Shown in pieces: positions 1 through 64,000 of a stretch of DNA of 64,000 nucleotides (position 1 is the first letter of the stretch; each line of letters opens with the position of its first letter). A program made the position numbers and the translations under genes. Below the pieces are notes generated by a model. The model saw only the letters and a list, made by a program, of their open reading frames with translations, was not told the origin of the DNA and did no database searches. Origin of the DNA: Methanolinea sp. (GTDB lineage: Archaea > Halobacteriota > Methanomicrobia > Methanomicrobiales > Methanospirillaceae); NCBI GenBank assembly GCA_024518585.1, contig JANIHI010000002.1, positions 124,001 through 188,000 on the forward strand, read 5' to 3'.

Positions 1-332
1 TCCATGGCGTCCTTCAGCCTGAGAAGTGGCTCGGTGAGGTCCCACGAGTGGGCATCACGGTAACATCCCGGCGGGAGATCCTCGGGGGGAATCGACCTGA
101 TCTCACCTGGCTCTCCCCCAAAGTCCACCGTGTCGACAACGATCAATTTCCGTGTTACCGCCGGGTCAAGCAGCGTAAAAATGAAATGCGGGGCACCCAG
201 GCCTGCATCCACGGCTTTTACATTGTCGGGGAGGTCAAGTTGCCGAAGCTCTTCCACCACGGCGGGTCCGAACCCATCGTCGGCAAACAGGAAGTTGCCA
301 CACCCTGCGATCACGATCTCGGGATACAACAT
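1..332 (-). CDS. frhD: FrhD, coenzyme F420-reducing hydrogenase maturation protease (3' end cut off)
   Basis: Endopeptidase that trims the C-terminal tail of the hydrogenase large subunit after nickel insertion (family knowledge, HycI/HyaD/FrhD). Reading back from the ATG at 332 gives MLYPEIVIAGCGNFLFADDG; the GCGN..FADDG stretch is the classic N-terminal signature of this protease family, with an acidic residue expected to bind Ni. About 110 codons lie in the window; the C-terminus is beyond base 1. It begins 10 bases after the frhA stop, so the two are co-transcribed. Its target would be the FrhA tail encoded next door. Confidence is high because signature and position agree. Confidence 0.9.
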   Translation of the reverse strand, partial: MLYPEIVIAGCGNFLFADDGFGPAVVEELRQLDLPDNVKAVDAGLGAPHFIFTLLDPAVTRKLIVVDTVDFGGEPGEIRSIPPEDLPPGCYRDAHSWDLTEPLLRLKDAM

Positions 333-342
333 GCAATCGGTC

Positions 343-1710
343 TCACTGGATGAGTTTCTGGGCGATGACTCTCTTCTCCTCGTCGATGACGATCATGTGG
401 GTGGCACATGATACGCACGGATCATATCCGCGGACCACCATCTCGGCGACCTGCCAGGGTGCACCGGTCAGGGCACGGCTGCACGTCGGGAAGTTCCAGG
501 TGGTGGGGACGAGCATCTCGTAATAGAGGACACGTCCGTCCTTGACCTTTGCGAGGTGGACGTCTGTCCCGCGGGGTGCCTCGTTTGCGGCCCAGCCGAG
601 GGACCCGTCACCCTGCGGGATGTGGTCTGCGAGGACTTTGCCGTTCGGGTTGTACTCGTCGAGGGCATTGATGATGGTGTAGAGGCAGTCAGTGTATTCG
701 AGCTGCCGGGCGATGTGCTGGCCCCATGTCCCCTTCTCGTCGAAGTTCTTGAACCGGACAAGGCGTGCCCGCGGGCCGACCTCGACGGGGGCGCCGTCAT
801 AGAGCGGCACACCCGTGCAGGCCTCCATCTGGGGGTTGACCTTTGTCCCGACCGGGGACGTCCCCCCGATGGGGTAGCTTGGGTCTGCGAGGCTGACCTC
901 GCCCTCGCCCATGTACCAGTCCCATGGCCTGACATCAGTCCACCGGTTGGGGTCCCATCCCGGGCACTCGTCCAGGTTGCTGCTGCCATACATGGGGTGG
1001 GCTGCCATGTAACCCTGGTTGTGGTAGCCGAGGGTCTTTGGGAGCGGGATCTGCTTTCCGCCGACCTCGACCCAGTCCCTCTTCTTCATGTTGTTAAGAA
1101 CGGCAACCATGAAATCCATCTGCTCGTGGGCAAGGACGAGGCCTTCCTTGGCAAGGTCGTACATCTTGGTGACCGCCTGCTTCGTGCATGCCTTGTACAT
1201 GCCGCCGACGCGGGGGTTGCTCGGGTGCACGGCCTCACCGCCCGCAATCTCACCGATGGTCTGGCCGATCTCGCGGAGTCTCTGGATCCTTTTAGCAACC
1301 GACCGGACCGGTTCCTGGGGGGAGAACGGGTTGATCTTGGTGTCAGTCCCCGGCAGGTAGAAGTCGGGCAGGATGAGGATGTTGTGCAATGCGATACTGT
1401 GGAGCCGGTTGGCCGCCTGGAGAATATACCGGAGCAGCTTGGCATCCTTTGGGATCTCGCAGCGGATAGATCCTTCCATGGACTCGATACCGGCCAGGGT
1501 GTGGGCGATCGGGCAGATACCACACACGCGGGACGCGATCTTCGGGACCTGGTCCATCGTCTTTCCAATGGCGAGCTTCTCGACACCCCTGACGGGCGTG
1601 ATCGAGAGCCAGTCACCACGCTCGACGATACCGGCATCGTCCACTTTCAGGACGAGCTTTGAGTGTCCCTCATGCCTCGTGGTTGGAGAGATCTCTACAA
1701 TTTTCGACAA
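343..1710 (-). CDS. frhA: FrhA, coenzyme F420-reducing [NiFe] hydrogenase large subunit
   Basis: Carries the [NiFe] active site of the cytoplasmic hydrogenase that reduces F420 with H2, feeding F420H2 to Mtd and Mer. 455 residues, normal length. The two nickel-binding CxxC pairs are visible: RVCGICP (C63, C66) and DPCVSC (C432, C435). H438 follows, after which 17 residues remain as the tail expected to be removed by FrhD. Both Ni cysteines of the C-terminal pair are Cys, so this is not the selenocysteine version. The start is a TTG at 1710 with GAGG eight bases upstream; an ATG slightly further up is out of frame. frhD follows; frhG and frhB would lie outside the window. Confidence 0.97.
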   Translation of the reverse strand: MSKIVEISPTTRHEGHSKLVLKVDDAGIVERGDWLSITPVRGVEKLAIGKTMDQVPKIASRVCGICPIAHTLAGIESMEGSIRCEIPKDAKLLRYILQAANRLHSIALHNILILPDFYLPGTDTKINPFSPQEPVRSVAKRIQRLREIGQTIGEIAGGEAVHPSNPRVGGMYKACTKQAVTKMYDLAKEGLVLAHEQMDFMVAVLNNMKKRDWVEVGGKQIPLPKTLGYHNQGYMAAHPMYGSSNLDECPGWDPNRWTDVRPWDWYMGEGEVSLADPSYPIGGTSPVGTKVNPQMEACTGVPLYDGAPVEVGPRARLVRFKNFDEKGTWGQHIARQLEYTDCLYTIINALDEYNPNGKVLADHIPQGDGSLGWAANEAPRGTDVHLAKVKDGRVLYYEMLVPTTWNFPTCSRALTGAPWQVAEMVVRGYDPCVSCATHMIVIDEEKRVIAQKLIQ

Positions 1711-2163
1711 TATAATCGCCTCATGGTATTTGCATGTTCACAGTGCGATACAGGTGTTGTTCCACACGCACCTCTCGGGAAGAGAGATGGTTGACCGTAC
1801 AGTGTACGTTCATCAGAAGTGTCACATTCTCCTATTATTTATTCCCTCTGCAAATGTCCCAGGTGCCTAAGATGAGTGATTATATGAGAAAAACAAGGAA
1901 ATGGACGGTTTAAAATGACCCTGAAGATTTGGGCATCTCCCGGCATGAATGTCACCGGTCCATTCCGCTCCCCTTCACGGGCCTGGATCTTTGTTTAAAA
2001 GAGATTTTGGTTCTCTCTCTCGCGCGCTTTCAGGCAGAAACGTACTTTTAGGGAGGAGGATCAAGGATCACAGGAAAGCGTCCCCTTTATGGTCCCACGG
2101 GGAGCGTGCACCAGGAGAACGCGGCCCGGGAGATCACCCTTCCCAGTGGTCACCCCGGTTTTT
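1711..2163. promoter_or_regulatory. frhA upstream region (453 bases without a gene)
   Basis: No convincing coding sequence. On the minus strand it holds two AT-rich TATA candidates for frhA: 1833-1843 (reads AATAAATAATA) and 1877-1887 (CTCATATAATC). Between them and the gene lies a small palindrome, CGTAC-AGT-GTACG at 1796-1808, and a CTCTC/GAGAG hairpin at about 1772-1786. The 5' leader would therefore be about 100 bases or longer. The mptA-proximal part (1900-2163) shows no clear signal other than AT-rich patches near 1990-2003. Confidence 0.4.
1796..1808. promoter_or_regulatory. Possible operator palindrome upstream of frhA
   Basis: Perfect 5-base inverted repeat CGTAC/GTACG with a 3-base centre, about 90 bases before the frhA TTG and on the gene side of both TATA candidates. 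It could bind a dimeric regulator, but a 5-base arm can occur by chance. Confidence 0.3.
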
Positions 2164-3147
2164 TCAGGGCTCGGCCCCTTCCCCGTTCAACTCGACGAAG
2201 AGTTCGGCCATCGTTGCCTGCCGCTCGGCATAGGCATCGTGCTGGTGGATACTCTCCTCGTTCGTCTGCTTGATGGTGACGAGGGAATCACCCGGCAGGT
2301 CATGGAATTCGTGGAGCACTTTCTTTGCGATCTCCCGCACGCAGTCCTCCACGAACCGCGGGTTCTTGTGGGCGTTGAGGACAACGTAACTCTCGTCGCC
2401 CCTCTTGAGGAGTTCGTAGATCGATGTGCTCATTGATTCCTTGAGGATCGAGATGATCTTTTCCAGTTTCACGTGCTGGTCATCATCGATCTCGATGCAG
2501 AGGAATCCTCTCCCCCTCTGGTTATGGGTGGCCATCGGCACCTCGGCGAGGAAGAGGGAGATCTTCTCATCCGGTACGCCGAGGCCCTGGAGCACTGATA
2601 TTGCCCTCTCTTTCATGATGTCCTGAGCACACGGGCATGCCGTCATCCCCGTCACCTCGGCCCCGATGCTCTTCCTGACGATTGGTTCGCGGAACGTCCG
2701 GCGGGCAACGGCCCGTGCGTGGACCTTCACGACCTCGTGGCAATGGGTGTGTGATATCGGGGTCTCCCTCTTGACCATGAACTGGCTGTTCATCAGGACC
2801 TCCGTCCTGTCGGCGTACTCGTGCCTGTCAAGGAGCTTTCGTGCCACGACGCTGCAGAGGTTCTCTATCTCATTGACTTCACCGTCGATTGCCTGCTGGA
2901 GGACCTCGTCAATGACCTCGAAGTTCCGGGAGAGGTTTGCCCCCTTGAGGCTTCCCGGAAGGTCAACAAACACGTCGAAATTGGAGATGAAGATGACCGG
3001 CCTTTTTTCCGGCCGCGAGACCTCCACGAGCTTCTTGACGTTTTTTACCCCCACCCTCGTGAGGTTGATGCGCACATCAGGCGCGGTGGACTGGATATCA
3101 GGCAGCTCACGCCCGGATTTGTGTTTTATCGTATGGGGAATAGTCAT
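2164..3147 (-). CDS. mptA: MptA, archaeal GTP cyclohydrolase (Fe(II)-dependent, type IB fold)
   Basis: First step of tetrahydromethanopterin synthesis: GTP to 7,8-dihydroneopterin 2',3'-cyclic phosphate (family knowledge). I place the start at the ATG 3147 (MTIPHTIKHKSG...), giving 327 residues; the frame is open 27 codons further but that part runs into the promoter. Family-typical stretches are DIQSTAPDVRINLTRVGV near the N-terminus, TGMTACPC with the metal-ligand cysteine, and SHTHCHEV. It is divergent from ilvC with a shared TATA-like element. Methanopterin is the C1 carrier used by Mtd and Mer encoded at 45-48 kb. Confidence 0.95.
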   Translation of the reverse strand: MTIPHTIKHKSGRELPDIQSTAPDVRINLTRVGVKNVKKLVEVSRPEKRPVIFISNFDVFVDLPGSLKGANLSRNFEVIDEVLQQAIDGEVNEIENLCSVVARKLLDRHEYADRTEVLMNSQFMVKRETPISHTHCHEVVKVHARAVARRTFREPIVRKSIGAEVTGMTACPCAQDIMKERAISVLQGLGVPDEKISLFLAEVPMATHNQRGRGFLCIEIDDDQHVKLEKIISILKESMSTSIYELLKRGDESYVVLNAHKNPRFVEDCVREIAKKVLHEFHDLPGDSLVTIKQTNEESIHQHDAYAERQATMAELFVELNGEGAEP

Positions 3148-3181
3148 CGCTCCCGGGAATGATGTGGAATGTAATTTTTTC

Positions 3182-3194
3182 ATATAATATTTAA
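3182..3194. promoter_or_regulatory. TATA-like element shared by mptA and ilvC
   Basis: The sequence ATATAATATTTAA sits 34 bases before the ilvC ATG (3228) and 35 bases before the mptA ATG (3147). It reads as a plausible TATA box on both strands, and is the only AT-rich block in the 80-base gap. Confidence 0.5.
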
Positions 3195-3227
3195 GTGCTC
3201 TGGTACTGATAGATGTGAGATCAGACA

Positions 3228-4229
3228 ATGATGGAAAAATACTATGATGCCGATGCCGATCTTGGCGTTCTGAAGGGGAAGAAAATTGCCGTGGTCGGGT
3301 ACGGGTCCCAGGGGAGGGGCCAGGCCCTCAACCTCCGCGACAGCGGCCTTGACGTCATCATCGGACTCCGGCCCGGACGGTCCTGGCAGGCAGCATCCTC
3401 CGAGGGGTTCAAGGTCTACCCCGTGGCCGAGGCCGTGAAGGTTGCCCATATTATCCAGATCCTCGTCCCCGATGAACTCCAGGGTGCCCTCTACAGGACA
3501 GAGATACGGCCCCATCTGTCAGAGAAGAAGTGCCTCATGTTCTCGCACGGTTTCAACATCCACTACGGACAGATCGTGCCTCCCCCCGACGTGGACGTCG
3601 TCATGGTCGCCCCCAAGGGTCCGGGGCGCATGGTCAGGAAGATGTACGAAGAGGGCAAGGGAGTCCCGGCACTGATAGCCGTCCACCAGAACTACACGGG
3701 GCAGGCCCAGCAGATCGCTCTTGCGTATGCAAAGGGGATCGGCGCCACACGCGCGGTTGTCCTGGAGACAACATTCCGCGAGGAGACCGAGACGGACCTC
3801 TTCGGGGAGCAGGCCGTCCTCTGCGGGGGGATGACCTCGCTCATCAAGGCAGGTTTCGAGACACTCGTCGATGCCGGGTATGCACCCGAGATGGCGTACC
3901 TCGAGGTCCTCCACGAGACGAAGCTGATCGTCGACCTGATCTACGAGGGTGGCTTTACCAAGATGCGCAACTCCATCAGCAACACGGCCCAGTACGGGGA
4001 CCTGACCCGGGGGCCGCGGGTGATCGGGCCCGAGACCTACATTGCCATGCAGGAGATACTCAAGGAGATCCAGACCGGCGAGTTTGCCAAAGAATGGATG
4101 CTTGAGAACATGGTGAACCGCCCGGTCTTCAATGCCCTGACAAAGGCCGACGAGGACCACCTGATCGAGCAGGTCGGGAAGGAAGTGCGGGCGATGATGC
4201 CCCAGTTCCAGGAAACCGGGAAAGAATAA
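3228..4229 (+). CDS. ilvC: IlvC, ketol-acid reductoisomerase (class I)
   Basis: NADPH-dependent isomeroreductase of valine/isoleucine synthesis: 2-acetolactate to 2,3-dihydroxyisovalerate. 333 residues, normal for class I. The Rossmann motif is [19 protein letters not shown] (about 23-41), followed by the cofactor loop [11 protein letters not shown] with Arg and Ser expected for NADPH. The Mg-binding acidic region [14 protein letters not shown] and the C-terminal [11 protein letters not shown] are present. Start ATG 3228 (or the next ATG at 3231), with GTGAG upstream. The gene stands alone: no ilvB/ilvN acetolactate synthase lies beside it. An oligo-T run at 4237-4242 follows the stop. Confidence 0.97.
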
Positions 4230-4456
4230 AACTCTCTTTTTTAGGGGGACCCGGGTCTCCCCCTTTGCGGCGGCATCCTCTCCTGGTATTGCCTAAAGAT
4301 ACCCGGGACTGGGATCGGAGTCCGGGGAGGGGGACCGGGGGGACACTGTTCTCCCTTCAAGTCCATTCCACGGTGGCTACAGGGAAAAACGCCTCATGGA
4401 GGTGGCGATCCCAGTATCCGGGAAAGGGTCCGCCCCCGGTTGGGGACACCGTCAGT
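4230..4456. other. Gap between ilvC and purL
   Basis: Convergent 3' ends. Apart from the T6 run at 4237-4242, a likely terminator for ilvC, I see no gene, hairpin or promoter here. Confidence 0.4.
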
Positions 4457-6529
4457 TCAGACCCGCATGCACCGGCTGAGAGACTGGAGTGATTCGTTTA
4501 TGTCATCTGCGTCGAGTACGAGCGTTTTGCCACCGCCGGACACCTCGAGCCTGTCCCCGCCCAGCGTGCCGATGACCCGGCACGGGAGGCCGCATACAGC
4601 CTCATCTTTCCGGAACGCGACAAGGAACCTGCCGTAGGTCTCTGAAAAGAGACCCGTGAGAAGGTCCGTGGGAAGCTCCACGGTGCAGCCATGACCAAAG
4701 TTTACGAGTGCCGCGAGGAGTCCTCCCTGGGACAAATCCGTGACTGCGACGTCCCGGGTTGCACGGACGCAGTCGCGGACGAGGGGGAGGAACCGTGCAC
4801 TCCCGAGGGGAGGGGCCTCCCCCCCGCACCCGGTCACCGCGTCAAGGACCGATCCCCCGAAGTGGGCCCCCGTATCCCCGAGGAGGGCAAGCCTCCACCC
4901 CTCTCCTGGCTGCACGCGGGGGAGGAGGGGGCCCTTCCCGAGCATCCCGATGGAGGGAGTCGGTAAAATCCGGGTATCGTGTTCGTCACTCTCATTATAG
5001 AGAGAGACGTTCCCGCCGACGACCGGCGTCCCGAGGGTCCGCGCAGCATCTCCGAGACCCCTGACGCACTCGGCAAGCTGCCAGGAGATATCGGGATGGA
5101 CGGGGCTTGCGAAGTTGAGGCAATTGACGATGCAGAGGGGGGAACCACCGACACACGCGATGTTTGCGGCGTTCTCGAGGACCGCGTTTGCAGACCCCTC
5201 GTACGGCCTCAAAAATATATGCCGCGGGTTGCAGCCGCATGAGAGGGAAAGGGCCTCGCCGTCGAGACGGAGGACGGCCGCGTCCGGAGAGAGCGAGACC
5301 GTCCGGAGCTGGACATCGTGGTCGTACTGCTCAAATACCCAGTCCTTGTGTGCAACTTCCGGGAATGAGAGGACTTTCCGGGCGAGGTCTGCCAGGTCAC
5401 CCCCGGGGCGCGAGAAAGGCGTCGTGGCATCGTAGGGGCGCGTCTCCCAGGTGCAGGGCGGGGCCGCGCTGACCAGGAAATCGATAGGGATGTCACAGAC
5501 GATGCGACCGTAAAACGTGACGCGGTAAACGGGCTCGCTGATGACCTCGCCGATCTCGCTCCAGGCAAGGTCATACTTCTCTGCGATCTGTCCCATGAGG
5601 GGCACATCTTTGGAGTCCACCTCGAGCAGCATCCTTTCCTGGGATTCTGCGAGCATGATCTCCACCGGGTGCATGTCCCTCTCCCTCAGGTGGACCCTGT
5701 CAGCCCAGATGTGCCCGCCAAAGGTACTGCACATCTCGCTGGAAGCGCCGGCAAGACCAGCGGCTCCCAGGTCACGGCAGGAGAGCACTTTCCCGGTCCG
5801 TGCCATCTCAAGGACGGCCTCGATGAGGAGTTTCTCTGTGAAAGGGTCACCGATCTGCACGCTCGGCCGGTCCTGGGCTTCCGCATCCTCCGAGAGGTCC
5901 CGGGAGGCAAAGGACGCCCCCCCGAGCCCGTCCCTGCCGGTTGAGGACCCGACAAGGAAGAGCCTGCTGCCGGGTCTCTTGACGCGCGCCGTCAGGAAAC
6001 GGTCCGGTTCAACCGTCCCGATGCAGACAACGTTGACGAGGGGGTTGCCGGAATACCCGTCATCAAAGCAGAGGTCGCCCCGGACCACGGGCACGCCGAT
6101 GCAGTTCCCGTACCCGCCAATGCCGGCGACAACGTGCTCAAAGAGGTACCTGTTCTTCTCCTTCTCCAGAGGTCCGAAGTACAGCGGATCCATCAGGGCG
6201 ATGGGCCGGGCCCCCATGGAGAGAACGTCGCGGACGATCCCCCCCACGCCGGTCGCCGCACCGTCGTGGGGGTCGACGTAACTGGGGTGGTTGTGGCTCT
6301 CCATGCTGACCGCGAGGGCAGTGCGGTCGTTGAACCGGACGATTGCCGCGTCATCGCCGGGGCCCAGGATGACGTCCGGGCCCGTGGTCGGGAGAGTTTT
6401 CAGGAGGGCCCGGGTGGAGCGGTAGCTGCAGTGCTCGCTCCAGAGGTTTTCGAAACAGGCTATCTCAACGTCCGTGGGTTCGCGGCGAAGGGTCTTTCTG
6501 ATCAGGTCGAGGTCCCGGGCAGTCAGCAT
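4457..6529 (-). CDS. purL: PurL, phosphoribosylformylglycinamidine synthase subunit II
   Basis: Fourth step of purine synthesis, converting FGAR plus glutamine and ATP to FGAM, acting with separate PurQ and PurS subunits in archaea. 690 residues, matching the small (non-fused) PurL. Visible features: [10 protein letters not shown] near residue 30 (active-site region), the ATP/Mg segments GPGDDAAIV and MESHNHPS, and the second AIRS-like half with YNESD and DLSQGG. The start at 6529 gives [14 protein letters not shown], the usual short N-terminus. It is divergent from the aIF2-beta gene, 89 bases away; no other pur gene is adjacent. Confidence 0.96.
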
Positions 6530-6618
6530 GCAGGAAAAGTGTCATGCTGCATTCACAAAAAGCCAGCGGGCATCCCCGGACGGAGGCATTTTTACATGAG
6601 CGCACGAATAGAAAAGCA

Positions 6619-7233
6619 ATGGTAGAACCCTACGAAGCCCTCCTGAAAAAGGCCTACACGCATGTCACGGAGCCGAGCGAATCGGTGGAACGTTTTTCAG
6701 TCCCCGAGGCCCGGTCTTACATCGAGGGAAAGACAACGGTCCTTGAGAATTTCGCCGATATCGCAGACGTCCTTCGGCGCGACCAGGACCACCTCCTGAA
6801 GTTCCTCCTCGGTGAACTCGGAACGGCAGGCAAGATTGACGGGTCACGGGCCATATTCAACGGCAAGTTCGAGCCCGCGCTCATCTCCTCGCTGATCAAG
6901 TCCTACACCGAGGACTACGTCATCTGTTCGGAGTGCGGGAAACCGGACACGCGCCTCGTCAAGGATGACAGGGTCCTCCTCCTCCGGTGCGATGCCTGCG
7001 GCGGTCACCGCCCCGTGAGGAAGAGGAAGGCACGCACCGAGCCGGTTGCAAACGAGGTTACCGAGGGGGCAACTCTCGACGTGGAAGTCCAGTCGGTGAG
7101 CCGGAGGGGAGACGGGGTCGTTCGGATGGGCAAGTATATCCTCTACATCCCGGGCGGAAAACCGGGCCAGAAGGTCAAGGTCAGGATAACGAGGGTCTCC
7201 GGCTCAATCGTCTTTACCGAGCGGCTCCCCTGA
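6619..7233 (+). CDS. aIF2-beta, translation initiation factor 2 beta subunit with TRAM domain
   Basis: Beta subunit of the heterotrimeric factor that brings initiator tRNA to the small ribosomal subunit. 204 residues from ATG 6619. The alpha-beta core (about 20-95) is followed by the C4 zinc ribbon C103/C106 and C124/C127, then a linker and a C-terminal TRAM domain (about 147-204, ending [14 protein letters not shown]), an RNA-binding beta-barrel found in some euryarchaeal aIF2-beta proteins. The 25 in-frame codons upstream are not used: a TATA-like CATTTTTACATG at about 6587-6598 sits 21-32 bases before the ATG and there is no clear ribosome site, which suggests a leaderless mRNA. Confidence 0.93.
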
Positions 7234-7316
7234 GGGGAAAAGGGTCCGGGGAAAAACCTCTATACTCCTTTTTTAAAGATCTCCCCAAAATGGGAAAAGG
7301 GCCTCTCTTAAAAAAA

Positions 7317-7355
7317 GGCCCCAAAGAAACCGGGGCCACCAGTCTTTTTTTTTTT
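7317..7355 (+). terminator. Intrinsic-like terminator after aIF2-beta
   Basis: Six-base stem GGCCCC/GGGGCC (7317-7322 with 7332-7337), then after seven bases an 11-base T tract (7345-7355). It lies between the convergent aIF2-beta and rpoL genes; the A-rich stretch before the stem (7310-7316) would give oligo-U on the opposite transcript too. Confidence 0.65.
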
Positions 7356-7373
7356 AAAAATTCAATCGCCCGG

Positions 7374-7661
7374 TCAATTTCCGGGTTTTTCTTTTTGCTT
7401 TCCGACAGACCCGAGGAGCTCGTCGCATGTGTGGGAGATCCGTCTGCAGGCATCAGCGATGGCCTGGAGGGGTTCTTTCTTCCCGTTCGTGGTGACGAGG
7501 AGCTCGGGGTCCGAGAACTGGAACTTGATGAGGTACTTGGCGACATCGACGTCGGGATCTGCAAGTATCTCCTCGGTGAGGACATTCATGAAGGTATGAC
7601 CCTCCCCCGGGACGAGAAGTCTCACTTTATCCTTCGTCAGTTCAAGGATCTTTATATTCAT
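7374..7661 (-). CDS. rpoL: Rpo11 (RpoL), RNA polymerase subunit L
   Basis: Small assembly subunit that pairs with Rpo3, equivalent to eukaryotic Rpb11. 95 residues from ATG 7661: MNIKILELTKDKVRLLVPGE..HTFMNVL. The core signature GEGHTFMNVLTEEILADPDV and the amphipathic C-terminal helix are normal. The frame is open 18 codons upstream but a TATA (CCTATATAGA, 7686-7695, minus strand) sits 25-34 bases before ATG 7661 and there is no ribosome-binding site, so this looks leaderless. An ATG two codons earlier is also possible. Confidence 0.93.
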   Translation of the reverse strand: MNIKILELTKDKVRLLVPGEGHTFMNVLTEEILADPDVDVAKYLIKFQFSDPELLVTTNGKKEPLQAIADACRRISHTCDELLGSVGKQKEKPGN

Positions 7662-7685
7662 CCACATATAAATCGGACGTGAAAT

Positions 7686-7695
7686 CCTATATAGA
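7686..7695 (-). promoter_or_regulatory. TATA box of rpoL
   Basis: TCTATATAGG on the minus strand, centred about 30 bases before the rpoL ATG, the spacing expected if transcription begins at or very near the start codon. Confidence 0.55.
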
Positions 7696-7752
7696 TATGG
7701 ATGGGGTCGGGCCAAAAAGCGTCAATCCGGCACCAGAAATCCCCATCCCTGG

Positions 7753-8481
7753 TCAGGGGGATGAAAAGCAGAACGTCTCGCCATCTTTTCCCAGGTGGGG
7801 AAGGTCCCAGGGGACGAGGTGGCTGATGTGCACGCACCGGAAGTCCCCTGCATGGAGCTCGCGGGCAAGCTCGCACGCCTCTTTGTAATTCATGTGCTTG
7901 GGGACATGCAGCCCGGCGGGGAGGAGGGCGTCGACGAGGAGGAGATCGACACCGGTCAGGGCTTCCCGTGTCCTGGCCGGGATAGTGCGGTTCGTGTCAG
8001 AGGTATACCCGACCCGCACATTCCCGTCCGTGATGAGGAGGCCACAGGTGTAAGCCGGGGGGTGGTTCACCGGGAGGAACGAAAACTCGATCCCAAAGAG
8101 GGAAAAGGGATCATATTCTCCCAGGACATGCCTCTCGAAGGGGAGAAACCCGAATATGCCCCCGCAATAGTCCATGACGGGTCGGGGGGCGTACACCCGC
8201 GGCATCTTTTGCACGCGGTAGAACTCCCCGAATCCCATGAAATGGTCGTAGTGACCGTGTGTCCAGAGGACGGCGTCGACGTGCGGGGACCCGTGGGAGA
8301 GGAGCTGCCGGCGGAGGTCCGGCCCGGTGTCCACGAGGACCGTGTGGCCGGCCTTCGTGACCATGAGTGAGGTCCGGAGCCTCTCTTCCCCGGTCTTTTG
8401 GGCCCGGGAACACTGGGGGCAGGAGCACCCGATGCGAGGGGTGCCGATGGCGTCGCCGGTCCCGAGGAGGATGATTTTCAT
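7753..8481 (-). CDS. MBL-fold hydrolase, PhnP-like
   Basis: Metallo-beta-lactamase-fold phosphodiesterase-like protein, 242 residues. The metal motif THGHYDH (H75, H77, D79, H80) is intact, as are later ligands around D51, VNHPP and HISH. The N-terminal GCSCPQC (C19, C21, C24) is the structural Zn site characteristic of PhnP-type cyclic phosphodiesterases. No phosphonate genes are nearby, so the substrate is unknown; a role on cyclic nucleotide or RNA phosphates is only an inference from the family. It begins 3 bases after the stop of the AAA+ gene, so the pair forms an operon. Confidence 0.85.
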   Translation of the reverse strand: MKIILLGTGDAIGTPRIGCSCPQCSRAQKTGEERLRTSLMVTKAGHTVLVDTGPDLRRQLLSHGSPHVDAVLWTHGHYDHFMGFGEFYRVQKMPRVYAPRPVMDYCGGIFGFLPFERHVLGEYDPFSLFGIEFSFLPVNHPPAYTCGLLITDGNVRVGYTSDTNRTIPARTREALTGVDLLLVDALLPAGLHVPKHMNYKEACELARELHAGDFRCVHISHLVPWDLPHLGKDGETFCFSSP

Positions 8482-8484
8482 TCT

Positions 8485-9762
8485 TTATGCCAGCCAGTTC
8501 TGGGAACGGATTGCATTGCGGTTCCTGACAACTGCAATGCCCCTCTCGATATCGGCCGGTTCGATGTGGTCCCGGTGATCCATGAGGGCAGAGAGAAGGG
8601 CCTCCTTGACCATGATACGGAGGTCCGCCCCGGAGAACCCATCGGTCCTCTCGGCGAGTGCCCCAAAGTCAGAGTCACACCGTATCCCGGCAGCGACCTT
8701 CTGGAGGATGGAGTGCCGCATCTCACGGTCCGGGAGTCCGAACTCGACGACTTCGTCGAACCGCCGCCACGCGGCCTCGTCGAGGAGCTGGGGATGGTTC
8801 GTGGCCCCGATCAGGAGCACACCGTGGCGGACAAGGCTCACCTGGTCTATGTTCTTGAGCAGGGAATTGACGGCCCTCTTCATGGCACCATGGTCATCGG
8901 TCACGCGGCTCTTTGCCACGAAGTCAAACTCATCGATGAAGAGGATGCAGGGAGAGAGCCCTTTTGCCAGCTCAAATATCCTGTCGATGTTCTTTGAGGT
9001 CTCCCCCAGGTACTGGGACGTGATCATCGAGAGCCGCACTTCGATGATGGGCATGTGGAGCTTCCGGGAGAGGGCAAGGGCAAGAGACGTCTTTCCCGTC
9101 CCCGGGGGACCCACGAAGAGGAGCTTTCCCACCTCGTGGATGCGATGTTTCCGCAGGACGTCGCGGTTCGTCCGGGCGACCTGGATCTTTCGGATGGTGG
9201 CCTCCTGCTCGGGGGTGCACACGAGGTCACCGTAGTCCTGCTCGACCTCCTCGGGGGCGCTCATGATGACGAGGTCGAGGGCATTTTTAAGGTGCTCGTC
9301 GGCAGCAACCATCTTTGCAATCCGGGACTGCAGGTACGCCCGGGAGTCCTCGATGGGTGGATTATGACTGCGCGCTCGCTCGTACGACACCCCGGCGGTT
9401 TTAATTTCCCCAAAAAAATAGGCAAGTGCCGGGTTTCTCTCGATAAAGGGCAGGCCGCCGGATTTGAGGAACCATCGCGCGGCGGGTTCGAGCGTGGTGA
9501 CCCTGATGCGCTGCCCGAAATCCTCGCAGGTGACGACAGGCGTCTCCTGGAGTTTCCGGCAGGCGTCGGTGATCCCAAGGCCCCTCCTGATCATTCCCTC
9601 GCTGACGGAAACCGGGCGCTTCACCTCCACGCTCCCGTCTGTTCCAAAGAGCGTCCTGCACTCGGGGGTCAGGTCATTGGCGTCCAGTGACGGGCGGGTA
9701 TTGAAAATTTCGGCAGTGAGGACGACCTCCATGAGCTTGAGGATCTCAGCGTCGACAGGCAT
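8485..9762 (-). CDS. AAA+ ATPase with unique N-terminal region
   Basis: 425 residues. One AAA+ module is clear: Walker A GPPGTGKT (218-225), Walker B LFIDEF (274-279), sensor-1 asparagine in GATNHP (N322), arginine fingers near R333/R334 and the C-terminal helical lid (SGADLR). It resembles the ATPase domain of Vps4/FtsH/proteasome-regulator proteins but lacks transmembrane, protease or coiled-coil proteasome features. Residues 1-170 match nothing I recognise. Co-transcribed with the downstream PhnP-like gene. Function unknown; unfoldase or remodelling activity is the generic inference. Confidence 0.85.
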   Translation of the reverse strand: MPVDAEILKLMEVVLTAEIFNTRPSLDANDLTPECRTLFGTDGSVEVKRPVSVSEGMIRRGLGITDACRKLQETPVVTCEDFGQRIRVTTLEPAARWFLKSGGLPFIERNPALAYFFGEIKTAGVSYERARSHNPPIEDSRAYLQSRIAKMVAADEHLKNALDLVIMSAPEEVEQDYGDLVCTPEQEATIRKIQVARTNRDVLRKHRIHEVGKLLFVGPPGTGKTSLALALSRKLHMPIIEVRLSMITSQYLGETSKNIDRIFELAKGLSPCILFIDEFDFVAKSRVTDDHGAMKRAVNSLLKNIDQVSLVRHGVLLIGATNHPQLLDEAAWRRFDEVVEFGLPDREMRHSILQKVAAGIRCDSDFGALAERTDGFSGADLRIMVKEALLSALMDHRDHIEPADIERGIAVVRNRNAIRSQNWLA

Positions 9763-9806
9763 GTCTATAACTCAATAAATTTCTCCTGGAATTGTTTAAG
9801 GGTATC

Positions 9807-10682
9807 TCACCGGGTCGTCACGATGCACCCGTCGGCAGTGACGACGAGCGTGTGCTCGGCCTGGGACACGAGCGATCCGGGCTTGTCAGACAGAACGGGG
9901 TAGGAGCGGATGAGCCCCTCCCTCATGAGTACCCGGAGGGCGATCTCCCTCCGGGAGTCCTCCAGCCACCGTCGGGAAAATGGCAGCCCGCGGCGTGGCC
10001 TGATCTCATCGAGGACTTTCCGGGCGGCAGGCAGGCGCACGGGCTTTAGGGAGACCTGCTGGTATATCTCGGTCCGGGGCTTCTCGCTCACCTGCCCCGT
10101 CCCGGAACTGGCGAACGGTTCGATGGCAAAGACCATCCCTTCCCTGATGACTGCGCCTCCGTGGAGCCGCACGTTGGGGATGGTGGGGGGCGTGTGTATC
10201 TGGAAGCGGTCCAGCCCGTGGCCCGTGAGGTTTATGACGGGGCAAAATCCCATTGACTCTATCTCCTGCTGGATTGCAGCTCCCAGTTCCCCGGTTGTCA
10301 CGCCCGGCCTAACCAGAGAGAGTGCCCGCTCCAGGCCCCGCCGCGACGCCAGAACGAGTGGGCTGTTGTCCCCCAGGTCGACCGTGGTTGCGCAGTCCGC
10401 GATGCACCCCTCGATGTGCACTCCAAGGTCAATCTTGACGACATCCCCTTTCACAAAGACCCTTTCATCCCCCGGGGACGCCGTATCGTGGGCTGCATCC
10501 TCGTTCCGCGAAACGTTCAGGGGAAAGGCAAGGCCTGCGCCGGCATCAAGGACCATCGATTCAACCCTCTCGACGAGGTCAAGGATCCGCACCCCCTCGC
10601 GGATCTCGGCGGCACCCTTCGAAAGGACGGCCCTCGCAATCTTTCCTGCCTCGATATAGAGGTCCAGTTCCCCGTCTTCCAT
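9807..10682 (-). CDS. map: Methionine aminopeptidase, type II
   Basis: Removes N-terminal methionine from new proteins. 291 residues. The pita-bread metal ligands are visible: D85 (KIDLG), D96 (IADCA), H155 (GHGLD), E188 (AIEPFA) and E276 (QAEHT). The roughly 60-residue helical insert between H155 and the C-terminus (KVLDEIRPRRGLPFSRRWL) marks type II, the archaeal/eukaryotic form. Begins 3 bases after the stop of the upstream M24 peptidase gene, forming a two-gene operon of related folds. Confidence 0.96.
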   Translation of the reverse strand: MEDGELDLYIEAGKIARAVLSKGAAEIREGVRILDLVERVESMVLDAGAGLAFPLNVSRNEDAAHDTASPGDERVFVKGDVVKIDLGVHIEGCIADCATTVDLGDNSPLVLASRRGLERALSLVRPGVTTGELGAAIQQEIESMGFCPVINLTGHGLDRFQIHTPPTIPNVRLHGGAVIREGMVFAIEPFASSGTGQVSEKPRTEIYQQVSLKPVRLPAARKVLDEIRPRRGLPFSRRWLEDSRREIALRVLMREGLIRSYPVLSDKPGSLVSQAEHTLVVTADGCIVTTR

Positions 10683-10685
10683 GGC

Positions 10686-11813
10686 TCACACGACCAGTTC
10701 TCTCTGGTAACGGGTCAGCGGGGAAAAACCTCTCCGCCTGACCACACCGGTGTTCTCAAGGCGAACGCCTCCCGTTCCCGGGAAATAGAGGCCGGGTTCA
10801 TCTGTCACGACGTTCCCTTCCCGGAGTGTCCCACCGGCAGGCCCAAGGCCCGGGCCCTCGTGGACTTCAAGACCCACGCCATGCCCGAGGTTATGCACAA
10901 ATCCCCGCGTGCCGCTCTCGTACCCGGCGTCCCGGAAGAAATCCACGACGGCCTGGTGCACGGAAGCACCGGGAACCCCGGGGCGGATGAGCCGTGCCGC
11001 CAGGTCCTGGGCACCCCTCACAGCCTCAAACATCTCTGCTATCTCGGCAGACGGCTCCCCGCGGGAGACGGTTCGTGTCATGTCAGAGTAATACCCTGTC
11101 TTTTCGTCGCGGGGGAAAACGTCTATCACGATGGGCTGGCCTGCCTCGAGCTGGCCCTGGCCCCTCTCGTGGGGAATGGCAGTCTCCCTGCCGCACGCGA
11201 CGATCGTGTCGGTGGCTATGCAGCCGTTCCGTATGATGACCTGGTGCATGGCAGACCGGACCATCGAGGACGTGAGGGGCACTGCCCCGGAAAAGAGCAG
11301 CCCCTTCCTCTCCCGTGCCTTGGCGATCAGCCGTATTCCCCTGTCCATTGCCTTATCGCAGACGTGCTGGACATGCCGGATTCGTGCGACCTCAAAGGAC
11401 GTCTTGACCTCCCGCATGCCTGAAAGGACAACCCTGTCCACCTCGACCCTCCTCTCCCGTGCAAGTTCGCATCCCAGGGCATAGGGAAACCCGGGGGGAA
11501 CAAGGATTGCGCCGTCGACGAGTCCCAGGACCACGCGTGCCAGGGCCCGCCAGGGGTCCTTTTCTTCTTTCTGTACCTCGAAAAAGCCGGCCTCGGCACG
11601 GGACATGACAGAGGCCGTTGCCTCCCGCGATGCCCTCTCGTATTCCATCTGCGGGACGACGATGACTCCCCGCTCACCCGCTTTCCGGATGAAGAGGACC
11701 GGGTCCGACGTGGAAAACCGGGTCAGGTACCGGATGTTTGCGTCCTCTGAAGAGCCATACGCCACGAGAGCCCCGAACTGCCCCTGGAGGAGTGCCTCCT
11801 CGATGGCGTCCAT
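10686..11813 (-). CDS. Xaa-Pro peptidase family protein (M24B)
   Basis: Metallopeptidase of the aminopeptidase P/prolidase family, 375 residues from ATG 11813. An N-terminal creatinase-like domain (about 1-130) precedes the pita-bread domain with metal ligands in VIDVFPRDEKTGYYSDMTRT (two Asp), HNLGHGVGLEVHEGP (His), TDEPGLY and RLENTG (two Glu). The frame could extend 10 codons to a TTG, but that would run into the promoter AT block at 11841-11856. Likely role is turnover of proline-containing peptides. Transcribed with map. Confidence 0.9.
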   Translation of the reverse strand: MDAIEEALLQGQFGALVAYGSSEDANIRYLTRFSTSDPVLFIRKAGERGVIVVPQMEYERASREATASVMSRAEAGFFEVQKEEKDPWRALARVVLGLVDGAILVPPGFPYALGCELARERRVEVDRVVLSGMREVKTSFEVARIRHVQHVCDKAMDRGIRLIAKARERKGLLFSGAVPLTSSMVRSAMHQVIIRNGCIATDTIVACGRETAIPHERGQGQLEAGQPIVIDVFPRDEKTGYYSDMTRTVSRGEPSAEIAEMFEAVRGAQDLAARLIRPGVPGASVHQAVVDFFRDAGYESGTRGFVHNLGHGVGLEVHEGPGLGPAGGTLREGNVVTDEPGLYFPGTGGVRLENTGVVRRRGFSPLTRYQRELVV

Positions 11814-11840
11814 ATGCAGGGATGGTGGGATGCAATCCCA

Positions 11841-11856
11841 CAAGTACTTTTATTTC
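11841..11856. promoter_or_regulatory. Shared AT-rich promoter core between the M24B gene and the small membrane gene
   Basis: CAAGTACTTTTATTTC lies in a 61-base gap. On the minus strand it is 28-43 bases from ATG 11813, on the plus strand 19-34 bases from ATG 11875. It is the only TATA-like block, so both leaderless transcripts probably use it. Confidence 0.5.
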
Positions 11857-11874
11857 GGCGTTGACATTCCTGTC

Positions 11875-12102
11875 ATGGACGCGGCGGCCAGGGAGCAGTT
11901 CCGGTGGAAATTTTACAGGCTGGCACTCCTCCTCAACGGGGTCATCCTGGTTTTTGCCATCGGGTTCGTCGTTTTTTTCAAGGTCCCGGCACCCCTGGGC
12001 CCACCCCTCGCTGGTGCCTTTCTCGTCCTGGCGGGGGTCCTGGCCCTCTATTTCCAAAGGCAGTACAGCGCGACACGGAGGTGGCTGGATGACCATGCAT
12101 AG
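11875..12102 (+). CDS. Small two-helix membrane protein, unknown function
   Basis: 75 residues from ATG 11875. An amphipathic, positively charged start (REQFRWKFYR) precedes two hydrophobic helices at about 16-36 and 43-60, with a charged C-terminus. I do not recognise a family. The distance to the upstream TATA block supports this start. It is followed 33 bases later by a winged-helix gene on the same strand, so the two probably form an operon; a membrane partner of the regulator is possible but unproven. Confidence 0.6.
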   Translation: MDAAAREQFRWKFYRLALLLNGVILVFAIGFVVFFKVPAPLGPPLAGAFLVLAGVLALYFQRQYSATRRWLDDHA

Positions 12103-12135
12103 ACAACTGTCAGGGGACAAGGGGGGAAAACCGGT

Positions 12136-12435
12136 GTGATCGGGAAGGTAAAGAGCGAAATAGAACTCGTCCAGAGGCATATCCAGGTCCTCCGGGCCGT
12201 CGTCTCGAACCAGCCGATCGGAATCATGAAGCTCTCGGAACTCCTGGACCTCCCTGTCCATCGGATCCGCTATTCACTCCGGGTCCTCGAACAGATGGGG
12301 TATATCCAGGCATCCCCTTCCGGGGCCGTTGCGACATCCCGAAGCGAGGAACTCCTCGGGGGACTCGACTCCGAGATAGACGAGATGATTGCGCTGCTCG
12401 TCCGGATGAAACACCAGGGAGACCGGGGGCAATAG
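12136..12435 (+). CDS. Winged-helix DNA-binding protein
   Basis: 99 residues starting from GTG 12136, with a G-rich run just upstream. The segment IGIMKLSELLDLPVHRIRYSLRVLEQMGYIQ (about 28-58) is a helix-turn-helix with recognition helix, followed by a wing (SGAVATS) and a C-terminal helix that may dimerise. Archaeal regulators of this size usually bind DNA as dimers. Target unknown; co-transcribed with the small membrane protein. Confidence 0.7.
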   Translation: MIGKVKSEIELVQRHIQVLRAVVSNQPIGIMKLSELLDLPVHRIRYSLRVLEQMGYIQASPSGAVATSRSEELLGGLDSEIDEMIALLVRMKHQGDRGQ

Positions 12436-12497
12436 GGTGGGGAGGAGGGGCTTTCCCATCCCCAGGCATCCGCTACCTTTAACACTGCCAAGGGTAA

Positions 12498-12507
12498 CCT
12501 ATAAAGG
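12498..12507 (+). promoter_or_regulatory. TATA box for tRNA-Asn
   Basis: CCTATAAAGG ends 12 bases before the mature tRNA 5' end, giving a very short 5' leader. The CAT tRNA 13 bases downstream of tRNA-Asn has no TATA of its own and is probably co-transcribed. Confidence 0.5.
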
Positions 12508-12519
12508 CATACCAGGCGT

Positions 12520-12592
12520 GCCGCCATAACTCAGTTGGTAGAGTGGCTGGCTGTTAACCAGCATGTCACAGGTTCGAGTCCTGTTGGCGGCG
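12520..12592 (+). tRNA. tRNA-Asn (GTT)
   Basis: Cloverleaf folds cleanly: acceptor GCCGCCA with TGGCGGC, anticodon stem GCTGG/CCAGC enclosing CTGTTAA (anticodon GTT), T-loop TTCGAGT, discriminator G. No CCA encoded and no intron. Confidence 0.96.
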
Positions 12593-12605
12593 CTTTTTCA
12601 TGCCC

Positions 12606-12680
12606 GGGCCCGTAGCTTAGTCCGGTCAGAGCGCCCGGCTCATAACCGGGCGGTCATGCGTTCAAATCGCATCGGGCCCA
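12606..12680 (+). tRNA. tRNA with CAT anticodon, probably tRNA-Ile2 (or elongator Met)
   Basis: Acceptor GGGCCCG with CGGGCCC, discriminator A, anticodon stem CCCGG/CCGGG around CTCATAA. It is not an initiator by its D-arm and acceptor. Acceptor stem and anticodon stem are identical to those of the tRNA-Ile(GAT) at 26841-26914, which argues that this is the AUA-reading Ile tRNA whose C34 is modified to agmatidine in archaea, not elongator Met. Sequence alone does not settle it. Confidence 0.9.
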
Positions 12681-12741
12681 TTTCAGACCGCCATCTCCAG
12701 CCGGGAAAAGGTTTGTATGGAGTGCCGTGCAAGTTCCGGGT

Positions 12742-13770
12742 ATGAAGTGCCCGGTCTGTGGCGGTGACTGCATCGAGGACGCACAGGCCGTCATGGACAG
12801 AGTACCTGGTATTTTCTCCCCCTGCCCCCATTGCAGTTATCGCGTCCTCGACAAGAACGCACCCCCGCCGGGCAGGACGTACGGACCTCCGTGCAGCTGC
12901 GGGAAGCGGTTCATCGACGAGGTATTTGCCCATCTCTACGTGATCCTGGTGGAAGAGGGTGTATTTTCCGGGAAGGAACCGTTGAAGGCGACCGGTATGC
13001 CCCTGATACACCCGGGCTTCTTCACGACCGGCCCCCCGTTCCTTCCCCCCAATTCCCTCGTCCTCGTTTCACCGGTTGTGACACCGGGTGCCGCCGCGAG
13101 GATGGTCTATGAGGTCCCCGAGGTCCGCGGCATCGTGAAGTCAGGAGACTTCGTACCAGGGGCCGTCGACCCGGCACTTGCCCGGCCGCCGCGGACCTAT
13201 GACCTGCTTGCCGGGTGCGACGTCCGGGCAGGGATCTTTCCCACTTCGGCCGGCCCCCTCGTCATCTTCACCCAGCAGTCCCAGATGCACATCGAGTTCC
13301 CGAGGCCGCGCAATCCCAAGATCGAGTCAGTGGAAAGGGTGATTGCCCAGGCGACCCCCCGGTGGTTTGTTGATGCGTGTGCGGGCTCGGGGACGCTGGG
13401 GCTCTGTGCTGCACGGCATGGCGTCAAAAACGTCGTCTTGAACGATGCCTGGTATGCAGCCGCGTTCTGGTCTGCCCAGAACATCATCGTGAACAGGGCC
13501 TTTTTCAGGGTGGACGAGGTCACGCAGCACCTCTCGTATAGTGCGATGAAGGACGGCCAGGTCTCCCGGGAACCCGTCCTTGTTGCACATACCCGTGGTG
13601 ACCAGTCGCTCTCTGTCTATTGGGGGGATTTCCGGGAGCTCTATCGCGTCCTGCCACCGGAACCGGTCTGCACCGTTCTCGATCTCTTCGATAAATCTGA
13701 CAGGGAAGCAAACAGGCAGGTTATGAGGGAGTGGCAGAGTCGTGTGCCCGGCGAGGTATTTATCCCCTAG
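12742..13770 (+). CDS. Zinc-ribbon protein with SAM-methyltransferase-like domain
   Basis: 342 residues from ATG 12742. The N-terminus carries paired cysteines (CPVCGGDC, CPHC, then CSCG) typical of metal ribbons. The C-terminal half has a class I methyltransferase-like motif I, VDACAGSGTLGLCAARHG (about 214-231), and the following NDAW acidic/aromatic position. The middle part, with VSPVV and PRTYDLLAG, matches nothing I know. Possible substrates include RNA or protein. The last codons overlap the SRP RNA promoter. Family membership of the methyltransferase half is moderately sure; function unknown. Confidence 0.7.
   Translation: MKCPVCGGDCIEDAQAVMDRVPGIFSPCPHCSYRVLDKNAPPPGRTYGPPCSCGKRFIDEVFAHLYVILVEEGVFSGKEPLKATGMPLIHPGFFTTGPPFLPPNSLVLVSPVVTPGAAARMVYEVPEVRGIVKSGDFVPGAVDPALARPPRTYDLLAGCDVRAGIFPTSAGPLVIFTQQSQMHIEFPRPRNPKIESVERVIAQATPRWFVDACAGSGTLGLCAARHGVKNVVLNDAWYAAAFWSAQNIIVNRAFFRVDEVTQHLSYSAMKDGQVSREPVLVAHTRGDQSLSVYWGDFRELYRVLPPEPVCTVLDLFDKSDREANRQVMREWQSRVPGEVFIP
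13754..13763 (+). promoter_or_regulatory. TATA box of the SRP RNA gene
   Basis: AGGTATTTAT lies inside the last six codons of the methyltransferase gene, about 22-31 bases before the first paired base of the SRP RNA. No other AT-rich block is available. Confidence 0.5.
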
Positions 13771-13784
13771 GGCCCCATATGGTA

Positions 13785-14098
13785 CGGGGACTAGCCCGGG
13801 TGGCCCGGCGTCACCTGTAACCCGAAACCGTCGGCATGCGGGGGGCGAAGTTCGAGGAAGGCAGTACCGGGCTGTCTCTGAGCGGTATGGGCCAACGTTG
13901 AAACCTCGTCCCATGAGGTCGGTGGACAGGACCCAGGACCCCGGAGGGGGTCTCTTGGCCTGTTGTCGCGGGGACCGGTCCAGGCCCGGAAGGGAGCAGA
14001 CTCACCGTGAACATTCGGCGCCCATGGGGGTGCGGGGCGGAGGAGGAACGTGCCGTGAGGGGACGGCAATCGGGCTGTCGACCGAGAACGTGTCCCCA
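13785..14098 (+). ncRNA. ffs: 7S RNA (signal recognition particle RNA)
   Basis: RNA of the archaeal SRP, binding SRP54 and SRP19. The helix 8 hallmark CCAGGCCCGGAAGGGAGCAG (13980-13999) with its GGAA tetraloop and GCAG asymmetric loop is unmistakable. Alu-domain elements CACCTGTAACCCGAAACC and the distal TGCCGTGAGGGGACGG are present. The ends pair: GGGGAC (13786-13791) with GTCCCC (14092-14097), and AGCCCG (13793-13798) with CGGGCT (14071-14076), as expected of archaeal helices 1 and 5. Total about 314 bases, normal length. Exact ends are estimated from pairing. Confidence 0.95.
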
Positions 14099-14122
14099 AT
14101 TTTCCCAAAGTGAGCTGAGCGG

Positions 14123-15073
14123 ATGTCAAAAGTGACCATTATTGGTGCGACCGGGAACGTCGGTTCTTTTTGTGCCCACACGATCGGTCACATCCCGTAC
14201 ATTGACGAGATCCTGCTCTATGGCAGGGTGGGCCGGGAGAGTGTCCTCTCTGGCATCACGAAGGACCTCATCGATTCTTTTGCCGCATCCGGAGATGCTG
14301 TTGACCTCTCCTGGACAACAGACCTCGCGGATGCCCACGATTCTGACGTTGTCGTCTGCACGGCAGGAGTCCCCCGCAGGCCCGGCCAGGACCGGCTCGA
14401 CCTCGCCGTCGATAATGCCCGTATCGTTGCGGAAGCCGCAGGGAGCATCGGGGACCATGCCCCGGACGCAATGATCCTCATGGTCACCAACCCCGTCGAC
14501 GTCATGACGTCGGTTGCCCTCCGGTATTCACGGATGCCTCCGCACCAGGTCTTTGGTCTTGGCACGCACCTTGATTCCATGCGGCTCAAGTCCCTGATAG
14601 CCCGCCACTTCAGGGTCCACGTCAGCGAGGTCCATACCCGCATCATCGGGGAACACGGGGATTCCATGGTGCCTCTCTGGTCAGCAACAACGATCGGCGG
14701 GATCCAGATCGCGAACCTCCCTGCTTTCAAGGGGCTCCCGATGGACGAGATCATGGAACGGGTCAGGTCAAGCGGGGAAGAGATCATCAGGAACAAGGGA
14801 GCAACAGTCTATGGGCCGGGCGAGGCGATTGCAACGCTGGTCCGCACAGCCCTTGGAAACGAGAACCGTATCCTCACCGTCTCTGCATACATCCGGAGTG
14901 AAGTTCACGGGATCGGGGACGTGTGCATCGGTGTCCCGGCGAGGATAAACAGGCAGGGCGTCTTTCCCGTCTCCATCAAGATAGCAGAGGACGAGGTCAC
15001 CCTCTTCCGTCAGTCCGTGGAAAAGATCCGCACCATCACCGGGACCATCATGGAAAAACTGGGAAAAATGTGA
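14123..15073 (+). CDS. mdh: Malate dehydrogenase (NAD(P)-dependent, LDH-like)
   Basis: Interconverts malate and oxaloacetate in the incomplete reductive TCA branch of methanogens. 316 residues. Motifs: nucleotide fold IGATGNVGSFCAH (8-20), TAGVPRRPGQDRLDL with the active-site loop arginine pair typical of malate specificity, VTNPVDV, and the catalytic GEHGDSMVP. The loop after the second strand reads YGRVGRES, lacking a lone Asp, which fits NADP use, but that is only an inference. Start ATG 14123, 25 bases after the SRP RNA end. Confidence 0.93.
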   Translation: MSKVTIIGATGNVGSFCAHTIGHIPYIDEILLYGRVGRESVLSGITKDLIDSFAASGDAVDLSWTTDLADAHDSDVVVCTAGVPRRPGQDRLDLAVDNARIVAEAAGSIGDHAPDAMILMVTNPVDVMTSVALRYSRMPPHQVFGLGTHLDSMRLKSLIARHFRVHVSEVHTRIIGEHGDSMVPLWSATTIGGIQIANLPAFKGLPMDEIMERVRSSGEEIIRNKGATVYGPGEAIATLVRTALGNENRILTVSAYIRSEVHGIGDVCIGVPARINRQGVFPVSIKIAEDEVTLFRQSVEKIRTITGTIMEKLGKM

Positions 15074-15119
15074 TATCTGTTGCCCCCGTCCAGGGGCACA
15101 CGCAAAGGGTCTCTGCCTT

Positions 15120-15377
15120 TCAGGTGAGCGTGACTTCTGTTATCTCGGCCCGTTCGACACCGGGTATTTTCTGTATAGCGGCTTCAACAGCATCACTCTC
15201 GCCGGCAGCGTCGTTGACGAGAGCCGCGACTTTGAGTGCCTTGAGACCAAACCCTATCGGTTCCTCGCGGATGTCCCGAACTGCAGGTACCTGGCGGGAG
15301 ATTTCCTCCTTTAACCGTGTTATATCCACGTCGGGAGACTCCGGCATGACCCTGATGATAATCGCGACAGTGCCCAT
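15120..15377 (-). CDS. aEF1-beta, translation elongation factor 1 beta
   Basis: Nucleotide exchange factor for EF1-alpha. 85 residues, the short archaeal form consisting only of the catalytic ferredoxin-like domain (GTVAIIIRVMPESPDVDI at the start, IGFGLKALKVAALVND in the middle). Starts 3 bases after the stop of the Zn-ribbon gene, so they are co-transcribed, a pairing conserved across archaea. Confidence 0.95.
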   Translation of the reverse strand: MGTVAIIIRVMPESPDVDITRLKEEISRQVPAVRDIREEPIGFGLKALKVAALVNDAAGESDAVEAAIQKIPGVERAEITEVTLT

Positions 15378-15380
15378 GGT

Positions 15381-15542
15381 TCACGGCCCCGCAAACCCGC
15401 ACTTGGGACAGACGTACGGGATACTCTGTTCCCGGCAGCGGTAACATCTCCTGATCTCATACCCGCACTTCGGGCAACCAAACTCTGTTGCGCCCCTCTC
15501 GGCAAGCGGCGAACTGCATGAGGTACATTTTCTGATCGGCAT
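15381..15542 (-). CDS. Zn-ribbon RNA-binding protein of translation (COG2888 type)
   Basis: 53 residues, beginning MPIRKCTSCSSPLAERG and ending CPKCGFAGP. Four CxxC pairs (CTSC, CPKC, CYRC, CPKC) make two zinc ribbons. This tiny protein is encoded just before aEF1-beta in most archaea and is predicted to bind RNA during translation; the direct function is not established. ATG 15542, stop TGA ends at 15381, then 3 bases to the aEF1-beta ATG. Confidence 0.92.
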   Translation of the reverse strand: MPIRKCTSCSSPLAERGATEFGCPKCGYEIRRCYRCREQSIPYVCPKCGFAGP

Positions 15543-15587
15543 GAAACCCTCCTCTCAAAGTGTCTCATATTATCTCTCCTGAAACAC

Positions 15588-16175
15588 TTAAAAGCCGATG
15601 GTCGTACCGATAGTCTCTTTTCCCGAGAGCACTGCCCGGATTCTTTCGGGGTGCCGCCCCGAAATAACCATGGCGGGTATTTTTTTGCCGAGCACGTACC
15701 CCAGGAACGAAAGGTCGACGTCCCCCGTGGGGACCGGCGAGTCAACGCGGGGGAGGAGCCTGCCACCGGAACGTATCCCGTCGACGGACTTGAGGAGGAC
15801 GAGGGGAACGCCGAGGGTATGGGCACACCAGGCAGCAATCGTGTCGGATGTCACGTCCCACGTGTGGGGGAGGGGGTCGTGGGACCGAAGGACAGAATAG
15901 GGGAGCAGGATAGTGGGCCGGGGGGGGAGAGACAGGGTATCGGTCACGGGCAGGCCCGTGACGGAGAGGTACCACCCGTACTGTTCCATGGCAGAGATGG
16001 CCATCCAGTGGGCCGCCGTACCCCCGACGCCCATCTCCCGGACGGTACGGGCAAAGGGTCCCCCGCCGGGGACAATGAGGACGGGCAGGTCCAGGCTCTT
16101 TAAGAGGGTGCAGACCACGCGGGAACGGGCATGGAGGCTCCCGCCAATCTTGAAGACCAGGGGGGGGACGATCAC
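15588..16175 (-). CDS. mfnE: MfnE, amino acid kinase of methanofuran synthesis
   Basis: Phosphorylates [5-(aminomethyl)furan-3-yl]methyl phosphate to the diphosphate for coupling with tyramine-glutamate in methanofuran synthesis (family knowledge). 195 residues, short for an amino acid kinase, as typical for MfnE. Visible: FKIGGSL phosphate loop (8-14), IVPGGGPFA, and the nucleotide-binding LLKSVDGI. GTG start at 16175. Methanofuran is the entry C1 carrier of the pathway in which Mtd and Mer act. It stands alone. Confidence 0.85.
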   Translation of the reverse strand: MIVPPLVFKIGGSLHARSRVVCTLLKSLDLPVLIVPGGGPFARTVREMGVGGTAAHWMAISAMEQYGWYLSVTGLPVTDTLSLPPRPTILLPYSVLRSHDPLPHTWDVTSDTIAAWCAHTLGVPLVLLKSVDGIRSGGRLLPRVDSPVPTGDVDLSFLGYVLGKKIPAMVISGRHPERIRAVLSGKETIGTTIGF

Positions 16176-16245
16176 GTGAATCCCTCCCTTGTATCGTGGG
16201 AAATTTCAGCAGGTTAATGCATCGTTCGATCCCAACCCTTTGCCC

Positions 16246-17910
16246 ATGTACTGGCAGCCCGCCCTCGTGGCATTCCTGCTCGTCATGCCGGTCGCCGGGA
16301 TCTCCCTGGTGGAGGTCTGCCCTGACCCGTACCTCCCGGGGGACAGGGACGAGTACTTCTGCCTCGAAGGGGACGGCCTGCTCGATGGGATCATGGTGAC
16401 CGATGGCGAGGGGAGTGTCCGTTTTCCGCCTGGGTCTCACCTTGGGAGCAGGGTCGTTGTTGCAATGGATGCAGAGGCATACCAAAAAAGCCATGGCACA
16501 TACCCGGATTACGAGTGGGACGGGGATACCCCGGCGGTCCCCGACATGATCAGGGTGGGGAGGTTCCAGCTGGCGAACGCGAAAGACGAGGTCTCCCTCT
16601 ACCGGGGACAGACCCTCCTCCAGCAGGTTGAATGGCCAGGCATGGTTGAAGCGCGCCAGGGCCAGGTCCACTTCCTGAGCAATGGCACGTGGGACCCCCG
16701 CGTCCTCATGCTCGGCCAGTCCCGGTTTTCCCCGCAGGTATTCGAAGGGGCCCGGGGCATTGCTTTTGTCTCCCCGGACTGCTCGCGCGGTGCCTTTCTC
16801 TCCGCGGTGGCAGGCGCAGAGAGGGAGATCCTCGTTGCCGTGTACGAATTTACCAGTCCCCCCCTGGCCGGCTCCCTCATTTCTGCTTCAGGGAGGGGGG
16901 TCGATGTCCGCGTCCTCCTGGAAGGCGGGCCTGTGGGAGGCATTCCCCCCGAGGAAAAATGGGTCATCTCGCGCCTGGCGGGGGGAGGTATCCCGGTTTT
17001 TACAATGTCGGGGACGGCCGATGTCCACGTTCCCTACCGATACATGCACGCGAAGTACATGGTCATCGATGGTACCGGCGTCCTTGTCACGAGTGAGAAC
17101 TTCAAGGGGAACGGTTTTCCACCGGAAGGAAAGCAGGGGAACAGGGGGTGGGGAGTCGTCATCAGCCATCCCGGCGTCGCGGAATACTTCGGCACTGTCT
17201 TTTCCCATGACGCAGGCGGCTCCTGGGCGGTCCGGGCAGTCCCCGGCCCGGGAAAGGAAGAAGCACCGACGGAGGAGGACTATTCACCAAAGGTCGCCCC
17301 CTTGGAGTTTTCCGGGGCAACAGTCGTCCCCGTGCTCTCCCCGGACACGAGCAGCCTCCTCCATGACCTGATCCGGGGGGCCAGGGAGAGTATCGATATC
17401 GAGATGGCATACATCACGAACGAGACCGGGGATACACCAAACCCCTTCCTTGCCGATGCAGTTGACGCGGCACGGCGCGGCGTTTCCGTCCGTGTGCTCC
17501 TCGACTCTTACTATTACAATATCGAGGGCAGTGCCGATAACGACGAGATGGTGGCGTTCATCAATGCCATTGCCGCCGGGGAGAAGATACCCCTCGAGGC
17601 ACGGTGCGCACGCATCGGGGCAGGCCAGATCGAGAAAGTCCACACCAAGGGAGTGATTGTAGACAGGAAAAAGACGCTCATCGGGAGCATCAACTGGAAC
17701 AGGAATTCACCGACCTTCAACAGGGAAGCGGCCGTCATCGTGGACCACCCCGGTGTCGGGGCCTATTTCACAACAGTATTTGACAATGACTGGACAGCGG
17801 CAGGAAAGGGTGGTCCCCGGCCCGGGCCGGACCTTCAAAAGATTGCCATCGCCCTGGCAGCAATCGTGGCCATCGTCATACTCTTCCGTTACGGGAAGAA
17901 GAGGAGGTAA
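16246..17910 (+). CDS. Exported phospholipase D-fold protein with N-terminal lamin-tail-like domain
   Basis: 554 residues from ATG 16246. A signal peptide (1-18, ending PVAGIS) is followed by a beta-rich region (about 19-150, VEVCPDPYLPGDRDEYFCLEG) that looks like the lamin-tail domains found on secreted nucleases. Two phospholipase-D modules carry complete HKD motifs: H268-K270-D275 and H466-K468-D473, the pair needed for one active site. A C-terminal membrane helix (532-547) with a KKRR stop anchors it outside the cell. Substrate may be DNA or lipid; the lamin-tail pairing favours nucleic acid, as an inference. Its 3' end overlaps the convergent HTH gene by 35 bases. Confidence 0.85.
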   Translation: MYWQPALVAFLLVMPVAGISLVEVCPDPYLPGDRDEYFCLEGDGLLDGIMVTDGEGSVRFPPGSHLGSRVVVAMDAEAYQKSHGTYPDYEWDGDTPAVPDMIRVGRFQLANAKDEVSLYRGQTLLQQVEWPGMVEARQGQVHFLSNGTWDPRVLMLGQSRFSPQVFEGARGIAFVSPDCSRGAFLSAVAGAEREILVAVYEFTSPPLAGSLISASGRGVDVRVLLEGGPVGGIPPEEKWVISRLAGGGIPVFTMSGTADVHVPYRYMHAKYMVIDGTGVLVTSENFKGNGFPPEGKQGNRGWGVVISHPGVAEYFGTVFSHDAGGSWAVRAVPGPGKEEAPTEEDYSPKVAPLEFSGATVVPVLSPDTSSLLHDLIRGARESIDIEMAYITNETGDTPNPFLADAVDAARRGVSVRVLLDSYYYNIEGSADNDEMVAFINAIAAGEKIPLEARCARIGAGQIEKVHTKGVIVDRKKTLIGSINWNRNSPTFNREAAVIVDHPGVGAYFTTVFDNDWTAAGKGGPRPGPDLQKIAIALAAIVAIVILFRYGKKRR

Positions 17911-18247
17911 ACCCGGGGGAGGCCTCATCACCCTCTTCCCGCACGAACTGCATCGCGCACTGGCACAGCTCGCACAGGGTGACGAGCGTCCCGTCACCCC
18001 GGACGGCATCTGCCCACCGGTCGATAAGCGCGTCCATGTCGGGAGAGATCTCGAGTGCCCCGTCACCCCTTTTCCTGCTGAGATACTGGGAGACGGCTGC
18101 CCTGCTCATCCCCATTTTGCGTGCAGCATCACTCTGGGAAAGACCCTTTTGATGCACGAGCCGAAACGCAACCTCTGCGCGCATGGCAGGCAGGAGATGG
18201 CGGACCATCCTCTCGCACGCCATGATATGGCATTTGGGCCCTTTCAT
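17876..18247 (-). CDS. XRE-type transcriptional regulator (COG2522 type) with C-terminal cysteines
   Basis: 123 residues. Helix-turn-helix at about 34-58 (GLSQSDAARKMGMSRAAVSQ, followed by YLSRKRG). The preceding LLPAMRAEVA and the C-terminal CELCQC cluster, plus an N-terminal Cys, are typical of this archaeal family; the cysteines may bind a metal or Fe-S cluster, making it a redox or metal sensor (inference). Its ATG overlaps the stop of the upstream winged-helix gene (ATGA), so the two are translationally coupled. Confidence 0.82.
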   Translation of the reverse strand: MKGPKCHIMACERMVRHLLPAMRAEVAFRLVHQKGLSQSDAARKMGMSRAAVSQYLSRKRGDGALEISPDMDALIDRWADAVRGDGTLVTLCELCQCAMQFVREEGDEASPGFTSSSSRNGRV

Positions 18248-18471
18248 GCGTTCACCGTCACGGAACGGGTAAGGTAGATGACCTGGCGGGCATCCTTGAA
18301 GTTGAACTTCTCAACGATGAGGTGGTGTTCTTTCAGCTTTTTTAAGGCATACCGCACGGTGCGGGGTGCAAGACAGGTCCGCCTCACGATCTCCTTGTGG
18401 GTCATCGCACCCCCCTCCTCAAGGGTATGGAGTACAGCGAGGGAGGATGGGGGGAGATTCGCCTCGTCCAT
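18244..18471 (-). CDS. Small MarR/ArsR-like winged-helix regulator
   Basis: 75 residues, essentially one winged helix: MTHKEIVRRTCLAPRTVRYA (about 23-42) is the helix-turn-helix, with a wing in FKDARQVIYL. It resembles the short archaeal MarR-type proteins. First gene of a coupled two-regulator operon. A perfect palindrome lies 9 bases upstream of its ATG and probably overlaps the transcription start, so self-repression is likely. Confidence 0.8.
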   Translation of the reverse strand: MDEANLPPSSLAVLHTLEEGGAMTHKEIVRRTCLAPRTVRYALKKLKEHHLIVEKFNFKDARQVIYLTRSVTVNA

Positions 18472-18479
18472 AGCGGGAG

Positions 18480-18500
18480 TATGTTAACACTGTTAACATA
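18480..18500. promoter_or_regulatory. Perfect palindromic operator at the HTH operon
   Basis: Two 9-base arms, TATGTTAAC and GTTAACATA, separated by ACT. It sits 9 bases before the winged-helix ATG (18471) and 13 bases from the TATA-like element at 18514-18523. This is the longest perfect operator-like palindrome I found in the window. A dimer bound here would block transcription of the HTH operon, and could also affect the divergent OB-fold gene. Confidence 0.7.
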
Positions 18501-18513
18501 TCAACCTATGGGG

Positions 18514-18523
18514 ACTTATACAC
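18514..18523. promoter_or_regulatory. TATA-like element between the HTH operon and the OB-fold gene
   Basis: ACTTATACAC lies 22-31 bases before the GTG start at 18545 (plus strand) and 43-52 bases before ATG 18471 (minus strand). On the plus side this spacing implies a leaderless transcript. Confidence 0.5.
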
Positions 18524-18544
18524 TCCCGCCCCCATTCTTATTGC

Positions 18545-18928
18545 GTGATCCTTGTCCACCAGGAAAAGGTCGCCCTGGCCCTTTTCCTGACCGTGCTGGT
18601 TGCCGTTGTGATCGGGGCAACCATCCTTGAAAGTGCCGGGAAGGGGATGTTTGCCCGTCCCTACAGTCCGGATTCCCGCGATGGGGACCTGGTCTCCTTC
18701 CAGGGCACCGTGGAGGATGTCAGGACGACGGCATCGGGAGGACACCAGCTGCTGCGCGTATCGGGTGTCCGCATCTTCGTCCCCTCGTCGTCTGTCCGGG
18801 AAGGATGGCCGCGGCCCGGTGAGAAGGTCTCCATCCTCGGGATAGTCCAGACCTACCGCGGGGACAAGGAGATCCTCGTCCAGTCGGCAACCGACCTCCA
18901 ACCCCTCGTCCCCCGGGATGAAAAGTAA
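18545..18928 (+). CDS. Membrane-anchored OB-fold protein
   Basis: 127 residues from GTG 18545. One N-terminal membrane helix (about 8-28) is followed by an OB-fold of the tRNA-anticodon/single-strand-binding type (about 45-120: GDLVSFQGTVEDVRTT, LLRVSGVRIFVP, GEKVSILGIVQTYRGDKEIL). Such anchored OB-folds are predicted to bind nucleic acid on the outer face of the membrane. No catalytic residues seen. Divergent from the HTH operon with a shared promoter region. Confidence 0.7.
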   Translation: MILVHQEKVALALFLTVLVAVVIGATILESAGKGMFARPYSPDSRDGDLVSFQGTVEDVRTTASGGHQLLRVSGVRIFVPSSSVREGWPRPGEKVSILGIVQTYRGDKEILVQSATDLQPLVPRDEK

Positions 18929-18950
18929 CCGGGTCCCCGCCCGATGACCA

Positions 18951-18962
18951 ATTTTAATATAA
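18951..18962 (+). promoter_or_regulatory. TATA box for the sensor-like/RecA-like gene pair
   Basis: TTTTAATATAAT. With the usual 25-base spacing, transcription would begin near 18980-18985, which argues against the GTG at 18970 as the start of the next gene. Confidence 0.5.
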
Positions 18963-19020
18963 TTCCTGCGTGAAACCAGAGAGTGTGCCACGCTTGGTGA
19001 GCGAGGGGGTCGCAACGGGA

Positions 19021-19653
19021 ATGGAGTGGGATGGTGCCGTGAGGGAAGGTCTCAAGGGGAAATACAGGGTAGGGATCCTTGCCCTCCTCGGCGGCGTCTG
19101 CATCGGGCTCGAGATCGGGGTCCACCTCTTCCTCCGGACGGCCGTAGGGTACACCCACATCTTCTACGTGCTCCTGGTCCTCTCGGCGCTCTGGTATTAC
19201 AGGAGGGCACTCCTGGTTGCCGGGGGCCTCGTGGTCGCCACGTTTGCGACGAGCCTGGTCGTGGGGGACCTCTCGTGGGCAACGTTCCTACGGGCAGCGA
19301 TGTTCCTTGTCGTTACATGGGTCGTGGGCGTTATTTCAGAGGAGAGGGACCGGGCAAAGGCCGAGGTCGAGGCACAGAAAGAGGCCGTCGAGAAGAAGCA
19401 CTTTGCCCTCGTCGGGTACATCTCCGAGGCAGCTCTCCGGCTGAAAAACCCCCTCGAGGTCCTGAGGGACAACCTGGTCTCGATACGGTCACAGCTGGAC
19501 AATTCCCCCGATATCGGGGAGCTCAAGATAATGCTCTCGGTCCAGGTCACGCACCTGGAACAGGTACTGGAGAATTTCCGCGCGCTGAACAAGGAGATAG
19601 TGGAGGAGCGCGAGGAGATCCCGCAGGCATACCGGGAGTTCCTGACACGGTGA
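19021..19653 (+). CDS. Membrane sensor-like protein with histidine-kinase-like dimerisation helices but no ATPase domain
   Basis: 210 residues from ATG 19021, with GAGGGGG about 10 bases upstream; the frame is open to a GTG at 18970 (227 residues) but that is too close to the TATA. Three to four membrane helices cover about 15-110, with the LSALWYYRRALLVAGG pattern often seen in methanogen sensor kinases. A coiled coil follows, then LVGYISEAALRLKNPLEVLR (about 135-154), which resembles the HisKA dimerisation helix; the H-box histidine is not where expected, and no N, G1 or G2 boxes follow. It is probably a non-catalytic sensor acting through the next gene, 12 bases downstream. Confidence 0.65.
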   Translation: MEWDGAVREGLKGKYRVGILALLGGVCIGLEIGVHLFLRTAVGYTHIFYVLLVLSALWYYRRALLVAGGLVVATFATSLVVGDLSWATFLRAAMFLVVTWVVGVISEERDRAKAEVEAQKEAVEKKHFALVGYISEAALRLKNPLEVLRDNLVSIRSQLDNSPDIGELKIMLSVQVTHLEQVLENFRALNKEIVEEREEIPQAYREFLTR

Positions 19654-19665
19654 GGAGAGAGTGGT

Positions 19666-20289
19666 ATGATGCCCTTTGACCTCGCACGGCTCGGCGAAGA
19701 CCGGCTCTTCCTTGTTCTCTCGGCAGCAGAGAGGCTCAAGCAGAATAATATCGGCATCATCAGGACGCTGACGGGCCAGGGTTACCGCGTGGTGGTCATC
19801 ACGACCAACCAGCCCTCTGCCGTCCTCAGGAGGCTCTATACCGCGGAAGGAATCGAGCTTTCAAAAGTGTTCTTCATCGATGCCATCACGAAGTACGCCA
19901 TGGGGCGTGTCCCCGAGGGGGAGGTACAGTGCAGGTTCGTCAACAGCCCCTCCAACCTCACGGATCTCGGGATTGCCATCACCGAGGTACTCAATACCCT
20001 CTCAGGTGAAAAGGCATGCCTGCTCTTTGACTCCATCAGTACCATGCTGATCTACATCCCCTCAACACATATCTCGAAGTTCATCCACTTCATCACGAGC
20101 AAGCTCCGCCTGGTCGATGCCTCGGGAATATTCCTCGCCGTGGAAAAAGGCCTGGACCCCCTCCTGCTCACCCAGCTGACAACCTACGTCGATGGTGTCA
20201 TCGACATGGACAGCCACGCGGCAGCTCCCCCGCAAAAAGAGGGAGGACAGGAGGGGGAAGGTCCCCGTCAAAGCTCCCCGGTCCTGTAG
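19666..20289 (+). CDS. RecA/KaiC-like protein, DUF835 type
   Basis: 207 residues, start ATG 19666 (or 19669) with GGAGAG upstream. The pattern FLVLSAAERLKQNNIGIIRTL..GYRVVVITTNQPSAVLRRL and CLLFDSISTMLIYIP is that of the DUF835/RecA-like proteins linked to archaeal sensor kinases. A classical Walker A is absent; the Walker B-like strand ends CLLFDS. Probably an output partner of the membrane protein immediately upstream. The C-terminal 25 residues are disordered and acidic, and the gene's 3' end overlaps the convergent nuclease gene by 22 bases. Confidence 0.65.
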   Translation: MMPFDLARLGEDRLFLVLSAAERLKQNNIGIIRTLTGQGYRVVVITTNQPSAVLRRLYTAEGIELSKVFFIDAITKYAMGRVPEGEVQCRFVNSPSNLTDLGIAITEVLNTLSGEKACLLFDSISTMLIYIPSTHISKFIHFITSKLRLVDASGIFLAVEKGLDPLLLTQLTTYVDGVIDMDSHAAAPPQKEGGQEGEGPRQSSPVL

Positions 20290-20768
20290 ACCGTGTACCT
20301 CACCCTGCCGGCGTCAACGCAGTCGCGGACCATGCGCTCGCGGGAGGAAAGAGACGCATTCCTGCCACTTTTGACCTCAATGAAGACGATCTCGTGGAGA
20401 TCTCCCGATGACATCCCGGAAAAAACGATGAAGTCCACGGGTGACCCAAGGAAACGGGCGTCCCTTGGGTTATAGGGAAAATCAGGGAAGAAAGGGAGGA
20501 GGTGCTCGGTGACCTTTCCGCGGACGACGGCCTCGCTCTTTTCGATGGCATCCCGCCGGACCCTGGCCTCCTGTGAGATGACCCACTCGCGGTGCAGCAG
20601 CTCGGCCCTTCCGCTGGCCTCCCTTTCGAGGGCAGTCTCCTTCCATCTCTCGAACAGTTCGAGTGCCCGCACCTGCACCTGCCTCTGGAGCGCGATGAAT
20701 TTTGCAGTGATAATGAGGAGGGCAACGAGGAAGGCACCGAGGAGAACGGTGAGCGCCAGTTCAAGCAT
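20268..20768 (-). CDS. Membrane-anchored Holliday-junction-resolvase-like endonuclease
   Basis: 166 residues. A membrane helix (4-24) and a charged coiled coil (28-85) precede a PD-(D/E)xK nuclease core: D112 in SPVDFIVF and E131-V-K133 in FIEVKSG, spaced as in archaeal Holliday junction resolvase relatives (COG4741 type). The anchor at the N-terminus is odd for a recombination enzyme and places the nuclease on the inner face or outside, depending on topology. No downstream partner in the same operon. Confidence 0.78.
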   Translation of the reverse strand: MLELALTVLLGAFLVALLIITAKFIALQRQVQVRALELFERWKETALEREASGRAELLHREWVISQEARVRRDAIEKSEAVVRGKVTEHLLPFFPDFPYNPRDARFLGSPVDFIVFSGMSSGDLHEIVFIEVKSGRNASLSSRERMVRDCVDAGRVRYTVYRTGEL

Positions 20769-20848
20769 GTACAGGGAAGTGACGCCGCGGGAGGAAAAAG
20801 GTCACTGCCATGCCGAAGAGGAGGGCATGGAAAAAAAGGGATAGGGAC

Positions 20849-21397
20849 TCAGTCACTCCTTTCCTTGGCGGAGGTTAACCGGGCAAGGGCGTCGCGGACG
20901 GCCTCTCTCACCCGTGGGTCAGGATCGTCCCGGATCGCCTCGAGAGGCCCGATTGCTGCCGGGTCGGCGAGGACACCGAGAGCCCATGCCGCGTGCTTGC
21001 GGACGAGGGCCTTTTGGTCTTTCAGCGCCTCCACGAGCGCGGGGACCGCCCTTTTGTCCCCCAGCCTCCCCAGGCCTATTGCAGCCCCGATACGGAGCCA
21101 CTTTTCTGGTGACCGGAGGGCCTCGAGGAGCGGCTCGTACGCCCTCCCGTCTCCTATCTCCCCGAGGGACTTGGCTGCTATCCAGGAGACCTCGACGAAG
21201 GGGTCGTGGAGGGCCTCTATCAGGGGAATGACGGCAGATCCATCGCCGATAACTCCCAGCTTCTCGGCAGCCTTCCATCTCTCGTCAAGGTGGGGGCTCT
21301 TGAGCAATGCCACGAGTCCCCGGACCCTTGCCCGCCGGGCCGCTTCTTCTGCCGCTATCTTTGGACGCGGGGGAGTCCTTGCATCAGCCATACCCAT
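20849..21397 (-). CDS. HEAT-repeat (PBS lyase-like) protein
   Basis: 182 residues (start ATG 21397, or 21391 giving MADARTPP). About five tandem roughly 31-residue HEAT repeats, each with the pattern A..LG.IGD..A...L..AL.D, from residue 35 to 175. No catalytic site. Such proteins are scaffolds for protein-protein contacts; no function can be assigned. TATA-like CACTTATGTA lies about 30-40 bases upstream. Confidence 0.75.
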   Translation of the reverse strand: MGMADARTPPRPKIAAEEAARRARVRGLVALLKSPHLDERWKAAEKLGVIGDGSAVIPLIEALHDPFVEVSWIAAKSLGEIGDGRAYEPLLEALRSPEKWLRIGAAIGLGRLGDKRAVPALVEALKDQKALVRKHAAWALGVLADPAAIGPLEAIRDDPDPRVREAVRDALARLTSAKERSD

Positions 21398-21543
21398 CCC
21401 TGCAAGGCAGGCATTTGGGACACGGTTACATAAGTGTTTTGCTCCCTTTTTTTCAAAAGGAGAGGGATAGAACGCGGGAAAACTGCTGACGCATGAGGAG
21501 AGAGGTCCGAATGCACAAAAAGAATAAGCGGGGGACTTCTGTT

Positions 21544-22398
21544 TCAGGGGAGGATGCGGACGACGTCGAGTCCGATATCAAGGTTCCGGACACTGTGGGT
21601 GATTGCCCCGACGCTGACAAGGTCAACGCCCTCGATGGCATAATCGCAGATAGTATCCCGTGTGATCCCCCCGGAGACCTCGATGAGCACTTTTCCGAGG
21701 AGGCCTGCGTCCCGGAGCATCCTGACAGTCTCCTCCACTTCTGCCGGTGCCATGTTGTCGAGGAGGAGGATGTCTGCCCCGGCACGTGCAGCCTGCACAG
21801 CCTCCCGGGGGCTCTCCACTTCCACCTCGAGCTTGCGGTACCGTGAAAAGGCCCTCGCCCTCGCGATGGCAGTCTCCAGGGGGACGAGGGCGAGGTGGTT
21901 ATCCTTGATCAGGATCCCATCCGAGAGGGACATCCGGTGCGGGTCGCCGCCGCCGATGGTGACAGCCTTCTTGTCGAGGAGGCGGAGCCCGGGACATGTC
22001 TTTCGCGTCGCTGCAACCCGGCATCCCGTCCCCGCCGCGTCCAGGAGGTCCTGGAGGTGCCTGGTCTCGGTCGCAATACCGCTCATCCTCCCGAGGATAT
22101 TGAGGGCCGTCCTCTCCACGAGGAGGATGGACTTTGCCGGTCCCCGGAGCGACGCGAGCGTGGCCCCCGGCCCGACCCGCGACCCGTCCCCCACCAGGGG
22201 TTCAAAGGTGACACCGGACGCGGAAAAGAGCAGGGAAGCCTCGTCCATCCCGGCCACCACCCCTGCCTGCCGGGCACAGATGCGTGCCTCGCACGTCTCT
22301 TGGCCAACAATCGCATCCGTGGTGATATCGCCAAAAGGGGCGTCCTCCCCGAGATAGGAGAGGAGGAGCTCCCGTGGTACCTGGAAATTTCCCGTCAC
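21544..22398 (-). CDS. nadC: NadC, nicotinate-nucleotide pyrophosphorylase
   Basis: Third step of de novo NAD synthesis: quinolinate plus PRPP to nicotinate mononucleotide. 284 residues, normal. Motifs include ERTALNILGRMSGIAT, AATRKTCPGLR with substrate-binding Arg/Lys, GGGDPHRMSLSD and KDNHL, and the C-terminal IEVSGGI phosphate loop. GTG start at 22398 overlaps the nadA stop by 4 bases. Last gene of nadX-nadA-nadC. Confidence 0.97.
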   Translation of the reverse strand: MTGNFQVPRELLLSYLGEDAPFGDITTDAIVGQETCEARICARQAGVVAGMDEASLLFSASGVTFEPLVGDGSRVGPGATLASLRGPAKSILLVERTALNILGRMSGIATETRHLQDLLDAAGTGCRVAATRKTCPGLRLLDKKAVTIGGGDPHRMSLSDGILIKDNHLALVPLETAIARARAFSRYRKLEVEVESPREAVQAARAGADILLLDNMAPAEVEETVRMLRDAGLLGKVLIEVSGGITRDTICDYAIEGVDLVSVGAITHSVRNLDIGLDVVRILP

Positions 22399-23300
22399 CG
22401 GCCGATCACCAGCATCCTCTCGATTGCCCGCCGGGCCTTCTCCATGATCTCCGCGGGGACGATGACTTCATACTGTTCCTTCTCGAGCGAGCGGAGGAGG
22501 TCCGGGAGTGTTATCTTCTTCATGTCCCTGCAGACGGCATCCTCCCTGGCGTGGACCACCTGGTCGGGGTAGAGGGTTTTGAGGCGAAAGGCCATCTCCC
22601 GTTCTGTCAGGATCGTCCACCTGCTCCCCGGGGGGTGTCCCCGCAGGGCCTTTACCATGCCTCCCGTTGATACAACGATGTCTGCCTCTGCCTGGACCTC
22701 CGGGCGGCATTCCGGGTGGCATAGGACGCGGTCCCCCCTCTCCCGTGCGACCAGGACATCATCCCTCGTGAAGCACTCGTGGACGTAACAGTGCCCGGCG
22801 GGCGGGATGGGAATGATCTCCTTCTCCGGGAGGCGTGACTGGATGTAGGCCGCAAGGTTCGCATCAGGGCCGACGATGACCTGTCTGTCCGGGAGCGACC
22901 GGACGACCTCAACGGCATTGGCCGATGTGCAGATGATGTCGGCAAGTGCCTTGCAGGCGGCCGTGCTGTTGATGTAGAGGACGACGGGTGCCGTGGGATG
23001 TGCCCTCTTTGCCTCGAGGAGCATCCCGGGCGTCAGCTGGTCAGCGAGGGGGCAGGCCGCGTCGCGGACGGGGATCAGGACCTTCCTGTCAGGGTTGAGG
23101 ATCTTTGCCGTCTCTGCCATGAACAGGACACCGCAGAAGACGATAAGGGGTGCCGTCGCATTCCTGGCGTTTTTTGCCAGCTCCAGGCTGTCACCAACGA
23201 AGTCCGCGAGGTCCTGTATTTCGGGCCGCTGGTAGTTATGCGCGAGGATGATGGCCTTTTTCTGGACTTTCAGTTCGCGGATCCTCTCGTCCAGCCTCAT
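22395..23300 (-). CDS. nadA: NadA, quinolinate synthase
   Basis: Condenses iminoaspartate with dihydroxyacetone phosphate using a [4Fe-4S] cluster. 301 residues. The three cluster cysteines are present: C83 (AACPLAD), C198 (CHPEC), C257 (AVCRDM). AHNYQRPEIQDLADFVGDS near residue 20 binds substrate. Overlaps nadX by 4 bases upstream and nadC by 4 bases downstream, giving tight coupling. Confidence 0.97.
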   Translation of the reverse strand: MRLDERIRELKVQKKAIILAHNYQRPEIQDLADFVGDSLELAKNARNATAPLIVFCGVLFMAETAKILNPDRKVLIPVRDAACPLADQLTPGMLLEAKRAHPTAPVVLYINSTAACKALADIICTSANAVEVVRSLPDRQVIVGPDANLAAYIQSRLPEKEIIPIPPAGHCYVHECFTRDDVLVARERGDRVLCHPECRPEVQAEADIVVSTGGMVKALRGHPPGSRWTILTEREMAFRLKTLYPDQVVHAREDAVCRDMKKITLPDLLRSLEKEQYEVIVPAEIMEKARRAIERMLVIGR

Positions 23301-24055
23301 GTGCCGACCACCAGGGCGCTGTCAAGGTTCCGGAGAAGGGTGAGGATCGAGAGGGCCGCCAGGTAACTCGTTGCCGGGTTGTCGGGGCTCGGGACGTTAC
23401 TGACCCTGATATAGATCTCCCCGAAATCACCTTCTGCCTCTATCTCGTGGATGTTGCGTGATACTTCCGGGTCGGCATACAGCTCGACGTCAGCGTCCCT
23501 GCCGGCAGCCAGGCTGAGCGCCACAGAGACGTTGACGTTCCGGGGGAACTCCTTGATGCATTCGTGGGCCTTGCCCCGGAAGACCAGGCGCCGCTCTGTT
23601 GCCTGGACACCGAGTGACCCCGGGCTCTTTGTCGTCCGCAGCAGGAGGCGCCGTATCGGCGATATCTGCCCCACCTTGAGGTTATCAAGTCCTGTCACCG
23701 CTCCGCTCGGGACAAAAACCCGACGCCCATGGGCCGTTGCCACCCCAAGCAGGGTTTCCCGGAAGGAGGGGTCGGCGAGGGCTCCGACAGAGAGGAGGAT
23801 GAGGTTCTTTCCCCTCGAGAGGGCGATCCCGCCGTACTGGCGGGCCGCCCTGACCGATGCGGCTTCAACCACGTACTCGAAGTCAGCCGCGATGAAGGAG
23901 TCAAAATCGGGAAATGCGCGCCCCCCGCAGATTTCCGCGAGTTCCTGGGCCCTGGGGAACACCTGGTCATACAGGGCCACGATTTCGCAGTTCTCCCGGT
24001 TTTTTGCGATGATATGACCAATATTCCCACAGCCCAGAAGCCCGATCCGGATCAT
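23297..24055 (-). CDS. nadX: NadX, L-aspartate dehydrogenase
   Basis: Makes iminoaspartate from aspartate with NAD(P), replacing the oxygen-dependent aspartate oxidase, as expected for an anaerobe. 252 residues. N-terminal Rossmann GLLGCGNIGHII (5-16), VVEAAS, and the substrate region VPSGAVTGLDNL and NVNVSVALSLAA, with NIHEI containing a candidate catalytic His. First gene of the nad operon. Confidence 0.94.
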   Translation of the reverse strand: MIRIGLLGCGNIGHIIAKNRENCEIVALYDQVFPRAQELAEICGGRAFPDFDSFIAADFEYVVEAASVRAARQYGGIALSRGKNLILLSVGALADPSFRETLLGVATAHGRRVFVPSGAVTGLDNLKVGQISPIRRLLLRTTKSPGSLGVQATERRLVFRGKAHECIKEFPRNVNVSVALSLAAGRDADVELYADPEVSRNIHEIEAEGDFGEIYIRVSNVPSPDNPATSYLAALSILTLLRNLDSALVVGT

Positions 24056-24141
24056 TGTACAGACATAATGAATTCATCGGGTTAAGCATTTTTCTCCCCC
24101 GGGAGCGGCTCTCCCCGGCCTGGATTGCGGGACGTCCCGGC

Positions 24142-24396
24142 ATGAAAACGGCCCTCTTTATCTTAGCCCCCCGGCATGCACGGCGAAAAGAGCCTGGTAT
24201 TTATTATCTGGAGGTGGAGACACCTGTCGGCGGGAAGACCCGCCAGCTGGATTTTGTATTTCCGGACCCCTCAGTATACCAGGAGTCCCTCCGGGTGACA
24301 TCTTCCCTGCTCGGGGGGAGGAACGGTCTTCGGAGCGGTGAAGGAGAGGGATCAGGAATGGCAGGGTCTTTCCGGGTGGTCTGGCAGGGAGGATGA
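24142..24396 (+). CDS. Possible small gene coupled to the methylthiotransferase, unknown
   Basis: Open frame of 84 codons from ATG 24142. Its TGA overlaps the next ATG (ATGA at 24393-24396), the arrangement typical of coupled genes, but its composition (LEVETPVGGKTRQLDF, then a Gly/Arg-rich tail) matches no family. A TATA-like GGTATTTATTA at about 24195-24205 lies inside it, which argues that the region is only the promoter of the downstream gene. Low confidence. Confidence 0.22.
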   Translation: MKTALFILAPRHARRKEPGIYYLEVETPVGGKTRQLDFVFPDPSVYQESLRVTSSLLGGRNGLRSGEGEGSGMAGSFRVVWQGG

Positions 24397-25631
24397 CTAC
24401 CGGTAGTCCCCTCTTTTCCCTGCAAAAGAAGCGCGTCTACATCCGCACATTCGGGTGCACCTACAACGCCGGGGACAGCAGGAAGCTTGCCTCTGTCCTC
24501 GAAGCCCAGGGGTGCGTCCTTGTCGCGGACCCCGCGGGAGCAGATGCGATCGTCGTCAATACCTGCACGGTCGTCGGCCCGACGCAGATAAAAGTCCTCC
24601 GCGAGCTCAGGGAGCTGCAGGGATATACCCGCGCTCCCCTCTATGTCACGGGCTGCATGCCCCTCGTCCAGGAAAGTGACATCCGGGAGGTGTGTACCCC
24701 GGTGTTCATCCACTCCAGCGAGATCCACGAGGCGTATCGCAGGGTGACCCGGGTACCCGCCGGCCCGGTGGGGATCGTGCAGGCCTGCCAGGGGTGCCTG
24801 GGAGAGTGCACGTACTGCATCACCCGCCTCGCCCGGGGTCGCCTCGTGAGCATGAGCCGGGAGGAAGTCGTCTCGGAGACGGAACGCCTGGTCCAGGCGG
24901 GTGCAGTAGAGGTCCAGCTGACAGGCCAGGACGTGAGTGCATGGGGAAGGGACAGGCAGGAGACCCTCGGCGACCTCCTGCGTGCCCTCGATTCCCTCGG
25001 AGGCAGGTTCATGGTGAGGGCCGGGATGATGAACCCTGCGACGCTCCATCCCATCGCAGGGGAGGTTGCGGCTGCTTTCCGGCTCCAAAAGGTATTTTCC
25101 TCTCTCCACCTGCCCGTCCAGTCCGGATCTGCCGGGATCCTGGCACGGATGAAGAGGGGATATACCCCCACCGATGTTGAGACCATCGTGGAGACATTCT
25201 CCCGGGCAGTCCCGGGATTTTCCCTTACCACCGATGTGATCTGCGGCTACCCCGGGGAAAGCGAGGAGGATTTTCTCGCAACACTCGACCTCCTCGAAAG
25301 GATTGCACCTGACCGGGTGAACATCACCCGCTACTCCCCGCGCCCCGGCACCCCTGCGTCACGCGAAAAAGACATGCCCGACCGGATCAAGAAGGGGAGG
25401 TCGCGACGGTTGCGCGAGTTTGCAGAAGGGATAGCCCGCGAAAAGAACGCCCCCTGGATCGGCAGGGTCGTTTCGGTCCTCGTGACAGAGCACCCGCGGC
25501 CGGGCTCCTCGATGGCACGGACAAAGGACTACCGGGGGGTGGTCCTCCAGGGGAATTATGCACCCGGGACCGTCCTCTCCGTCCGACTCCTCGATGACAG
25601 GATCTACTATTTCACCGGTGAACCGGTATGA
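24393..25631 (+). CDS. tRNA t6A37 methylthiotransferase (e-MtaB/CDKAL1 family)
   Basis: Radical-SAM enzyme converting t6A37 to ms2t6A37 in ANN-decoding tRNAs. 412 residues. N-terminal MTTase domain with cluster cysteines C22 (FGCTYN), C58 (NTCTV), C88 (GCMPL); radical SAM cluster C135-x3-C139-x2-C142 (CLGECTYC); and a C-terminal TRAM domain (about 350-412). The archaeal/eukaryotic subgroup is inferred from organism and length. Ribosome site GGGAGG just before ATG 24393. Confidence 0.92.
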   Translation: MTTGSPLFSLQKKRVYIRTFGCTYNAGDSRKLASVLEAQGCVLVADPAGADAIVVNTCTVVGPTQIKVLRELRELQGYTRAPLYVTGCMPLVQESDIREVCTPVFIHSSEIHEAYRRVTRVPAGPVGIVQACQGCLGECTYCITRLARGRLVSMSREEVVSETERLVQAGAVEVQLTGQDVSAWGRDRQETLGDLLRALDSLGGRFMVRAGMMNPATLHPIAGEVAAAFRLQKVFSSLHLPVQSGSAGILARMKRGYTPTDVETIVETFSRAVPGFSLTTDVICGYPGESEEDFLATLDLLERIAPDRVNITRYSPRPGTPASREKDMPDRIKKGRSRRLREFAEGIAREKNAPWIGRVVSVLVTEHPRPGSSMARTKDYRGVVLQGNYAPGTVLSVRLLDDRIYYFTGEPV

Positions 25632-25786
25632 AATCCACCGGTCCGCGGGGGATCAATCCCTTTCGTATCGCAGGATGGGGTTTATGGCATAGGGGGGACG
25701 GTAAAGGAAATATTATTGCCCCCCGTGTCAACTCATCAGTGGATACCCCGTAAAAATCCTGCCAGCCGAAGACGGGAGGGGGAGTC

Positions 25787-26332
25787 ATGCCAGGAAAAGA
25801 CGAGATAGAAAGAGGGTACGAAAAGCTCATCGCAAAGCTCGGGGAGTACGAGGGAAAGATCGAGGCAATGAGCGATGAGATCCTTTCCCGGGAAGGTGCA
25901 CTGATGGCACGGATGGGGGAGCTTACAGCCCCCCTCGTGGCGAAGATCGGTCTCAACATGCTCATGAGGGGAAAACAGGACACGAAGGGTGAGATGTATG
26001 ACACGGTTTTTTACAAGGAGAAGATGATAATCCTGGGCAGGACCGATCCCCTCCCCCACCGGCCCGATGACCCCGGAAAGAAGGTGGATGACCAGTTCTG
26101 CGTGCTATCGGAGGACGGGAAGTTCTATGAACTGATGTACAGCTCGGATGGGATCGTGGTCGACAGCTACAGGAACCCCCTTTCGCCTGCCGATGCCTTG
26201 AAACTCTACGGCCATGAAGTCATGGTCATGCTCTACCGTGCAATGCGGGATTACCTCCAGGGGCAGAAAGAACTCCTCGACGCCCTCGAGAAGACGATCG
26301 CTTTCATCACCCAGAATCAGGGCAAGAAATGA
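25787..26332 (+). CDS. Conserved-looking cytoplasmic protein, unknown function
   Basis: 181 residues. Strong start: GGAGGGGG six bases before ATG 25787 and an AT-rich GAAATATTATT at about 25706-25718. The protein is charged and probably helical at both ends (residues 1-35 and 150-178, coiled-coil like), with a central beta-rich stretch (KEKMIILGRTDPLPHRPDD; FCVLSEDGKFYELMYS). No signal, membrane helix or catalytic motif. I do not recognise the family. Convergent with the membrane protein gene 8 bases away. Confidence 0.65.
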   Translation: MPGKDEIERGYEKLIAKLGEYEGKIEAMSDEILSREGALMARMGELTAPLVAKIGLNMLMRGKQDTKGEMYDTVFYKEKMIILGRTDPLPHRPDDPGKKVDDQFCVLSEDGKFYELMYSSDGIVVDSYRNPLSPADALKLYGHEVMVMLYRAMRDYLQGQKELLDALEKTIAFITQNQGKK

Positions 26333-26340
26333 AAATATGT

Positions 26341-26799
26341 TCACTTCCACCCAAAGAGGGGGAAGGTGGGCTTGAGGAGGTCTTCATCCTCGATGTCATG
26401 GGGCATGAGCGTCACGGTCTTTGAGAAGGGGACCTCCGCCTCGTTTTTGTAGCTGACCGTGACCCTGATCCGGTCAGTGATCGGTGGCGTGGGAAACGTT
26501 GTGACCGCGTCCTCCTCGAGGACCGGGATGGTGAATGAAAGGCCCAGGGGCTCCACAGACACGCTCACAGAGAGGGCCCGTGCATTTCCCCTGTTCCGGA
26601 CCCTGATCCCTTTTGTGTTCTCCTCGACAAAGACCATGACATTCGGCTTCATTGCGCTGTCCTGCATGATGAAGACAGACATTGCCAGTGCGATGACAAG
26701 GACAGCCGCAATGAGGCTGACATAGATATCGACCAGCACGTAGAGTGCCACGCAGGCGAAGAGCCCAAGCACCAGAAGGATGACCAGGTCCCTTTTCAT
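26341..26799 (-). CDS. Two-helix membrane protein with beta-sandwich-like domain, unknown function
   Basis: 152 residues from ATG 26799; upstream in-frame codons run into the tRNA-Ile gene and are not used. Two membrane helices (about 5-22 and 26-46) are followed by a soluble beta-rich domain (NVMVFVEENTKGIRVRNRGN; SVSVSVEPLGLSF) resembling an immunoglobulin-like or CARDB-type fold. Such proteins are common in methanogens but I cannot assign a role. Confidence 0.65.
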   Translation of the reverse strand: MKRDLVILLVLGLFACVALYVLVDIYVSLIAAVLVIALAMSVFIMQDSAMKPNVMVFVEENTKGIRVRNRGNARALSVSVSVEPLGLSFTIPVLEEDAVTTFPTPPITDRIRVTVSYKNEAEVPFSKTVTLMPHDIEDEDLLKPTFPLFGWK

Positions 26800-26840
26800 G
26801 GTATGGACTGAGACCGGATTACTAATAAGGAGATGGGAAA

Positions 26841-26914
26841 TGGGCCCGATGTGATTCGAACACATGACCTCCCGGTTATCAGCCGGGCGCACCACCTGGC
26901 TATGCTACGGGCCC
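26841..26914 (-). tRNA. tRNA-Ile (GAT)
   Basis: Reads from 26914: acceptor GGGCCCG/CGGGCCC, discriminator A, anticodon stem CCCGG/CCGGG around CTGATAA (GAT), T-arm GTGTTCGAATCAC. A TATA-like CTTATAATAAG (26945-26955, minus strand) lies about 30 bases upstream. Confidence 0.95.
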
Positions 26915-26982
26915 TGGAACTGCCGTAATAGGTAATCTCCCCCTCTTATTATAAGTTTTGAATCACGGGCGGGGACATGGGA

Positions 26983-26998
26983 CCACTATATTAAGTGG
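26983..26998 (+). promoter_or_regulatory. TATA box of iorAB inside a small inverted repeat
   Basis: CCACT-ATATTA-AGTGG: the TATA-like centre is flanked by a perfect 5-base inverted repeat. It lies 44-59 bases before the iorA ATG. A protein bound to the repeat would directly cover the TATA box. Confidence 0.45.
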
Positions 26999-27041
26999 CA
27001 CCTGCCAGAGTATATGTGTGCGAATCCCCTGGTGAAGGACC

Positions 27042-28811
27042 ATGAAAACGCAGTACCTCCTTGGGAATGAGGCGATTGCCCATGGGTGCCTCGAGGCACC
27101 TGTCGACTTTGTGACGGGGTATCCGGGCACACCCTCTTCAGAAGTCATTGATATCCTCCGGGCCCTGCCTGACCGTGATTTTTACATCGAATGGTCGGTC
27201 AACGAGAAAGTGGCCCTCGAAAATGCCTTGGGCGCTGCATGGTGTGGCCTGCGTGCACTCTGCACCATGAAACATGTCGGCCTCAACGTCGCCGCGGACC
27301 CCCTGATGACGAGTGCCTACACGGGCGTCACGGGCGGCCTTGTCGTCATGAGTGCCGATGACCCCTTCGCCCACAGCTCCCAGAACGAGCAGGACAGCAG
27401 GTGCTATGCCCACTTTGCGCGGGTGCCCTGCCTCGACCCCTCCTCCATCCAGGAGGCCCATGACATGGTCAGGGACGCCTTCGCCCTCTCCGAGGAGTTC
27501 TCGCTCCCTGTCATCTTCCGCCCCACCACGCGGATCTGCCACTCGAAGGGGGATACTGTCACCGGAACGCCCGTTCCCAGCACGCGCAAGGGGCATTTTG
27601 TGAAGGACCCCCGGCAGTACGTCGTCGTGCCGGCCCACACGCGCGTCCTCCACAGGAAGCTGAACGAAAAACAGCTGGCAATCGGGAAAGCACTTGTCGA
27701 GAAGGGTTACAATTCCGCAACAGTCCGAGGCCCCGTCGCTGTTATTGCAAGCGGGATTGCAGCGACCTACGTGCAGGAAGTTCTCCCCCCGTCCGTTTCG
27801 TTCATCAAGATCGGGGCATACCCCATTGACGAGGAATGGCTTGAAAAACTCGTCTCCCGGCACGAGAAAGTCCTTGTCATCGAGGAACTGTTCCCCGTCG
27901 TGGAGGAGGCAGTCCGGCAGGTTGCCGGTTGTGTCCCTGTCTCGGGAAAGAAGGACGGCACGGTTCCCACCGAGGGGGAGCTCTCGACTGCTGCCGTCTC
28001 ACGGATCATGGAATCGTTTGGTATTGCCCCAACGCAGTCATTCCCTGCAGTCCAGCCTGTTGCCGACCTCCCTCCCCGCGCCCCGGTTCTCTGCGCAGGC
28101 TGCATGCACCGCCCTGTCTTCTATGCCATGAGGAGGGTCTTTCGCGACGGCATCTATCCCAGCGATATCGGGTGCTATACCCTGGGACTCCAGCTCGGGG
28201 CCGTGGACACAACGATATGCATGGGTGCGGCAGTGACCGTGGCGAGCGGCATTTCGCACTCGGGAGAGGAACGGGATATCGTTGCAACCATCGGCGACTC
28301 TACCTTCCTCCACTCGGGGATCACGGGCCTGTTGAATGCCGTCTACAACGGGGCACGCATGGTTCTCATCATCCTCGACAACAGGATCACGGCGATGACC
28401 GGCCACCAGCCCAACCCGGGGTCCGGCGTCACCGCCTCCGGGCTTGCGTCCCCGCCGGTCTCCCTGGAAGCAATCTGCAGGGCATGCGGTGTTTCTTGGG
28501 TCGAGACGGTGGACCCCTATGACCTCGTCTCCCTGACTGCCACGCTCAAAGCTGCAAAAGACCTCCCTGGCGTGAAGGTCGTCATTGCCCGGCAGCCCTG
28601 CGTGATCATGGCCCGGCGGGCCGGCCTCCGCCGGGGGACGTACACCGTTGACCCGGAGGCATGCACGGGATGCGGTGTCTGCATCGGATTCGGATGCCCG
28701 GCCATCGAGAAGAGTGACGAAAAAGCTCTCATCACCGATCTCTGCAGCGGCTGCGGTGTCTGTGCCCAGATCTGTCCTGCAGGTGCGATCCGCAGGGGGG
28801 GAAAGAAATGA
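27042..28811 (+). CDS. iorA: IorA, indolepyruvate ferredoxin oxidoreductase alpha subunit
   Basis: TPP- and ferredoxin-dependent oxidative decarboxylation of aryl pyruvates, or the reverse reductive carboxylation used by methanogens to make aromatic amino acids from aryl acetates. 589 residues. The N-terminal pyrimidine domain begins LGNEAIAHG and GYPGTPSSEV; the TPP motif is GDSTFLHSGITGLLNAVYN (about 426-444). The C-terminus has two [4Fe-4S] motifs, CTGCGVC..CP and CSGCGVCAQICP. The iorB start overlaps its stop (ATGA). Confidence 0.96.
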   Translation: MKTQYLLGNEAIAHGCLEAPVDFVTGYPGTPSSEVIDILRALPDRDFYIEWSVNEKVALENALGAAWCGLRALCTMKHVGLNVAADPLMTSAYTGVTGGLVVMSADDPFAHSSQNEQDSRCYAHFARVPCLDPSSIQEAHDMVRDAFALSEEFSLPVIFRPTTRICHSKGDTVTGTPVPSTRKGHFVKDPRQYVVVPAHTRVLHRKLNEKQLAIGKALVEKGYNSATVRGPVAVIASGIAATYVQEVLPPSVSFIKIGAYPIDEEWLEKLVSRHEKVLVIEELFPVVEEAVRQVAGCVPVSGKKDGTVPTEGELSTAAVSRIMESFGIAPTQSFPAVQPVADLPPRAPVLCAGCMHRPVFYAMRRVFRDGIYPSDIGCYTLGLQLGAVDTTICMGAAVTVASGISHSGEERDIVATIGDSTFLHSGITGLLNAVYNGARMVLIILDNRITAMTGHQPNPGSGVTASGLASPPVSLEAICRACGVSWVETVDPYDLVSLTATLKAAKDLPGVKVVIARQPCVIMARRAGLRRGTYTVDPEACTGCGVCIGFGCPAIEKSDEKALITDLCSGCGVCAQICPAGAIRRGGKK

Positions 28812-29413
28812 AGCAGAGTTTTGATGTCCTGATGGTCGGCGTGGGAGGCCAGGGGATCATCCTCGCCTCGAACATCGTGGGGGAGGCGTGCCTTGCAGAA
28901 GGCAGGAGCGTGAAGGGGGCCGAGACCCATGGGATGGCCCAGCGGGGGGGTTCTGTCGAGGGACACATCCGCATCGACGGGAAGTATGGCCCCCTGATCC
29001 CCCCCGGCAGTGCACGGCTCATCATTGCTTTTGACATGCTGGAGGCACTCCGGTATGCCCATTTCCTTGCCCCGGATGGGACGATCGTCTCCAACTGCCA
29101 TTTCCTTGTCCCACCTGCGGTCTTCATGCAGGGAGGAGCCGTCCCGGACCGGGCTGATATCCAAAAGAGGCTTGAAGCCTGGTCCCTCTGCCTCGTCGAT
29201 GCTGATTCCCTGGCATCTGAGGCAGGGAGCCCCCTCTCCCAGAACGTGGTGATGCTCGGGGCAGCCTCGTGGTTCATGCCGCTCCGGTCGGAATCGCTCC
29301 TCGGTGCGATCGAGAGGCTGGTCCCCCAAAAGACGGTTGAAATCAACCGGGTGGCATTTGACCTCGGACGGAAAGCCGGCTCTTCGTGCAGGGAGGGGAA
29401 GGGGAAAGCGTGA
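28808..29413 (+). CDS. iorB: IorB, indolepyruvate ferredoxin oxidoreductase beta subunit
   Basis: Gamma-domain partner of IorA. 201 residues. GVGGQGIILASNIVGEA (11-27) and ETHGMAQRGGSVEGHIR (39-55) are the family's conserved blocks. Start overlaps the iorA stop by 4 bases; its own stop overlaps the GTG of the DNA methyltransferase, so three genes are coupled. Confidence 0.95.
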   Translation: MKQSFDVLMVGVGGQGIILASNIVGEACLAEGRSVKGAETHGMAQRGGSVEGHIRIDGKYGPLIPPGSARLIIAFDMLEALRYAHFLAPDGTIVSNCHFLVPPAVFMQGGAVPDRADIQKRLEAWSLCLVDADSLASEAGSPLSQNVVMLGAASWFMPLRSESLLGAIERLVPQKTVEINRVAFDLGRKAGSSCREGKGKA

Positions 29414-30189
29414 TAAAGCCAGAATTTCCTGGTTTTTCGCCGGATACCATTTACCAGGGGGATGCACTCGAACTGCTCCCCCGGCTCCCGTCCGGGTGCA
29501 TCGATATCATCGTCACCGACCCTCCCTTTGCAATCGATTTCAGGGCCCGGAGGGGAAACTACAACAGGACAGGCTCCCGCGTCCTGGAAGGGTACCGCGA
29601 GGTCGACGCGGGAGAATACCAGGAGTTTACCAGCCGGTGGATGTCGCAGGCCTTCCGCGTCCTCTCCCCCCGGGGGAGCATCTATGTCTTCTCGGGGTGG
29701 AACAGGCTCAAGGAAGTGCTTATCGGCCTTGATCAGGCCGGTTTCCATACCATCAACCACCTAATATGGAAGTTCCAGTTCGGGGTCTTCACCCGCAGGC
29801 GGTACGTCACCAGCCACTACCACATCCTCTACGCGGTCAAAAACCCGCGGGATTATACCTTCCACAAGCAGGACCATTACCCCGAGGACGTGTGGGTGAT
29901 CCCGCGGGAATACTGGAAAGGGAGAAAAAAAACGCCGACTAAACTCCCCTGCGAGATTGTGCGGAGGATCCTCTCCTACTCGAGCGATCCGGGGGACATC
30001 GTGCTTGACCCGTTCCTTGGCTCGGGGACTGTCGCATTGGTTGCATCCGAAATGGGAAGGCATTTCATCGGGTTTGAGGTCGTCCCCGGGTATTTTCAGT
30101 TCGCTCTCGCGAGACTGGCGGGAAGGGCCGGCGCCTGTACAGCAGGGAAGGCCGGGGAGAAAACAGGTAACGCTGAGGGGGAGAATTGA
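29410..30189 (+). CDS. DNA methyltransferase, beta class (N4-cytosine or N6-adenine), orphan
   Basis: 259 residues from GTG 29410 (GTGA overlap with iorB). The catalytic motif IV, TDPPF (36-40), precedes the SAM motif I, DPFLGSGT (200-207), the order of beta-class DNA amino-methyltransferases. DPPF instead of DPPY/SPPY is a less common variant. No restriction nuclease or specificity subunit is nearby, so it may be a regulatory or remnant methylase. Its last six codons and stop overlap the 3' end of the opposite-strand tRNA-Ser gene by 19 bases. Coupling to iorAB is unexpected. Confidence 0.88.
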   Translation: MIKPEFPGFSPDTIYQGDALELLPRLPSGCIDIIVTDPPFAIDFRARRGNYNRTGSRVLEGYREVDAGEYQEFTSRWMSQAFRVLSPRGSIYVFSGWNRLKEVLIGLDQAGFHTINHLIWKFQFGVFTRRRYVTSHYHILYAVKNPRDYTFHKQDHYPEDVWVIPREYWKGRKKTPTKLPCEIVRRILSYSSDPGDIVLDPFLGSGTVALVASEMGRHFIGFEVVPGYFQFALARLAGRAGACTAGKAGEKTGNAEGEN

Positions 30190-30254
30190 ACTCCCGAGGG
30201 GCAAAAGCCCCACAGGCTCTCCAGGCCTGCGCCGTACCGCTAGACTACCTCAGC
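30171..30254 (-). tRNA. tRNA-Ser (GGA)
   Basis: 84-base class II tRNA read from 30254: acceptor GCTGAGG/CCTCAGC, anticodon stem CAGGC/GCCTG around CTGGAGA (GGA), long variable arm GGGGC/GCCCC with a TTTT loop, T-loop TTCAATT, discriminator G. The 3' 19 bases are also the end of the opposite-strand methyltransferase gene. Confidence 0.95.
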
Positions 30255-30364
30255 AAAAGGAGTGTACCCATACTATTGGACGGGATTTTTTTTAATGCTA
30301 TCTTCTCCCGGCAGCACTCACCGACCCCGCGCCCCCGGGCTGGGCTTCAAACCCCCCTATCCTG

Positions 30365-31291
30365 TCAGGCACCCTTGCCTTCTTTCCCCTTCTTCCAGCC
30401 GGGCGGGTAGGTCCCCCGTGCAAGGAAGACCCTCCTTGGGGCGACGACGAGCCCCGGCTTCCCGGGGATGACACCGGCTGACGGCACGAGGGCTTCCCCG
30501 ATACAGACGAGTTCTCCCCTGCCTGTGAAGACAGCAACGAGGTCTCCCCTGCCAAAAGACCCCCGAGAGGTGATACCCACGCCGGCAAGGGCTGCGCCAT
30601 GGCAGAGGGCGTCCACGGCCGAGTCACGGATGACCACGGGCGGGAGGCACGCAACCGCGGTTTCAGGCCGCAGAATGAGGCGCCGGAGGTGTTCTTCGTC
30701 ACCTTCCCGGAATGCATCGGCCGCGTCACGGAGTTCAAAGAGGGTGTGGGCGCAGTCTTCCCGGTAGGGGCCGGACCGCGTCCGGCGCAGTTCCTGCATG
30801 TGCGCACCGCACCCGAGGGCAAGGCCCATGTGGTGACAGAGGGACCGGATGTACGTCCCGGCATCGCAGGTGATACGCAGGACTGCTACCCTTCCCGCGT
30901 ACTCGAGCAGGTCTAACGCCTGCACAGTGCGTATCCGCAGGCTCCTCGACACGGCGCTCCGGCGGGGAGGCCTTTGGTATATCCTGCCGCAGAACTCGCT
31001 GCAGACCCTGCGGAGATCAGTCTCCTCCACATTGGCATGCACCCTGACGACAGCCACGTACTCCTTGTCATGGGCAAGCAGGACGGGTGCGAGTCCCACG
31101 GCCTTTCCCACCATCACCACGAGCACGCCGGAGACGCCCGGGTCGAGGGTTCCCGCGTGGCCGACCTTCTGCCCGAGGATCTCGCCGGCCCAGGCCGTCA
31201 CCTGGTGGCTCGAGGGGCCCCGCGGTTTGTCAATGACAAGGATGCCCCCGCCAGGGGGGAGGGGAAGGGGGCCATCCCCCCTACCTTCCAT
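30365..31291 (-). CDS. cbf5: Cbf5, tRNA/rRNA pseudouridine synthase (archaeal TruB)
   Basis: Catalytic subunit of H/ACA ribonucleoproteins; also makes pseudouridine 55 in tRNA. 308 residues from ATG 31291 (GGAGGGCGGG just upstream); the frame is open 76 codons further but that part is the shadow of hemD. The catalytic motif is GHAGTLDPGVSGVL with D50; RITCDAGTYIRSLCHHMG binds the target; a PUA domain fills about 225-300. In many euryarchaea cbf5 sits after cmk in the ribosomal operon, but here it follows hemD, overlapping its end by 11 bases. Confidence 0.95.
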   Translation of the reverse strand: MEGRGDGPLPLPPGGGILVIDKPRGPSSHQVTAWAGEILGQKVGHAGTLDPGVSGVLVVMVGKAVGLAPVLLAHDKEYVAVVRVHANVEETDLRRVCSEFCGRIYQRPPRRSAVSRSLRIRTVQALDLLEYAGRVAVLRITCDAGTYIRSLCHHMGLALGCGAHMQELRRTRSGPYREDCAHTLFELRDAADAFREGDEEHLRRLILRPETAVACLPPVVIRDSAVDALCHGAALAGVGITSRGSFGRGDLVAVFTGRGELVCIGEALVPSAGVIPGKPGLVVAPRRVFLARGTYPPGWKKGKEGKGA

Positions 31292-32000
31292 CCCGCCCTC
31301 CCGGAAGAGAAGCAAGGAAATGGTTGAGGGCCGCCAGAGTCCCCTCGAGCGACCCGTCTCCCACAACGTCGGGCGGATGTTTTCCCCTGCGCATTGCATC
31401 TGCGGTGACCTCACCGATCGCGAGGAGGAGGAGGCCGGTCCGTGGGCTCCAGACCGCCTCCCTGTACGACATGGCACTGGTAAAGAGGACACCATCGGCA
31501 TCATCGAGGGGCAGGACAATTCCCGTCGGGCGGAGGGAATAGCACCGGAACTCTGTTACCCTGCCGCCAGCAGCCTGTATTGACGAAATCAGGCCAGGGT
31601 TCGGCACATCAGCACGCGGGACGCCGATGTGCCTTCCCCTGATCCAGTCTCCCAGGTACACCACAAAGTCCCTGCTGTAGAAGCTGGGGAGAACCTCGGC
31701 AGAAATTCCCTCTCTCTGGAGCTCCCTTGCTGTCTGGGGGCCGATGGCAACGACGCGCGGCCACTGGGTGAGCCGGGGTGCAATCAGCCGGGCCGGGAGG
31801 GCACTTGTGAAGAAGATGCAGTCAAAAGAACCCTTGTGCGCCTCGCGGACGAACTTGTCGACCTCCTCCTGGTTCAGAGACGCCTCGAGGGGTGAGACTG
31901 CAAAACACTCGTGCCCGAAAGCCGCGCACCGGACCCTGTCATCCGTGGATTTTTCCCGCAGCCGTGTCACCGCGATCTTCATCTCTGGGTTCCCCGCCAC
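31281..32000 (-). CDS. hemD: HemD, uroporphyrinogen-III synthase
   Basis: Closes the tetrapyrrole ring for corrinoids, F430 and siroheme. 239 residues from GTG 32000, or 233 from ATG 31982 (MKIAVTRLREK). Low sequence conservation is normal for HemD; recognisable parts are KIAVTRLREKS, CIFFTSALPARLI, VVAIGPQTARELQREGI and GVLFTSAMSYREAV. No other hem gene is adjacent. A TATA-like element at 32026-32038 is shared with the divergent membrane protein gene. Confidence 0.85.
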   Translation of the reverse strand: MAGNPEMKIAVTRLREKSTDDRVRCAAFGHECFAVSPLEASLNQEEVDKFVREAHKGSFDCIFFTSALPARLIAPRLTQWPRVVAIGPQTARELQREGISAEVLPSFYSRDFVVYLGDWIRGRHIGVPRADVPNPGLISSIQAAGGRVTEFRCYSLRPTGIVLPLDDADGVLFTSAMSYREAVWSPRTGLLLLAIGEVTADAMRRGKHPPDVVGDGSLEGTLAALNHFLASLPGGRDGR

Positions 32001-32025
32001 CCTCTCTCCTATCTGTTTTCGATTC

Positions 32026-32038
32026 CTTTAAGATAAAT
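32026..32038. promoter_or_regulatory. AT-rich promoter element between hemD and the TctA-like gene
   Basis: CTTTAAGATAAAT lies 21-33 bases before ATG 32059 (plus strand) and 26-56 bases before the two candidate hemD starts (minus strand). The spacing suggests a leaderless transcript for the membrane protein. Confidence 0.45.
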
Positions 32039-32058
32039 GCCCCCGGACCCTGCCACGA

Positions 32059-33270
32059 ATGTGGGAGTTACTCGCAGGAACTGCAGCGGGACTGGCACTC
32101 GGCACCGTGTCGGGTCTCCTGCCCGGCATCCATGTCAATACCCTTGCAGGTCTCATGCTTGCGGGCATGGCTTTACTCCTTCCCCTCTTTGGCCCTGTTT
32201 TCCTTGCGGCAGCACTCATCTCGGCACTGATGGCCCATTCCTTCCTCGACGCGGTGCCGAGCACGTTCCTCGGTATCCCGGACGCCGACACGGCAGTCGC
32301 CGTTCTCCCTGCCCATGCCCTCTGCCTCGAGGGGAAGGGAGAAGAAGCGGTCCGGGTTGCAGCCCTGGGTAGTGCAACGGGTGTCATTCTTGCCATCCCG
32401 CTCTGTGCGGCCCTCGTTGTCGTGATGCCGGCCATCCAGGCCGCAATCGACTGGGCAACCGGGATCCTCCTTGCTGCCGTGGTCTGCATCCTCCTCGTGC
32501 ACTCCCCCTCCCTCCGGGTCTCCCTTGCCGTGTTCCTGGGTTCGGGAATCCTGGGCCTGTTCGCATTCCGCTACTCGTACCTCGCCCCCTCCCCCCTCGG
32601 GCAGAGTGCCGTCCTCATGCCCCTCCTGACCGGCCTGTTTGGGATCTCTGTGTTGATCTTCTCGGGGTCGGGGACTATCCCCCCGCAGGAATTTTCTTCC
32701 ATCGACCTTTGTGGGAGAAGTATTGCGAGGGGTTCGGTCCTTGGGACCCTTGCCGGGACATTCGTGGGCTGGCTCCCCGGCCTCTCGAATGCGACAGCCA
32801 ACGGAGTCCTGTGTTCTGCCCTCGACTATGCCCGGGACAGGCGTGAGTATATCCTTGCCACGAGTGCCGCAAATACGACAAATGCCCTCGTTGGTCTCGC
32901 AGCACTCTTTGCAATAGACAGGACGCGGAACGGCGTGGTATCTGCCCTGACGGTCCTTGAACACCCGTCCTTTCACCTCCTCCTCGCCTCGGCAGCAATC
33001 GCGTCCCTGCTCGCGTATCTCCTCACGATCCGCCTCTCGCGCATTGCGTCCCGCATGGAGGGTATTGACAGGACGCACCTGGCCCTGGGCGTGTGCGTCT
33101 TTGTGACGCTGGTCGCTTTTCTCTCGGCGGGACTCTTCGGACTCCTCGTCCTTTGCCTGGCAACGGCCCTCGGGGTTATCCCGCGGCTCACCGCGGTCCC
33201 CCAGGTATTCTGCATGGGAGCCATCATGCTCCCCGTCATGCTGTATTCATTCGGTTTTTCGCTCTTCTGA
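32059..33270 (+). CDS. TctA-like membrane protein (DUF112/COG1784 type)
   Basis: 403 residues, about ten to twelve hydrophobic helices. SGLLPGIHVNTLAGLMLAG (18-36) and the second-half GWLPGLSNATANG are the paired PG-containing motifs of the TctA tricarboxylate-transporter superfamily, arranged as an inverted repeat. The archaeal subgroup acts without known periplasmic-binding partners, and none is encoded nearby, so the substrate is unknown. Stands as a single gene. Confidence 0.82.
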   Translation: MWELLAGTAAGLALGTVSGLLPGIHVNTLAGLMLAGMALLLPLFGPVFLAAALISALMAHSFLDAVPSTFLGIPDADTAVAVLPAHALCLEGKGEEAVRVAALGSATGVILAIPLCAALVVVMPAIQAAIDWATGILLAAVVCILLVHSPSLRVSLAVFLGSGILGLFAFRYSYLAPSPLGQSAVLMPLLTGLFGISVLIFSGSGTIPPQEFSSIDLCGRSIARGSVLGTLAGTFVGWLPGLSNATANGVLCSALDYARDRREYILATSAANTTNALVGLAALFAIDRTRNGVVSALTVLEHPSFHLLLASAAIASLLAYLLTIRLSRIASRMEGIDRTHLALGVCVFVTLVAFLSAGLFGLLVLCLATALGVIPRLTAVPQVFCMGAIMLPVMLYSFGFSLF

Positions 33271-33308
33271 CGGGGACAGGCTCCGCGGGAAAGGGGGATA
33301 ACAGGTGG

Positions 33309-33317
33309 GTATATGTG
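33309..33317 (+). promoter_or_regulatory. TATA box of nop5-flpA
   Basis: GTATATGTG, 25-33 bases before ATG 33342 with no ribosome site between, consistent with a leaderless nop5 mRNA. Confidence 0.5.
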
Positions 33318-33341
33318 CCGGGCAGGACCCAGATTTTTCTG

Positions 33342-34211
33342 ATGCCATCCTACTGGTTCGGTGATGTGTCAGGAGGGAGGTGCACGCCTGTCGCTCCCCG
33401 CGAACCAGCACACCTTTCCCGGCGATTGGACACCCTCGCGTGCGACATGGCGGCATACGTTCCCTTTTCCTGGGAGATGGCAAGGGACTGCGGTTTTGTC
33501 AGCACACGCGGGGAGTATATCCGCATCCTGCGCGACCTGTGCATGCTCCGGGCAGAGGAAGTGCTGGCGCAGGTTGCTGCCCGACCGGAACAGGAGCTCA
33601 TCCAGATGGTGCACATGCGCGACCAGCTGGACGAGGTCATCAACCACCTCTCCGAAAAGGCCCTCGAGTGGCATGCGGCCCGTTCTCCCGGTTTTTCCCG
33701 GAAGTACAGGGCCCTGCGGGGGAGCAGGGTCGCCATCGTCCTTGGCGGGAGCGGAAATGTCCACATCCGGAACGTGGGGGCAGGGATCGAGCACCTTGCC
33801 GCCATCCGCAGGGATCTCAACCGGGACATCGAGAAAGCGGCCCGGGCTCTCCTCCCCAACTGCACCGCCCTCGTCGGGGGTATCGTCGCGGCCCGGCTCC
33901 TCTCGGAGGCAGGGGGGCTCGTTCCCCTCTCCCGGCTTCCCGCAGGGACCATACAGGTCCTCGGGGCAAGGACGGCCCTCTTTTTCCACCTTACCTCCGG
34001 GACACCTCCCCCCAAGCACGGGATCATCTACCAGCACCGGAGAGTCCACCGGGCGTCCCGGGAGAGGCGGGGGAGAGTGGCCCGGGTCCTGGCGGCAAAG
34101 CTTGCCATTGCAGCCCGCATCGATCTCTACCGGGGGGCCCCGGACGAGAAATTCCTGGCATTGGCCCAGGCTGCCGTGGAGAGGGCCGGGGGACTGCATG
34201 ATATGGATTGA
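33342..34211 (+). CDS. nop5: Nop5 (Nop56/58), C/D-box RNP core protein, short form
   Basis: Scaffold of the 2'-O-methylation guide RNP, bridging L7Ae-RNA and fibrillarin. 289 residues from ATG 33342, clearly shorter than the roughly 370-530 usual. The coiled-coil (MVHMRDQLDEVINHLSEKAL) and the Nop domain (VLGARTALFFHLTSG, PPKHGIIYQH, AAKLAIAARIDLY) are intact; what is reduced is the N-terminal fibrillarin-binding domain, and the Lys-rich tail is missing. The next gene, fibrillarin, starts 14 bases before this stop. Confidence 0.92.
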   Translation: MPSYWFGDVSGGRCTPVAPREPAHLSRRLDTLACDMAAYVPFSWEMARDCGFVSTRGEYIRILRDLCMLRAEEVLAQVAARPEQELIQMVHMRDQLDEVINHLSEKALEWHAARSPGFSRKYRALRGSRVAIVLGGSGNVHIRNVGAGIEHLAAIRRDLNRDIEKAARALLPNCTALVGGIVAARLLSEAGGLVPLSRLPAGTIQVLGARTALFFHLTSGTPPPKHGIIYQHRRVHRASRERRGRVARVLAAKLAIAARIDLYRGAPDEKFLALAQAAVERAGGLHDMD

Positions 34212-34833
34212 GGGAGTCCTCGTTTCACGCGGGGAGGGGGGTGTCTACGGGGAGCGCATGCTCTCCGGTCACCGTGTCTGGGACCCGTACCGGAGCAAGC
34301 TTTCCGCCTACTACTACCGCGGGGGGGAGCGGGACCTCCTGCCGGGGAGCAAAGTCCTCTACCTCGGGGCAGCCCATGGGACAACGGTCTCCCACGTCTC
34401 CGACTATGTCGAGGTCGTTTACGCGGTAGAAAACGCGTATACCCCGATGAGGGACCTTCTCGCGGTCGCAGCCCGGCGGAAGAATATCATCCCCCTTTTT
34501 GCCGATGCGACTGATCCGGCCTGCTATGCACCCCTGGTGGAACAGGTGGACCTGCTCTTCCAGGACGTCGCTCACCCGGACCAGGCAAGGATTGCCCGTC
34601 GGCACGTCCCCTTCCTTGCACGGGGGGGAACAGCCCTCGTCGTCATCAAGGCCCGGAGCGTGGATGCGAGGAAAGACCCCGCAGACGTCGTGGCAGGGGC
34701 CTGCGGGGAGCTTGAGGGTTCCGGCCTGAGAGTGGACCGGGTCCTCTGGCTGGAGCCCTACCACAGGGACCATGCCGTCCTCGAGTGCCTGCGGGACGAC
34801 ACGCCCCCGCAGGGGTCGGCGCAAAAAGGGAGA

Positions 34834-34836
<3 letters not shown>
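34198..34836 (+). CDS. flpA: FlpA, fibrillarin (rRNA/tRNA 2'-O-methyltransferase)
   Basis: Catalytic methyltransferase of C/D-box RNPs. 212 residues, normal archaeal size, from ATG 34198. Conserved segments: RVWDPYRSKLSAYYYRGG, SAM motif VLYLGAAHGTTVSHVSD (57-73), then EVVYAVEN, PLFADATDP and VDLLFQDVAHPDQA. It overlaps nop5 by 14 bases. The TAG stop overlaps the first three bases (3' end) of the opposite-strand tRNA-Gln. Confidence 0.96.
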
Positions 34837-34906
<70 letters not shown>

Positions 34907-34977
34907 GCGATACCTTAGTTTAAAGGCCCTGTCTGGTAATTAACCTGACTGGTTCTTTCCCCGGAGCGGCATGCCCT

Positions 34978-35703
34978 TCAGGGGAGCGCACGGTCGCATT
35001 TTCCGCACGCCCGGCATACCTCGGGAATGGGCTTGATCCTCTCTCCCCTCCCGCAGAAAGGCTCGATATCTGCGATATCCCGGATATAGTAGACATGGGG
35101 GACGAGGGAGACGTGCGTGTAGGACCCGACCCGAAGGCCGAGTTTCCCGGCGATGAACGACTGGAGGGAGACGAGTGCGAACATGTTTGCCCCTGCGGCG
35201 GTGAGCATGTCATTGCTCCGGAAGACGACTTTGAGGTGGAGGAGGCCGTTGCGTGCAACGCACTGGACCAGCTGGAGGCAGGGGCAGTCATCGAGGACCT
35301 GGTCGCGGACGGGGTTCCACGTGATCGCGAGGGCTCTCCTCGTTGACGGGGATTCCCGGACCTTCCGCAGGATGTAGGCGACCTGGTCGGAATGCACGGC
35401 CGAGCCATCGGGAGAAAAAAGTCCCTCTCCCCAGTTGAAAAGGCGGTCATGGTAGTCGTATTCAAAAGCAGCGGTGGTTCCGTGGATGAGGTCGTGGGCA
35501 TACTGTTCCATGAACTTTGGGGAGAACCGCGAGCAGGGACTTACCATCGGCGGGGTGAAGGGGTGATCGACCCTGATCGCGACCTCTTCTGCCTCGACGG
35601 TCGCCTCCCCCGCCTCTGTCTCGAGGGGGTATCCCTTCTCCAAAACGATCCTGACTGCCTGTTCATGGGCAGTCGCAATGTCCGGGGCCCTTATACACCG
35701 CAT
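34978..35703 (-). CDS. thyA: Thymidylate synthase ThyA, archaeal type, with C-terminal cysteine cluster
   Basis: Methylates dUMP to dTMP. 241 residues, near the length of methanogen enzymes and shorter than bacterial ThyA. The arginine pair STRRA (120-124), the catalytic loop DDCPCLQL with C142 as likely nucleophile, and RSNDMLTAAGANMFAL (162-177) with the substrate Asn are present. Leu follows the catalytic Cys where bacteria have His. The C-terminus carries four cysteines (C217, C230, C233, C236; the last three in VCRACGKC), which look like a metal site and are absent from bacterial ThyA. Methanogen versions may use methanopterin instead of folate. Confidence 0.9.
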   Translation of the reverse strand: MRCIRAPDIATAHEQAVRIVLEKGYPLETEAGEATVEAEEVAIRVDHPFTPPMVSPCSRFSPKFMEQYAHDLIHGTTAAFEYDYHDRLFNWGEGLFSPDGSAVHSDQVAYILRKVRESPSTRRALAITWNPVRDQVLDDCPCLQLVQCVARNGLLHLKVVFRSNDMLTAAGANMFALVSLQSFIAGKLGLRVGSYTHVSLVPHVYYIRDIADIEPFCGRGERIKPIPEVCRACGKCDRALP

Positions 35704-36045
35704 GCATCACTATAGGGAGGGTATCCATAGTTAAGATAGTGTCACCGCTGTCAGAACCATCCCCGCGTGGTCATCGACGAGAAAAAAATGCTTATCCTTT
35801 CCCTTTCATGTGGGTCGATCCTTTTGTTCACCCACTATCAGGCAACCATTTTGTAAATGGGGTGAGTAGTGTACACGCAAGTACTAACCCCTCAATGAAC
35901 TGCGCGGTAGGGGAGGGGTGAGGACCCGGGTGACACCTCCCGTGTCGCGAGGTGTTCCGGGACACCGAATGCCAAAAAAACGATGATCATGAAACCTTTC
36001 CCTGATCAAAGGGCTTTTTCTCCTTCTCTTGCTCCCGGATCGACC

Positions 36046-36060
36046 AAAAAGGATATATGA
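36046..36060 (+). promoter_or_regulatory. Promoter core (BRE plus TATA) of the S-layer gene
   Basis: AAAAAGGATATATGA: purine-rich BRE followed by GATATATG. It is 146-160 bases before the start codon, so the transcript should carry a leader of about 120-130 bases containing the palindrome at 36125-36138. Confidence 0.6.
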
Positions 36061-36189
36061 GGTGTTCTCCAAATATTCAATCATATTCCGTTATTCGGAG
36101 TATGGAGCACGGGAGAACCTCCGTTCGACATATGTCGATGGACGTTTTCGCGTGTGCATGGATTGAACGTTCAGGATTTGGACATGAGT

Positions 36190-36197
36190 AAGGAGGA
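36190..36197 (+). promoter_or_regulatory. Strong ribosome-binding site of the S-layer gene
   Basis: AAGGAGGA centred about 12 bases before ATG 36206, the closest match to the anti-Shine-Dalgarno sequence in the window, as expected for a very abundant protein. Confidence 0.8.
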
Positions 36198-36205
36198 CAA
36201 AAAGA

Positions 36206-38746
36206 ATGATTAAGCGCTTTAGCCTTGCACTGATTGCAGTGGTCGTGCTGGCCGCTCTCATGCTGCCGGTATCTGCCGCTGTAATAAAAAGTGTTCCGGC
36301 AGGCGGAGATGTATTCATTGGTGAAGAGGGTCTCGATATCTCGGCTGGACTCGGGACAGCCACCCAGATCGCATACTGGGCCCCAGGGACCTCATCGACG
36401 GACCAACCGAACAACATCGTGACCGTCACTGATGGAACTAGCTTCTATGTGTCCCCCCAGACCTTTGTCGGTAAGACAGGGACCTGGTACCAGTGGACAG
36501 GGACACGGGGAGCAGCCGTCATGAACGTGGTGGACCCGGCACTTTCTGTGAAGGTCTGGGACAACACCGCGGGCAAGGACGTGACCGGCAAGTCAGTCCC
36601 GCCAGGCAACTACCTCAATTTCAGGGTAGAGACAAATACCTACTCGGTCACCCAGAGGACTGACGCGGCTGGCAAGGGGTTCGTGAACATCCGCGTGAAG
36701 ACAGCTGACGGTGCGACCTACACCGCGCTCTTCGAGTCGACGACGACCTCTTTTGCCATTACTAACCTCGCCCCCAACAGCGACCTCTGGTACTGGCGCC
36801 CGACGACGGCTAACCAGGGATGGAAGACCGACGTCCTTGACGCAAGTGGCGCCCGGATGTACAAGTCCGGTACCTACACCGTCTATGCCGAACTTGACCT
36901 GAACAAGATCAAGGACAACTACAAGGCACCTGACGGCACCGACTACACGGGCAAGACGATCTCTTCCACCCAGACGGTGAACATCGCCTCTGACACGGTC
37001 AAGATCGAGGCCAGCAAGGACGTCGTCGTCCGGGGCAACCCGTTCTCGGTGACGATCACCGGCAGGCCCAACACCTACTACGTTGTCTGGGTGAAGGGAA
37101 CTGGCCAGATGAGTGGACTTGCCCTTGACCAGCCGCCACTCCTCGTGGAGAGCCAGAAGGATATTGAGTCCAATACCTTCATCGGGCAGTACCAGTACGA
37201 GGGTGGAGCAGGCAGGTCTGTGGCACAGGATGTCCCCACAGCTCCGAGCGCGTTCCGCTACTATGCAGCAGCGAAGACCTCCAACTCCGGGACAATCACC
37301 GTCGGATGGCAGACCTCCCAGGACACCAAGGACAAGAAGTACACCTTCCGTGTAGAGAGGGGTCCGGGTGCAAACGCTATCACTGACCCGACCTGGAAAG
37401 CACGCCTCCTCGGTGACCAGTACAAGTCTGACGAGGTCGATGTCAAGATCGAGAAGGGCACTGTAACGATCGTTGCAGCCGGTGACCAGAGCTACTTCCT
37501 CGGGCAGGAGGTCAAGCTCTCCGGTACAAACTCCGAGACTGACACCGTGTACCTCTTCATCACAGGGCCAAACCTCCCCTCGCAGGGTGGCAAGCTCTCT
37601 GACCCGAGGACAGGCGTCATCAATGGCGTCGGCACCTCGTTCACGACCACGGATGTCCTCGATGACAACACGTGGGAGTACAAGTGGCAGACAGCCAACC
37701 TGAACATCGACGCAGGGACCTACACGATCTACGCCGTTGCAACGGCATCCGACAAGAACAACCTTGCCGACACCCAGTATGCAACGGTCTCCGTCATCAT
37801 CAGGAAGCCGTTCGTGACCGCGGTTGCATCCCAGTCCACGATCGCCCAGGGTGACAAGTTCTACATCCGTGGTGTCGCAGAAGGCCAGCCCTCACCGGGT
37901 GTAGCAGTCTGGATCCTCGGAAAGAACTACGTCATGTATGACACGGAGAGCGTCAACAACGACGGAAGCTTCGAGAAGGAGATCAACCAGGGTATCACTG
38001 CCAACATGGCAGCAGGCCAGTACTTCGTGGTCGTCCAGCACCCGATGTACAACGACCAGTTCGACGTCTACCCGCGGACATTCTCCGATGGCTACTTCGT
38101 TGTCGGACCCTACCCGACTGCCAACTCCAAGATCTTCAAGCTTGAGGGCTCCGGCAGCCTGCAGGGATCTGATGCCGCCGAGGCGCTTGTCGTTGCAATG
38201 GACAACCCGAGCGTTGACGATACCTACACCAAGCTCCAGTTCCTGATCGAGGCACCGACCATCAAGATCTCCCCGATCACTGAGAAGCAGGTCGGCGAGA
38301 AGTTCGAGATCAGCGGAACCACCAACCTGGCCGTTGATGACGAGATCCTCGTGGAAGTCCTCTCCTCGTCCTTCAAGCCCACCCAGAAGACCCAGAGCGG
38401 GGAGTTCAGTGGCGCAACAGGGACTGTGAAGGTCAAGAAGGGTACCGAGGGCTTCAACACCTGGTCCTTCCCGATTGACACAACCACTTTCAAGCCTGAT
38501 GAGTACATCGTCCAGGCTTCCGGCGTGACCGTGGACGTCACCGCAACAGCACTCTTCAATGTTGTTGAGGCCAAGCCGACCACGATCCCGACCACGGTTC
38601 CACCCACACCAGTGAACACCACTGTCCCAACGACCGTCCCGACAACCCGGACCCCGACCCCGACCCCGACAGCTCCGGGATTCGGTGCCCTGGTCGCCCT
38701 GATCGGACTTGGTGCAGTGGCCTTCCTGATTGTGCGCAGGAACTAA
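36206..38746 (+). CDS. S-layer glycoprotein with DUF3821-like N-terminus and PGF-CTERM anchor
   Basis: Main surface protein, 846 residues. Signal peptide 1-24 (ending PVSAA). The N-terminal domain (SVPAGGDVFIGEEGLDIS...IAYWAPG) matches the DUF3821 type of Methanomicrobiales S-layer proteins. Several beta-sandwich repeats follow, each with a KPEF/RNGTY-like strand pattern (GTYTVYAELDLN, GTYTIYAVATA, DEYIVQASG). A Thr/Pro-rich linker (about 787-823), a likely O-glycosylation site, precedes the PGF-CTERM signal PGFGALVALIGLGAVAFLIV and RRN, cleaved by archaeosortase in this family. Followed by T8 at 38763-38770. Confidence 0.93.
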   Translation: MIKRFSLALIAVVVLAALMLPVSAAVIKSVPAGGDVFIGEEGLDISAGLGTATQIAYWAPGTSSTDQPNNIVTVTDGTSFYVSPQTFVGKTGTWYQWTGTRGAAVMNVVDPALSVKVWDNTAGKDVTGKSVPPGNYLNFRVETNTYSVTQRTDAAGKGFVNIRVKTADGATYTALFESTTTSFAITNLAPNSDLWYWRPTTANQGWKTDVLDASGARMYKSGTYTVYAELDLNKIKDNYKAPDGTDYTGKTISSTQTVNIASDTVKIEASKDVVVRGNPFSVTITGRPNTYYVVWVKGTGQMSGLALDQPPLLVESQKDIESNTFIGQYQYEGGAGRSVAQDVPTAPSAFRYYAAAKTSNSGTITVGWQTSQDTKDKKYTFRVERGPGANAITDPTWKARLLGDQYKSDEVDVKIEKGTVTIVAAGDQSYFLGQEVKLSGTNSETDTVYLFITGPNLPSQGGKLSDPRTGVINGVGTSFTTTDVLDDNTWEYKWQTANLNIDAGTYTIYAVATASDKNNLADTQYATVSVIIRKPFVTAVASQSTIAQGDKFYIRGVAEGQPSPGVAVWILGKNYVMYDTESVNNDGSFEKEINQGITANMAAGQYFVVVQHPMYNDQFDVYPRTFSDGYFVVGPYPTANSKIFKLEGSGSLQGSDAAEALVVAMDNPSVDDTYTKLQFLIEAPTIKISPITEKQVGEKFEISGTTNLAVDDEILVEVLSSSFKPTQKTQSGEFSGATGTVKVKKGTEGFNTWSFPIDTTTFKPDEYIVQASGVTVDVTATALFNVVEAKPTTIPTTVPPTPVNTTVPTTVPTTRTPTPTPTAPGFGALVALIGLGAVAFLIVRRN

Positions 38747-38762
38747 AAACACCAAAAACCAC

Positions 38763-38770
38763 TTTTTTTT
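38763..38770 (+). terminator. Oligo-T terminator after the S-layer gene
   Basis: T8 run 17 bases after the stop, preceded by an A-rich stretch (AAAAACACCAAAAACC) without a strong stem. Oligo-T is the usual archaeal termination signal. Confidence 0.6.
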
Positions 38771-38961
38771 GCCTCTGTTTTCCCAGATCCAGCACCAGCT
38801 CTCCACTGCAGGGATAGTCTTCTGCGAGGGGGTTACCCAACCACTAATATAAGGGGAGAAGGAAGAATTCTCTAGGGACAGGGTCTCTTTCCGGGTTGCG
38901 CCGGCCCCGTGCCGGTAACCGGGAAAAAGAGTATGGGCATCCCCTGCCGGGAGACCGGGAA

Positions 38962-40488
38962 ATGAAGCTGACCGCAAAACTGATGGATATCGGGACACGG
39001 GAAGTCCTCGTCAACATCGAAGACGCCCGCAACATCGGTGTTTTGAACGGAGACAGGGTCCAGATACTCAACGAGGCAACAGGAGTAGGAGTTGCCGCGT
39101 TCATCGACACGACCACGACCCTCCTCCCCCGGGGAACGATCGGGGTATACCGGCTGACCAACGAGCGCCTCAAGATAACCGAGGGGGCGAGTGTCGAGGT
39201 CAGGAAGGCCGAGAGACCGGCAGCCCTTGACTACATCCGGAAGAAGATGGATGGTGATCACCTCTCCAAGGAGGAGACCTACGCGATCATCCAGGACGTG
39301 GTCGATGATAACCTCTCGGCTGCGGAGCTGACAGCGTACATCACGGCCTGCTACATCAACGACATGGACATGGACGAGGTCGAACACCTCACCCGGGCCA
39401 TGGTTGACACCGGCGAGAGGCTGATGTTCCATTCACACCCGATCGTGGACAAGCATTCCATCGGGGGTGTCCCGGGCAACAAGATCTCCCTCCTCGTGGT
39501 GCCCATCATCGCTGCGAGCGGTCTGAAGATCCCAAAGACCAGTTCCCGTGCCATCACGGGGGCCGGGGGGACAGCGGATCTGATGGAGGTCCTGGCACCC
39601 GTTCACTTTTCGGCTGCCGAGGTCCAGCAGATGACCGAGAAGGTAGGCGGCGCAATCGTGTGGGGAGGCGCGACCAATATCGCGCCGGCAGATGACAAGA
39701 TCATCATCCAGGAATACCCGTTCCGCATTGACGCGAGGGGACAGATGATTGCAAGCGTGATGGCAAAGAAATTTGCCGTCGGCGCCGACCTCGTCGTGAT
39801 CGATATCCCGGTCGGGACCCATGCCAAAGTCAGGACGATCCAGGAAGGGAGAAAGCTCGCCCGTGACTTCATCGAGCTGGGAGACCGTCTCAGGATCCAG
39901 GTGGAGTGTGCGATCACCTACGGGGACTCCCCGGTAGGGAGGGCGATAGGGCCCAAGCTCGAGGTCATCGAGGCCCTCCGTATCCTCGAGGGAGCCGAGA
40001 CCCCGGGGTCCCTCTTCCAAAAAAGCGTTGCGATTGCGGGCATGGCACTCGAGATGTCAGGGAAGGCTCCCCGGTGGAAGGGGGCGGAGATGGCAGGAGA
40101 GATCATCAGGAAAGGGGATGCATTGAAAAAATTCCGGCAGATCATCGAGATCCAGGGGGGAGATCCCAACGTGAAGTCAGAGGACATCTCGCCGGGCAAG
40201 TACCAGTTCGTTGTGAATGCCCCTGCCACGGGATACGTGATCGAGCTCAACAACAAGTCACTCATCAGCCTTGCCCGGACTGCCGGAGCGCCTCACGACA
40301 AGGGAGCCGGCATCCTCCTCCACGCAAAGAAGGGGAGCCGGGTGGAGAAAGGCCAACCCATCTTCACCATCTTTGCCGAGCGGAGCTGGAGACTCCAGAA
40401 AGCGATCGAGGAAGGGCGGCAGCTGATGCCGGTCATGGTGGAGGGGATGCTCCTTGACCGGGTACCCCAGGACACGCGGTGGGGGTAG
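38962..40488 (+). CDS. deoA: AMP phosphorylase (AMPpase, archaeal DeoA homologue)
   Basis: Phosphorolysis of AMP, CMP or UMP to the base and ribose 1,5-bisphosphate, which archaea convert to ribulose 1,5-bisphosphate for type III RubisCO. 508 residues from ATG 38962. The archaeal-only N-terminal domain (1-84) distinguishes it from thymidine phosphorylase. Phosphate loop [11 protein letters not shown] (about 164-174) and [17 protein letters not shown] are conserved. GGGAGA lies about 12 bases upstream, and a TATA-like CTAATATAAGG at about 38845-38855. Confidence 0.93.
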
Positions 40489-40574
40489 GGGAGACGCGTT
40501 CGTCCCGTTCTGCCGCCGTTGTCCCGGTATTTCTCAGCCTTTTTCCGGTTGCAAAAAATCCTGACCAATGGCCT

Positions 40575-40582
40575 GATATAGG
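40575..40582 (+). promoter_or_regulatory. TATA box of the PEGA-like surface protein
   Basis: GATATAGG, 21-28 bases before ATG 40603, suggesting a leaderless or very short-leader mRNA. Confidence 0.45.
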
Positions 40583-40602
40583 GAGAAACACGATATCAGA
40601 TC

Positions 40603-41994
40603 ATGCAGGAAACGGGCAGATTTTTGCTATTCACACTTGTATTATTCACCATTTTCCTGACTCACGCCAGTGCGGTCACCGTCTTTGTCAACGTCTATGA
40701 AAGGGAAGGAAACGTCACCCCCCTCTCCGGTGCATCCCTGTACGCGGATGGGACCTTCATTGGAAAATCAGACACAGAGGGCAACATCCAGTTCTCGCAC
40801 CCGGGACAGGGGCCTGTCGGGATAACGGTGAAAAAGCTGGGGTATTCTACCTGGAACGGGGATATCGGGCCCAATACGACATCCCTTTCCGTGGAAATGA
40901 AACGTGCAAGGGTACAGCTCACCGTTGAAACCTACGATACCGACACCCTCCTCCCCGTCCCGATGGCGACCGTGAGGGTCACGGGGCCGGGACTGGCCAA
41001 TTCGACGTCCACCGATTCCAATGGCTCGGCTGTCTTCTCACTCGAGGCTAATTCGGCCTATACGCTCGATATCGACGCGCCGGGGTACCGTGACTACGCA
41101 AGGGAGGTGGAGGTCGGGCTTGAGGACAGGAAGGTCCAGGTCCTTCTGGTCAGGGACGAACGTTTCTCTCTCATTGCCCGGGATGCCGCCTCCGGTGAAC
41201 CGGTCAGCGGCGCACGGGTCTCCGTGAACGGGATGGAACGGGGTGTTACAGACCAGAGAGGAGCCCTCATCGTCTCTCTCCCGCAGGGCCGTGTCTATGC
41301 GGTCGAGGTTAGCAGGGAGGGATACGATGAGTACAGGGGTCAGCAGCTCGTGGAGGAGGGCCAGGCCATCGTCACGATTCCCCTCAGAAGATCGACAGCG
41401 GTGGTATTCGTCACTGTCTACAACGAGGAAAATGATGCCGTCGGGGGGGCGGCTGTTGCCCTCGATGGCACCGTTGTGGGCCACACGAACCAATACGGCC
41501 GACTCCCGGTGCATAACCTCACCTATGGACAATACGTGCTCGAAGTGACGGCACCTGGCTTTGTCCCGAACCGCCAGGAAGTCAGGGTATCATCGCAGGC
41601 CGAGGACATTCCCGTTGAACTCGCTTACCAGAGGGTCAACCTCACCGTTCTCACCGTCGAGGGTGGGTCGGCACCGGTCCCGGGTGCACTCATCCTCGTG
41701 AACGGAACCGCGGCAGGAACGACGGACGCCGGGGGCAGGCTGGATATTACCCTCCGGCCAGCGGTCCCCCACCTCCTCACCGCCACAAAAGACGGGTTTT
41801 TACCCGCAACTGCAACACTGATACCCGCTCCATCGAACGGGTCTTCCCCCATCCGTATCCCGATGGAGAGGAGCATCGACTGGGTATTCATTGGCATCAT
41901 CGGGGCGGTCGTGGCGGGAGGGTGCACAGGGGCGTACTTCCTCCTTGCCCGTCGGAGGGGGAGATCCGTGCACGGCCGGAAAGGAGGGCTCTGA
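40603..41994 (+). CDS. Surface protein with carboxypeptidase-regulatory/PEGA-like repeats
   Basis: 463 residues. Signal peptide 1-24 (LTHASA), then about four to five beta-sandwich repeats of roughly 80-90 residues with the pattern V.GA.V.V.G...G.TD..G......L..G.Y.L.V...GY (for example SGARVSVNGMERGVTDQRG and PGALILVNGTAAGTTDAGG). Several N-x-S/T sites suggest glycosylation. A C-terminal membrane helix (about 426-447) ends in an Arg/Lys-rich tail. Likely cell-surface adhesion or S-layer-associated role; no enzyme site. Confidence 0.8.
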   Translation: MQETGRFLLFTLVLFTIFLTHASAVTVFVNVYEREGNVTPLSGASLYADGTFIGKSDTEGNIQFSHPGQGPVGITVKKLGYSTWNGDIGPNTTSLSVEMKRARVQLTVETYDTDTLLPVPMATVRVTGPGLANSTSTDSNGSAVFSLEANSAYTLDIDAPGYRDYAREVEVGLEDRKVQVLLVRDERFSLIARDAASGEPVSGARVSVNGMERGVTDQRGALIVSLPQGRVYAVEVSREGYDEYRGQQLVEEGQAIVTIPLRRSTAVVFVTVYNEENDAVGGAAVALDGTVVGHTNQYGRLPVHNLTYGQYVLEVTAPGFVPNRQEVRVSSQAEDIPVELAYQRVNLTVLTVEGGSAPVPGALILVNGTAAGTTDAGGRLDITLRPAVPHLLTATKDGFLPATATLIPAPSNGSSPIRIPMERSIDWVFIGIIGAVVAGGCTGAYFLLARRRGRSVHGRKGGL

Positions 41995-42029
41995 CAGGAT
42001 TATCCCTCCTGGGCAGTATTTTTTTAATA

Positions 42030-42048
42030 AAAATGGCTTCGCCATTTT
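42030..42048. terminator. Hairpin with A/T arms after the PEGA-like gene
   Basis: AAAATGGC/GCCATTTT, an 8-base perfect stem around TTC, just after a T7 run at 42019-42025. Because the arms begin with A4 and end with T4 it can act on both strands; it lies between the convergent surface-protein gene and tRNA-Arg. Confidence 0.5.
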
Positions 42049-42093
42049 CATGCTTTATGCTCGACCGCCAGGCGGTCATGGGCGGTTACTATG

Positions 42094-42113
42094 AAAATCG
42101 CGTCCGCGATTTT
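42094..42113. terminator. Second A/T-armed hairpin
   Basis: AAAATCGCG/CGCGATTTT with a two-base centre (effectively a 7-8 base stem), followed by CTTTTTG. Same architecture as the hairpin 60 bases upstream. Between them, GACCGCC-A-GGCGGTC (42063-42077) could form a third stem. Confidence 0.5.
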
Positions 42114-42169
42114 CTTTTTGTATCCTTGTTTCCCGGAGAGAATCATGCGATTTTTTTTTTGAAAAGGAG

Positions 42170-42241
42170 CGGACCCAGCGGGAATCGAACCCGCGTCCTT
42201 GGGTCCGAAGCCCAAGAGGATGTCCTCTACCCCATGGATCC
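42170..42241 (-). tRNA. tRNA-Arg (TCG)
   Basis: Reads from 42241: acceptor GGATCCA/TGGGTCC with one G-T pair, anticodon stem TTGGG/CCCAA around CTTCGGA (TCG), T-arm GCGGGTTCGATTCCCGC, discriminator G. Confidence 0.95.
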
Positions 42242-42263
42242 GAGGAACGCGTTGGCAGGACAA

Positions 42264-42273
42264 CCTATTAAGC
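42264..42273. promoter_or_regulatory. TATA-like element shared by tRNA-Arg and the dUTPase-like gene
   Basis: CCTATTAAGC lies 23-32 bases before the tRNA 5' end (minus) and 29-38 bases before ATG 42302 (plus). It is the only AT-rich core in the 60-base gap. Confidence 0.5.
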
Positions 42274-42301
42274 ATTTTCTGACAGAACGTTATTCGTAGG
42301 T

Positions 42302-42745
42302 ATGATCCTGTCTGCACGCGAGATCAGGAGGCGCCTTGGCCGGGACAGCAGGCAAGGAGCCCTCGTTATCGATCCCTTCAGCGAGGAGTGCCTCCAACCG
42401 GCGTCCTATGACCTTCGGGTTGGCGGCGATTTTGTCCTCCCCCCCCGGGTCTGCACCCTCGTCAACACGCTCGAGAGGGTTGAGATACCAGGAGACCTCG
42501 CCGCGACACTCCGGTGCAGGTCAACGTTCGGGAGGATGGGTGTCGTTCTCACCGCGGGGTTTGTGGACCCCGGGTTCCGGGGACAGCTGACACTCTGCCT
42601 CGTGAATATGGGTTCAGAGCACCTGACCATCCGGAAAGGGGAGAGGGTAGTCCAGGCAATCTTCTACCAGGTCACAGGCGGCGATACCCTCTACGGAGGC
42701 AGGTACCAGGACAGCACCGGCGTGGTGGGGGGAAAAGTGGCATGA
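42302..42745 (+). CDS. dUTPase-like member of the dCTP deaminase family
   Basis: 147 residues, shorter than typical archaeal Dcd (about 170-205). Fold motifs: SYDLRVGGDF (35-44), CRSTFGRMGV (72-81), AGFVDPGFRGQLTL (85-98), RYQDSTG (134-140). At the position of the Dcd catalytic glutamate (VLEFYN in bacterial Dcd) it reads TLCLVN with C99, so deamination of dCTP is unlikely; the YRG-like DPGFRGQL and glycine-rich C-terminus look like dUTP diphosphatase. Both reactions supply dUMP to ThyA and keep dUTP low. Coupled to nrpR (ATGA). Confidence 0.8.
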   Translation: MILSAREIRRRLGRDSRQGALVIDPFSEECLQPASYDLRVGGDFVLPPRVCTLVNTLERVEIPGDLAATLRCRSTFGRMGVVLTAGFVDPGFRGQLTLCLVNMGSEHLTIRKGERVVQAIFYQVTGGDTLYGGRYQDSTGVVGGKVA

Positions 42746-43695
42746 TCCGGACAGAGAGGAAGTACATCGAAATCCTCCGCATCTTGAAAGAACACTCCGA
42801 GCCCATGGGTGCAAAGAGGCTCTCGGAGCTGATGGCCGAACGCGGTTTTGTCCTGAGTGACAGGGCAGTCCAGTATTACCTCCGGTACCTCGACGAGATG
42901 GGCTTTACCAAGAAAGTCGGGAACATGGGACGGGTCCTCACACCCTTTGGACAGGAAGAGACCGAGAACGCACTCGTGGGGGACCGAATCGGGTTCATCA
43001 TCTCGAAACTCGAACGCCTCGCCTTCCGGAGCACATTCGATCCCGAGACGAGTACCGGGGACGTGGCCTACAACCTCTCCATCGTGCCACAAGACCGTCT
43101 GCATGACGCCATGGCAGCATTCGACGAGGTCATCTCCGCCCGGTGCGGCTTTTTTTCCGGCTACCGGGTCATCGACAGCGACCCCCGCGTTCCCCCCGGG
43201 AACGCCGGGCTGATCAGTATCTGCAGCATCACGATGGACGGTGTCTTCCAGAGGGGTGGTATCCCGGTGCGGATGGCATATGGCGGCCGTCTTGCCGTCC
43301 AGCACGAGGAGGCTACGCACTTCGTTGACCTCATCGGGTACCGCGGGACAACGATCGACCCGCTCCAGCTCTTCATTTCAGCGGGGCTCACGTCTCTTTC
43401 ATCCCTCGTCCGCACGGGAACCGGGACGGCTCTCGCCAACGTCCGCGAGGTCCCTGCCCTGGCCGAGAGCAGGGCACGTGAGATAGTGGCCAGGATGAAA
43501 AAGGCGGGGTTTATTTTCCCTGTCGCCATGGGAAGCACGGTTTTCAACCTTGCCTCGGACCCCTACCGGCTGGCCATCGTGGCATACTCCGGCATGAACT
43601 TTGTTGCCAACACGGCCGAGAAGGGCATACCCATCCGGACCGAGATCGGTGCAGGGACTATTCCGTTCTCCCGGATTCTCCCGGATCAGGGGTAA
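42742..43695 (+). CDS. nrpR: NrpR-type nitrogen regulator, single effector domain
   Basis: Euryarchaeal repressor of nitrogen-assimilation genes that is released by 2-oxoglutarate. 317 residues: winged helix (about 5-70, MGAKRLSELMAERG, SDRAVQYYLRYLDEMG) and one NrpR/DUF128 domain (about 80-310, GLISICSITMDGVFQRGGIPV; GLTSLSSLVRTGTGTALANVREVP). Methanococcus NrpR has two such domains; this one has one, as in several methanogens where two proteins may cooperate. No nif or gln genes are nearby. Coupled to the dUTPase-like gene; its 3' end overlaps the convergent CetZ-like gene by 38 bases. Confidence 0.88.
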   Translation: MIRTERKYIEILRILKEHSEPMGAKRLSELMAERGFVLSDRAVQYYLRYLDEMGFTKKVGNMGRVLTPFGQEETENALVGDRIGFIISKLERLAFRSTFDPETSTGDVAYNLSIVPQDRLHDAMAAFDEVISARCGFFSGYRVIDSDPRVPPGNAGLISICSITMDGVFQRGGIPVRMAYGGRLAVQHEEATHFVDLIGYRGTTIDPLQLFISAGLTSLSSLVRTGTGTALANVREVPALAESRAREIVARMKKAGFIFPVAMGSTVFNLASDPYRLAIVAYSGMNFVANTAEKGIPIRTEIGAGTIPFSRILPDQG

Positions 43696-44851
43696 GACCG
43701 CCTTCTTTTTTGATCCTGGCCCGTATCTCCCGCAGTTCCTCAACGCGGGGAAGTGTGTCCATACCGGCAAGGACAACGAGGATGCCGAGGTACCGTGTCT
43801 CCCTGACGGGGTAATCCCCGGCCCTCAGCTCCAGTCCACCGATGCTCCGGTCGAGCCACTTCCTCACGGCCATGAACCCCTTCATGCTCATCTCGTGGCT
43901 TGGCCCTGCAACGAGCACGAGGGCCTTTTTTACCTTCTCAAGAGCGGTTGGGGTCGATATCTCCTCGAATACCGCCTTCCTTGCGAGGTCAACGACCCGC
44001 GAGGCCTTCACGTGGCATTCCTGCACCGGGAGGTCCCGGGGAGCAACCCCGAGGAGGTGTCTGAAGGGCCGGGCAGGGGCGACCTCCTCCCGTGCGTACC
44101 CGAGGGTCACGAGGCCCGTTCCCTCGATGGTATTGAGGACCTCGCCGGCATCAAGGACCATTTCCGGCATCTCGCCGGGGTCGCGGTAAGAATGCTCACC
44201 TGCCCTGAGGAGGAGCAGGACCCTCCGCCCGATAAGGGAATTCAAGGCGGAAAAATGGTTTTTGAGTTCTTCCTCCACGGTCCCGGCTCGGATTTTGCCA
44301 ACCATCACCCCACCCAGCGGACCTTTCCCTCTCCCGGCGGGAGGTGCGGCAGGAACTTTTCCTTTCCAGGCCTCGTTGTCAAAGAGGATGACACCATCAA
44401 GGACAGGGAGAAGCGAATCCAGCTGGTCGGCAGCCCGTGCGAGGCGCATCGGGTCCTCGCTCTGCAACGGCAGGGTACAGAGGCCAAAAACCGGTTCTAC
44501 CATCGCTCCCTTGATGTGGTTGGCAACATCCGGGATCGCGGAGGCAAGGGTGCCCCCGAGGCCCGCGCAGACAAAGACAGCATCAATGTCCCCATCATCC
44601 ATTGCCTGGAGGCGCGAAAGCATCTCGTCTTTCGGGACGTGGGCAAGGAGATCGTCGGGTTGCGTGGGGTCGAGAGGGAGAAAAAAAAGCCTGTTGGAAG
44701 ACTCAATATCCAGGAGGGCTGCGAGATCCTCTGCATCGCAGTCTATTGCAACCGCGCCGATGCACTGGGCTGACGCGGTCCTGTCGTGTGAGAGCAGGCT
44801 GTCTGCGATACGGCAGCCGGCACCGCCCATGCCAATTGTAAGAATGCGCAT
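43658..44851 (-). CDS. CetZ/FtsZ-like tubulin-superfamily protein with degenerate GTP motif
   Basis: 397 residues. Opening IGMGGAGCRIADSLL, the N-G-D positions AVAIDCDAEDL, and the block EPVFGLCTLP...VLDGVILFDNEAWKG match archaeal CetZ closely. The tubulin signature GGGTGSG is replaced by AGLGGTLAS (96-104), so GTP binding or hydrolysis may be altered. Normal-length C-terminal domain with LNTIEGTGLVTLGYA. CetZ proteins shape cells or assist motility in haloarchaea; the function in methanogens is not known. Single gene. Confidence 0.8.
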   Translation of the reverse strand: MRILTIGMGGAGCRIADSLLSHDRTASAQCIGAVAIDCDAEDLAALLDIESSNRLFFLPLDPTQPDDLLAHVPKDEMLSRLQAMDDGDIDAVFVCAGLGGTLASAIPDVANHIKGAMVEPVFGLCTLPLQSEDPMRLARAADQLDSLLPVLDGVILFDNEAWKGKVPAAPPAGRGKGPLGGVMVGKIRAGTVEEELKNHFSALNSLIGRRVLLLLRAGEHSYRDPGEMPEMVLDAGEVLNTIEGTGLVTLGYAREEVAPARPFRHLLGVAPRDLPVQECHVKASRVVDLARKAVFEEISTPTALEKVKKALVLVAGPSHEMSMKGFMAVRKWLDRSIGGLELRAGDYPVRETRYLGILVVLAGMDTLPRVEELREIRARIKKEGGLTPDPGESGRTE

Positions 44852-44960
44852 GGTAGACTCTTTTCAGAGTGGTTTTTCCTGAAATGATAAAGCACTTCTG
44901 CTCTTATACGCTGTATTTCCCGAAAAAGTGCCCCCCTGGCACTGACAAGAAAATCATAAC

Positions 44961-44970
44961 GTATTTAAAT
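44961..44970 (+). promoter_or_regulatory. TATA box of mer
   Basis: GTATTTAAAT, 37-46 bases before the TTG start at 45007, leaving room for a roughly 15-20 base leader that includes the ribosome site. Confidence 0.6.
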
Positions 44971-45006
44971 CTTCGTTCGATACTATTCCATGAGGTGAAT
45001 GGAACC

Positions 45007-45996
45007 TTGACAACCTATGGAATAGAGTTCGTACCAGGCGCAGTCAATGTCAAGCAGGTCGTGAATTTCTGCAAGCTCGCAGAGTCCAAGGACATTGACT
45101 ATGCATGGATCACCAACCACTACAACAACCGCCACTGCTACCCCACCCTTGCCATGATCGCCGCAAACACGACGACGCTCAAGATGGGGCCGGGAATCAT
45201 GAACGCGTTTACCGACACCCCCGCGGCAATGGCGTCGTTCGTCTGCACGTTAAACGAGATCTCTGACGGCCGTGCCGTCCTTGGGATCGGACCGGGAGAC
45301 CTCTCCACGCTGCCCAAGCTTGCCATCAACCCCGTCAAGCCCGTTGCCCGGCTCAACGAGGCCGTGACCCAGATCCGCAGGCTTGTAGCCGGTGAAGAGG
45401 TCAAGAAGTCGGGGATGGAGTTCTTTGACTACAATGGCGCCAAGCTGACCGGAGTCACCCTGCCGGGCAAGAAGGGTATCCCGATCTACATCGGTGCCCA
45501 GGGACCAAAGGTCCTCGAGCTGGCCGGGACCATTGGTGACGGGGCCCTGATCAATGCGTCGAACCCGAAGGACTTTGCCGTCGCTATCCCGATCATCAAG
45601 GCAGCCTGCGACAAGGTCGGCAAGAAGAGCTTTGATGTTGGGGCCTACACCGCGATGTCCATCGACATGAACGAGAAGAAGGCCCGGAACGCGGCAAAGA
45701 TCGTGGCAGCATTCATCGCAGCAGGCTCACCCCCCGAACTGATCCAGCGCCATGGCCTTGACGCCAACAAGGTGGCCACAATCAAGGCAGCACTGGCCAA
45801 GTTCGACTTCAAGACTGCCGGAGAAAACGTCGACGACAAGATCATCGACGCGTTCACCATTGCCGGCACGCCAGACACCGTCAAGCAGAAGTGCGAGGAC
45901 CTTGCCAAGGCAGGAGTCACCCAGATCATCTTTGGCTCCCCGCTCGGCCCGGACATGACCACCTCCATCCGGCTGCTCGGCAAGTACATTGTCTAG
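45007..45996 (+). CDS. mer: Mer, F420-dependent methylenetetrahydromethanopterin reductase
   Basis: Reduces methylene-H4MPT to methyl-H4MPT with F420H2. 329 residues when started at TTG 45007, preceded by GAGGTGA eight bases upstream; this gives the family N-terminus MTTYGIEFVPG. The frame is open much further but through the promoter. Luciferase-like TIM barrel; conserved ITNHYNNR, GPGIMNAFTDTPAAMAS, GIGPGDLSTL and YIGAQGPKVLELAG. An oligo-T run (46025-46033) follows. Its F420H2 supply comes from Frh at the left end of the window. Confidence 0.96.
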   Translation: MTTYGIEFVPGAVNVKQVVNFCKLAESKDIDYAWITNHYNNRHCYPTLAMIAANTTTLKMGPGIMNAFTDTPAAMASFVCTLNEISDGRAVLGIGPGDLSTLPKLAINPVKPVARLNEAVTQIRRLVAGEEVKKSGMEFFDYNGAKLTGVTLPGKKGIPIYIGAQGPKVLELAGTIGDGALINASNPKDFAVAIPIIKAACDKVGKKSFDVGAYTAMSIDMNEKKARNAAKIVAAFIAAGSPPELIQRHGLDANKVATIKAALAKFDFKTAGENVDDKIIDAFTIAGTPDTVKQKCEDLAKAGVTQIIFGSPLGPDMTTSIRLLGKYIV

Positions 45997-46024
45997 GCCG
46001 TCCCGGGAAAGGGACAGAATTTAC

Positions 46025-46033
46025 TTTTTTTTT
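46025..46033 (+). terminator. Oligo-T terminator after mer
   Basis: T9 run 29 bases after the mer stop, in a 81-base gap before the next gene on the same strand. Confidence 0.55.
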
Positions 46034-46077
46034 AGCCGCCCCCAGGGTCCCCGGGTCCCGGGAACGGACGAGAGGCC

Positions 46078-47001
46078 ATGTTTACCATCAGAGAAGTCCG
46101 GTCAGGGAGCAGCACGATCCAGTTCCGGGAAGAACAGGTCTCGGGTCTCCGCTGCAAGATATCACCTGAGAGGCTGAACCGTCGTCTCGATGCAGCCTAT
46201 ATCCCCCCTCCCGTTCCCGCCCGGTGTCCTTTCTGCAGGGGAGAAGTCGAGAGGGTCACTCCCACGTTCCCGGACGGGACGCGCATCTCTGTCGGGGAGA
46301 GCCTGACATTCCCAAACCTCTTCCCTTTCGCCGAGTGGCATACCGTCACGGTGGTCTCCGGTGCCCACACCGTGGAGGAGTTCACGTCCCGCCAGCTGGA
46401 GGACGCCCTCCGGGGCCAGGTCGCCTCCCTGGAAGGGTACGACGGCTATGCGAGCATCAACTGGAACTACCTTCCCTCGGCAGGGGCGAGCATCGCCCAC
46501 CCCCACCTGCAGGGGATGGTGGACCGGAGGCCTCCCGTCCTCGCGGAAAGGTACATGAAGGGGGGTTTCCAGTACCTCCTGAGAGAGGGTCGGATGTACT
46601 GGGACGATCTCTGCGAGGGAGAACGCCAGGGTGACCGGTTCCTCTTCGGGGACGAGATCTGCTGGATGGCACAGGCAGTCCCCCTGGGCGAGAGAGAGGT
46701 GAGAGCAGTCTTTCCGGTTTCAACCCTCTCCGAGTTTGAGCCGTATATAGAGACTTTTGTCGATGGACTCCTCTCTGTCCTGCGGGTGTACCGGAGCCTT
46801 GGTACGTATGCCTTCAACATGTCGATCTTCTTCGACCGCGGTCATTTTCAGAACGGATTCAAAGCTTTCTGCTCTCTGATCTCGCGTATCAATCCAAACG
46901 AGTCCTCGACGAGTGATTCGGCATTCATGGAGAGGATACACCAGGAACCGGTCATCCTCACTCTCCCCGAGGAATTCGGTCGGTATTTCCGGAATGGGTA
47001 A
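46078..47001 (+). CDS. GalT-like nucleotidyltransferase (HIT superfamily)
   Basis: 307 residues. The catalytic histidine triad appears as HPHLQG (H141, H143) after SAGASIA, and the zinc pair CPFC (50-53) with H88 fits galactose-1-phosphate uridylyltransferase. C-terminal GalT half is recognisable (VFPVSTLSEFEPYIETF, FNMSIFF). No galE, galK or sugar gene is nearby, so the sugar substrate is unknown; adenylyl or other nucleotidyl transfer is also possible. Confidence 0.8.
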   Translation: MFTIREVRSGSSTIQFREEQVSGLRCKISPERLNRRLDAAYIPPPVPARCPFCRGEVERVTPTFPDGTRISVGESLTFPNLFPFAEWHTVTVVSGAHTVEEFTSRQLEDALRGQVASLEGYDGYASINWNYLPSAGASIAHPHLQGMVDRRPPVLAERYMKGGFQYLLREGRMYWDDLCEGERQGDRFLFGDEICWMAQAVPLGEREVRAVFPVSTLSEFEPYIETFVDGLLSVLRVYRSLGTYAFNMSIFFDRGHFQNGFKAFCSLISRINPNESSTSDSAFMERIHQEPVILTLPEEFGRYFRNG

Positions 47002-47034
47002 GCCTCATCCCCGGCAGGAAGACGCGTTATACGG

Positions 47035-47070
47035 AAACGGCTGAGCCGTTTTCACGGGTATAAAAAAAAA
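47035..47070. terminator. Bidirectional terminator between the GalT-like gene and mtd
   Basis: AAACGGCT-G-AGCCGTTT (47035-47051) followed by a run of nine A at 47062-47070, which is oligo-T for the minus-strand mtd transcript. Same A-arm/T-arm design as the hairpins near 42.05 kb. Confidence 0.6.
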
Positions 47071-47080
47071 GGGTGAATTT

Positions 47081-47920
47081 TTACTCGGGTTTGCTGATGA
47101 GCTTCGTCTTCGCGACGATGACGCCGTCCTTCTTGTGTGGCTTGCGGATCACACCATCGCAGGCCTTCTCGAGCTCCCGGGCCTCATCGCAGAGTGCAGC
47201 GGCTATCCTCATCATCTCGTGCGCGGAGGAGACGATGGGGATGTACTTCTCCCACTCCTTCGTCATGAAACAGCCCTTCACGTTGACCATTGCGACAGAC
47301 TGGGCAATCTCGTATGCTGCGCGGGCCTTGGCCATCGCGTAGGGGTTGGAAAACTCGCCCTCGACTGCCTTGTCAGAGGTGACCACGAGCTTGGGCAATA
47401 CCAGTTCTGCACCCTTCTTCCCGGCCTTGACCTGGTTGATGACCTGGTCGAGAGCCATCTGGAGCTTACGGAAAGCACCCGTGATGGAGAGGACCTTGAT
47501 CAGGTTTCCATTGTAGTCGGCCATCTCGATGGGGTCAAGGAACTCCCTGCGGGCCCCGATCATGGCGTCTCCCTTCATGATGATGTACCCGAACTTGCCG
47601 TCCTTGATCTCGGCCCACTCCTTCTTTGTCGTCACATCGTCAGTGATGAAGACCGTCGGGATGCCGGCAGCCGCCAGCCTCTCGCGGGCACCGGTAGGCC
47701 CGGGAAGCACTCCGTTTGGAGAGACCACGATGGCAAAGTCGGGCTTCCAGGCAACCATGTTGTTGACGACCCGGTCGATGTCCTCGGGCTGGAGTTTGGT
47801 CCCGCTCGTGGCCATGAATGTCTGCATGTCCTCACGGTCAGCTCTCTCGTCGAGAAGGAGCTCGGCCATGACACCACTTGCAATATTGCCCAGTTTGGCA
47901 ACTCCTACTTTCACAACCAT
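47081..47920 (-). CDS. mtd: Mtd, F420-dependent methylenetetrahydromethanopterin dehydrogenase
   Basis: Reduces methenyl-H4MPT to methylene-H4MPT with F420H2, the step before Mer. 279 residues from ATG 47920 ([16 protein letters not shown]), with AGAGGTG about 7 bases upstream; family length is about 275-280. Conserved [38 protein letters not shown] and [15 protein letters not shown]-like CGTTTATAATAGT at 47966-47978 gives a leader of about 30 bases. Divergent from the Tfx regulator. Confidence 0.97.
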
Positions 47921-47965
47921 GTAATACACCTCTTTTTAGGTTATAACAGGTTACTATCTGCCGGG

Positions 47966-47978
47966 ACTATTATAAACG
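47966..47978 (-). promoter_or_regulatory. TATA box of mtd
   Basis: CGTTTATAATAGT on the minus strand, 46-58 bases before ATG 47920. A second AT-rich patch at 47940-47949 is too close to the start given the ribosome site. Confidence 0.55.
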
Positions 47979-48050
47979 TTTTGAATTTCTGTTTTACAAA
48001 AAAAGCCATTATTCTTTTTTAAAGGCGAAATGACCTTTTTTTCCCCCATG

Positions 48051-48064
48051 CGTCCCCGTGCGGG
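48051..48064. repeat. Small hairpin between mtd and the Tfx gene
   Basis: TCCCC-GTGC-GGGGA, five base pairs with a four-base loop. It lies in the divergent control region of mtd and the Tfx gene and may be part of the regulator's own leader. Confidence 0.35.
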
Positions 48065-48132
48065 GAGAGAGGCCATCCCTGCCTGCCCGGGAATGAGAAG
48101 TGTTTTCTTTTTGTCCTCTCATAGGATCGGGT

Positions 48133-48537
48133 ATGAAGGAGGGGCAGCTCTCTGAGCGCCAGAAAGTCGTCCTGCGCCTGCGAAGGCAGGGCCTCACCCA
48201 GCAGCAGATAGCCGATATCATCCATACATCCAAGGCAAACGTCTGCACGATCGAGAAATCAGCCCTCGAGAATATCCGGAAGGCAAAGGAGACCCTCGAC
48301 TTTTTCTACAGCCTCGATTCGATCCACCTGTGCACCATTGCACCAGGGACAGACCTCCTCGAGGTTGCCCCCCTGATCTACCGTCATGCCGAGGAGAGGG
48401 GCATCAAGGTGAAATACGATACCATCTCGCTCATCAACAAGGTGAGAGACACTCTCCCGCAGAGGGTACGGGCCCGGTTCATCAAGGACGCCATCGACGT
48501 GTACATCGATGACGAGGGCGAGTTGTACTTCAGCTGA
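48133..48537 (+). CDS. Tfx-family transcriptional regulator
   Basis: 134 residues from ATG 48133. N-terminal helix-turn-helix (about 6-45, LSERQKVVLRLRRQGLTQQQ, then IADIIHTSKANV) and a C-terminal acidic domain (VYIDDEGELYF) match Tfx, the regulator first described at the fmd (molybdenum formylmethanofuran dehydrogenase) operon of Methanothermobacter. Here it is divergent from mtd, 212 bases away, so mtd or another methanogenesis gene is a candidate target (inference). Confidence 0.85.
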   Translation: MKEGQLSERQKVVLRLRRQGLTQQQIADIIHTSKANVCTIEKSALENIRKAKETLDFFYSLDSIHLCTIAPGTDLLEVAPLIYRHAEERGIKVKYDTISLINKVRDTLPQRVRARFIKDAIDVYIDDEGELYFS

Positions 48538-48560
48538 GCCGGGCACCCGGTGAGAAGAAG

Positions 48561-48570
48561 GTTTATATTT
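48561..48570 (+). promoter_or_regulatory. TATA box of the structured region before rpl3
   Basis: GTTTATATTT, a near-ideal archaeal TATA, preceded by purine-rich AAGAAG as BRE. It is about 540 bases before the rpl3 ATG, so transcription would begin near 48590. Confidence 0.6.
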
Positions 48571-48589
48571 GTTTCTATCGAATAATTGA

Positions 48590-49040
48590 GGAAGCCTATG
48601 TGGAGCTCGCGGTGTCCCGGCCGTGCCGGGTCACCGAATCATGGAGGAGCTTTATCACAGGAGAGTGGGACCGTTTCCGACGGTCCTGCTTTCCGGGTGC
48701 GTGGTGAGAGATCACCACCGGCTGACATGGTGGATCTGAGACTGGCGTTGACAGGGTGGACGTAAATCCCTCTGGATTTCCGGCCCTCATGGTGGATCGG
48801 TTTCCCGGCACCATAACGCCCCTATCAGTATCTGTTTGCGAGACAGGTCAAAAGGGAGGCAGTACTGCCCCAGAGGTCTTACTGCCTTTCCGCGAGACTG
48901 TGCCCGGACGGAAGGCCGGATGCCGACGTCCGGGGGCAAAGGTGCACGTGCATCCAGGAGAGCGATTCCTGCGATCACTGCCCGGTGTCATGCTCACGCC
49001 CGGGAGCATCAGGAGATCTCCGGATATTTCAGTCGTTCCA
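48590..49040 (+). ncRNA. Candidate structured RNA or very long leader upstream of the ribosomal operon
   Basis: Non-coding but rich in stems: GGTG.CCCGG/CCGGG.CACC (48611-48635), GGACCGT/ACGGTCC (48668-48686), GTGGTGA-GAGA-TCACCAC with a GNRA loop (48701-48718), AGGCAGTA/TACTGCCT (48857-48887), CCCGGACG/CGTCCGGG (48903-48934) and ATGCTC/GAGCAT (48990-49009). It has its own TATA. Either a free ncRNA of about 400-450 bases or the leader of the rpl3 operon. It lacks the conserved cores of RNase P RNA and the 7S RNA. Ends are estimates. Confidence 0.45.
49022..49028 (+). promoter_or_regulatory. Possible proximal TATA of rpl3
   Basis: GGATATT, 84-90 bases before the rpl3 ATG. If used, transcription would begin near 49050, directly before the hairpin at 49060-49079. 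Confidence 0.35.
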
Positions 49041-49059
49041 TCGTAGGCGCAGAAAACCA

Positions 49060-49079
49060 GGACCGGGAAACCCCGGTCC
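49060..49079 (+). promoter_or_regulatory. Strong hairpin in the rpl3 leader
   Basis: GGACCGGG-AAAC-CCCGGTCC, eight GC-rich pairs, ending 32 bases before ATG 49112. A candidate binding site for a regulatory ribosomal protein controlling the whole operon. Confidence 0.45.
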
Positions 49080-49111
49080 GGTTGACGAACAGGTGCAGGA
49101 TTGATAGAACC

Positions 49112-50125
49112 ATGCCCAAGATTAACAAGCCACGTAAGGGATCCCTCGCGTATAGCCCCCGAAAGAGGGCTAAGAGCCCGGTGCCTCGGTACCAGTCATG
49201 GCCTCTCTACCAGGGGGACCCTGTACTCCAGGGTTTCGCCGGTTACAAGGTGGGCATGACCCACGTGATCATGGTCGATGACCACAAGAACAGTCCGACA
49301 GAGGGCAAGGACATCATGGTCCCTGTCACCGTGGTCGAGACACCGGCCATGAAGGTTGCCGCGATACGGGCATACACAAGGGACTCCTATGGAAGGCACC
49401 CCCTCACGGAAGTGTGGGCGGGTGAGCTTGACAGGGCGCTTGAGAAACGGATCACGCTGCCCAGGGAGTACGATGGTTCCGCGGCCATGGCGGCCATAAA
49501 GGACGCGATCTCCCGGGGAGCCGTCGAGGAACTCTTTGCCGTCATGCACACCATGCCCTACCAGGTCTCGGGAGTGCCCAAGAAGGTCCCCGAGCTCATG
49601 GAGATCCGGGTCGCGGGCGGGACCGTCCCTCAGCAGCTGGAGTTCCTTGCCGGACTCCTTGGAAAGGAAGTCCACCTCAAGAACATCATCCAGCCCGGTG
49701 CCTATGCCGACATCACGGCAGTGACGACCGGTAAAGGGACGCAGGGCCCTGTCAAGCGGTGGGGGATCAAGCTCCGCAAGAGGAAGCACGCGCGGGGTGG
49801 CAAGAAGAGGCACGTGGGGAACCTCGGGCCCTGGAACCCCCACCACGTGCGCTGGCAGGTCCCCCAGATGGGCCAGATGGGGTACCAGCAGCGGACCGAG
49901 TTCAACAAGAGGATCCTCAGGATTGGTGACGATGGAGCCGAGATCTGTCCACAAGGAGGTTTCCTCCATTACGGAGTCGTGAGAAACCCGTACGTCCTGA
50001 TCAAGGGGTCGATCCCGGGACCCGTCAAGCGCCTCGTGCGGATCCGCCCGGCCATCCGCCAGGGAGAGCACGTGGTACGACAGCCTGCGATCGAGTTCGT
50101 GAGCACGGAGAGCAAGCAGGGGTGA
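49112..50125 (+). CDS. rpl3: Ribosomal protein uL3
   Basis: Large-subunit assembly protein near the peptidyl transferase centre; first gene of the long operon. 337 residues from ATG 49112 ([20 protein letters not shown]). The frame is open 92 codons upstream but that part lacks protein character. Typical [20 protein letters not shown] and the tryptophan-finger region [19 protein letters not shown] are present. Confidence 0.97.
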
Positions 50126-50132
50126 TGCAGAC

Positions 50133-50894
50133 ATGAAGGCACAGGTTATCTCACTCGATGGGTCAGTGACACGCGAGCTCGAGCTCCCCGACGTGTTTGG
50201 GGAGGAGTTCCGCCCTGACCTCATCAGGAAGGCCGTCATTGCTCTCCAGAGCACGCGGCGCCAGCCCCACGGAACCTATCCCTACGCAGGGATACTCTCG
50301 TCGGCACACAGCTGGGGGTCGGGCCGGGGGGTTGCCCAGGTCCCGCGGATAAAGGGAGGGTCCCGGGCGGCAAAGATCCCGCAGGCCAAAGGGGGACGGG
50401 AGGCCCATCCCCCCGTCGTCCAGAAAGTGATCGTCCGCCAGATCAATAAAAAAGAGAAACGGAAGGCGTTCCGATCGGCTTTGGCTGCAACGGCACGCGA
50501 AGAACTCGTCAGGGCCCGCGGGCATGTCTTTTCAGCCCCCGTCCCGGTCATATTCGAGGACCGGTTCGAGGAGCTGAAAAAGACGAGCGAGATCACAGCT
50601 GCCCTTGCCGCTGCAGGCGTCCTTGAGGATGTCATGAAGGCAAAGGCGAGCAGGAAAGTCCGTGCAGGACGGGGAAAGATGAGGGGTCGGCGCTACAAGC
50701 AGAAGAAGAGCCTCCTCATCGTCACGGGAAACACGCCTCTCCTCGCCGCTGGAAACCTCCCCGGCGTCGATGTCGCCACGGTCGACCAGCTCAACTGCGA
50801 GCTCCTCGCCCCGGGAACCCATCCAGGGAGGCTCACTGTGTGGACCGAGAGTGCAATCGCCAGGCTGGGAGGTGACATCGAGAAATGGTGCTGA
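50133..50894 (+). CDS. rpl4: Ribosomal protein uL4
   Basis: Lines the exit tunnel. 253 residues, archaeal size. Tunnel loop SAHSWGSGRGVAQVPRIKGG and the C-terminal GRGKMRGRRYKQKKSLLIV are conserved. Seven bases after rpl3; overlaps rpl23 by 10 bases. uL4 autoregulates the S10 operon in bacteria, which makes the leader hairpin here worth noting. Confidence 0.97.
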   Translation: MKAQVISLDGSVTRELELPDVFGEEFRPDLIRKAVIALQSTRRQPHGTYPYAGILSSAHSWGSGRGVAQVPRIKGGSRAAKIPQAKGGREAHPPVVQKVIVRQINKKEKRKAFRSALAATAREELVRARGHVFSAPVPVIFEDRFEELKKTSEITAALAAAGVLEDVMKAKASRKVRAGRGKMRGRRYKQKKSLLIVTGNTPLLAAGNLPGVDVATVDQLNCELLAPGTHPGRLTVWTESAIARLGGDIEKWC

Positions 50895-51133
50895 AGTACC
50901 CCTTCGTCACGGAAAAGGCCATGATGATGCTCGAGAACCAGAACAAGCTCCAGTTTATCGTGGATACCAAAGCCACCAAGAAGGAGATCAAGAAGGAGAT
51001 CGAGCGGGCCTTTGAACAGGAAGTCACCGATGTGTCCACGATGATGACCATGGATGGCAAGAAAAAGGCAGTGATCAGCTTTGCGAACGAGAAAGCGGCC
51101 GAGGAGATCCTCTCCCGGCTGGGCATCATGTAG
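50885..51133 (+). CDS. rpl23: Ribosomal protein uL23
   Basis: Exit-site protein that docks SRP and other nascent-chain factors. 82 residues: MVLKYPFVTEKAMMMLENQN start and the standard archaeal beta-alpha fold. Start overlaps the rpl4 3' end. Confidence 0.96.
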   Translation: MVLKYPFVTEKAMMMLENQNKLQFIVDTKATKKEIKKEIERAFEQEVTDVSTMMTMDGKKKAVISFANEKAAEEILSRLGIM

Positions 51134-51142
51134 GTGGGGAGA

Positions 51143-51859
51143 ATGGGACATCGCATAACCACACAGAGCCGGGGAAAGGGAGGGCCGACCTACCGTGCGC
51201 CCTCCCACAGGTATAAGGCCGCATTACGGCACGTGAACAGCACACAGGGGGTAGTCCGCGGGGTCATCGAGGACATCGAGCACGACCCTGCCCGCCACGC
51301 ACCCCTTGCCCTCGTCCGGCTGGAGAACGGAACAAAGGTCTTCATGCTCGTTACAGAGGGCATGGGTGTCGGTGACACCGTCTCCTGGGGAGAAGGGGCC
51401 GAGGTCAGGAACGGGAACACCCTTCCCCTCTCGGAGATACCTGCCGGGACGTTCATCTGCAACATCGAGGCCCAGCCTAACGACGGTGGCAAGTTCGTCC
51501 GGTCAGGTGGCGTCCAGGCAGTCGTCGTGGACAGGACCGAGGACCGCGTCGGGGTGACGATGCCGAGCGGGAAGACCAAGTGGTTCAACAGCCGCTGCCG
51601 GGCGACCATCGGGATCGTTGCCGGGGGAGGCAGGGGTGAAAAGCCCTTCGTCAAGGCCGGCAAGAAGTACCACAAGATGAAGAACACAGCGTCCAACTGG
51701 CCACGCGTGAGGGGTGTTGCAATGAACGTTATCGATCACCCGTTCGGCGGGGGAGGCCACCAGCACGCAGGAAGGCCCAAGACCATTGCCCGCGGTACTC
51801 CGCCGGGAAGGGCCGTCGGTCACATGGCAGCGAGGAGAACGGGGCTTTCAAAGAAGTGA
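51143..51859 (+). CDS. rpl2: Ribosomal protein uL2
   Basis: Core protein needed for peptidyl transfer. 238 residues from ATG 51143 with GGTGGGGAG just upstream (three further in-frame codons are not used). Conserved MGHRITTQSRGKGGPTYRAP and the C-terminal VAMNVIDHPFGGGGHQH carrying the functionally important histidine. Confidence 0.97.
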   Translation: MGHRITTQSRGKGGPTYRAPSHRYKAALRHVNSTQGVVRGVIEDIEHDPARHAPLALVRLENGTKVFMLVTEGMGVGDTVSWGEGAEVRNGNTLPLSEIPAGTFICNIEAQPNDGGKFVRSGGVQAVVVDRTEDRVGVTMPSGKTKWFNSRCRATIGIVAGGGRGEKPFVKAGKKYHKMKNTASNWPRVRGVAMNVIDHPFGGGGHQHAGRPKTIARGTPPGRAVGHMAARRTGLSKK

Positions 51860-51869
51860 GTGATCAGAT

Positions 51870-52283
51870 ATGGCAAAAAAGACACAGAAGAGACTTCCCA
51901 GGCGGCGGGAGGAGTTTACCTACCGTGGCTTCCGCCTGGACGACCTGCGGGCAATGGGCAGGTCTGAGCTCGTCCCGGTCGTCCCCTCGCGGGTCAGGCG
52001 CAAGCTGGCCCGTGGCCTCACGCGGGGGGAGGAACACCTCCTCGCCCAGTTCAGGAAAGGAGAGGGGGTCATCCGGACCCATCTCCGCGACATGGTCGTC
52101 ATGCCCGAGATGGTGGGACGAAGTGTCGAGATCCACAACGGGAAAGAGTTCGTGAAGGTCGAGATCATGCCCGAATCCCTCTTCCACTACCTGGGTGAGT
52201 TCGCCCTGACGAGGAAGAAGGTGACACACGGGAGTGCCGGTATCGGTGCGACCCGGTCGAGTAAGTACGTACCGCTGAAGTGA
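51870..52283 (+). CDS. rps19: Ribosomal protein uS19
   Basis: Small-subunit head protein. 137 residues, with the archaeal N-terminal extension ([18 protein letters not shown]) and the conserved core [24 protein letters not shown] overlaps the start of rpl22. Confidence 0.96.
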
Positions 52284-52750
52284 TGGAGATGGCAAGGACA
52301 CTCTATTCCCGCGAATACACGGGCGATACCTACGCCAGGGGCAAGGTCAATGAGATCCAGATCTCCCCCAAGCATGCGATAGAGATCGCGTCTTTCATCA
52401 GGAACAAGAAGACCTCTGACGTCATCTCCTACCTCGAGCAGGTCATCGAGGGGAAGAAGGCCATCCCCTTCCGCAGGTTCAACCGCAAGGTCGCCCACAA
52501 GAGGGGCCTTGACGGCTGGGACGCGGGGAGATACCCCAAGAAAGCGTCCGCGGCCTACATCCGCCTCCTCCACTCGGTCATAAAGAACGCCGAGTACCTC
52601 GGTCTCGACACCGAGAACCTCGAGATCGTGCATGCCGCGGCCAACAGGGGACGGGCTTTCCGGGGGATATTCCCCCGTGCCATGGGCCGGGCCACACCCA
52701 AGCGAAAGGAGACCGTGAACATCGAGATCGTGGTCAGGGAAGTGCAGTAA
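52283..52750 (+). CDS. rpl22: Ribosomal protein uL22
   Basis: Exit-tunnel protein. 155 residues from ATG 52283; GTG 52280 or ATG 52289 ([13 protein letters not shown]) are alternatives, and the last gives the usual family N-terminus. Conserved [19 protein letters not shown] and the tunnel loop [20 protein letters not shown]. Its TAA overlaps the rps3 ATG by one base. Confidence 0.95.
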
Positions 52751-53466
52751 TGGCTGTAGAGAGAAAGTTCGTTGCAGAAGGTGTGCGCAGGGCCCGCGTG
52801 GAGAAACACCTCAAGAAGGAGCTGAAACGTGCGGGGTATGGTGGAATGGACCTGCAGCGCACCCCCCTTGGTACCCAGGTCACAATCTTTGCCGAGAAGC
52901 CCGGGATCGTCATCGGGAAGGGCGGGAAGCTCGTCCGTCAGCTCACCCAGGACCTTGCAACCGATTTCGCGGTCGAATCACCCCAGATCGACGTGCAGCA
53001 GGTACCCAACCCGAGCTTCAACGCCCAGATCATGGCAGAACGCCTTGCAAACGCCCTTGAACGCGGCTGGTACTTCAGGAAGGCAGGCCAGAGCATCATC
53101 CGGCGGGTCATGGACGCCGGTGCACTGGGATGCGAGGTCGTCATCGCCGGCAAGCTCACCGGTGCCCGGGCAAGGGTGCAGAAGTTCACCGATGGGTACA
53201 TCAAGCACTGCGGTGAGCCTGTCAACACGATCGTTGAGAAGGGGTATGCCGTCGCGGTCAAGAAGCTCGGCGTGATCGGCGTCCAGGTCAAGATCATTCC
53301 TGCCGGTGCAAAGATCCCCGACCATTTCGAGGTCACAGCAAAGAGGGAGAAACCCCAAAAGAGCGTCGAGGTGCCGGTTGTCACGGTCGGAGAGGATATC
53401 GTTGACGAAGAGATACCGCCCGAACCCGACGAGTTCGACGAGGAAGACCTTCTTCGGAGGAAGTGA
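52750..53466 (+). CDS. rps3: Ribosomal protein uS3
   Basis: mRNA entry-site protein. 238 residues. KH domain with the GxxG-type loop IGKGGKLVRQL (about 57-67) and C-terminal domain GALGCEVVIAGKLTGARA. An acidic tail (EEIPPEPDEFDEEDLLRRK) is an archaeal trait. Confidence 0.97.
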   Translation: MAVERKFVAEGVRRARVEKHLKKELKRAGYGGMDLQRTPLGTQVTIFAEKPGIVIGKGGKLVRQLTQDLATDFAVESPQIDVQQVPNPSFNAQIMAERLANALERGWYFRKAGQSIIRRVMDAGALGCEVVIAGKLTGARARVQKFTDGYIKHCGEPVNTIVEKGYAVAVKKLGVIGVQVKIIPAGAKIPDHFEVTAKREKPQKSVEVPVVTVGEDIVDEEIPPEPDEFDEEDLLRRK

Positions 53467-53468
53467 GA

Positions 53469-53678
53469 ATGGCCATATTCAGAGCCCGTGACGTACGACA
53501 GCTCTCTGACGTCGAGCTCTCGGAGCAGATGGAGAAACTCCGGATCGAGTTGATCCAGCACTACGGGAAGGTGAGTGCAGGGGGTTCCACCGAGAACCCC
53601 GGGCGGATCAGGGAACTGCGCCGGACGATTGCCCGGATGAAGACCGAGGCAAACAGCAGGAGACGCGGACTGAAATGA
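53469..53678 (+). CDS. rpl29: Ribosomal protein uL29
   Basis: 69 residues from ATG 53469, two helices (DVRQLSDVELSEQMEKLRIE; NPGRIRELRRTIARMKTE). Two bases after the rps3 stop; ATGA overlap with rnp1. Confidence 0.96.
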   Translation: MAIFRARDVRQLSDVELSEQMEKLRIELIQHYGKVSAGGSTENPGRIRELRRTIARMKTEANSRRRGLK

Positions 53679-53959
53679 TCTCTCCCCGGAACATCGCACG
53701 GCACGAGTTAATCGGCCTGGATGTCCTGGTGGTCGAGGCGAGCAACCCTGCGCTTCGTGGCCTCTCGGGACGGATTATCGATGAGACCAGGAATACCCTC
53801 GTTATCCGGGGTGACCGGGGAGAAAAGAGAGTCCCCAAGGACCGGACAAGGTTCCGGGTCACCCTCCCTGATGGTATCCTGGTGGAGATAGACGGTTCCG
53901 TACTGGTCATGGCACCTGAAAAGAGGATCAACGGAATTCACAAGACCAGAGGGAAATAA
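53675..53959 (+). CDS. rnp1: Rnp1, RNase P protein component 1 (Rpp29/Pop4)
   Basis: Protein subunit of archaeal RNase P, acting with Rpp21 on the specificity part of the RNA. 94 residues, Sm-like barrel: [33 protein letters not shown]. It lies between rpl29 and rps17, its conserved archaeal position; the SUI1 gene found here in some archaea is absent. Confidence 0.95.
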
Positions 53960-54285
53960 TGGCAAGAAACATCGGATTGAGCGTCAAGCCTCCGGAAAAG
54001 GAGTGCAAGGACGCATACTGTCCGTTTCACGGCACTTTACCGGTGCGCGGCCAGGTGATCACCGGTAAAGTCGTGAGCGACCGGATGACAGGAACGGTGG
54101 TGGTAGAGCGGGCATACCTGCACTACGTGGGCAAATACAACCGCTACGAGAAGCGGAACAGCAAGATCCATGCCCACAACCCGCCCTGCATTCAGGCGAA
54201 GACCGGTGATACCGTGCGCATCGCTGAGTGCAGGCCGCTCTCCAAGACCACCACCTACGTCGTGGTGGAGGTGCAGCCATCATGA
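53959..54285 (+). CDS. rps17: Ribosomal protein uS17
   Basis: 108 residues, archaeal form with N-terminal CxxxxCPFHG ([12 protein letters not shown]), OB-fold core [19 protein letters not shown] and IHAHNPPC. Overlaps rnp1 by one base and rpl14 by four. Confidence 0.96.
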
Positions 54286-54680
54286 AGGCAAAGCAGTCGA
54301 AAATTCCGCGTGCTCTCTCGACCGGGACACGGATGATTTGCGCCGATAATACCGGTGCCAGGGAAGTCCAGATCGTCTCTGTGTTCGGGTACCACGGTGT
54401 CCGGAGACGCCAGCCCAAGATGGGCCTCGGGGACATCGCGACCGTGAGCGTCAAGAAGGGGACACCTGACATGCGCCGCAAACTGGTCCGTGCAGTCGTG
54501 ATCCGGCAGAAGAAAGAGATGCGCAGGCCAAACGGCATCCGCATCAGTTTCGAGGACAACGCGGTCGTCATCGTTGATGACAAGAACGAGCCACGCGGGA
54601 CAGAGATCAAGGGCCCGGTTGCACGGGAAGTGGCAGAGCGGTTCCCCAAGATCGGCTCCATGGCCACCATCATTGTGTGA
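54282..54680 (+). CDS. rpl14: Ribosomal protein uL14
   Basis: 132 residues from ATG 54282 (ATGA overlap). Conserved [20 protein letters not shown] and [18 protein letters not shown]. Interface protein bridging the subunits. Confidence 0.97.
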
Positions 54681-54690
54681 GGGAGAGGCA

Positions 54691-55059
54691 ATGGTCCGAA
54701 TCGAGAGTAAACAACCAAGAAAGCAGAGGAAGGCCGTTTACACCGCACCTGCCCATGCCCGGAGCCGCTTCCTGCGAGCACCACTGGCGCCGACACTCCG
54801 CGAGCAGTACAAGCGCCGGAGTGTCCGCGTCATCGTTGGTGATACTGTCAAGGTCATGCGGGGAGAGTCGGCAGGAACAGAGGGGCTTGTCGATGCCGTG
54901 GACACCAAGAGGTCGATGATCGTCGTCCAGGGTGTCTCGGTGAACAAGGCGGATGGAACAGAGATGCCGCGACCCGTCCCGGCCTCGAACGTCCAGGTCA
55001 CCAAGCTGAACCTCAAGGATCCCAAGAGGGCAGAAGCCCTCGGGGGGGAGGGTGAGTAA
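54691..55059 (+). CDS. rpl24: Ribosomal protein uL24
   Basis: 122 residues. Archaeal N-terminal extension (ESKQPRKQRKAVYTAP) and KOW motif VIVGDTVKVMRGESAGTEG. GGGAGAGGCA ribosome site; overlaps rps4e by one base. Confidence 0.96.
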   Translation: MVRIESKQPRKQRKAVYTAPAHARSRFLRAPLAPTLREQYKRRSVRVIVGDTVKVMRGESAGTEGLVDAVDTKRSMIVVQGVSVNKADGTEMPRPVPASNVQVTKLNLKDPKRAEALGGEGE

Positions 55060-55784
55060 TGTCAGACCACCTTAAAAGGCTCAATGCACCGGATTCATGG
55101 CACGTGGCCAAGAAGACGGAGAAGTTCATCACAAAGACCTCTCCTGGTCCGCACAATGCCAACGCGATGCCGATAGCCGTCTGGCTCCGCGACCACATGC
55201 ACTTTGCGGCTAATACAAAGGAGGTCAGGCAGATCCTCCACCAGAAAGATGTCATCGTGAACGGGAGGCCCTGCCGGAACCCCCGGATGGGAATCGGTAT
55301 CTTTGATATCATCTCGATCCCCCGGATCGGCAAGCATTACCGTATCCTCCGTGACAAGAAAGGCCGGCACAAGACCATCGAGATCGACAGCGAGGCGGCA
55401 AAAACCCGGCTCGCGAAGGTCAGGAACAAGACGATCGTCCCCGGTGGCCGTGTCCAGCTGAACCTGAGGTTTGGGGCAAACGTGCTTGCCGACAACACGT
55501 ACAAGCCCGGTGACTCGGTCGTCCTCTCGCTTGAACCCGAGAACCGGTTTGCAATCCTTGACCATTTCCCGTTTGCCGTCGGTAACATGGCGATGGTGAT
55601 TGGTGGAAAGCATTCCGGGAAGGTCGCGCGTATCGTCGGGATAGAGAAGGTCCCCGGCAGCGTGCCGAACCGCGTCATCCTCGAGGACCCCTCCGATGGG
55701 AGCCGTTTCGAGACGATCGACGAGTACATCTACATGGTTGGGCGCGGGGAACCGGCCCTCAAGGAATGGGGGATTGAGGAATGA
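55059..55784 (+). CDS. rps4e: Ribosomal protein eS4
   Basis: 241 residues, archaeal/eukaryotic S4e with S4-like domain (IAVWLRDHMHFAANTKEVRQ), central domain and C-terminal KOW (MVIGGKHSGKVARIVGIEKV). ATGA overlap with rpl5. Confidence 0.96.
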   Translation: MSDHLKRLNAPDSWHVAKKTEKFITKTSPGPHNANAMPIAVWLRDHMHFAANTKEVRQILHQKDVIVNGRPCRNPRMGIGIFDIISIPRIGKHYRILRDKKGRHKTIEIDSEAAKTRLAKVRNKTIVPGGRVQLNLRFGANVLADNTYKPGDSVVLSLEPENRFAILDHFPFAVGNMAMVIGGKHSGKVARIVGIEKVPGSVPNRVILEDPSDGSRFETIDEYIYMVGRGEPALKEWGIEE

Positions 55785-56287
55785 ACCCGATGCGCGAGAT
55801 ATTCGTCGAGAAAGTCGTCGTCCACATGGGCGTTGGCGAGGCAGGCGACAAGCTGACGCGGGCTATCGAGCTCTTGCGGACAATCACCGGGAATACCCCT
55901 GTCCGGAGCAATGCCAAGCGTACGAACGTCTCGTTTGGGATCAGGAAGGGAGCCCCCATTAGCTGCCGCGTCACGCTGCGGGGCAGGAAGGCCCAGGAAT
56001 TCCTCTCCATTGCACTCGATATCGTGGACAGGAAGATATCCCGGGGCCAGCTGGACAGGTGGGGCAACTTCTCCTTCGGGATTGAAGAGCACACCGACTT
56101 CCCGGGAATGAGTTATGACCCCCAGGTAGGGATTTACGGGATGGACATCAATGTCGTGCTCGCCCGCCGGGGGATACGGATCGCACGCCGTTCGACTGAG
56201 CAGCGCCGTCTCCCCTCCAAGCAGCGCGTCACGCCCGATGATGCCGTCTCCTACCTGAAACAGGCCCACAGCGTGGAGGTGTACTGA
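55781..56287 (+). CDS. rpl5: Ribosomal protein uL5
   Basis: 168 residues, binds 5S r[31 protein letters not shown] and [20 protein letters not shown] are conserved. One-base overlap with rps14. Confidence 0.97.
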
Positions 56288-56442
56288 TGGGAGGAGAGAG
56301 AACCAAGGTCTTCGGCCGCGGTGCACACGAGTGCAAGATATGCGGCCGCAAGCAGGCCCTCGTGCGGCGGTACAACATCATGTTCTGCCGCCAGTGTTTC
56401 CGGGAATGGGCACACAAGATGGGCTTTAAGAAGATGAACTAG
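56287..56442 (+). CDS. rps14: Ribosomal protein uS14, zinc-binding form
   Basis: 51 residues, starting [20 protein letters not shown] and ending MGFKKMN. Zinc cysteines C16, C19, C34, C37 are all present. ATG overlaps the rpl5 stop (TGATG), TAG at 56440-56442. Confidence 0.95.
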
Positions 56443-56454
56443 GGGGCAGGTCCG

Positions 56455-56847
56455 ATGGCAAGACTCAATACAATCGCTGATGGCATGTGTGCCCTCAAGA
56501 ACGCGGCAGACGGCGGGAAAGCCTCGGTCGTCATCGAGCCGGCAAGCAAGCTCCTGGGTGCGATGTTCCGCATCATGCAGGAGGCAGGCTATATCAATGG
56601 CTTCGAGTACGTCGAGGATGGCCGAGGGGGCCAGTTCCGGGTTCACCTCAGCGGCAGGATTAACCGCTGCGGTGCGATTACCCCCCGCTATTCTGTCCGG
56701 CTCGATGAACTCGAATACTGGGAGACCCAGTTCCTCCCCGGCAAGAACTTTGGCATCCTCATCCTCTCCACGTCCCGTGGCGTCATCACGCACGAACAGG
56801 CACGGCGTGAGGGTGTCGGGGGAGAACTCCTGGGGTATGTTTACTGA
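56455..56847 (+). CDS. rps8: Ribosomal protein uS8
   Basis: 130 residues. N-terminal [20 protein letters not shown] and the C-terminal [29 protein letters not shown] rRNA-binding motif are clear. Confidence 0.97.
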
Positions 56848-56872
56848 AGAAAGCGAGGGGTGAATCAGAAAA

Positions 56873-57397
56873 ATGGCAACAGAACGAAAGGTAACCATTC
56901 CCAGCGGGGTCAAAGTGGAGGTTGACGGCCCGACAGTACGGGTGACGGGACCCAAAGGCCAGCTGGAAAGGACATTCCGCTACCCCCAGATCTCCCTTGC
57001 ACTCGCGGACAACCAGCTGGTGATATCCACTCCTGCTGACCGGAAGAGGACCGTGGCAATGGTGGGGACGATCCAGGCACACGTCCGGAACATGGTCAGG
57101 GGTGTGACCGAGGGCTTTGAGTACCGCATGAAGGTGGTCTACAGCCATTTCCCGATCCAGCTCAAGCTGGCGGAAAACCGGCTCGAGATCAACAACTTCC
57201 TCGGGGAGAAAAAGCCCCGGTATGCCCAGATAGTCCCCGGAGTGACGGCAAAAGTCGGAAACGACGAGATCGTCCTCTCGGGGATCGACCGCGAGAAGCT
57301 GGGGATAACCTCTGCCAACATCGAGTTTGCGACCAAGATAAAGTACCGGGACCCCCGCATCTTCCAGGACGGGATATACAGGGTCCAGAGGGGGTAA
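56873..57397 (+). CDS. rpl6: Ribosomal protein uL6
   Basis: 174 residues, two related domains; conserved VKVEVDGPTVRVTGPKGQLE and PRYAQIVPGVTAKVGNDEIV. 25 bases after rps8 with AGAAAAATGG at the start. Confidence 0.96.
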   Translation: MATERKVTIPSGVKVEVDGPTVRVTGPKGQLERTFRYPQISLALADNQLVISTPADRKRTVAMVGTIQAHVRNMVRGVTEGFEYRMKVVYSHFPIQLKLAENRLEINNFLGEKKPRYAQIVPGVTAKVGNDEIVLSGIDREKLGITSANIEFATKIKYRDPRIFQDGIYRVQRG

Positions 57398-57403
57398 GAG
57401 ACC

Positions 57404-57841
57404 ATGGTCGACGATAGGTTACGCGCAATCCGGGTACGGTCGCAGAAGTCGGCCCGGTTCAAGCGCGACGGTTTCGGAAAGAAGAAACAGCTGGCAGACA
57501 CTTGGAGGAGACCACGGGGCCTCCACAACAAGCAGAGAATCCAGAAGAAGGCAAAGGGACCGCTTCCCACACCCGGGTACGGCAGTCCCCTGGCAGCACG
57601 GGGCCTGCACCCCAGCGGGTACAGGGACGTGCTGGTCCACAACCCCGCGGACCTCGAGGGCCTTGAACCCGCTCAGGACGCCATCCGGATCGCGGCCGGC
57701 GTTGGGGCAAAGAAGCGTGCCCTGATCCAGGAGAAGGCAGTCCAGGCAGGCCTCAAGGTGCTGAACCTCCGCGAGAAGAAGCCTGGGGAGGAACCGGCAC
57801 CCGTGGAAGAGGCCCGACCACAGGAGGACGATGATGACTGA
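57404..57841 (+). CDS. rpl32e: Ribosomal protein eL32
   Basis: 145 residues. Core [19 protein letters not shown] and [25 protein letters not shown] is typical. It ends in an acidic tail ([11 protein letters not shown]). Overlaps rpl19e by 11 bases. Confidence 0.95.
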
Positions 57842-58286
57842 CCTGGCAACAAGGAGGCGGATAGCAGCATCCCTGCTCAAGTGTGGGGTGAACAGGGTAT
57901 GGTTTGACCCCGAGCGGCTCTCCGATATCCAGAACGCGATCTCCCGCGAGGACGTCAGGAAGCTCATCGAGGAGGGTGCGATCGTCGCCCGCCAGGTCAG
58001 GGGCAACAGCAGGGGGAGAGCCCGTGCCCTGATGGCCAAGAGGTCATACGGTCACTGCAAGGGACCTGGCAGGCGCAAGGGGGCAATCGGTGCGAGGAAT
58101 CCACATAAACGCCAGTGGATCAAGAAGATCCGGGCGCTCCGGAGGACACTTGCCGAGCTCCGCGACAGTGGGGAGCTAGCCCCGCACCTCTACCGGGTCC
58201 TCTACCGGCAGGCGGCCGGGGGCCAGTTCCGGAGCGTGGGACACCTCAGGGCACACCTGGCAGTCATCACAGGGAGGGCGAGGTAA
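57831..58286 (+). CDS. rpl19e: Ribosomal protein eL19
   Basis: 151 residues from ATG 57831 (or the next ATG, 57834). Long basic helices; [20 protein letters not shown] and [20 protein letters not shown] are conserved. Confidence 0.95.
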
Positions 58287-58287
58287 C

Positions 58288-58815
58288 ATGGCGACCGGAC
58301 CACGGTATTTCATCCCCTTCCGGAGGCGCAAGGAGGGCAAGACGGACTACTACGCGCGGGCAAAGCTCGTGGTATCCGGCAGGCCCCGGATGGTGGTGCG
58401 GCGCACGAACCGCCACGTCATCATCCAGATGGTCCATGCAGAAAATGAGGGAGACCGAACCACGGTCACTGCCCACTCAGGCGAGCTGGCCGGTTTCGGT
58501 TTCAGGGGGTCCCCCTCGAGCACCCCTGCCGCATTCCTGACGGGGATCCTCTTTGCCGTCAAGGCGCTCAATGCGGGCTACGAGTCAGCCATCCTGGACA
58601 TCGGGCTCCACCGGGCAACGAAGGGTGCCCGCGTCTTTGCCGCTCTGAAAGGGGCGGTGACTGCCGGGCTCGACGTCCCTCACGGGGAGGAGATCCTCCC
58701 GGACGATGGCAGGGTGAAGGGTGCCCACATCGTGGCGTATGCCCCGGAGCGGGCGGGAGACCTCGTGCAGAACGTTGAACAGACGATGGACGCCATCATG
58801 AAGGAGCTGGAGTAA
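58288..58815 (+). CDS. rpl18: Ribosomal protein uL18
   Basis: 175 residues, archaeal long form binding 5S r[23 protein letters not shown] and [12 protein letters not shown] are conserved. One base after rpl19e. Confidence 0.96.
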
Positions 58816-58817
58816 CT

Positions 58818-59435
58818 ATGGCCTACGAGAGAGAGGAATGGGTTCCGCTGACCGGCCTCGGGAAGATGGTTGCCGCCGGGCAGTTCTCGAGTATCGACCA
58901 GGTCCTCGAGACAGGCCGGCCCATCAAGGAGCCGGAGATCGTTGATGCATTCCTCCCGGACCTCGAGGACGAGGTCCTGGACATTACCATGGTGCAGCGT
59001 ATGACCGACTCCGGCCGGCGCGTCAAGTTCCGTGCCGTCGTGGTGGTGGGCAACAGGAACGGGTACATCGGGTTTGGCCAGGGGAAGGACTCCCAGGTGG
59101 GAGACGCCATCAAGAAGGCGATTGTTGACGCAAAGACCAACCTGATCAAGGTACGGCGTGGTTGCGGCAGCTGGGAATGCGGCTGCAACACGACACACTC
59201 AATCCCGATGATCGTCGAGGGCGCAGCCGGGAGTGTCCGCGTGACCCTCAAGCCTGCCCCGCAGGGAATCGGGCTCGTTACAGGTGAAATCAGCAAGAAA
59301 GTGCTCGAACTTGCTGGGATAAAGGATGTCTGGACGTTTGCGCGCGGCCAGACCCGGACGACGATCAACTTCGCCAAGGCAACCTTCAATGCCCTCCGGG
59401 CAACGAACATGATCCGCACGGGAGGTGAAGAATGA
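58818..59435 (+). CDS. rps5: Ribosomal protein uS5
   Basis: 205 residues. S5 signature [20 protein letters not shown] and the decoding-fidelity region [24 protein letters not shown] overlap with rpl30. Confidence 0.97.
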
Positions 59436-59896
59436 TGTACGCCATTGTCCAGGTCAGGGGCGTTGTCAATACGCGCCGGGACATCCGGGACACCCTCAAG
59501 ATGCTCCGGCTGCATCACATCAACCACTGCGTGCTCGTCCCGGACACACCCGAGTACCTTGGAATGATACGGAAGGTCAAGGACTTCGTGGCATGGGGCG
59601 AGGTGGACGCAGCAACGATCGAGACGATTCTTCGCACCCGGGGCCGGACAGAAGGGAACCACCCCCTCACGGACGAATACGTGAAGGAGCATTCGTCTTA
59701 CCCGGGGATTGCCGAACTGGCAGCAGCCCTTGCAGCGGGGGAGGCCCGGCTTTCTGATATACCCGGGGTAAAACCCGTCCTGCGGCTGCACCCACCCCGG
59801 AAAGGGTACCGGACCATCAAGAGGACCTACCCACAGGGTGGTGCCCTGGGGTACTACGGGAAGGAGATCAATGCGCTCCTCTACAAGATGAGGTGA
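59432..59896 (+). CDS. rpl30: Ribosomal protein uL30
   Basis: 154 residues, the long archaeal form (bacterial L30 is about 60). [20 protein letters not shown] and [20 protein letters not shown] conserved; the C-terminal half is the archaeal/eukaryotic extension. Confidence 0.96.
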
Positions 59897-59900
59897 GGAT

Positions 59901-60326
59901 ATGCCAGAGAACAAAAGGTCGAAGTACCGGGGATCGCGGACCTGCGGCGGAGGGACGCACAAGAACAGGAGAGGCGCCGGCAACCGCGGTGGTAGGGGGC
60001 GTGCAGGCCACCGGGACCACCGTTTCTCCCATTTCTGGGTCTATGGAGAGGTCCACAACGGCAAGCACGGTTTTGTGAACAAGACGTCTGCCGAGGTGCG
60101 GACCATGTCGGTCGGCAGGCTCCAGGAGATGCTCGATGAGCTCCTGGCAGCCGGCCTTGCCACCCGCGAGGGGGATACCGTCGTCGTCCCGGCAGATCAG
60201 ATCGGTATCGATAAGATACTTGGGAGCGGAAAAGTCACAGAGAAGATGCGCGTCACGGCACGGGCGTTTTCCGGTCAGGCAAAGGAGAAAATTGAGGCGA
60301 TAGGTGGCCAGGCCCTGGTTATCTGA
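59901..60326 (+). CDS. rpl15: Ribosomal protein uL15
   Basis: 141 residues. Gly/Arg-rich N-terminus (RGSRTCGGGTHKNRRGAGNR) and C-terminal KVTEKMRVTARAFSGQAKEK. Last ribosomal gene before secY. Confidence 0.96.
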   Translation: MPENKRSKYRGSRTCGGGTHKNRRGAGNRGGRGRAGHRDHRFSHFWVYGEVHNGKHGFVNKTSAEVRTMSVGRLQEMLDELLAAGLATREGDTVVVPADQIGIDKILGSGKVTEKMRVTARAFSGQAKEKIEAIGGQALVI

Positions 60327-60346
60327 TCCCCCTTCATGGTGAAAAA

Positions 60347-61780
60347 ATGGGAGAACTTCTGGACCGAATGGAACCGCTGCTTGCAGCGATGCCGACGGTA
60401 AAAGGCCCCGAAGGCCACGTCCACTTCAAGAACAAGATCGCGTGGACCGCGGGAATCCTCATCCTCTACTTTGTCCTCACCAATATCCCCCTCTTTGGAC
60501 TCGACCCGAACTCGCAGGATATCTTCTTTTACTGGCGGGCCCTCCTTGCCGGGGCGAGCGGGTCTCTGGTCCAGCTGGGTATCGGTCCGATCGTCACCGC
60601 GTCGATCGTGCTCCAGCTCCTGAAGGGAGCAGACCTCATCCACATCGATACGAGCGAGATGCGTGGCCAGATCCAGTACATGGGACTGCAGAAGCTCCTT
60701 ATCTTCGTGATGATTATCATTGAGGCAGCGCCAAACCTCGTGGGTGGGTTCCTCAGGCCTGACCCTGCGATCGCGCAGATGTTTTTCGGCGGGAACCTGT
60801 TCCTGGTCTCGTTTATCATATTCATCCAGATCTGCATCGGCGGCCTCCTGATTGTCTTCATGGACGAAGTCGTCACGAAATGGGGTATCGGCTCAGGTGT
60901 CGGGCTCTTTATCATTGCCGGTATCTCGCAGGCAATCATCAACGGCTTTATCAACTGGGCACCGGTCAGTGACCAGTACCCCGTCGGGTTCTTCCCCCGG
61001 CTTGCTGCCGTGATCCTCGACGGTGCCAATTTCCTCCAGTACATGGGGACCGACCTGATAGCGTTCGTGACAACAATCGGTATCTTCCTCGTCATCGTGT
61101 ACGTGGAGTCCACCCGCATCGAGATCCCACTCGCCCATGCCCAGGTGAGGGGTGCACGGGCACGGTTCCCGGTCAAGCTGATCTACGCGAGTGTCCTTCC
61201 CATGATCCTCGTCCGGGTGCTCCAGGCCAACATCCAGATGATCGGGCTCTTCCTCAACAACGTTGGTATCACCATCCTGGGCACGTTCCAGGGGGCAACC
61301 CCCGTGGGTGGCCTGATGTGGTACCTCGCCCCCATCAATGGTCCAAACAACTGGATGTGGTGGATTTACGACCTTGGCCATGCTCCCTGGGAAGTCCTCC
61401 TGCGCATGGGAATAGACATCGTCGTCGTCGTCGTGGGAGGTGCAATCTTTGCCCTCTTCTGGATCAAGACCGCAGGGATGGACTCAAAGGACGTTGCACG
61501 GCAGATCCAGATGTCTGGGATGTCGATTCCCGGCTACCGGCGGAACCCCCAGGTCCTTGAGAAGTACCTTGACCGGTATATCCCCCGCGTGACAATTATC
61601 GGCGGGGTCTTCATCGGTGTACTCTCGGTCTTTGCAAACCTTTTCGGGGTGATAGGGGCAGTGAGCGGGACAGGTCTCCTGCTGACGGTCTCGATCACGT
61701 ACCGGCTCTACGAGGAGATCGCAAGTCAGCAGATCATGGAGATGTACCCCTTCATGCGGACATTTTTCGGAAAGGAGTGA
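60347..61780 (+). CDS. secY: SecY, protein translocase channel subunit
   Basis: 477 residues, ten membrane helices. Plug region and lateral-gate helices recognisable; cytoplasmic loop RIEIPLAHAQVRGARARFPV contacts the ribosome, and GMDSKDVARQIQMSGMSIPG precedes the final helices. GGTGA lies 7 bases before ATG 60347. The usual position after rpl15. Confidence 0.97.
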   Translation: MGELLDRMEPLLAAMPTVKGPEGHVHFKNKIAWTAGILILYFVLTNIPLFGLDPNSQDIFFYWRALLAGASGSLVQLGIGPIVTASIVLQLLKGADLIHIDTSEMRGQIQYMGLQKLLIFVMIIIEAAPNLVGGFLRPDPAIAQMFFGGNLFLVSFIIFIQICIGGLLIVFMDEVVTKWGIGSGVGLFIIAGISQAIINGFINWAPVSDQYPVGFFPRLAAVILDGANFLQYMGTDLIAFVTTIGIFLVIVYVESTRIEIPLAHAQVRGARARFPVKLIYASVLPMILVRVLQANIQMIGLFLNNVGITILGTFQGATPVGGLMWYLAPINGPNNWMWWIYDLGHAPWEVLLRMGIDIVVVVVGGAIFALFWIKTAGMDSKDVARQIQMSGMSIPGYRRNPQVLEKYLDRYIPRVTIIGGVFIGVLSVFANLFGVIGAVSGTGLLLTVSITYRLYEEIASQQIMEMYPFMRTFFGKE

Positions 61781-61782
61781 AA

Positions 61783-62355
61783 ATGACGGGAAGGAGAGTG
61801 ATCGTGACAGGTGTTCCCGGTGTTGGAAAGACAACGGTGGTGACGGGAGCACTGAAGATCCTGGAAGAGGAGGGGATACACTACAAATCCCTCAATTTCG
61901 GGACCTACATGTTTGAGACTGCCGTGAAGCAGGATCTGGCCAGGGACCGCGACGAGATGCGCCGGTTGCCGGGAGATGTCCAGAAGGCCCTCCAGCAGAG
62001 TGCTGCGAGGGCCATGGCACAAGAAGAGGGCAACCTGCTCATCGATACCCACGCCTCGGTCAGGACACCCCGCGGATTCCTCGCCGGGCTGCCGGAATGG
62101 GTCCTGCGCGAACTCATGCCCGATACCATCATCCTCGTTGAGACAGACCCTGACCAGATCCTCATGCGGCGGCTCTCGGACGAGACCCGGACGAGGGACA
62201 GGGAGGGCTCGGCCGCGATCAATGACCACCAGCAGTTCAACCGTGCCATCGCCGCTTCCTATTCCATGTTCACCGGGTGCACGATCAAGACCATCACGAA
62301 CGCTGACCACCTCCTCGACATCGCCGTGCGCGAGATGGCGGACGTGCTCCGGTGA
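61783..62355 (+). CDS. adkA: AdkA, archaeal adenylate kinase
   Basis: 190 residues from ATG 61783 (AAAGGAGTG upstream). P-loop VTGVPGVGKTTVV (10-22) is the archaeal type, different from bacterial Adk. DTHASVRTPRGFLAGLP is conserved. Placed between secY and DUF106 as in many euryarchaea. Confidence 0.95.
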   Translation: MTGRRVIVTGVPGVGKTTVVTGALKILEEEGIHYKSLNFGTYMFETAVKQDLARDRDEMRRLPGDVQKALQQSAARAMAQEEGNLLIDTHASVRTPRGFLAGLPEWVLRELMPDTIILVETDPDQILMRRLSDETRTRDREGSAAINDHQQFNRAIAASYSMFTGCTIKTITNADHLLDIAVREMADVLR

Positions 62356-62360
62356 GGACA

Positions 62361-62954
62361 ATGAAGAGCAGGTTCGGGGGCTTTATCGCCCTCCTGGTGG
62401 CTATGGCGATGATCTTCTCGTACAGCATCGCGCCCATCCGAGAGGGTGTGGGACAGGCCCTTGACCTCGCCCTGGGCCCGCTTGCCGGTATGATGCCATT
62501 TTACGTTCTCATCATCGTTTTATCGGCTGTAACGGCCCTCTATTCCTCCCTCATCCAGAAGTACACGATAGACTACGAGAGGATGACCGAGGTGCAGGAG
62601 AGGATGAAGGCCTTCCAGAAGGAGTACCGCGAGGCCCAGCTCTCCGGCGACGAGAAGAGGATCAAGAAGCTGGACGCAAAGAGGGACCGGGTCATGAAGG
62701 AGCAGCTCGAGCTCTCCCAGCAGCAGTTCACCCCGATGGCCTACATCCTCATCATCACGGTCCCCATCTTCTTCTGGCTCCTCTTCCGGCTGCACCTTGC
62801 TCCCAACACCCTCATCACCATGCCGTTCTTTGGGTCGCACTCCCTCTCTGAGGCCGTGCTGGTCTTTATCCCGGCCTGGATTTTCTGGTACATGATCTGT
62901 TCCCTCACCATCAGCCAGGTCATCCGGAAATCGCTGAACATCGGGGGCATCTGA
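62361..62954 (+). CDS. DUF106/EMC3-TMCO1-like membrane insertase (archaeal YidC homologue)
   Basis: 197 residues. Three membrane helices (about 8-25, 40-60 and 125-195 region) surrounding a charged cytoplasmic coiled coil (MTEVQERMKAFQKEYREAQL; KRIKKLDAKRDRVMKEQLEL). This family is the archaeal member of the Oxa1/YidC/Get1 superfamily and probably helps insert membrane proteins beside SecY. Confidence 0.9.
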   Translation: MKSRFGGFIALLVAMAMIFSYSIAPIREGVGQALDLALGPLAGMMPFYVLIIVLSAVTALYSSLIQKYTIDYERMTEVQERMKAFQKEYREAQLSGDEKRIKKLDAKRDRVMKEQLELSQQQFTPMAYILIITVPIFFWLLFRLHLAPNTLITMPFFGSHSLSEAVLVFIPAWIFWYMICSLTISQVIRKSLNIGGI

Positions 62955-63514
62955 TGCGGATCACGGTGAGCGGGCTCCCCGGGAGTGGAACGACCTCCCT
63001 TGCCCGCCACCTTGCAAAAGTCCTTGAATATCGGCTCATATCCGCCGGCGAAGTGTTCCGCGGGATGGCACGGGAGCGAGGTCTTGACCTCACCGAGTTC
63101 GGGAGGCTCGCAGAGAGCGATGCCTCCATCGATCGCGAGATCGACATCCGCCAGCGGGAGATCGCAGAGGGAGAGAATGATATCATTGCTGAGGGGAGGC
63201 TCTCGGGGTGGTTCGTGCGGAATGCCGACCTGAAGGTCTGGCTCCAGGCATCGCTCTCCTGCAGGGTCGAACGCATATTTTCCCGTGACACTGTCAGGGA
63301 CGTTGAGACTGCCCTGCTCCTGACCCGGGAGAGGGAGGCCTGCGAAGCCCGCCGGTACCGTGACTACTACGGAATCGACATCGGCAACCTCTCGCCCTAC
63401 CACCTCGTCCTCAATTCCGAGAAGTTCACCGTCGAGGAGCTCTCCTCCCTCGTGGAGACAGCGATACGGGTACTGGAAGAAAGGGAGGGGAAGGAAGGCA
63501 GTGACAACCCATGA
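62954..63514 (+). CDS. cmk: Cmk, cytidylate kinase (archaeal)
   Basis: 186 residues. P-loop VSGLPGSGTTSLA (5-17), typical of archaeal (d)CMP kinases, and IIAEGRLSGWFVRNADLKVW. One-base overlap with DUF106; its stop overlaps the next ATG. Confidence 0.94.
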   Translation: MRITVSGLPGSGTTSLARHLAKVLEYRLISAGEVFRGMARERGLDLTEFGRLAESDASIDREIDIRQREIAEGENDIIAEGRLSGWFVRNADLKVWLQASLSCRVERIFSRDTVRDVETALLLTREREACEARRYRDYYGIDIGNLSPYHLVLNSEKFTVEELSSLVETAIRVLEEREGKEGSDNP

Positions 63515-64000
63515 GGGTCAGGGTCCTTGTTGACAATTCAACACTCATAGACCATTATTTCCTCGCGGAACCAGGTTTTTCTGCCCTCGTAGAGACGGAG
63601 GGGGGAAAGGTCCTCTTCGACCTGGGGTACAGCAGGGCTTTCCTTGAGAACGCCCGGAAGATGGGAGAAGACCTCCTTGACATCAGGTATGTCGTCCTCT
63701 CCCATGGGCACCTCGACCACACGTGGGGGATGGTCCCCTTCATCATGGCCCTGACCGGGGCCCGGATAGAAAAGAGGCCCTGTACCCGCCCCACCCTCGT
63801 TGCCCACCCTGGTGTCTTCTCGACCAAGAAGACCGGGGACCTCCCCGAGACGGGATCACTCATGGCAGAGGAGAAGTGCCGGGAACACTTTGACCTCGTC
63901 CTCTCGAGGGAACCGGTCTGGATCTCCCCTGACCTCGTGTTCCTCGGCGAGATACCGCGCCGTTTTTCCTTTGAGGAGGTCCCGCTGTCAGGAAAGAGGA
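63511..64000 (+). CDS. MBL-fold protein similar to the methanopterin-pathway dihydropterin-RFAP synthase (cut at window end)
   Basis: Starts MRVRVLVDNSTLIDHYFLAE, ATGA overlap with cmk. Metal motif SHGHLDH (67-73) and the spacing DLGYSRAF..ENARKMG match the COG1237 group, one member of which in Methanocaldococcus makes 7,8-dihydropterin-6-methyl-4-(ribofuranosyl)-aminobenzene phosphate. About 163 codons are visible; the rest is outside. Function in methanopterin synthesis is a family-based guess; other members are unassigned. Confidence 0.75.
   Translation, partial: MRVRVLVDNSTLIDHYFLAEPGFSALVETEGGKVLFDLGYSRAFLENARKMGEDLLDIRYVVLSHGHLDHTWGMVPFIMALTGARIEKRPCTRPTLVAHPGVFSTKKTGDLPETGSLMAEEKCREHFDLVLSREPVWISPDLVFLGEIPRRFSFEEVPLSGKR

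Follow-up and report, generated by a model that had tools for sequence, protein, structure and literature searches.

In Escherichia coli, the S10 operon carries an L4-responsive leader through which it is placed under autogenous control. The leader proposed in this work resembles that element in lying upstream of an L3-L4 operon that it would control, but it comes from another domain of life and has another RNA fold, and the likeness seen here is one of role. The closest described archaeal system is RF03135, reported as a leader in Archaeoglobi (Eckert and Weinberg 2020); its proposed ligand, L4, was assigned from an earlier bacterial case, the motif was rated borderline by its own authors, and the main text of that report makes no mention of an overlap with a gene (PMC7247131). 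Our literature search, which covered the main text of the RF03135 paper, found no account of the Methanomicrobiales RNA described below or of an overlap between RF03135 and PF02598.

The locus is located in the window, i.e., the whole 64,000-nucleotide stretch of DNA analyzed here, which belongs to a Methanolinea-like metagenome-assembled genome (MAG); among named genomes, the closest relatives of its L3 protein are found in Methanolinea MAGs. According to the list of open reading frames (ORFs), 574 nt separate the stop codon of a Tfx-family gene (48537) from the ATG of rpl3 (49112), in agreement with the initial annotation, which had noted a gap of more than 500 bases. The near-ideal TATA box that it had placed at the head of this gap is present as GGTTTATATT and is kept throughout the order. 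The same annotation described the gap as structured, and the predicted fold of the gap strand is indeed better than chance (minimum free energy (MFE) of -214.8 kcal/mol, z = -4.39, with none of 100 dinucleotide shuffles as good). The features are given below; R1 denotes a covariance model of the conserved core, built from 35 cores of the organism's own family.

48133 to 48537, + strand: 5' neighbor, gene of a Tfx-family DNA-binding protein (PF14601 TFX_C, E = 4.5e-29)
48560 to 48569, + strand: leader TATA box GGTTTATATT (sequence; conserved across families)
48585 to 48600, + strand: putative transcript start and conserved 5' block (..AATTATGGAAGCCTAT.. in relatives), placed by conservation and distance to the TATA box
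48594 to 48606, + strand: 5' strand GCCUAUGUGGAGC of the candidate closing helix P1 (MFE fold; clade-specific cognate pairing)
48659 to 48694, + strand: lineage-variable hairpin 5' of the core (MFE fold; sequence not conserved)
48691 to 48849, + strand: conserved RNA core, 94.5 bits with R1 (E = 2.2e-22 in its own genome; covariation; alignment to coding homologues)
48701 to 48718, + strand: hairpin H1, GUGGUGA-GAGA-UCACCAC (7/7 pairs with both-sided changes, 97.5% paired in 76 sequences)
48732 to 48739, + strand: 5' strand GGAUCUGA of the junction-closing helix H2 (94% paired in 76 sequences)
48744 to 48747, + strand: 5' strand GGCG of H3, with its partner CGCC at 48817-48820 (4/4 pairs covary)
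48754 to 48786, + strand: H4, GGGU (48754-48757) with GCCC (48783-48786) (100% paired in 76 sequences)
48789 to 48814, + strand: hairpin H6, AUGGUGGA..GGCACCAU, variable in sequence with compensatory changes (7/7 pairs both-sided; top covarying pair)
48825 to 48833, + strand: 3' strand UCAG(U)AUCU of H2, one base bulged (94% paired in 76 sequences)
48834 to 48849, + strand: near-invariant 3' extension GUUUGCGAGACAGGUC (conserved in the order and phylum; beyond the 85-nt Rfam model)
48857 to 48887, + strand: species-level stem AGGCAGUA/UACUGCCU (sequence; conserved in close relatives only)
49035 to 49048, + strand: 3' strand GUUCCAUCGUAGGC of P1 (MFE fold; clade-specific cognate pairing)
49112 to 50125, + strand: 3' neighbor, rpl3, first gene of the L3-L4-L23-L2 operon (ORFs; rpl3 and rpl4 orthologues follow the element in relatives)

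Two stems singled out in the initial annotation, the hairpin with the GAGA tetraloop at 48701-48718 and the eight-pair stem AGGCAGTA/TACTGCCT at 48857-48864/48880-48887, were both found. Its statement that no frame looks like protein held for the core, where all three frames contain stops, with a caveat for the L3 frame, which in the window is open upstream of the ATG by 92 codons (48836-49111), back to a TTG at 48836. The L3 open frames of relatives mostly begin at the ATG (338 aa), and because they mostly lack this extension, it looks like chance.

Across the order, the TATA box precedes a conserved GGAAGCC start by approximately 25-30 nt, a spacing that suggests transcription from 48585-48600. 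In the alignment of relatives, the start block AATTATGGAAGCC is conserved along with the TATA box and the core, while the hairpins between them vary. From the end of the core it is about 260 nt to the start of rpl3, with rpl4 next. Directly 5' of the rpl3 ATG, a AGGATTGAT(T)GAA block (49095-49111) is conserved across the order and is unlike a standard Shine-Dalgarno sequence; it may be a regulated initiation site. On the other side of the gap, the gene of methylene-tetrahydromethanopterin dehydrogenase (Mtd, PF01993; 47084-47929, - strand) is divergent to Tfx, an arrangement kept in most loci of other families.

In the window copy, 29 of the 33 pairs of R1 are standard. The inner stem of H4 is lineage-specific, and the window version, read from the sequence and the MFE fold, is AAAUCC/GGAUUU. 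The cognate strands of P1 differ by clade (GCCTAT/ATAGGC, GAAGCC/GGCTTC, CCGCTCT/AGAGCGG), and duplex energies hardly distinguished matched strands from those of mismatched species (-24.4 vs -23.8 kcal/mol), so that this test told little. A long-range P1 helix joining the 5' and 3' ends is plausible, with moderate to weak support.

The region was recovered in relatives by DNA search, and in its own family the element occupies the Tfx-rpl3 gap, which measures 474-713 nt in those loci that yielded both genes. Within the order, R1 matched 204 of 232 genomes, usually at a single site, and 132 of 135 when the count is limited to near-complete genomes, at E-values that are rough and in a survey containing many MAGs. 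All complete loci checked had the match upstream of rpl3. Among 20 sampled loci, it lay between Tfx and rpl3 in all 19 from families f2-f6; in the remaining one, from the organism's own family (L118), the contig ends after Tfx and the core. Tfx is the upstream neighbor in the f2-f6 loci checked and in nearly all loci of the own family. A second R1 match was seen in G124 (G124:C67:49568-49703), G202, G203, G204, G206, and G220; that of G124 follows an Mtd-Tfx pair at the end of a contig, possibly because the MAG mixes strains.

Of the cells in an alignment of 76 sequences, 92.5% are paired, and both-sided changes were seen in 24 of the 33 pairs; the conservation and covariation for which the initial annotation had suggested looking in related genomes are both present. 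The covariation score of the same sequences was 0.372, compared with 0.146 after shuffling and 0.05-0.10 for slid partners, and the nine best covarying column pairs all belonged to the structure in a custom covariation test with a phylogenetic null, both results being inflated by the use of R1-made alignments fitted to the structure. A plain MAFFT alignment also gave covariation, with a structure derived from that alignment itself. Pairs of G and U are common on the + strand and would become A-C on the opposite one, which suggests that the sense RNA is the functional molecule. These results establish the RNA of the Tfx-rpl3 gap as real, conserved, and folded.

This position, found in nearly every Methanomicrobiales locus examined, together with the conserved promoter and the covariation, favors the earlier suggestion of an unusually long regulatory leader of rpl3. 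Alternatively, the element could be a stand-alone structured RNA (a ribonucleoprotein component or an sRNA), processed or independently transcribed and acting in trans. Its large size, the helix joining its 5' and 3' ends, and the approximately 60 nt left between that closing helix and the rpl3 ATG would fit such a molecule; however, the element lies upstream of rpl3 in the loci checked, the Rfam family that it matches is a cis-regulatory leader, and no second conserved TATA box was found from the element to rpl3 in aligned relatives, leaving the one at 48560-48569 as the only one in the gap. We therefore regard a stand-alone RNA as unlikely and prefer a leader of the rpl3 operon.

As to known families, a search of the gap strand against Rfam returned no match. 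The RNase P RNA model (RF00373) did not match here, and the copy of this genome is located on another contig (G000:C4:60917-61267); the SRP RNA model (RF01857) likewise did not match, its copy lying at 13784-14099 of the window. The initial view that the gap encodes neither RNase P RNA nor 7S RNA is therefore correct, and the other Rfam families were rejected on the same empty search. The window copy does not reach the RF03135 gathering cut-off (34.5 bits) and goes undetected even at E<=10; 19 of 61 Methanomicrobiales relatives pass the cut-off at the same spot. In a phylum-wide search, R1 gave weaker matches beyond the order, one per genome. Twenty of them were fetched; they lie directly upstream of rpl3, and most overlap RF03135 (L4-Archaeoglobi) at 48-78 bits. 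R1 was trained on sequences of a single family only, yet it reaches the RF03135 position outside the order. Since these matches and many Methanomicrobiales copies coincide with RF03135, the core belongs to its lineage. The coincidence shows the two to be homologous, with the core appearing as a divergent, enlarged member. The earlier proposal of an undescribed ncRNA thus holds in part: the core has this known homologue, although the RF03135 model did miss the window copy. Our own initial interpretation, in which the RNA was large, undescribed, and specific to the order, was dropped once the matches beyond the order turned out to be RF03135 and, at a further step, coding sequence of PF02598.

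Like RF03135, the window RNA lies upstream of rplC-rplD and contains a three-way junction (CUGA..GGGU/GCCC..hairpin..UCAG) with a variable hairpin arm. Beyond what the 85-nt model covers, it has H1, a 3' GCGAGAC block that hardly varies, the closing helix, and a leader of great length.

The R1 loci outside the order are intact ORFs of PF02598, a SPOUT RNA methyltransferase, located before rpl3 and related to MT0001 (PDB 1k3r) and human C9orf114/SPOUT1. In a set gathered by protein score alone, PF02598 ORFs again hold the element, and RF03135 matched in 17 of 20 loci from families with few R1 matches. Although annotated as an untranslated leader, RF03135 falls within ORFs of PF02598 across most of the phylum (L120-L139, L254-L273), and both its annotation and the boundaries of its 85-nt model seem to need revision. 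In family f7 (L277-L282, L285), no PF02598 match was listed and no R1 match was found upstream of rpl3; both the gene and the element seem to have been lost there or to have diverged past detection. Within the order, PF02598 was found in 4 of 232 genomes from three genera (G043, G133, G052, and G211), between Tfx and rpl3, and in all four the R1 core lies inside the ORF at 94-99 bits. A search of the other 228 genomes of the order, including that of the window, gave no PF02598 match.

Leaders of gene-less genomes align to the coding version with frameshifts, and some of these non-coding leaders contain frameshifted protein fossils, e.g., REGVVIRHNGLT / VGSDISAWVDVRKTSP. The promoter and the 5' motif are common to coding and non-coding members. 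The core at 48691-48849, which holds the junction equivalent to that of RF03135, shares its ancestry with the middle portion of PF02598, which codes for the OB insert. In coding homologues, GUUGUG..CACAAC, which encodes VVxxHN, takes the place of H1, and the 3' extension GUUUGCGAGACAGGUC reads there as codons ..TCG CGA. The window region thus corresponds to the middle of the gene, at the same place before rpl3, but its SPOUT-coding parts are gone, its frames are broken, and only the RNA core is kept. Judged by these alignments, it is an eroded remnant of the PF02598 gene in which the RNA structure was kept, a point that the initial annotation had missed.

In a tree of Tfx, L3, and L4 with weak deep support, the gene-bearing genera fall in two families and are nested among gene-less relatives, which under a loss-only model implies at least three losses. 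The methyltransferase was probably lost several times in Methanomicrobiales; the count is uncertain, and regain by transfer is possible.

The coding copies offer a view of the element before such losses. In them, 92.8% of cells pair, and 17 of 33 pairs show both-sided changes. The coding copies retain a mean of 26.4 pairs, whereas synonymous shuffling would leave 19.8, in a test whose alignment and choice of loci favor the structure. The MFE z-scores of coding versions are weak under the same shuffling (mean -0.87), and the argument therefore draws on the retention of pairs and on constraint at synonymous codons. The latter was assessed in 52 genes picked without an RNA model: at conserved residues, 4-fold codon identity was 0.52 inside the element vs 0.33 outside (P=2e-4), and 6-fold codon identity was 0.63 vs 0.29 (P=0.005). 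Some codons inside the element are fixed, or nearly so: GTC in 42/42, TCG in 50/50, and AGG in 48/52 cases.

These data bear on the alternative that the structure arose only after the death of the gene and that RF03135 elsewhere in archaea is a coding-sequence artefact, a view to which the matches inside ORFs and the borderline rating given by the RF03135 authors (PMC7247131) lend some weight. An origin after gene death predicts no structure in coding copies, whereas these hold the same helices beyond synonymous expectation, and in genes collected independently of the RNA model the synonymous-site constraint concentrates in the element; such a late origin is accordingly improbable. The overlap between RNA element and gene thus most likely predates the loss of the gene. 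We consider it probable that a dual protein/RNA element present across Halobacteriota outlived several independent losses of PF02598 in Methanomicrobiales, each of which turned a gene into a non-coding ribosomal-operon leader, i.e., a parallel gene-to-RNA conversion.

The placement of the element within the gene of an RNA-modifying enzyme family also raises the idea that the methyltransferase itself is the ligand of the RNA and regulates its own synthesis by rRNA mimicry. Most genomes of the order lack the enzyme, the element being kept in about 200 genomes without detectable PF02598, and a comparison with the 23S rRNA of the same organism gave no resemblance: the best local sequence score was within the shuffled range, and R1 yielded only chance scores at the 23S locus (best 6 bits). 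The enzyme is thus a very improbable ligand. A decaying pseudogene without RNA function, whose likeness between species would be residual coding homology, fits the homology to PF02598 with its frameshifts and stops, but is scarcely credible given that about 200 species still have the region although the gene was apparently lost repeatedly, that it shows compensatory base changes and near-invariant unpaired blocks, and that it retained its core while the SPOUT-coding parts vanished.

The reading that we hold with considerable confidence is that of a cis-acting leader of the rpl3 operon, probably bound by L4 (or L3), that formerly shared its sequence with a coding gene and persisted after the gene had gone. 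According to this model, an ancestral RNA element would have overlapped the coding sequence of the PF02598 SPOUT methyltransferase at the head of the operon. When the methyltransferase was lost in most Methanomicrobiales, selection would have kept the promoter, the 5' end, and the folded core, and the remnant would have become a non-coding leader closed by the long-range helix. The 5' leader of rpl3-rpl4-rpl23-rpl2 would be transcribed from the TATA box at 48560-48569, and an operon-encoded ribosomal protein present in excess over rRNA, most likely L4 and possibly L3, would bind the three-way-junction core. The bound leader would then repress the operon in cis, at the level of translation or elongation. 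Regulation of the operon in cis is suggested by the sequence comparisons, and L4 (or L3) is proposed as the ligand by analogy, based on the position of the element, on the bacterial L4 leader as a precedent, and on the assignment made for RF03135.

If this reading is true, a known 'leader', RF03135, would be for the most part an RNA structure carried within a coding gene, and Rfam would need a longer, corrected model for it. Dual coding and gene-to-RNA conversion would then be documented in archaea, and autoregulation of the archaeal L3-L4 operon by a ribosomal protein would become directly testable in culturable methanogens and Haloferax. Methanomicrobiales would represent a natural experiment, with the protein lost and the RNA retained, indicating that the function of the RNA is separable from that of the enzyme and arguing against the methyltransferase as its ligand.
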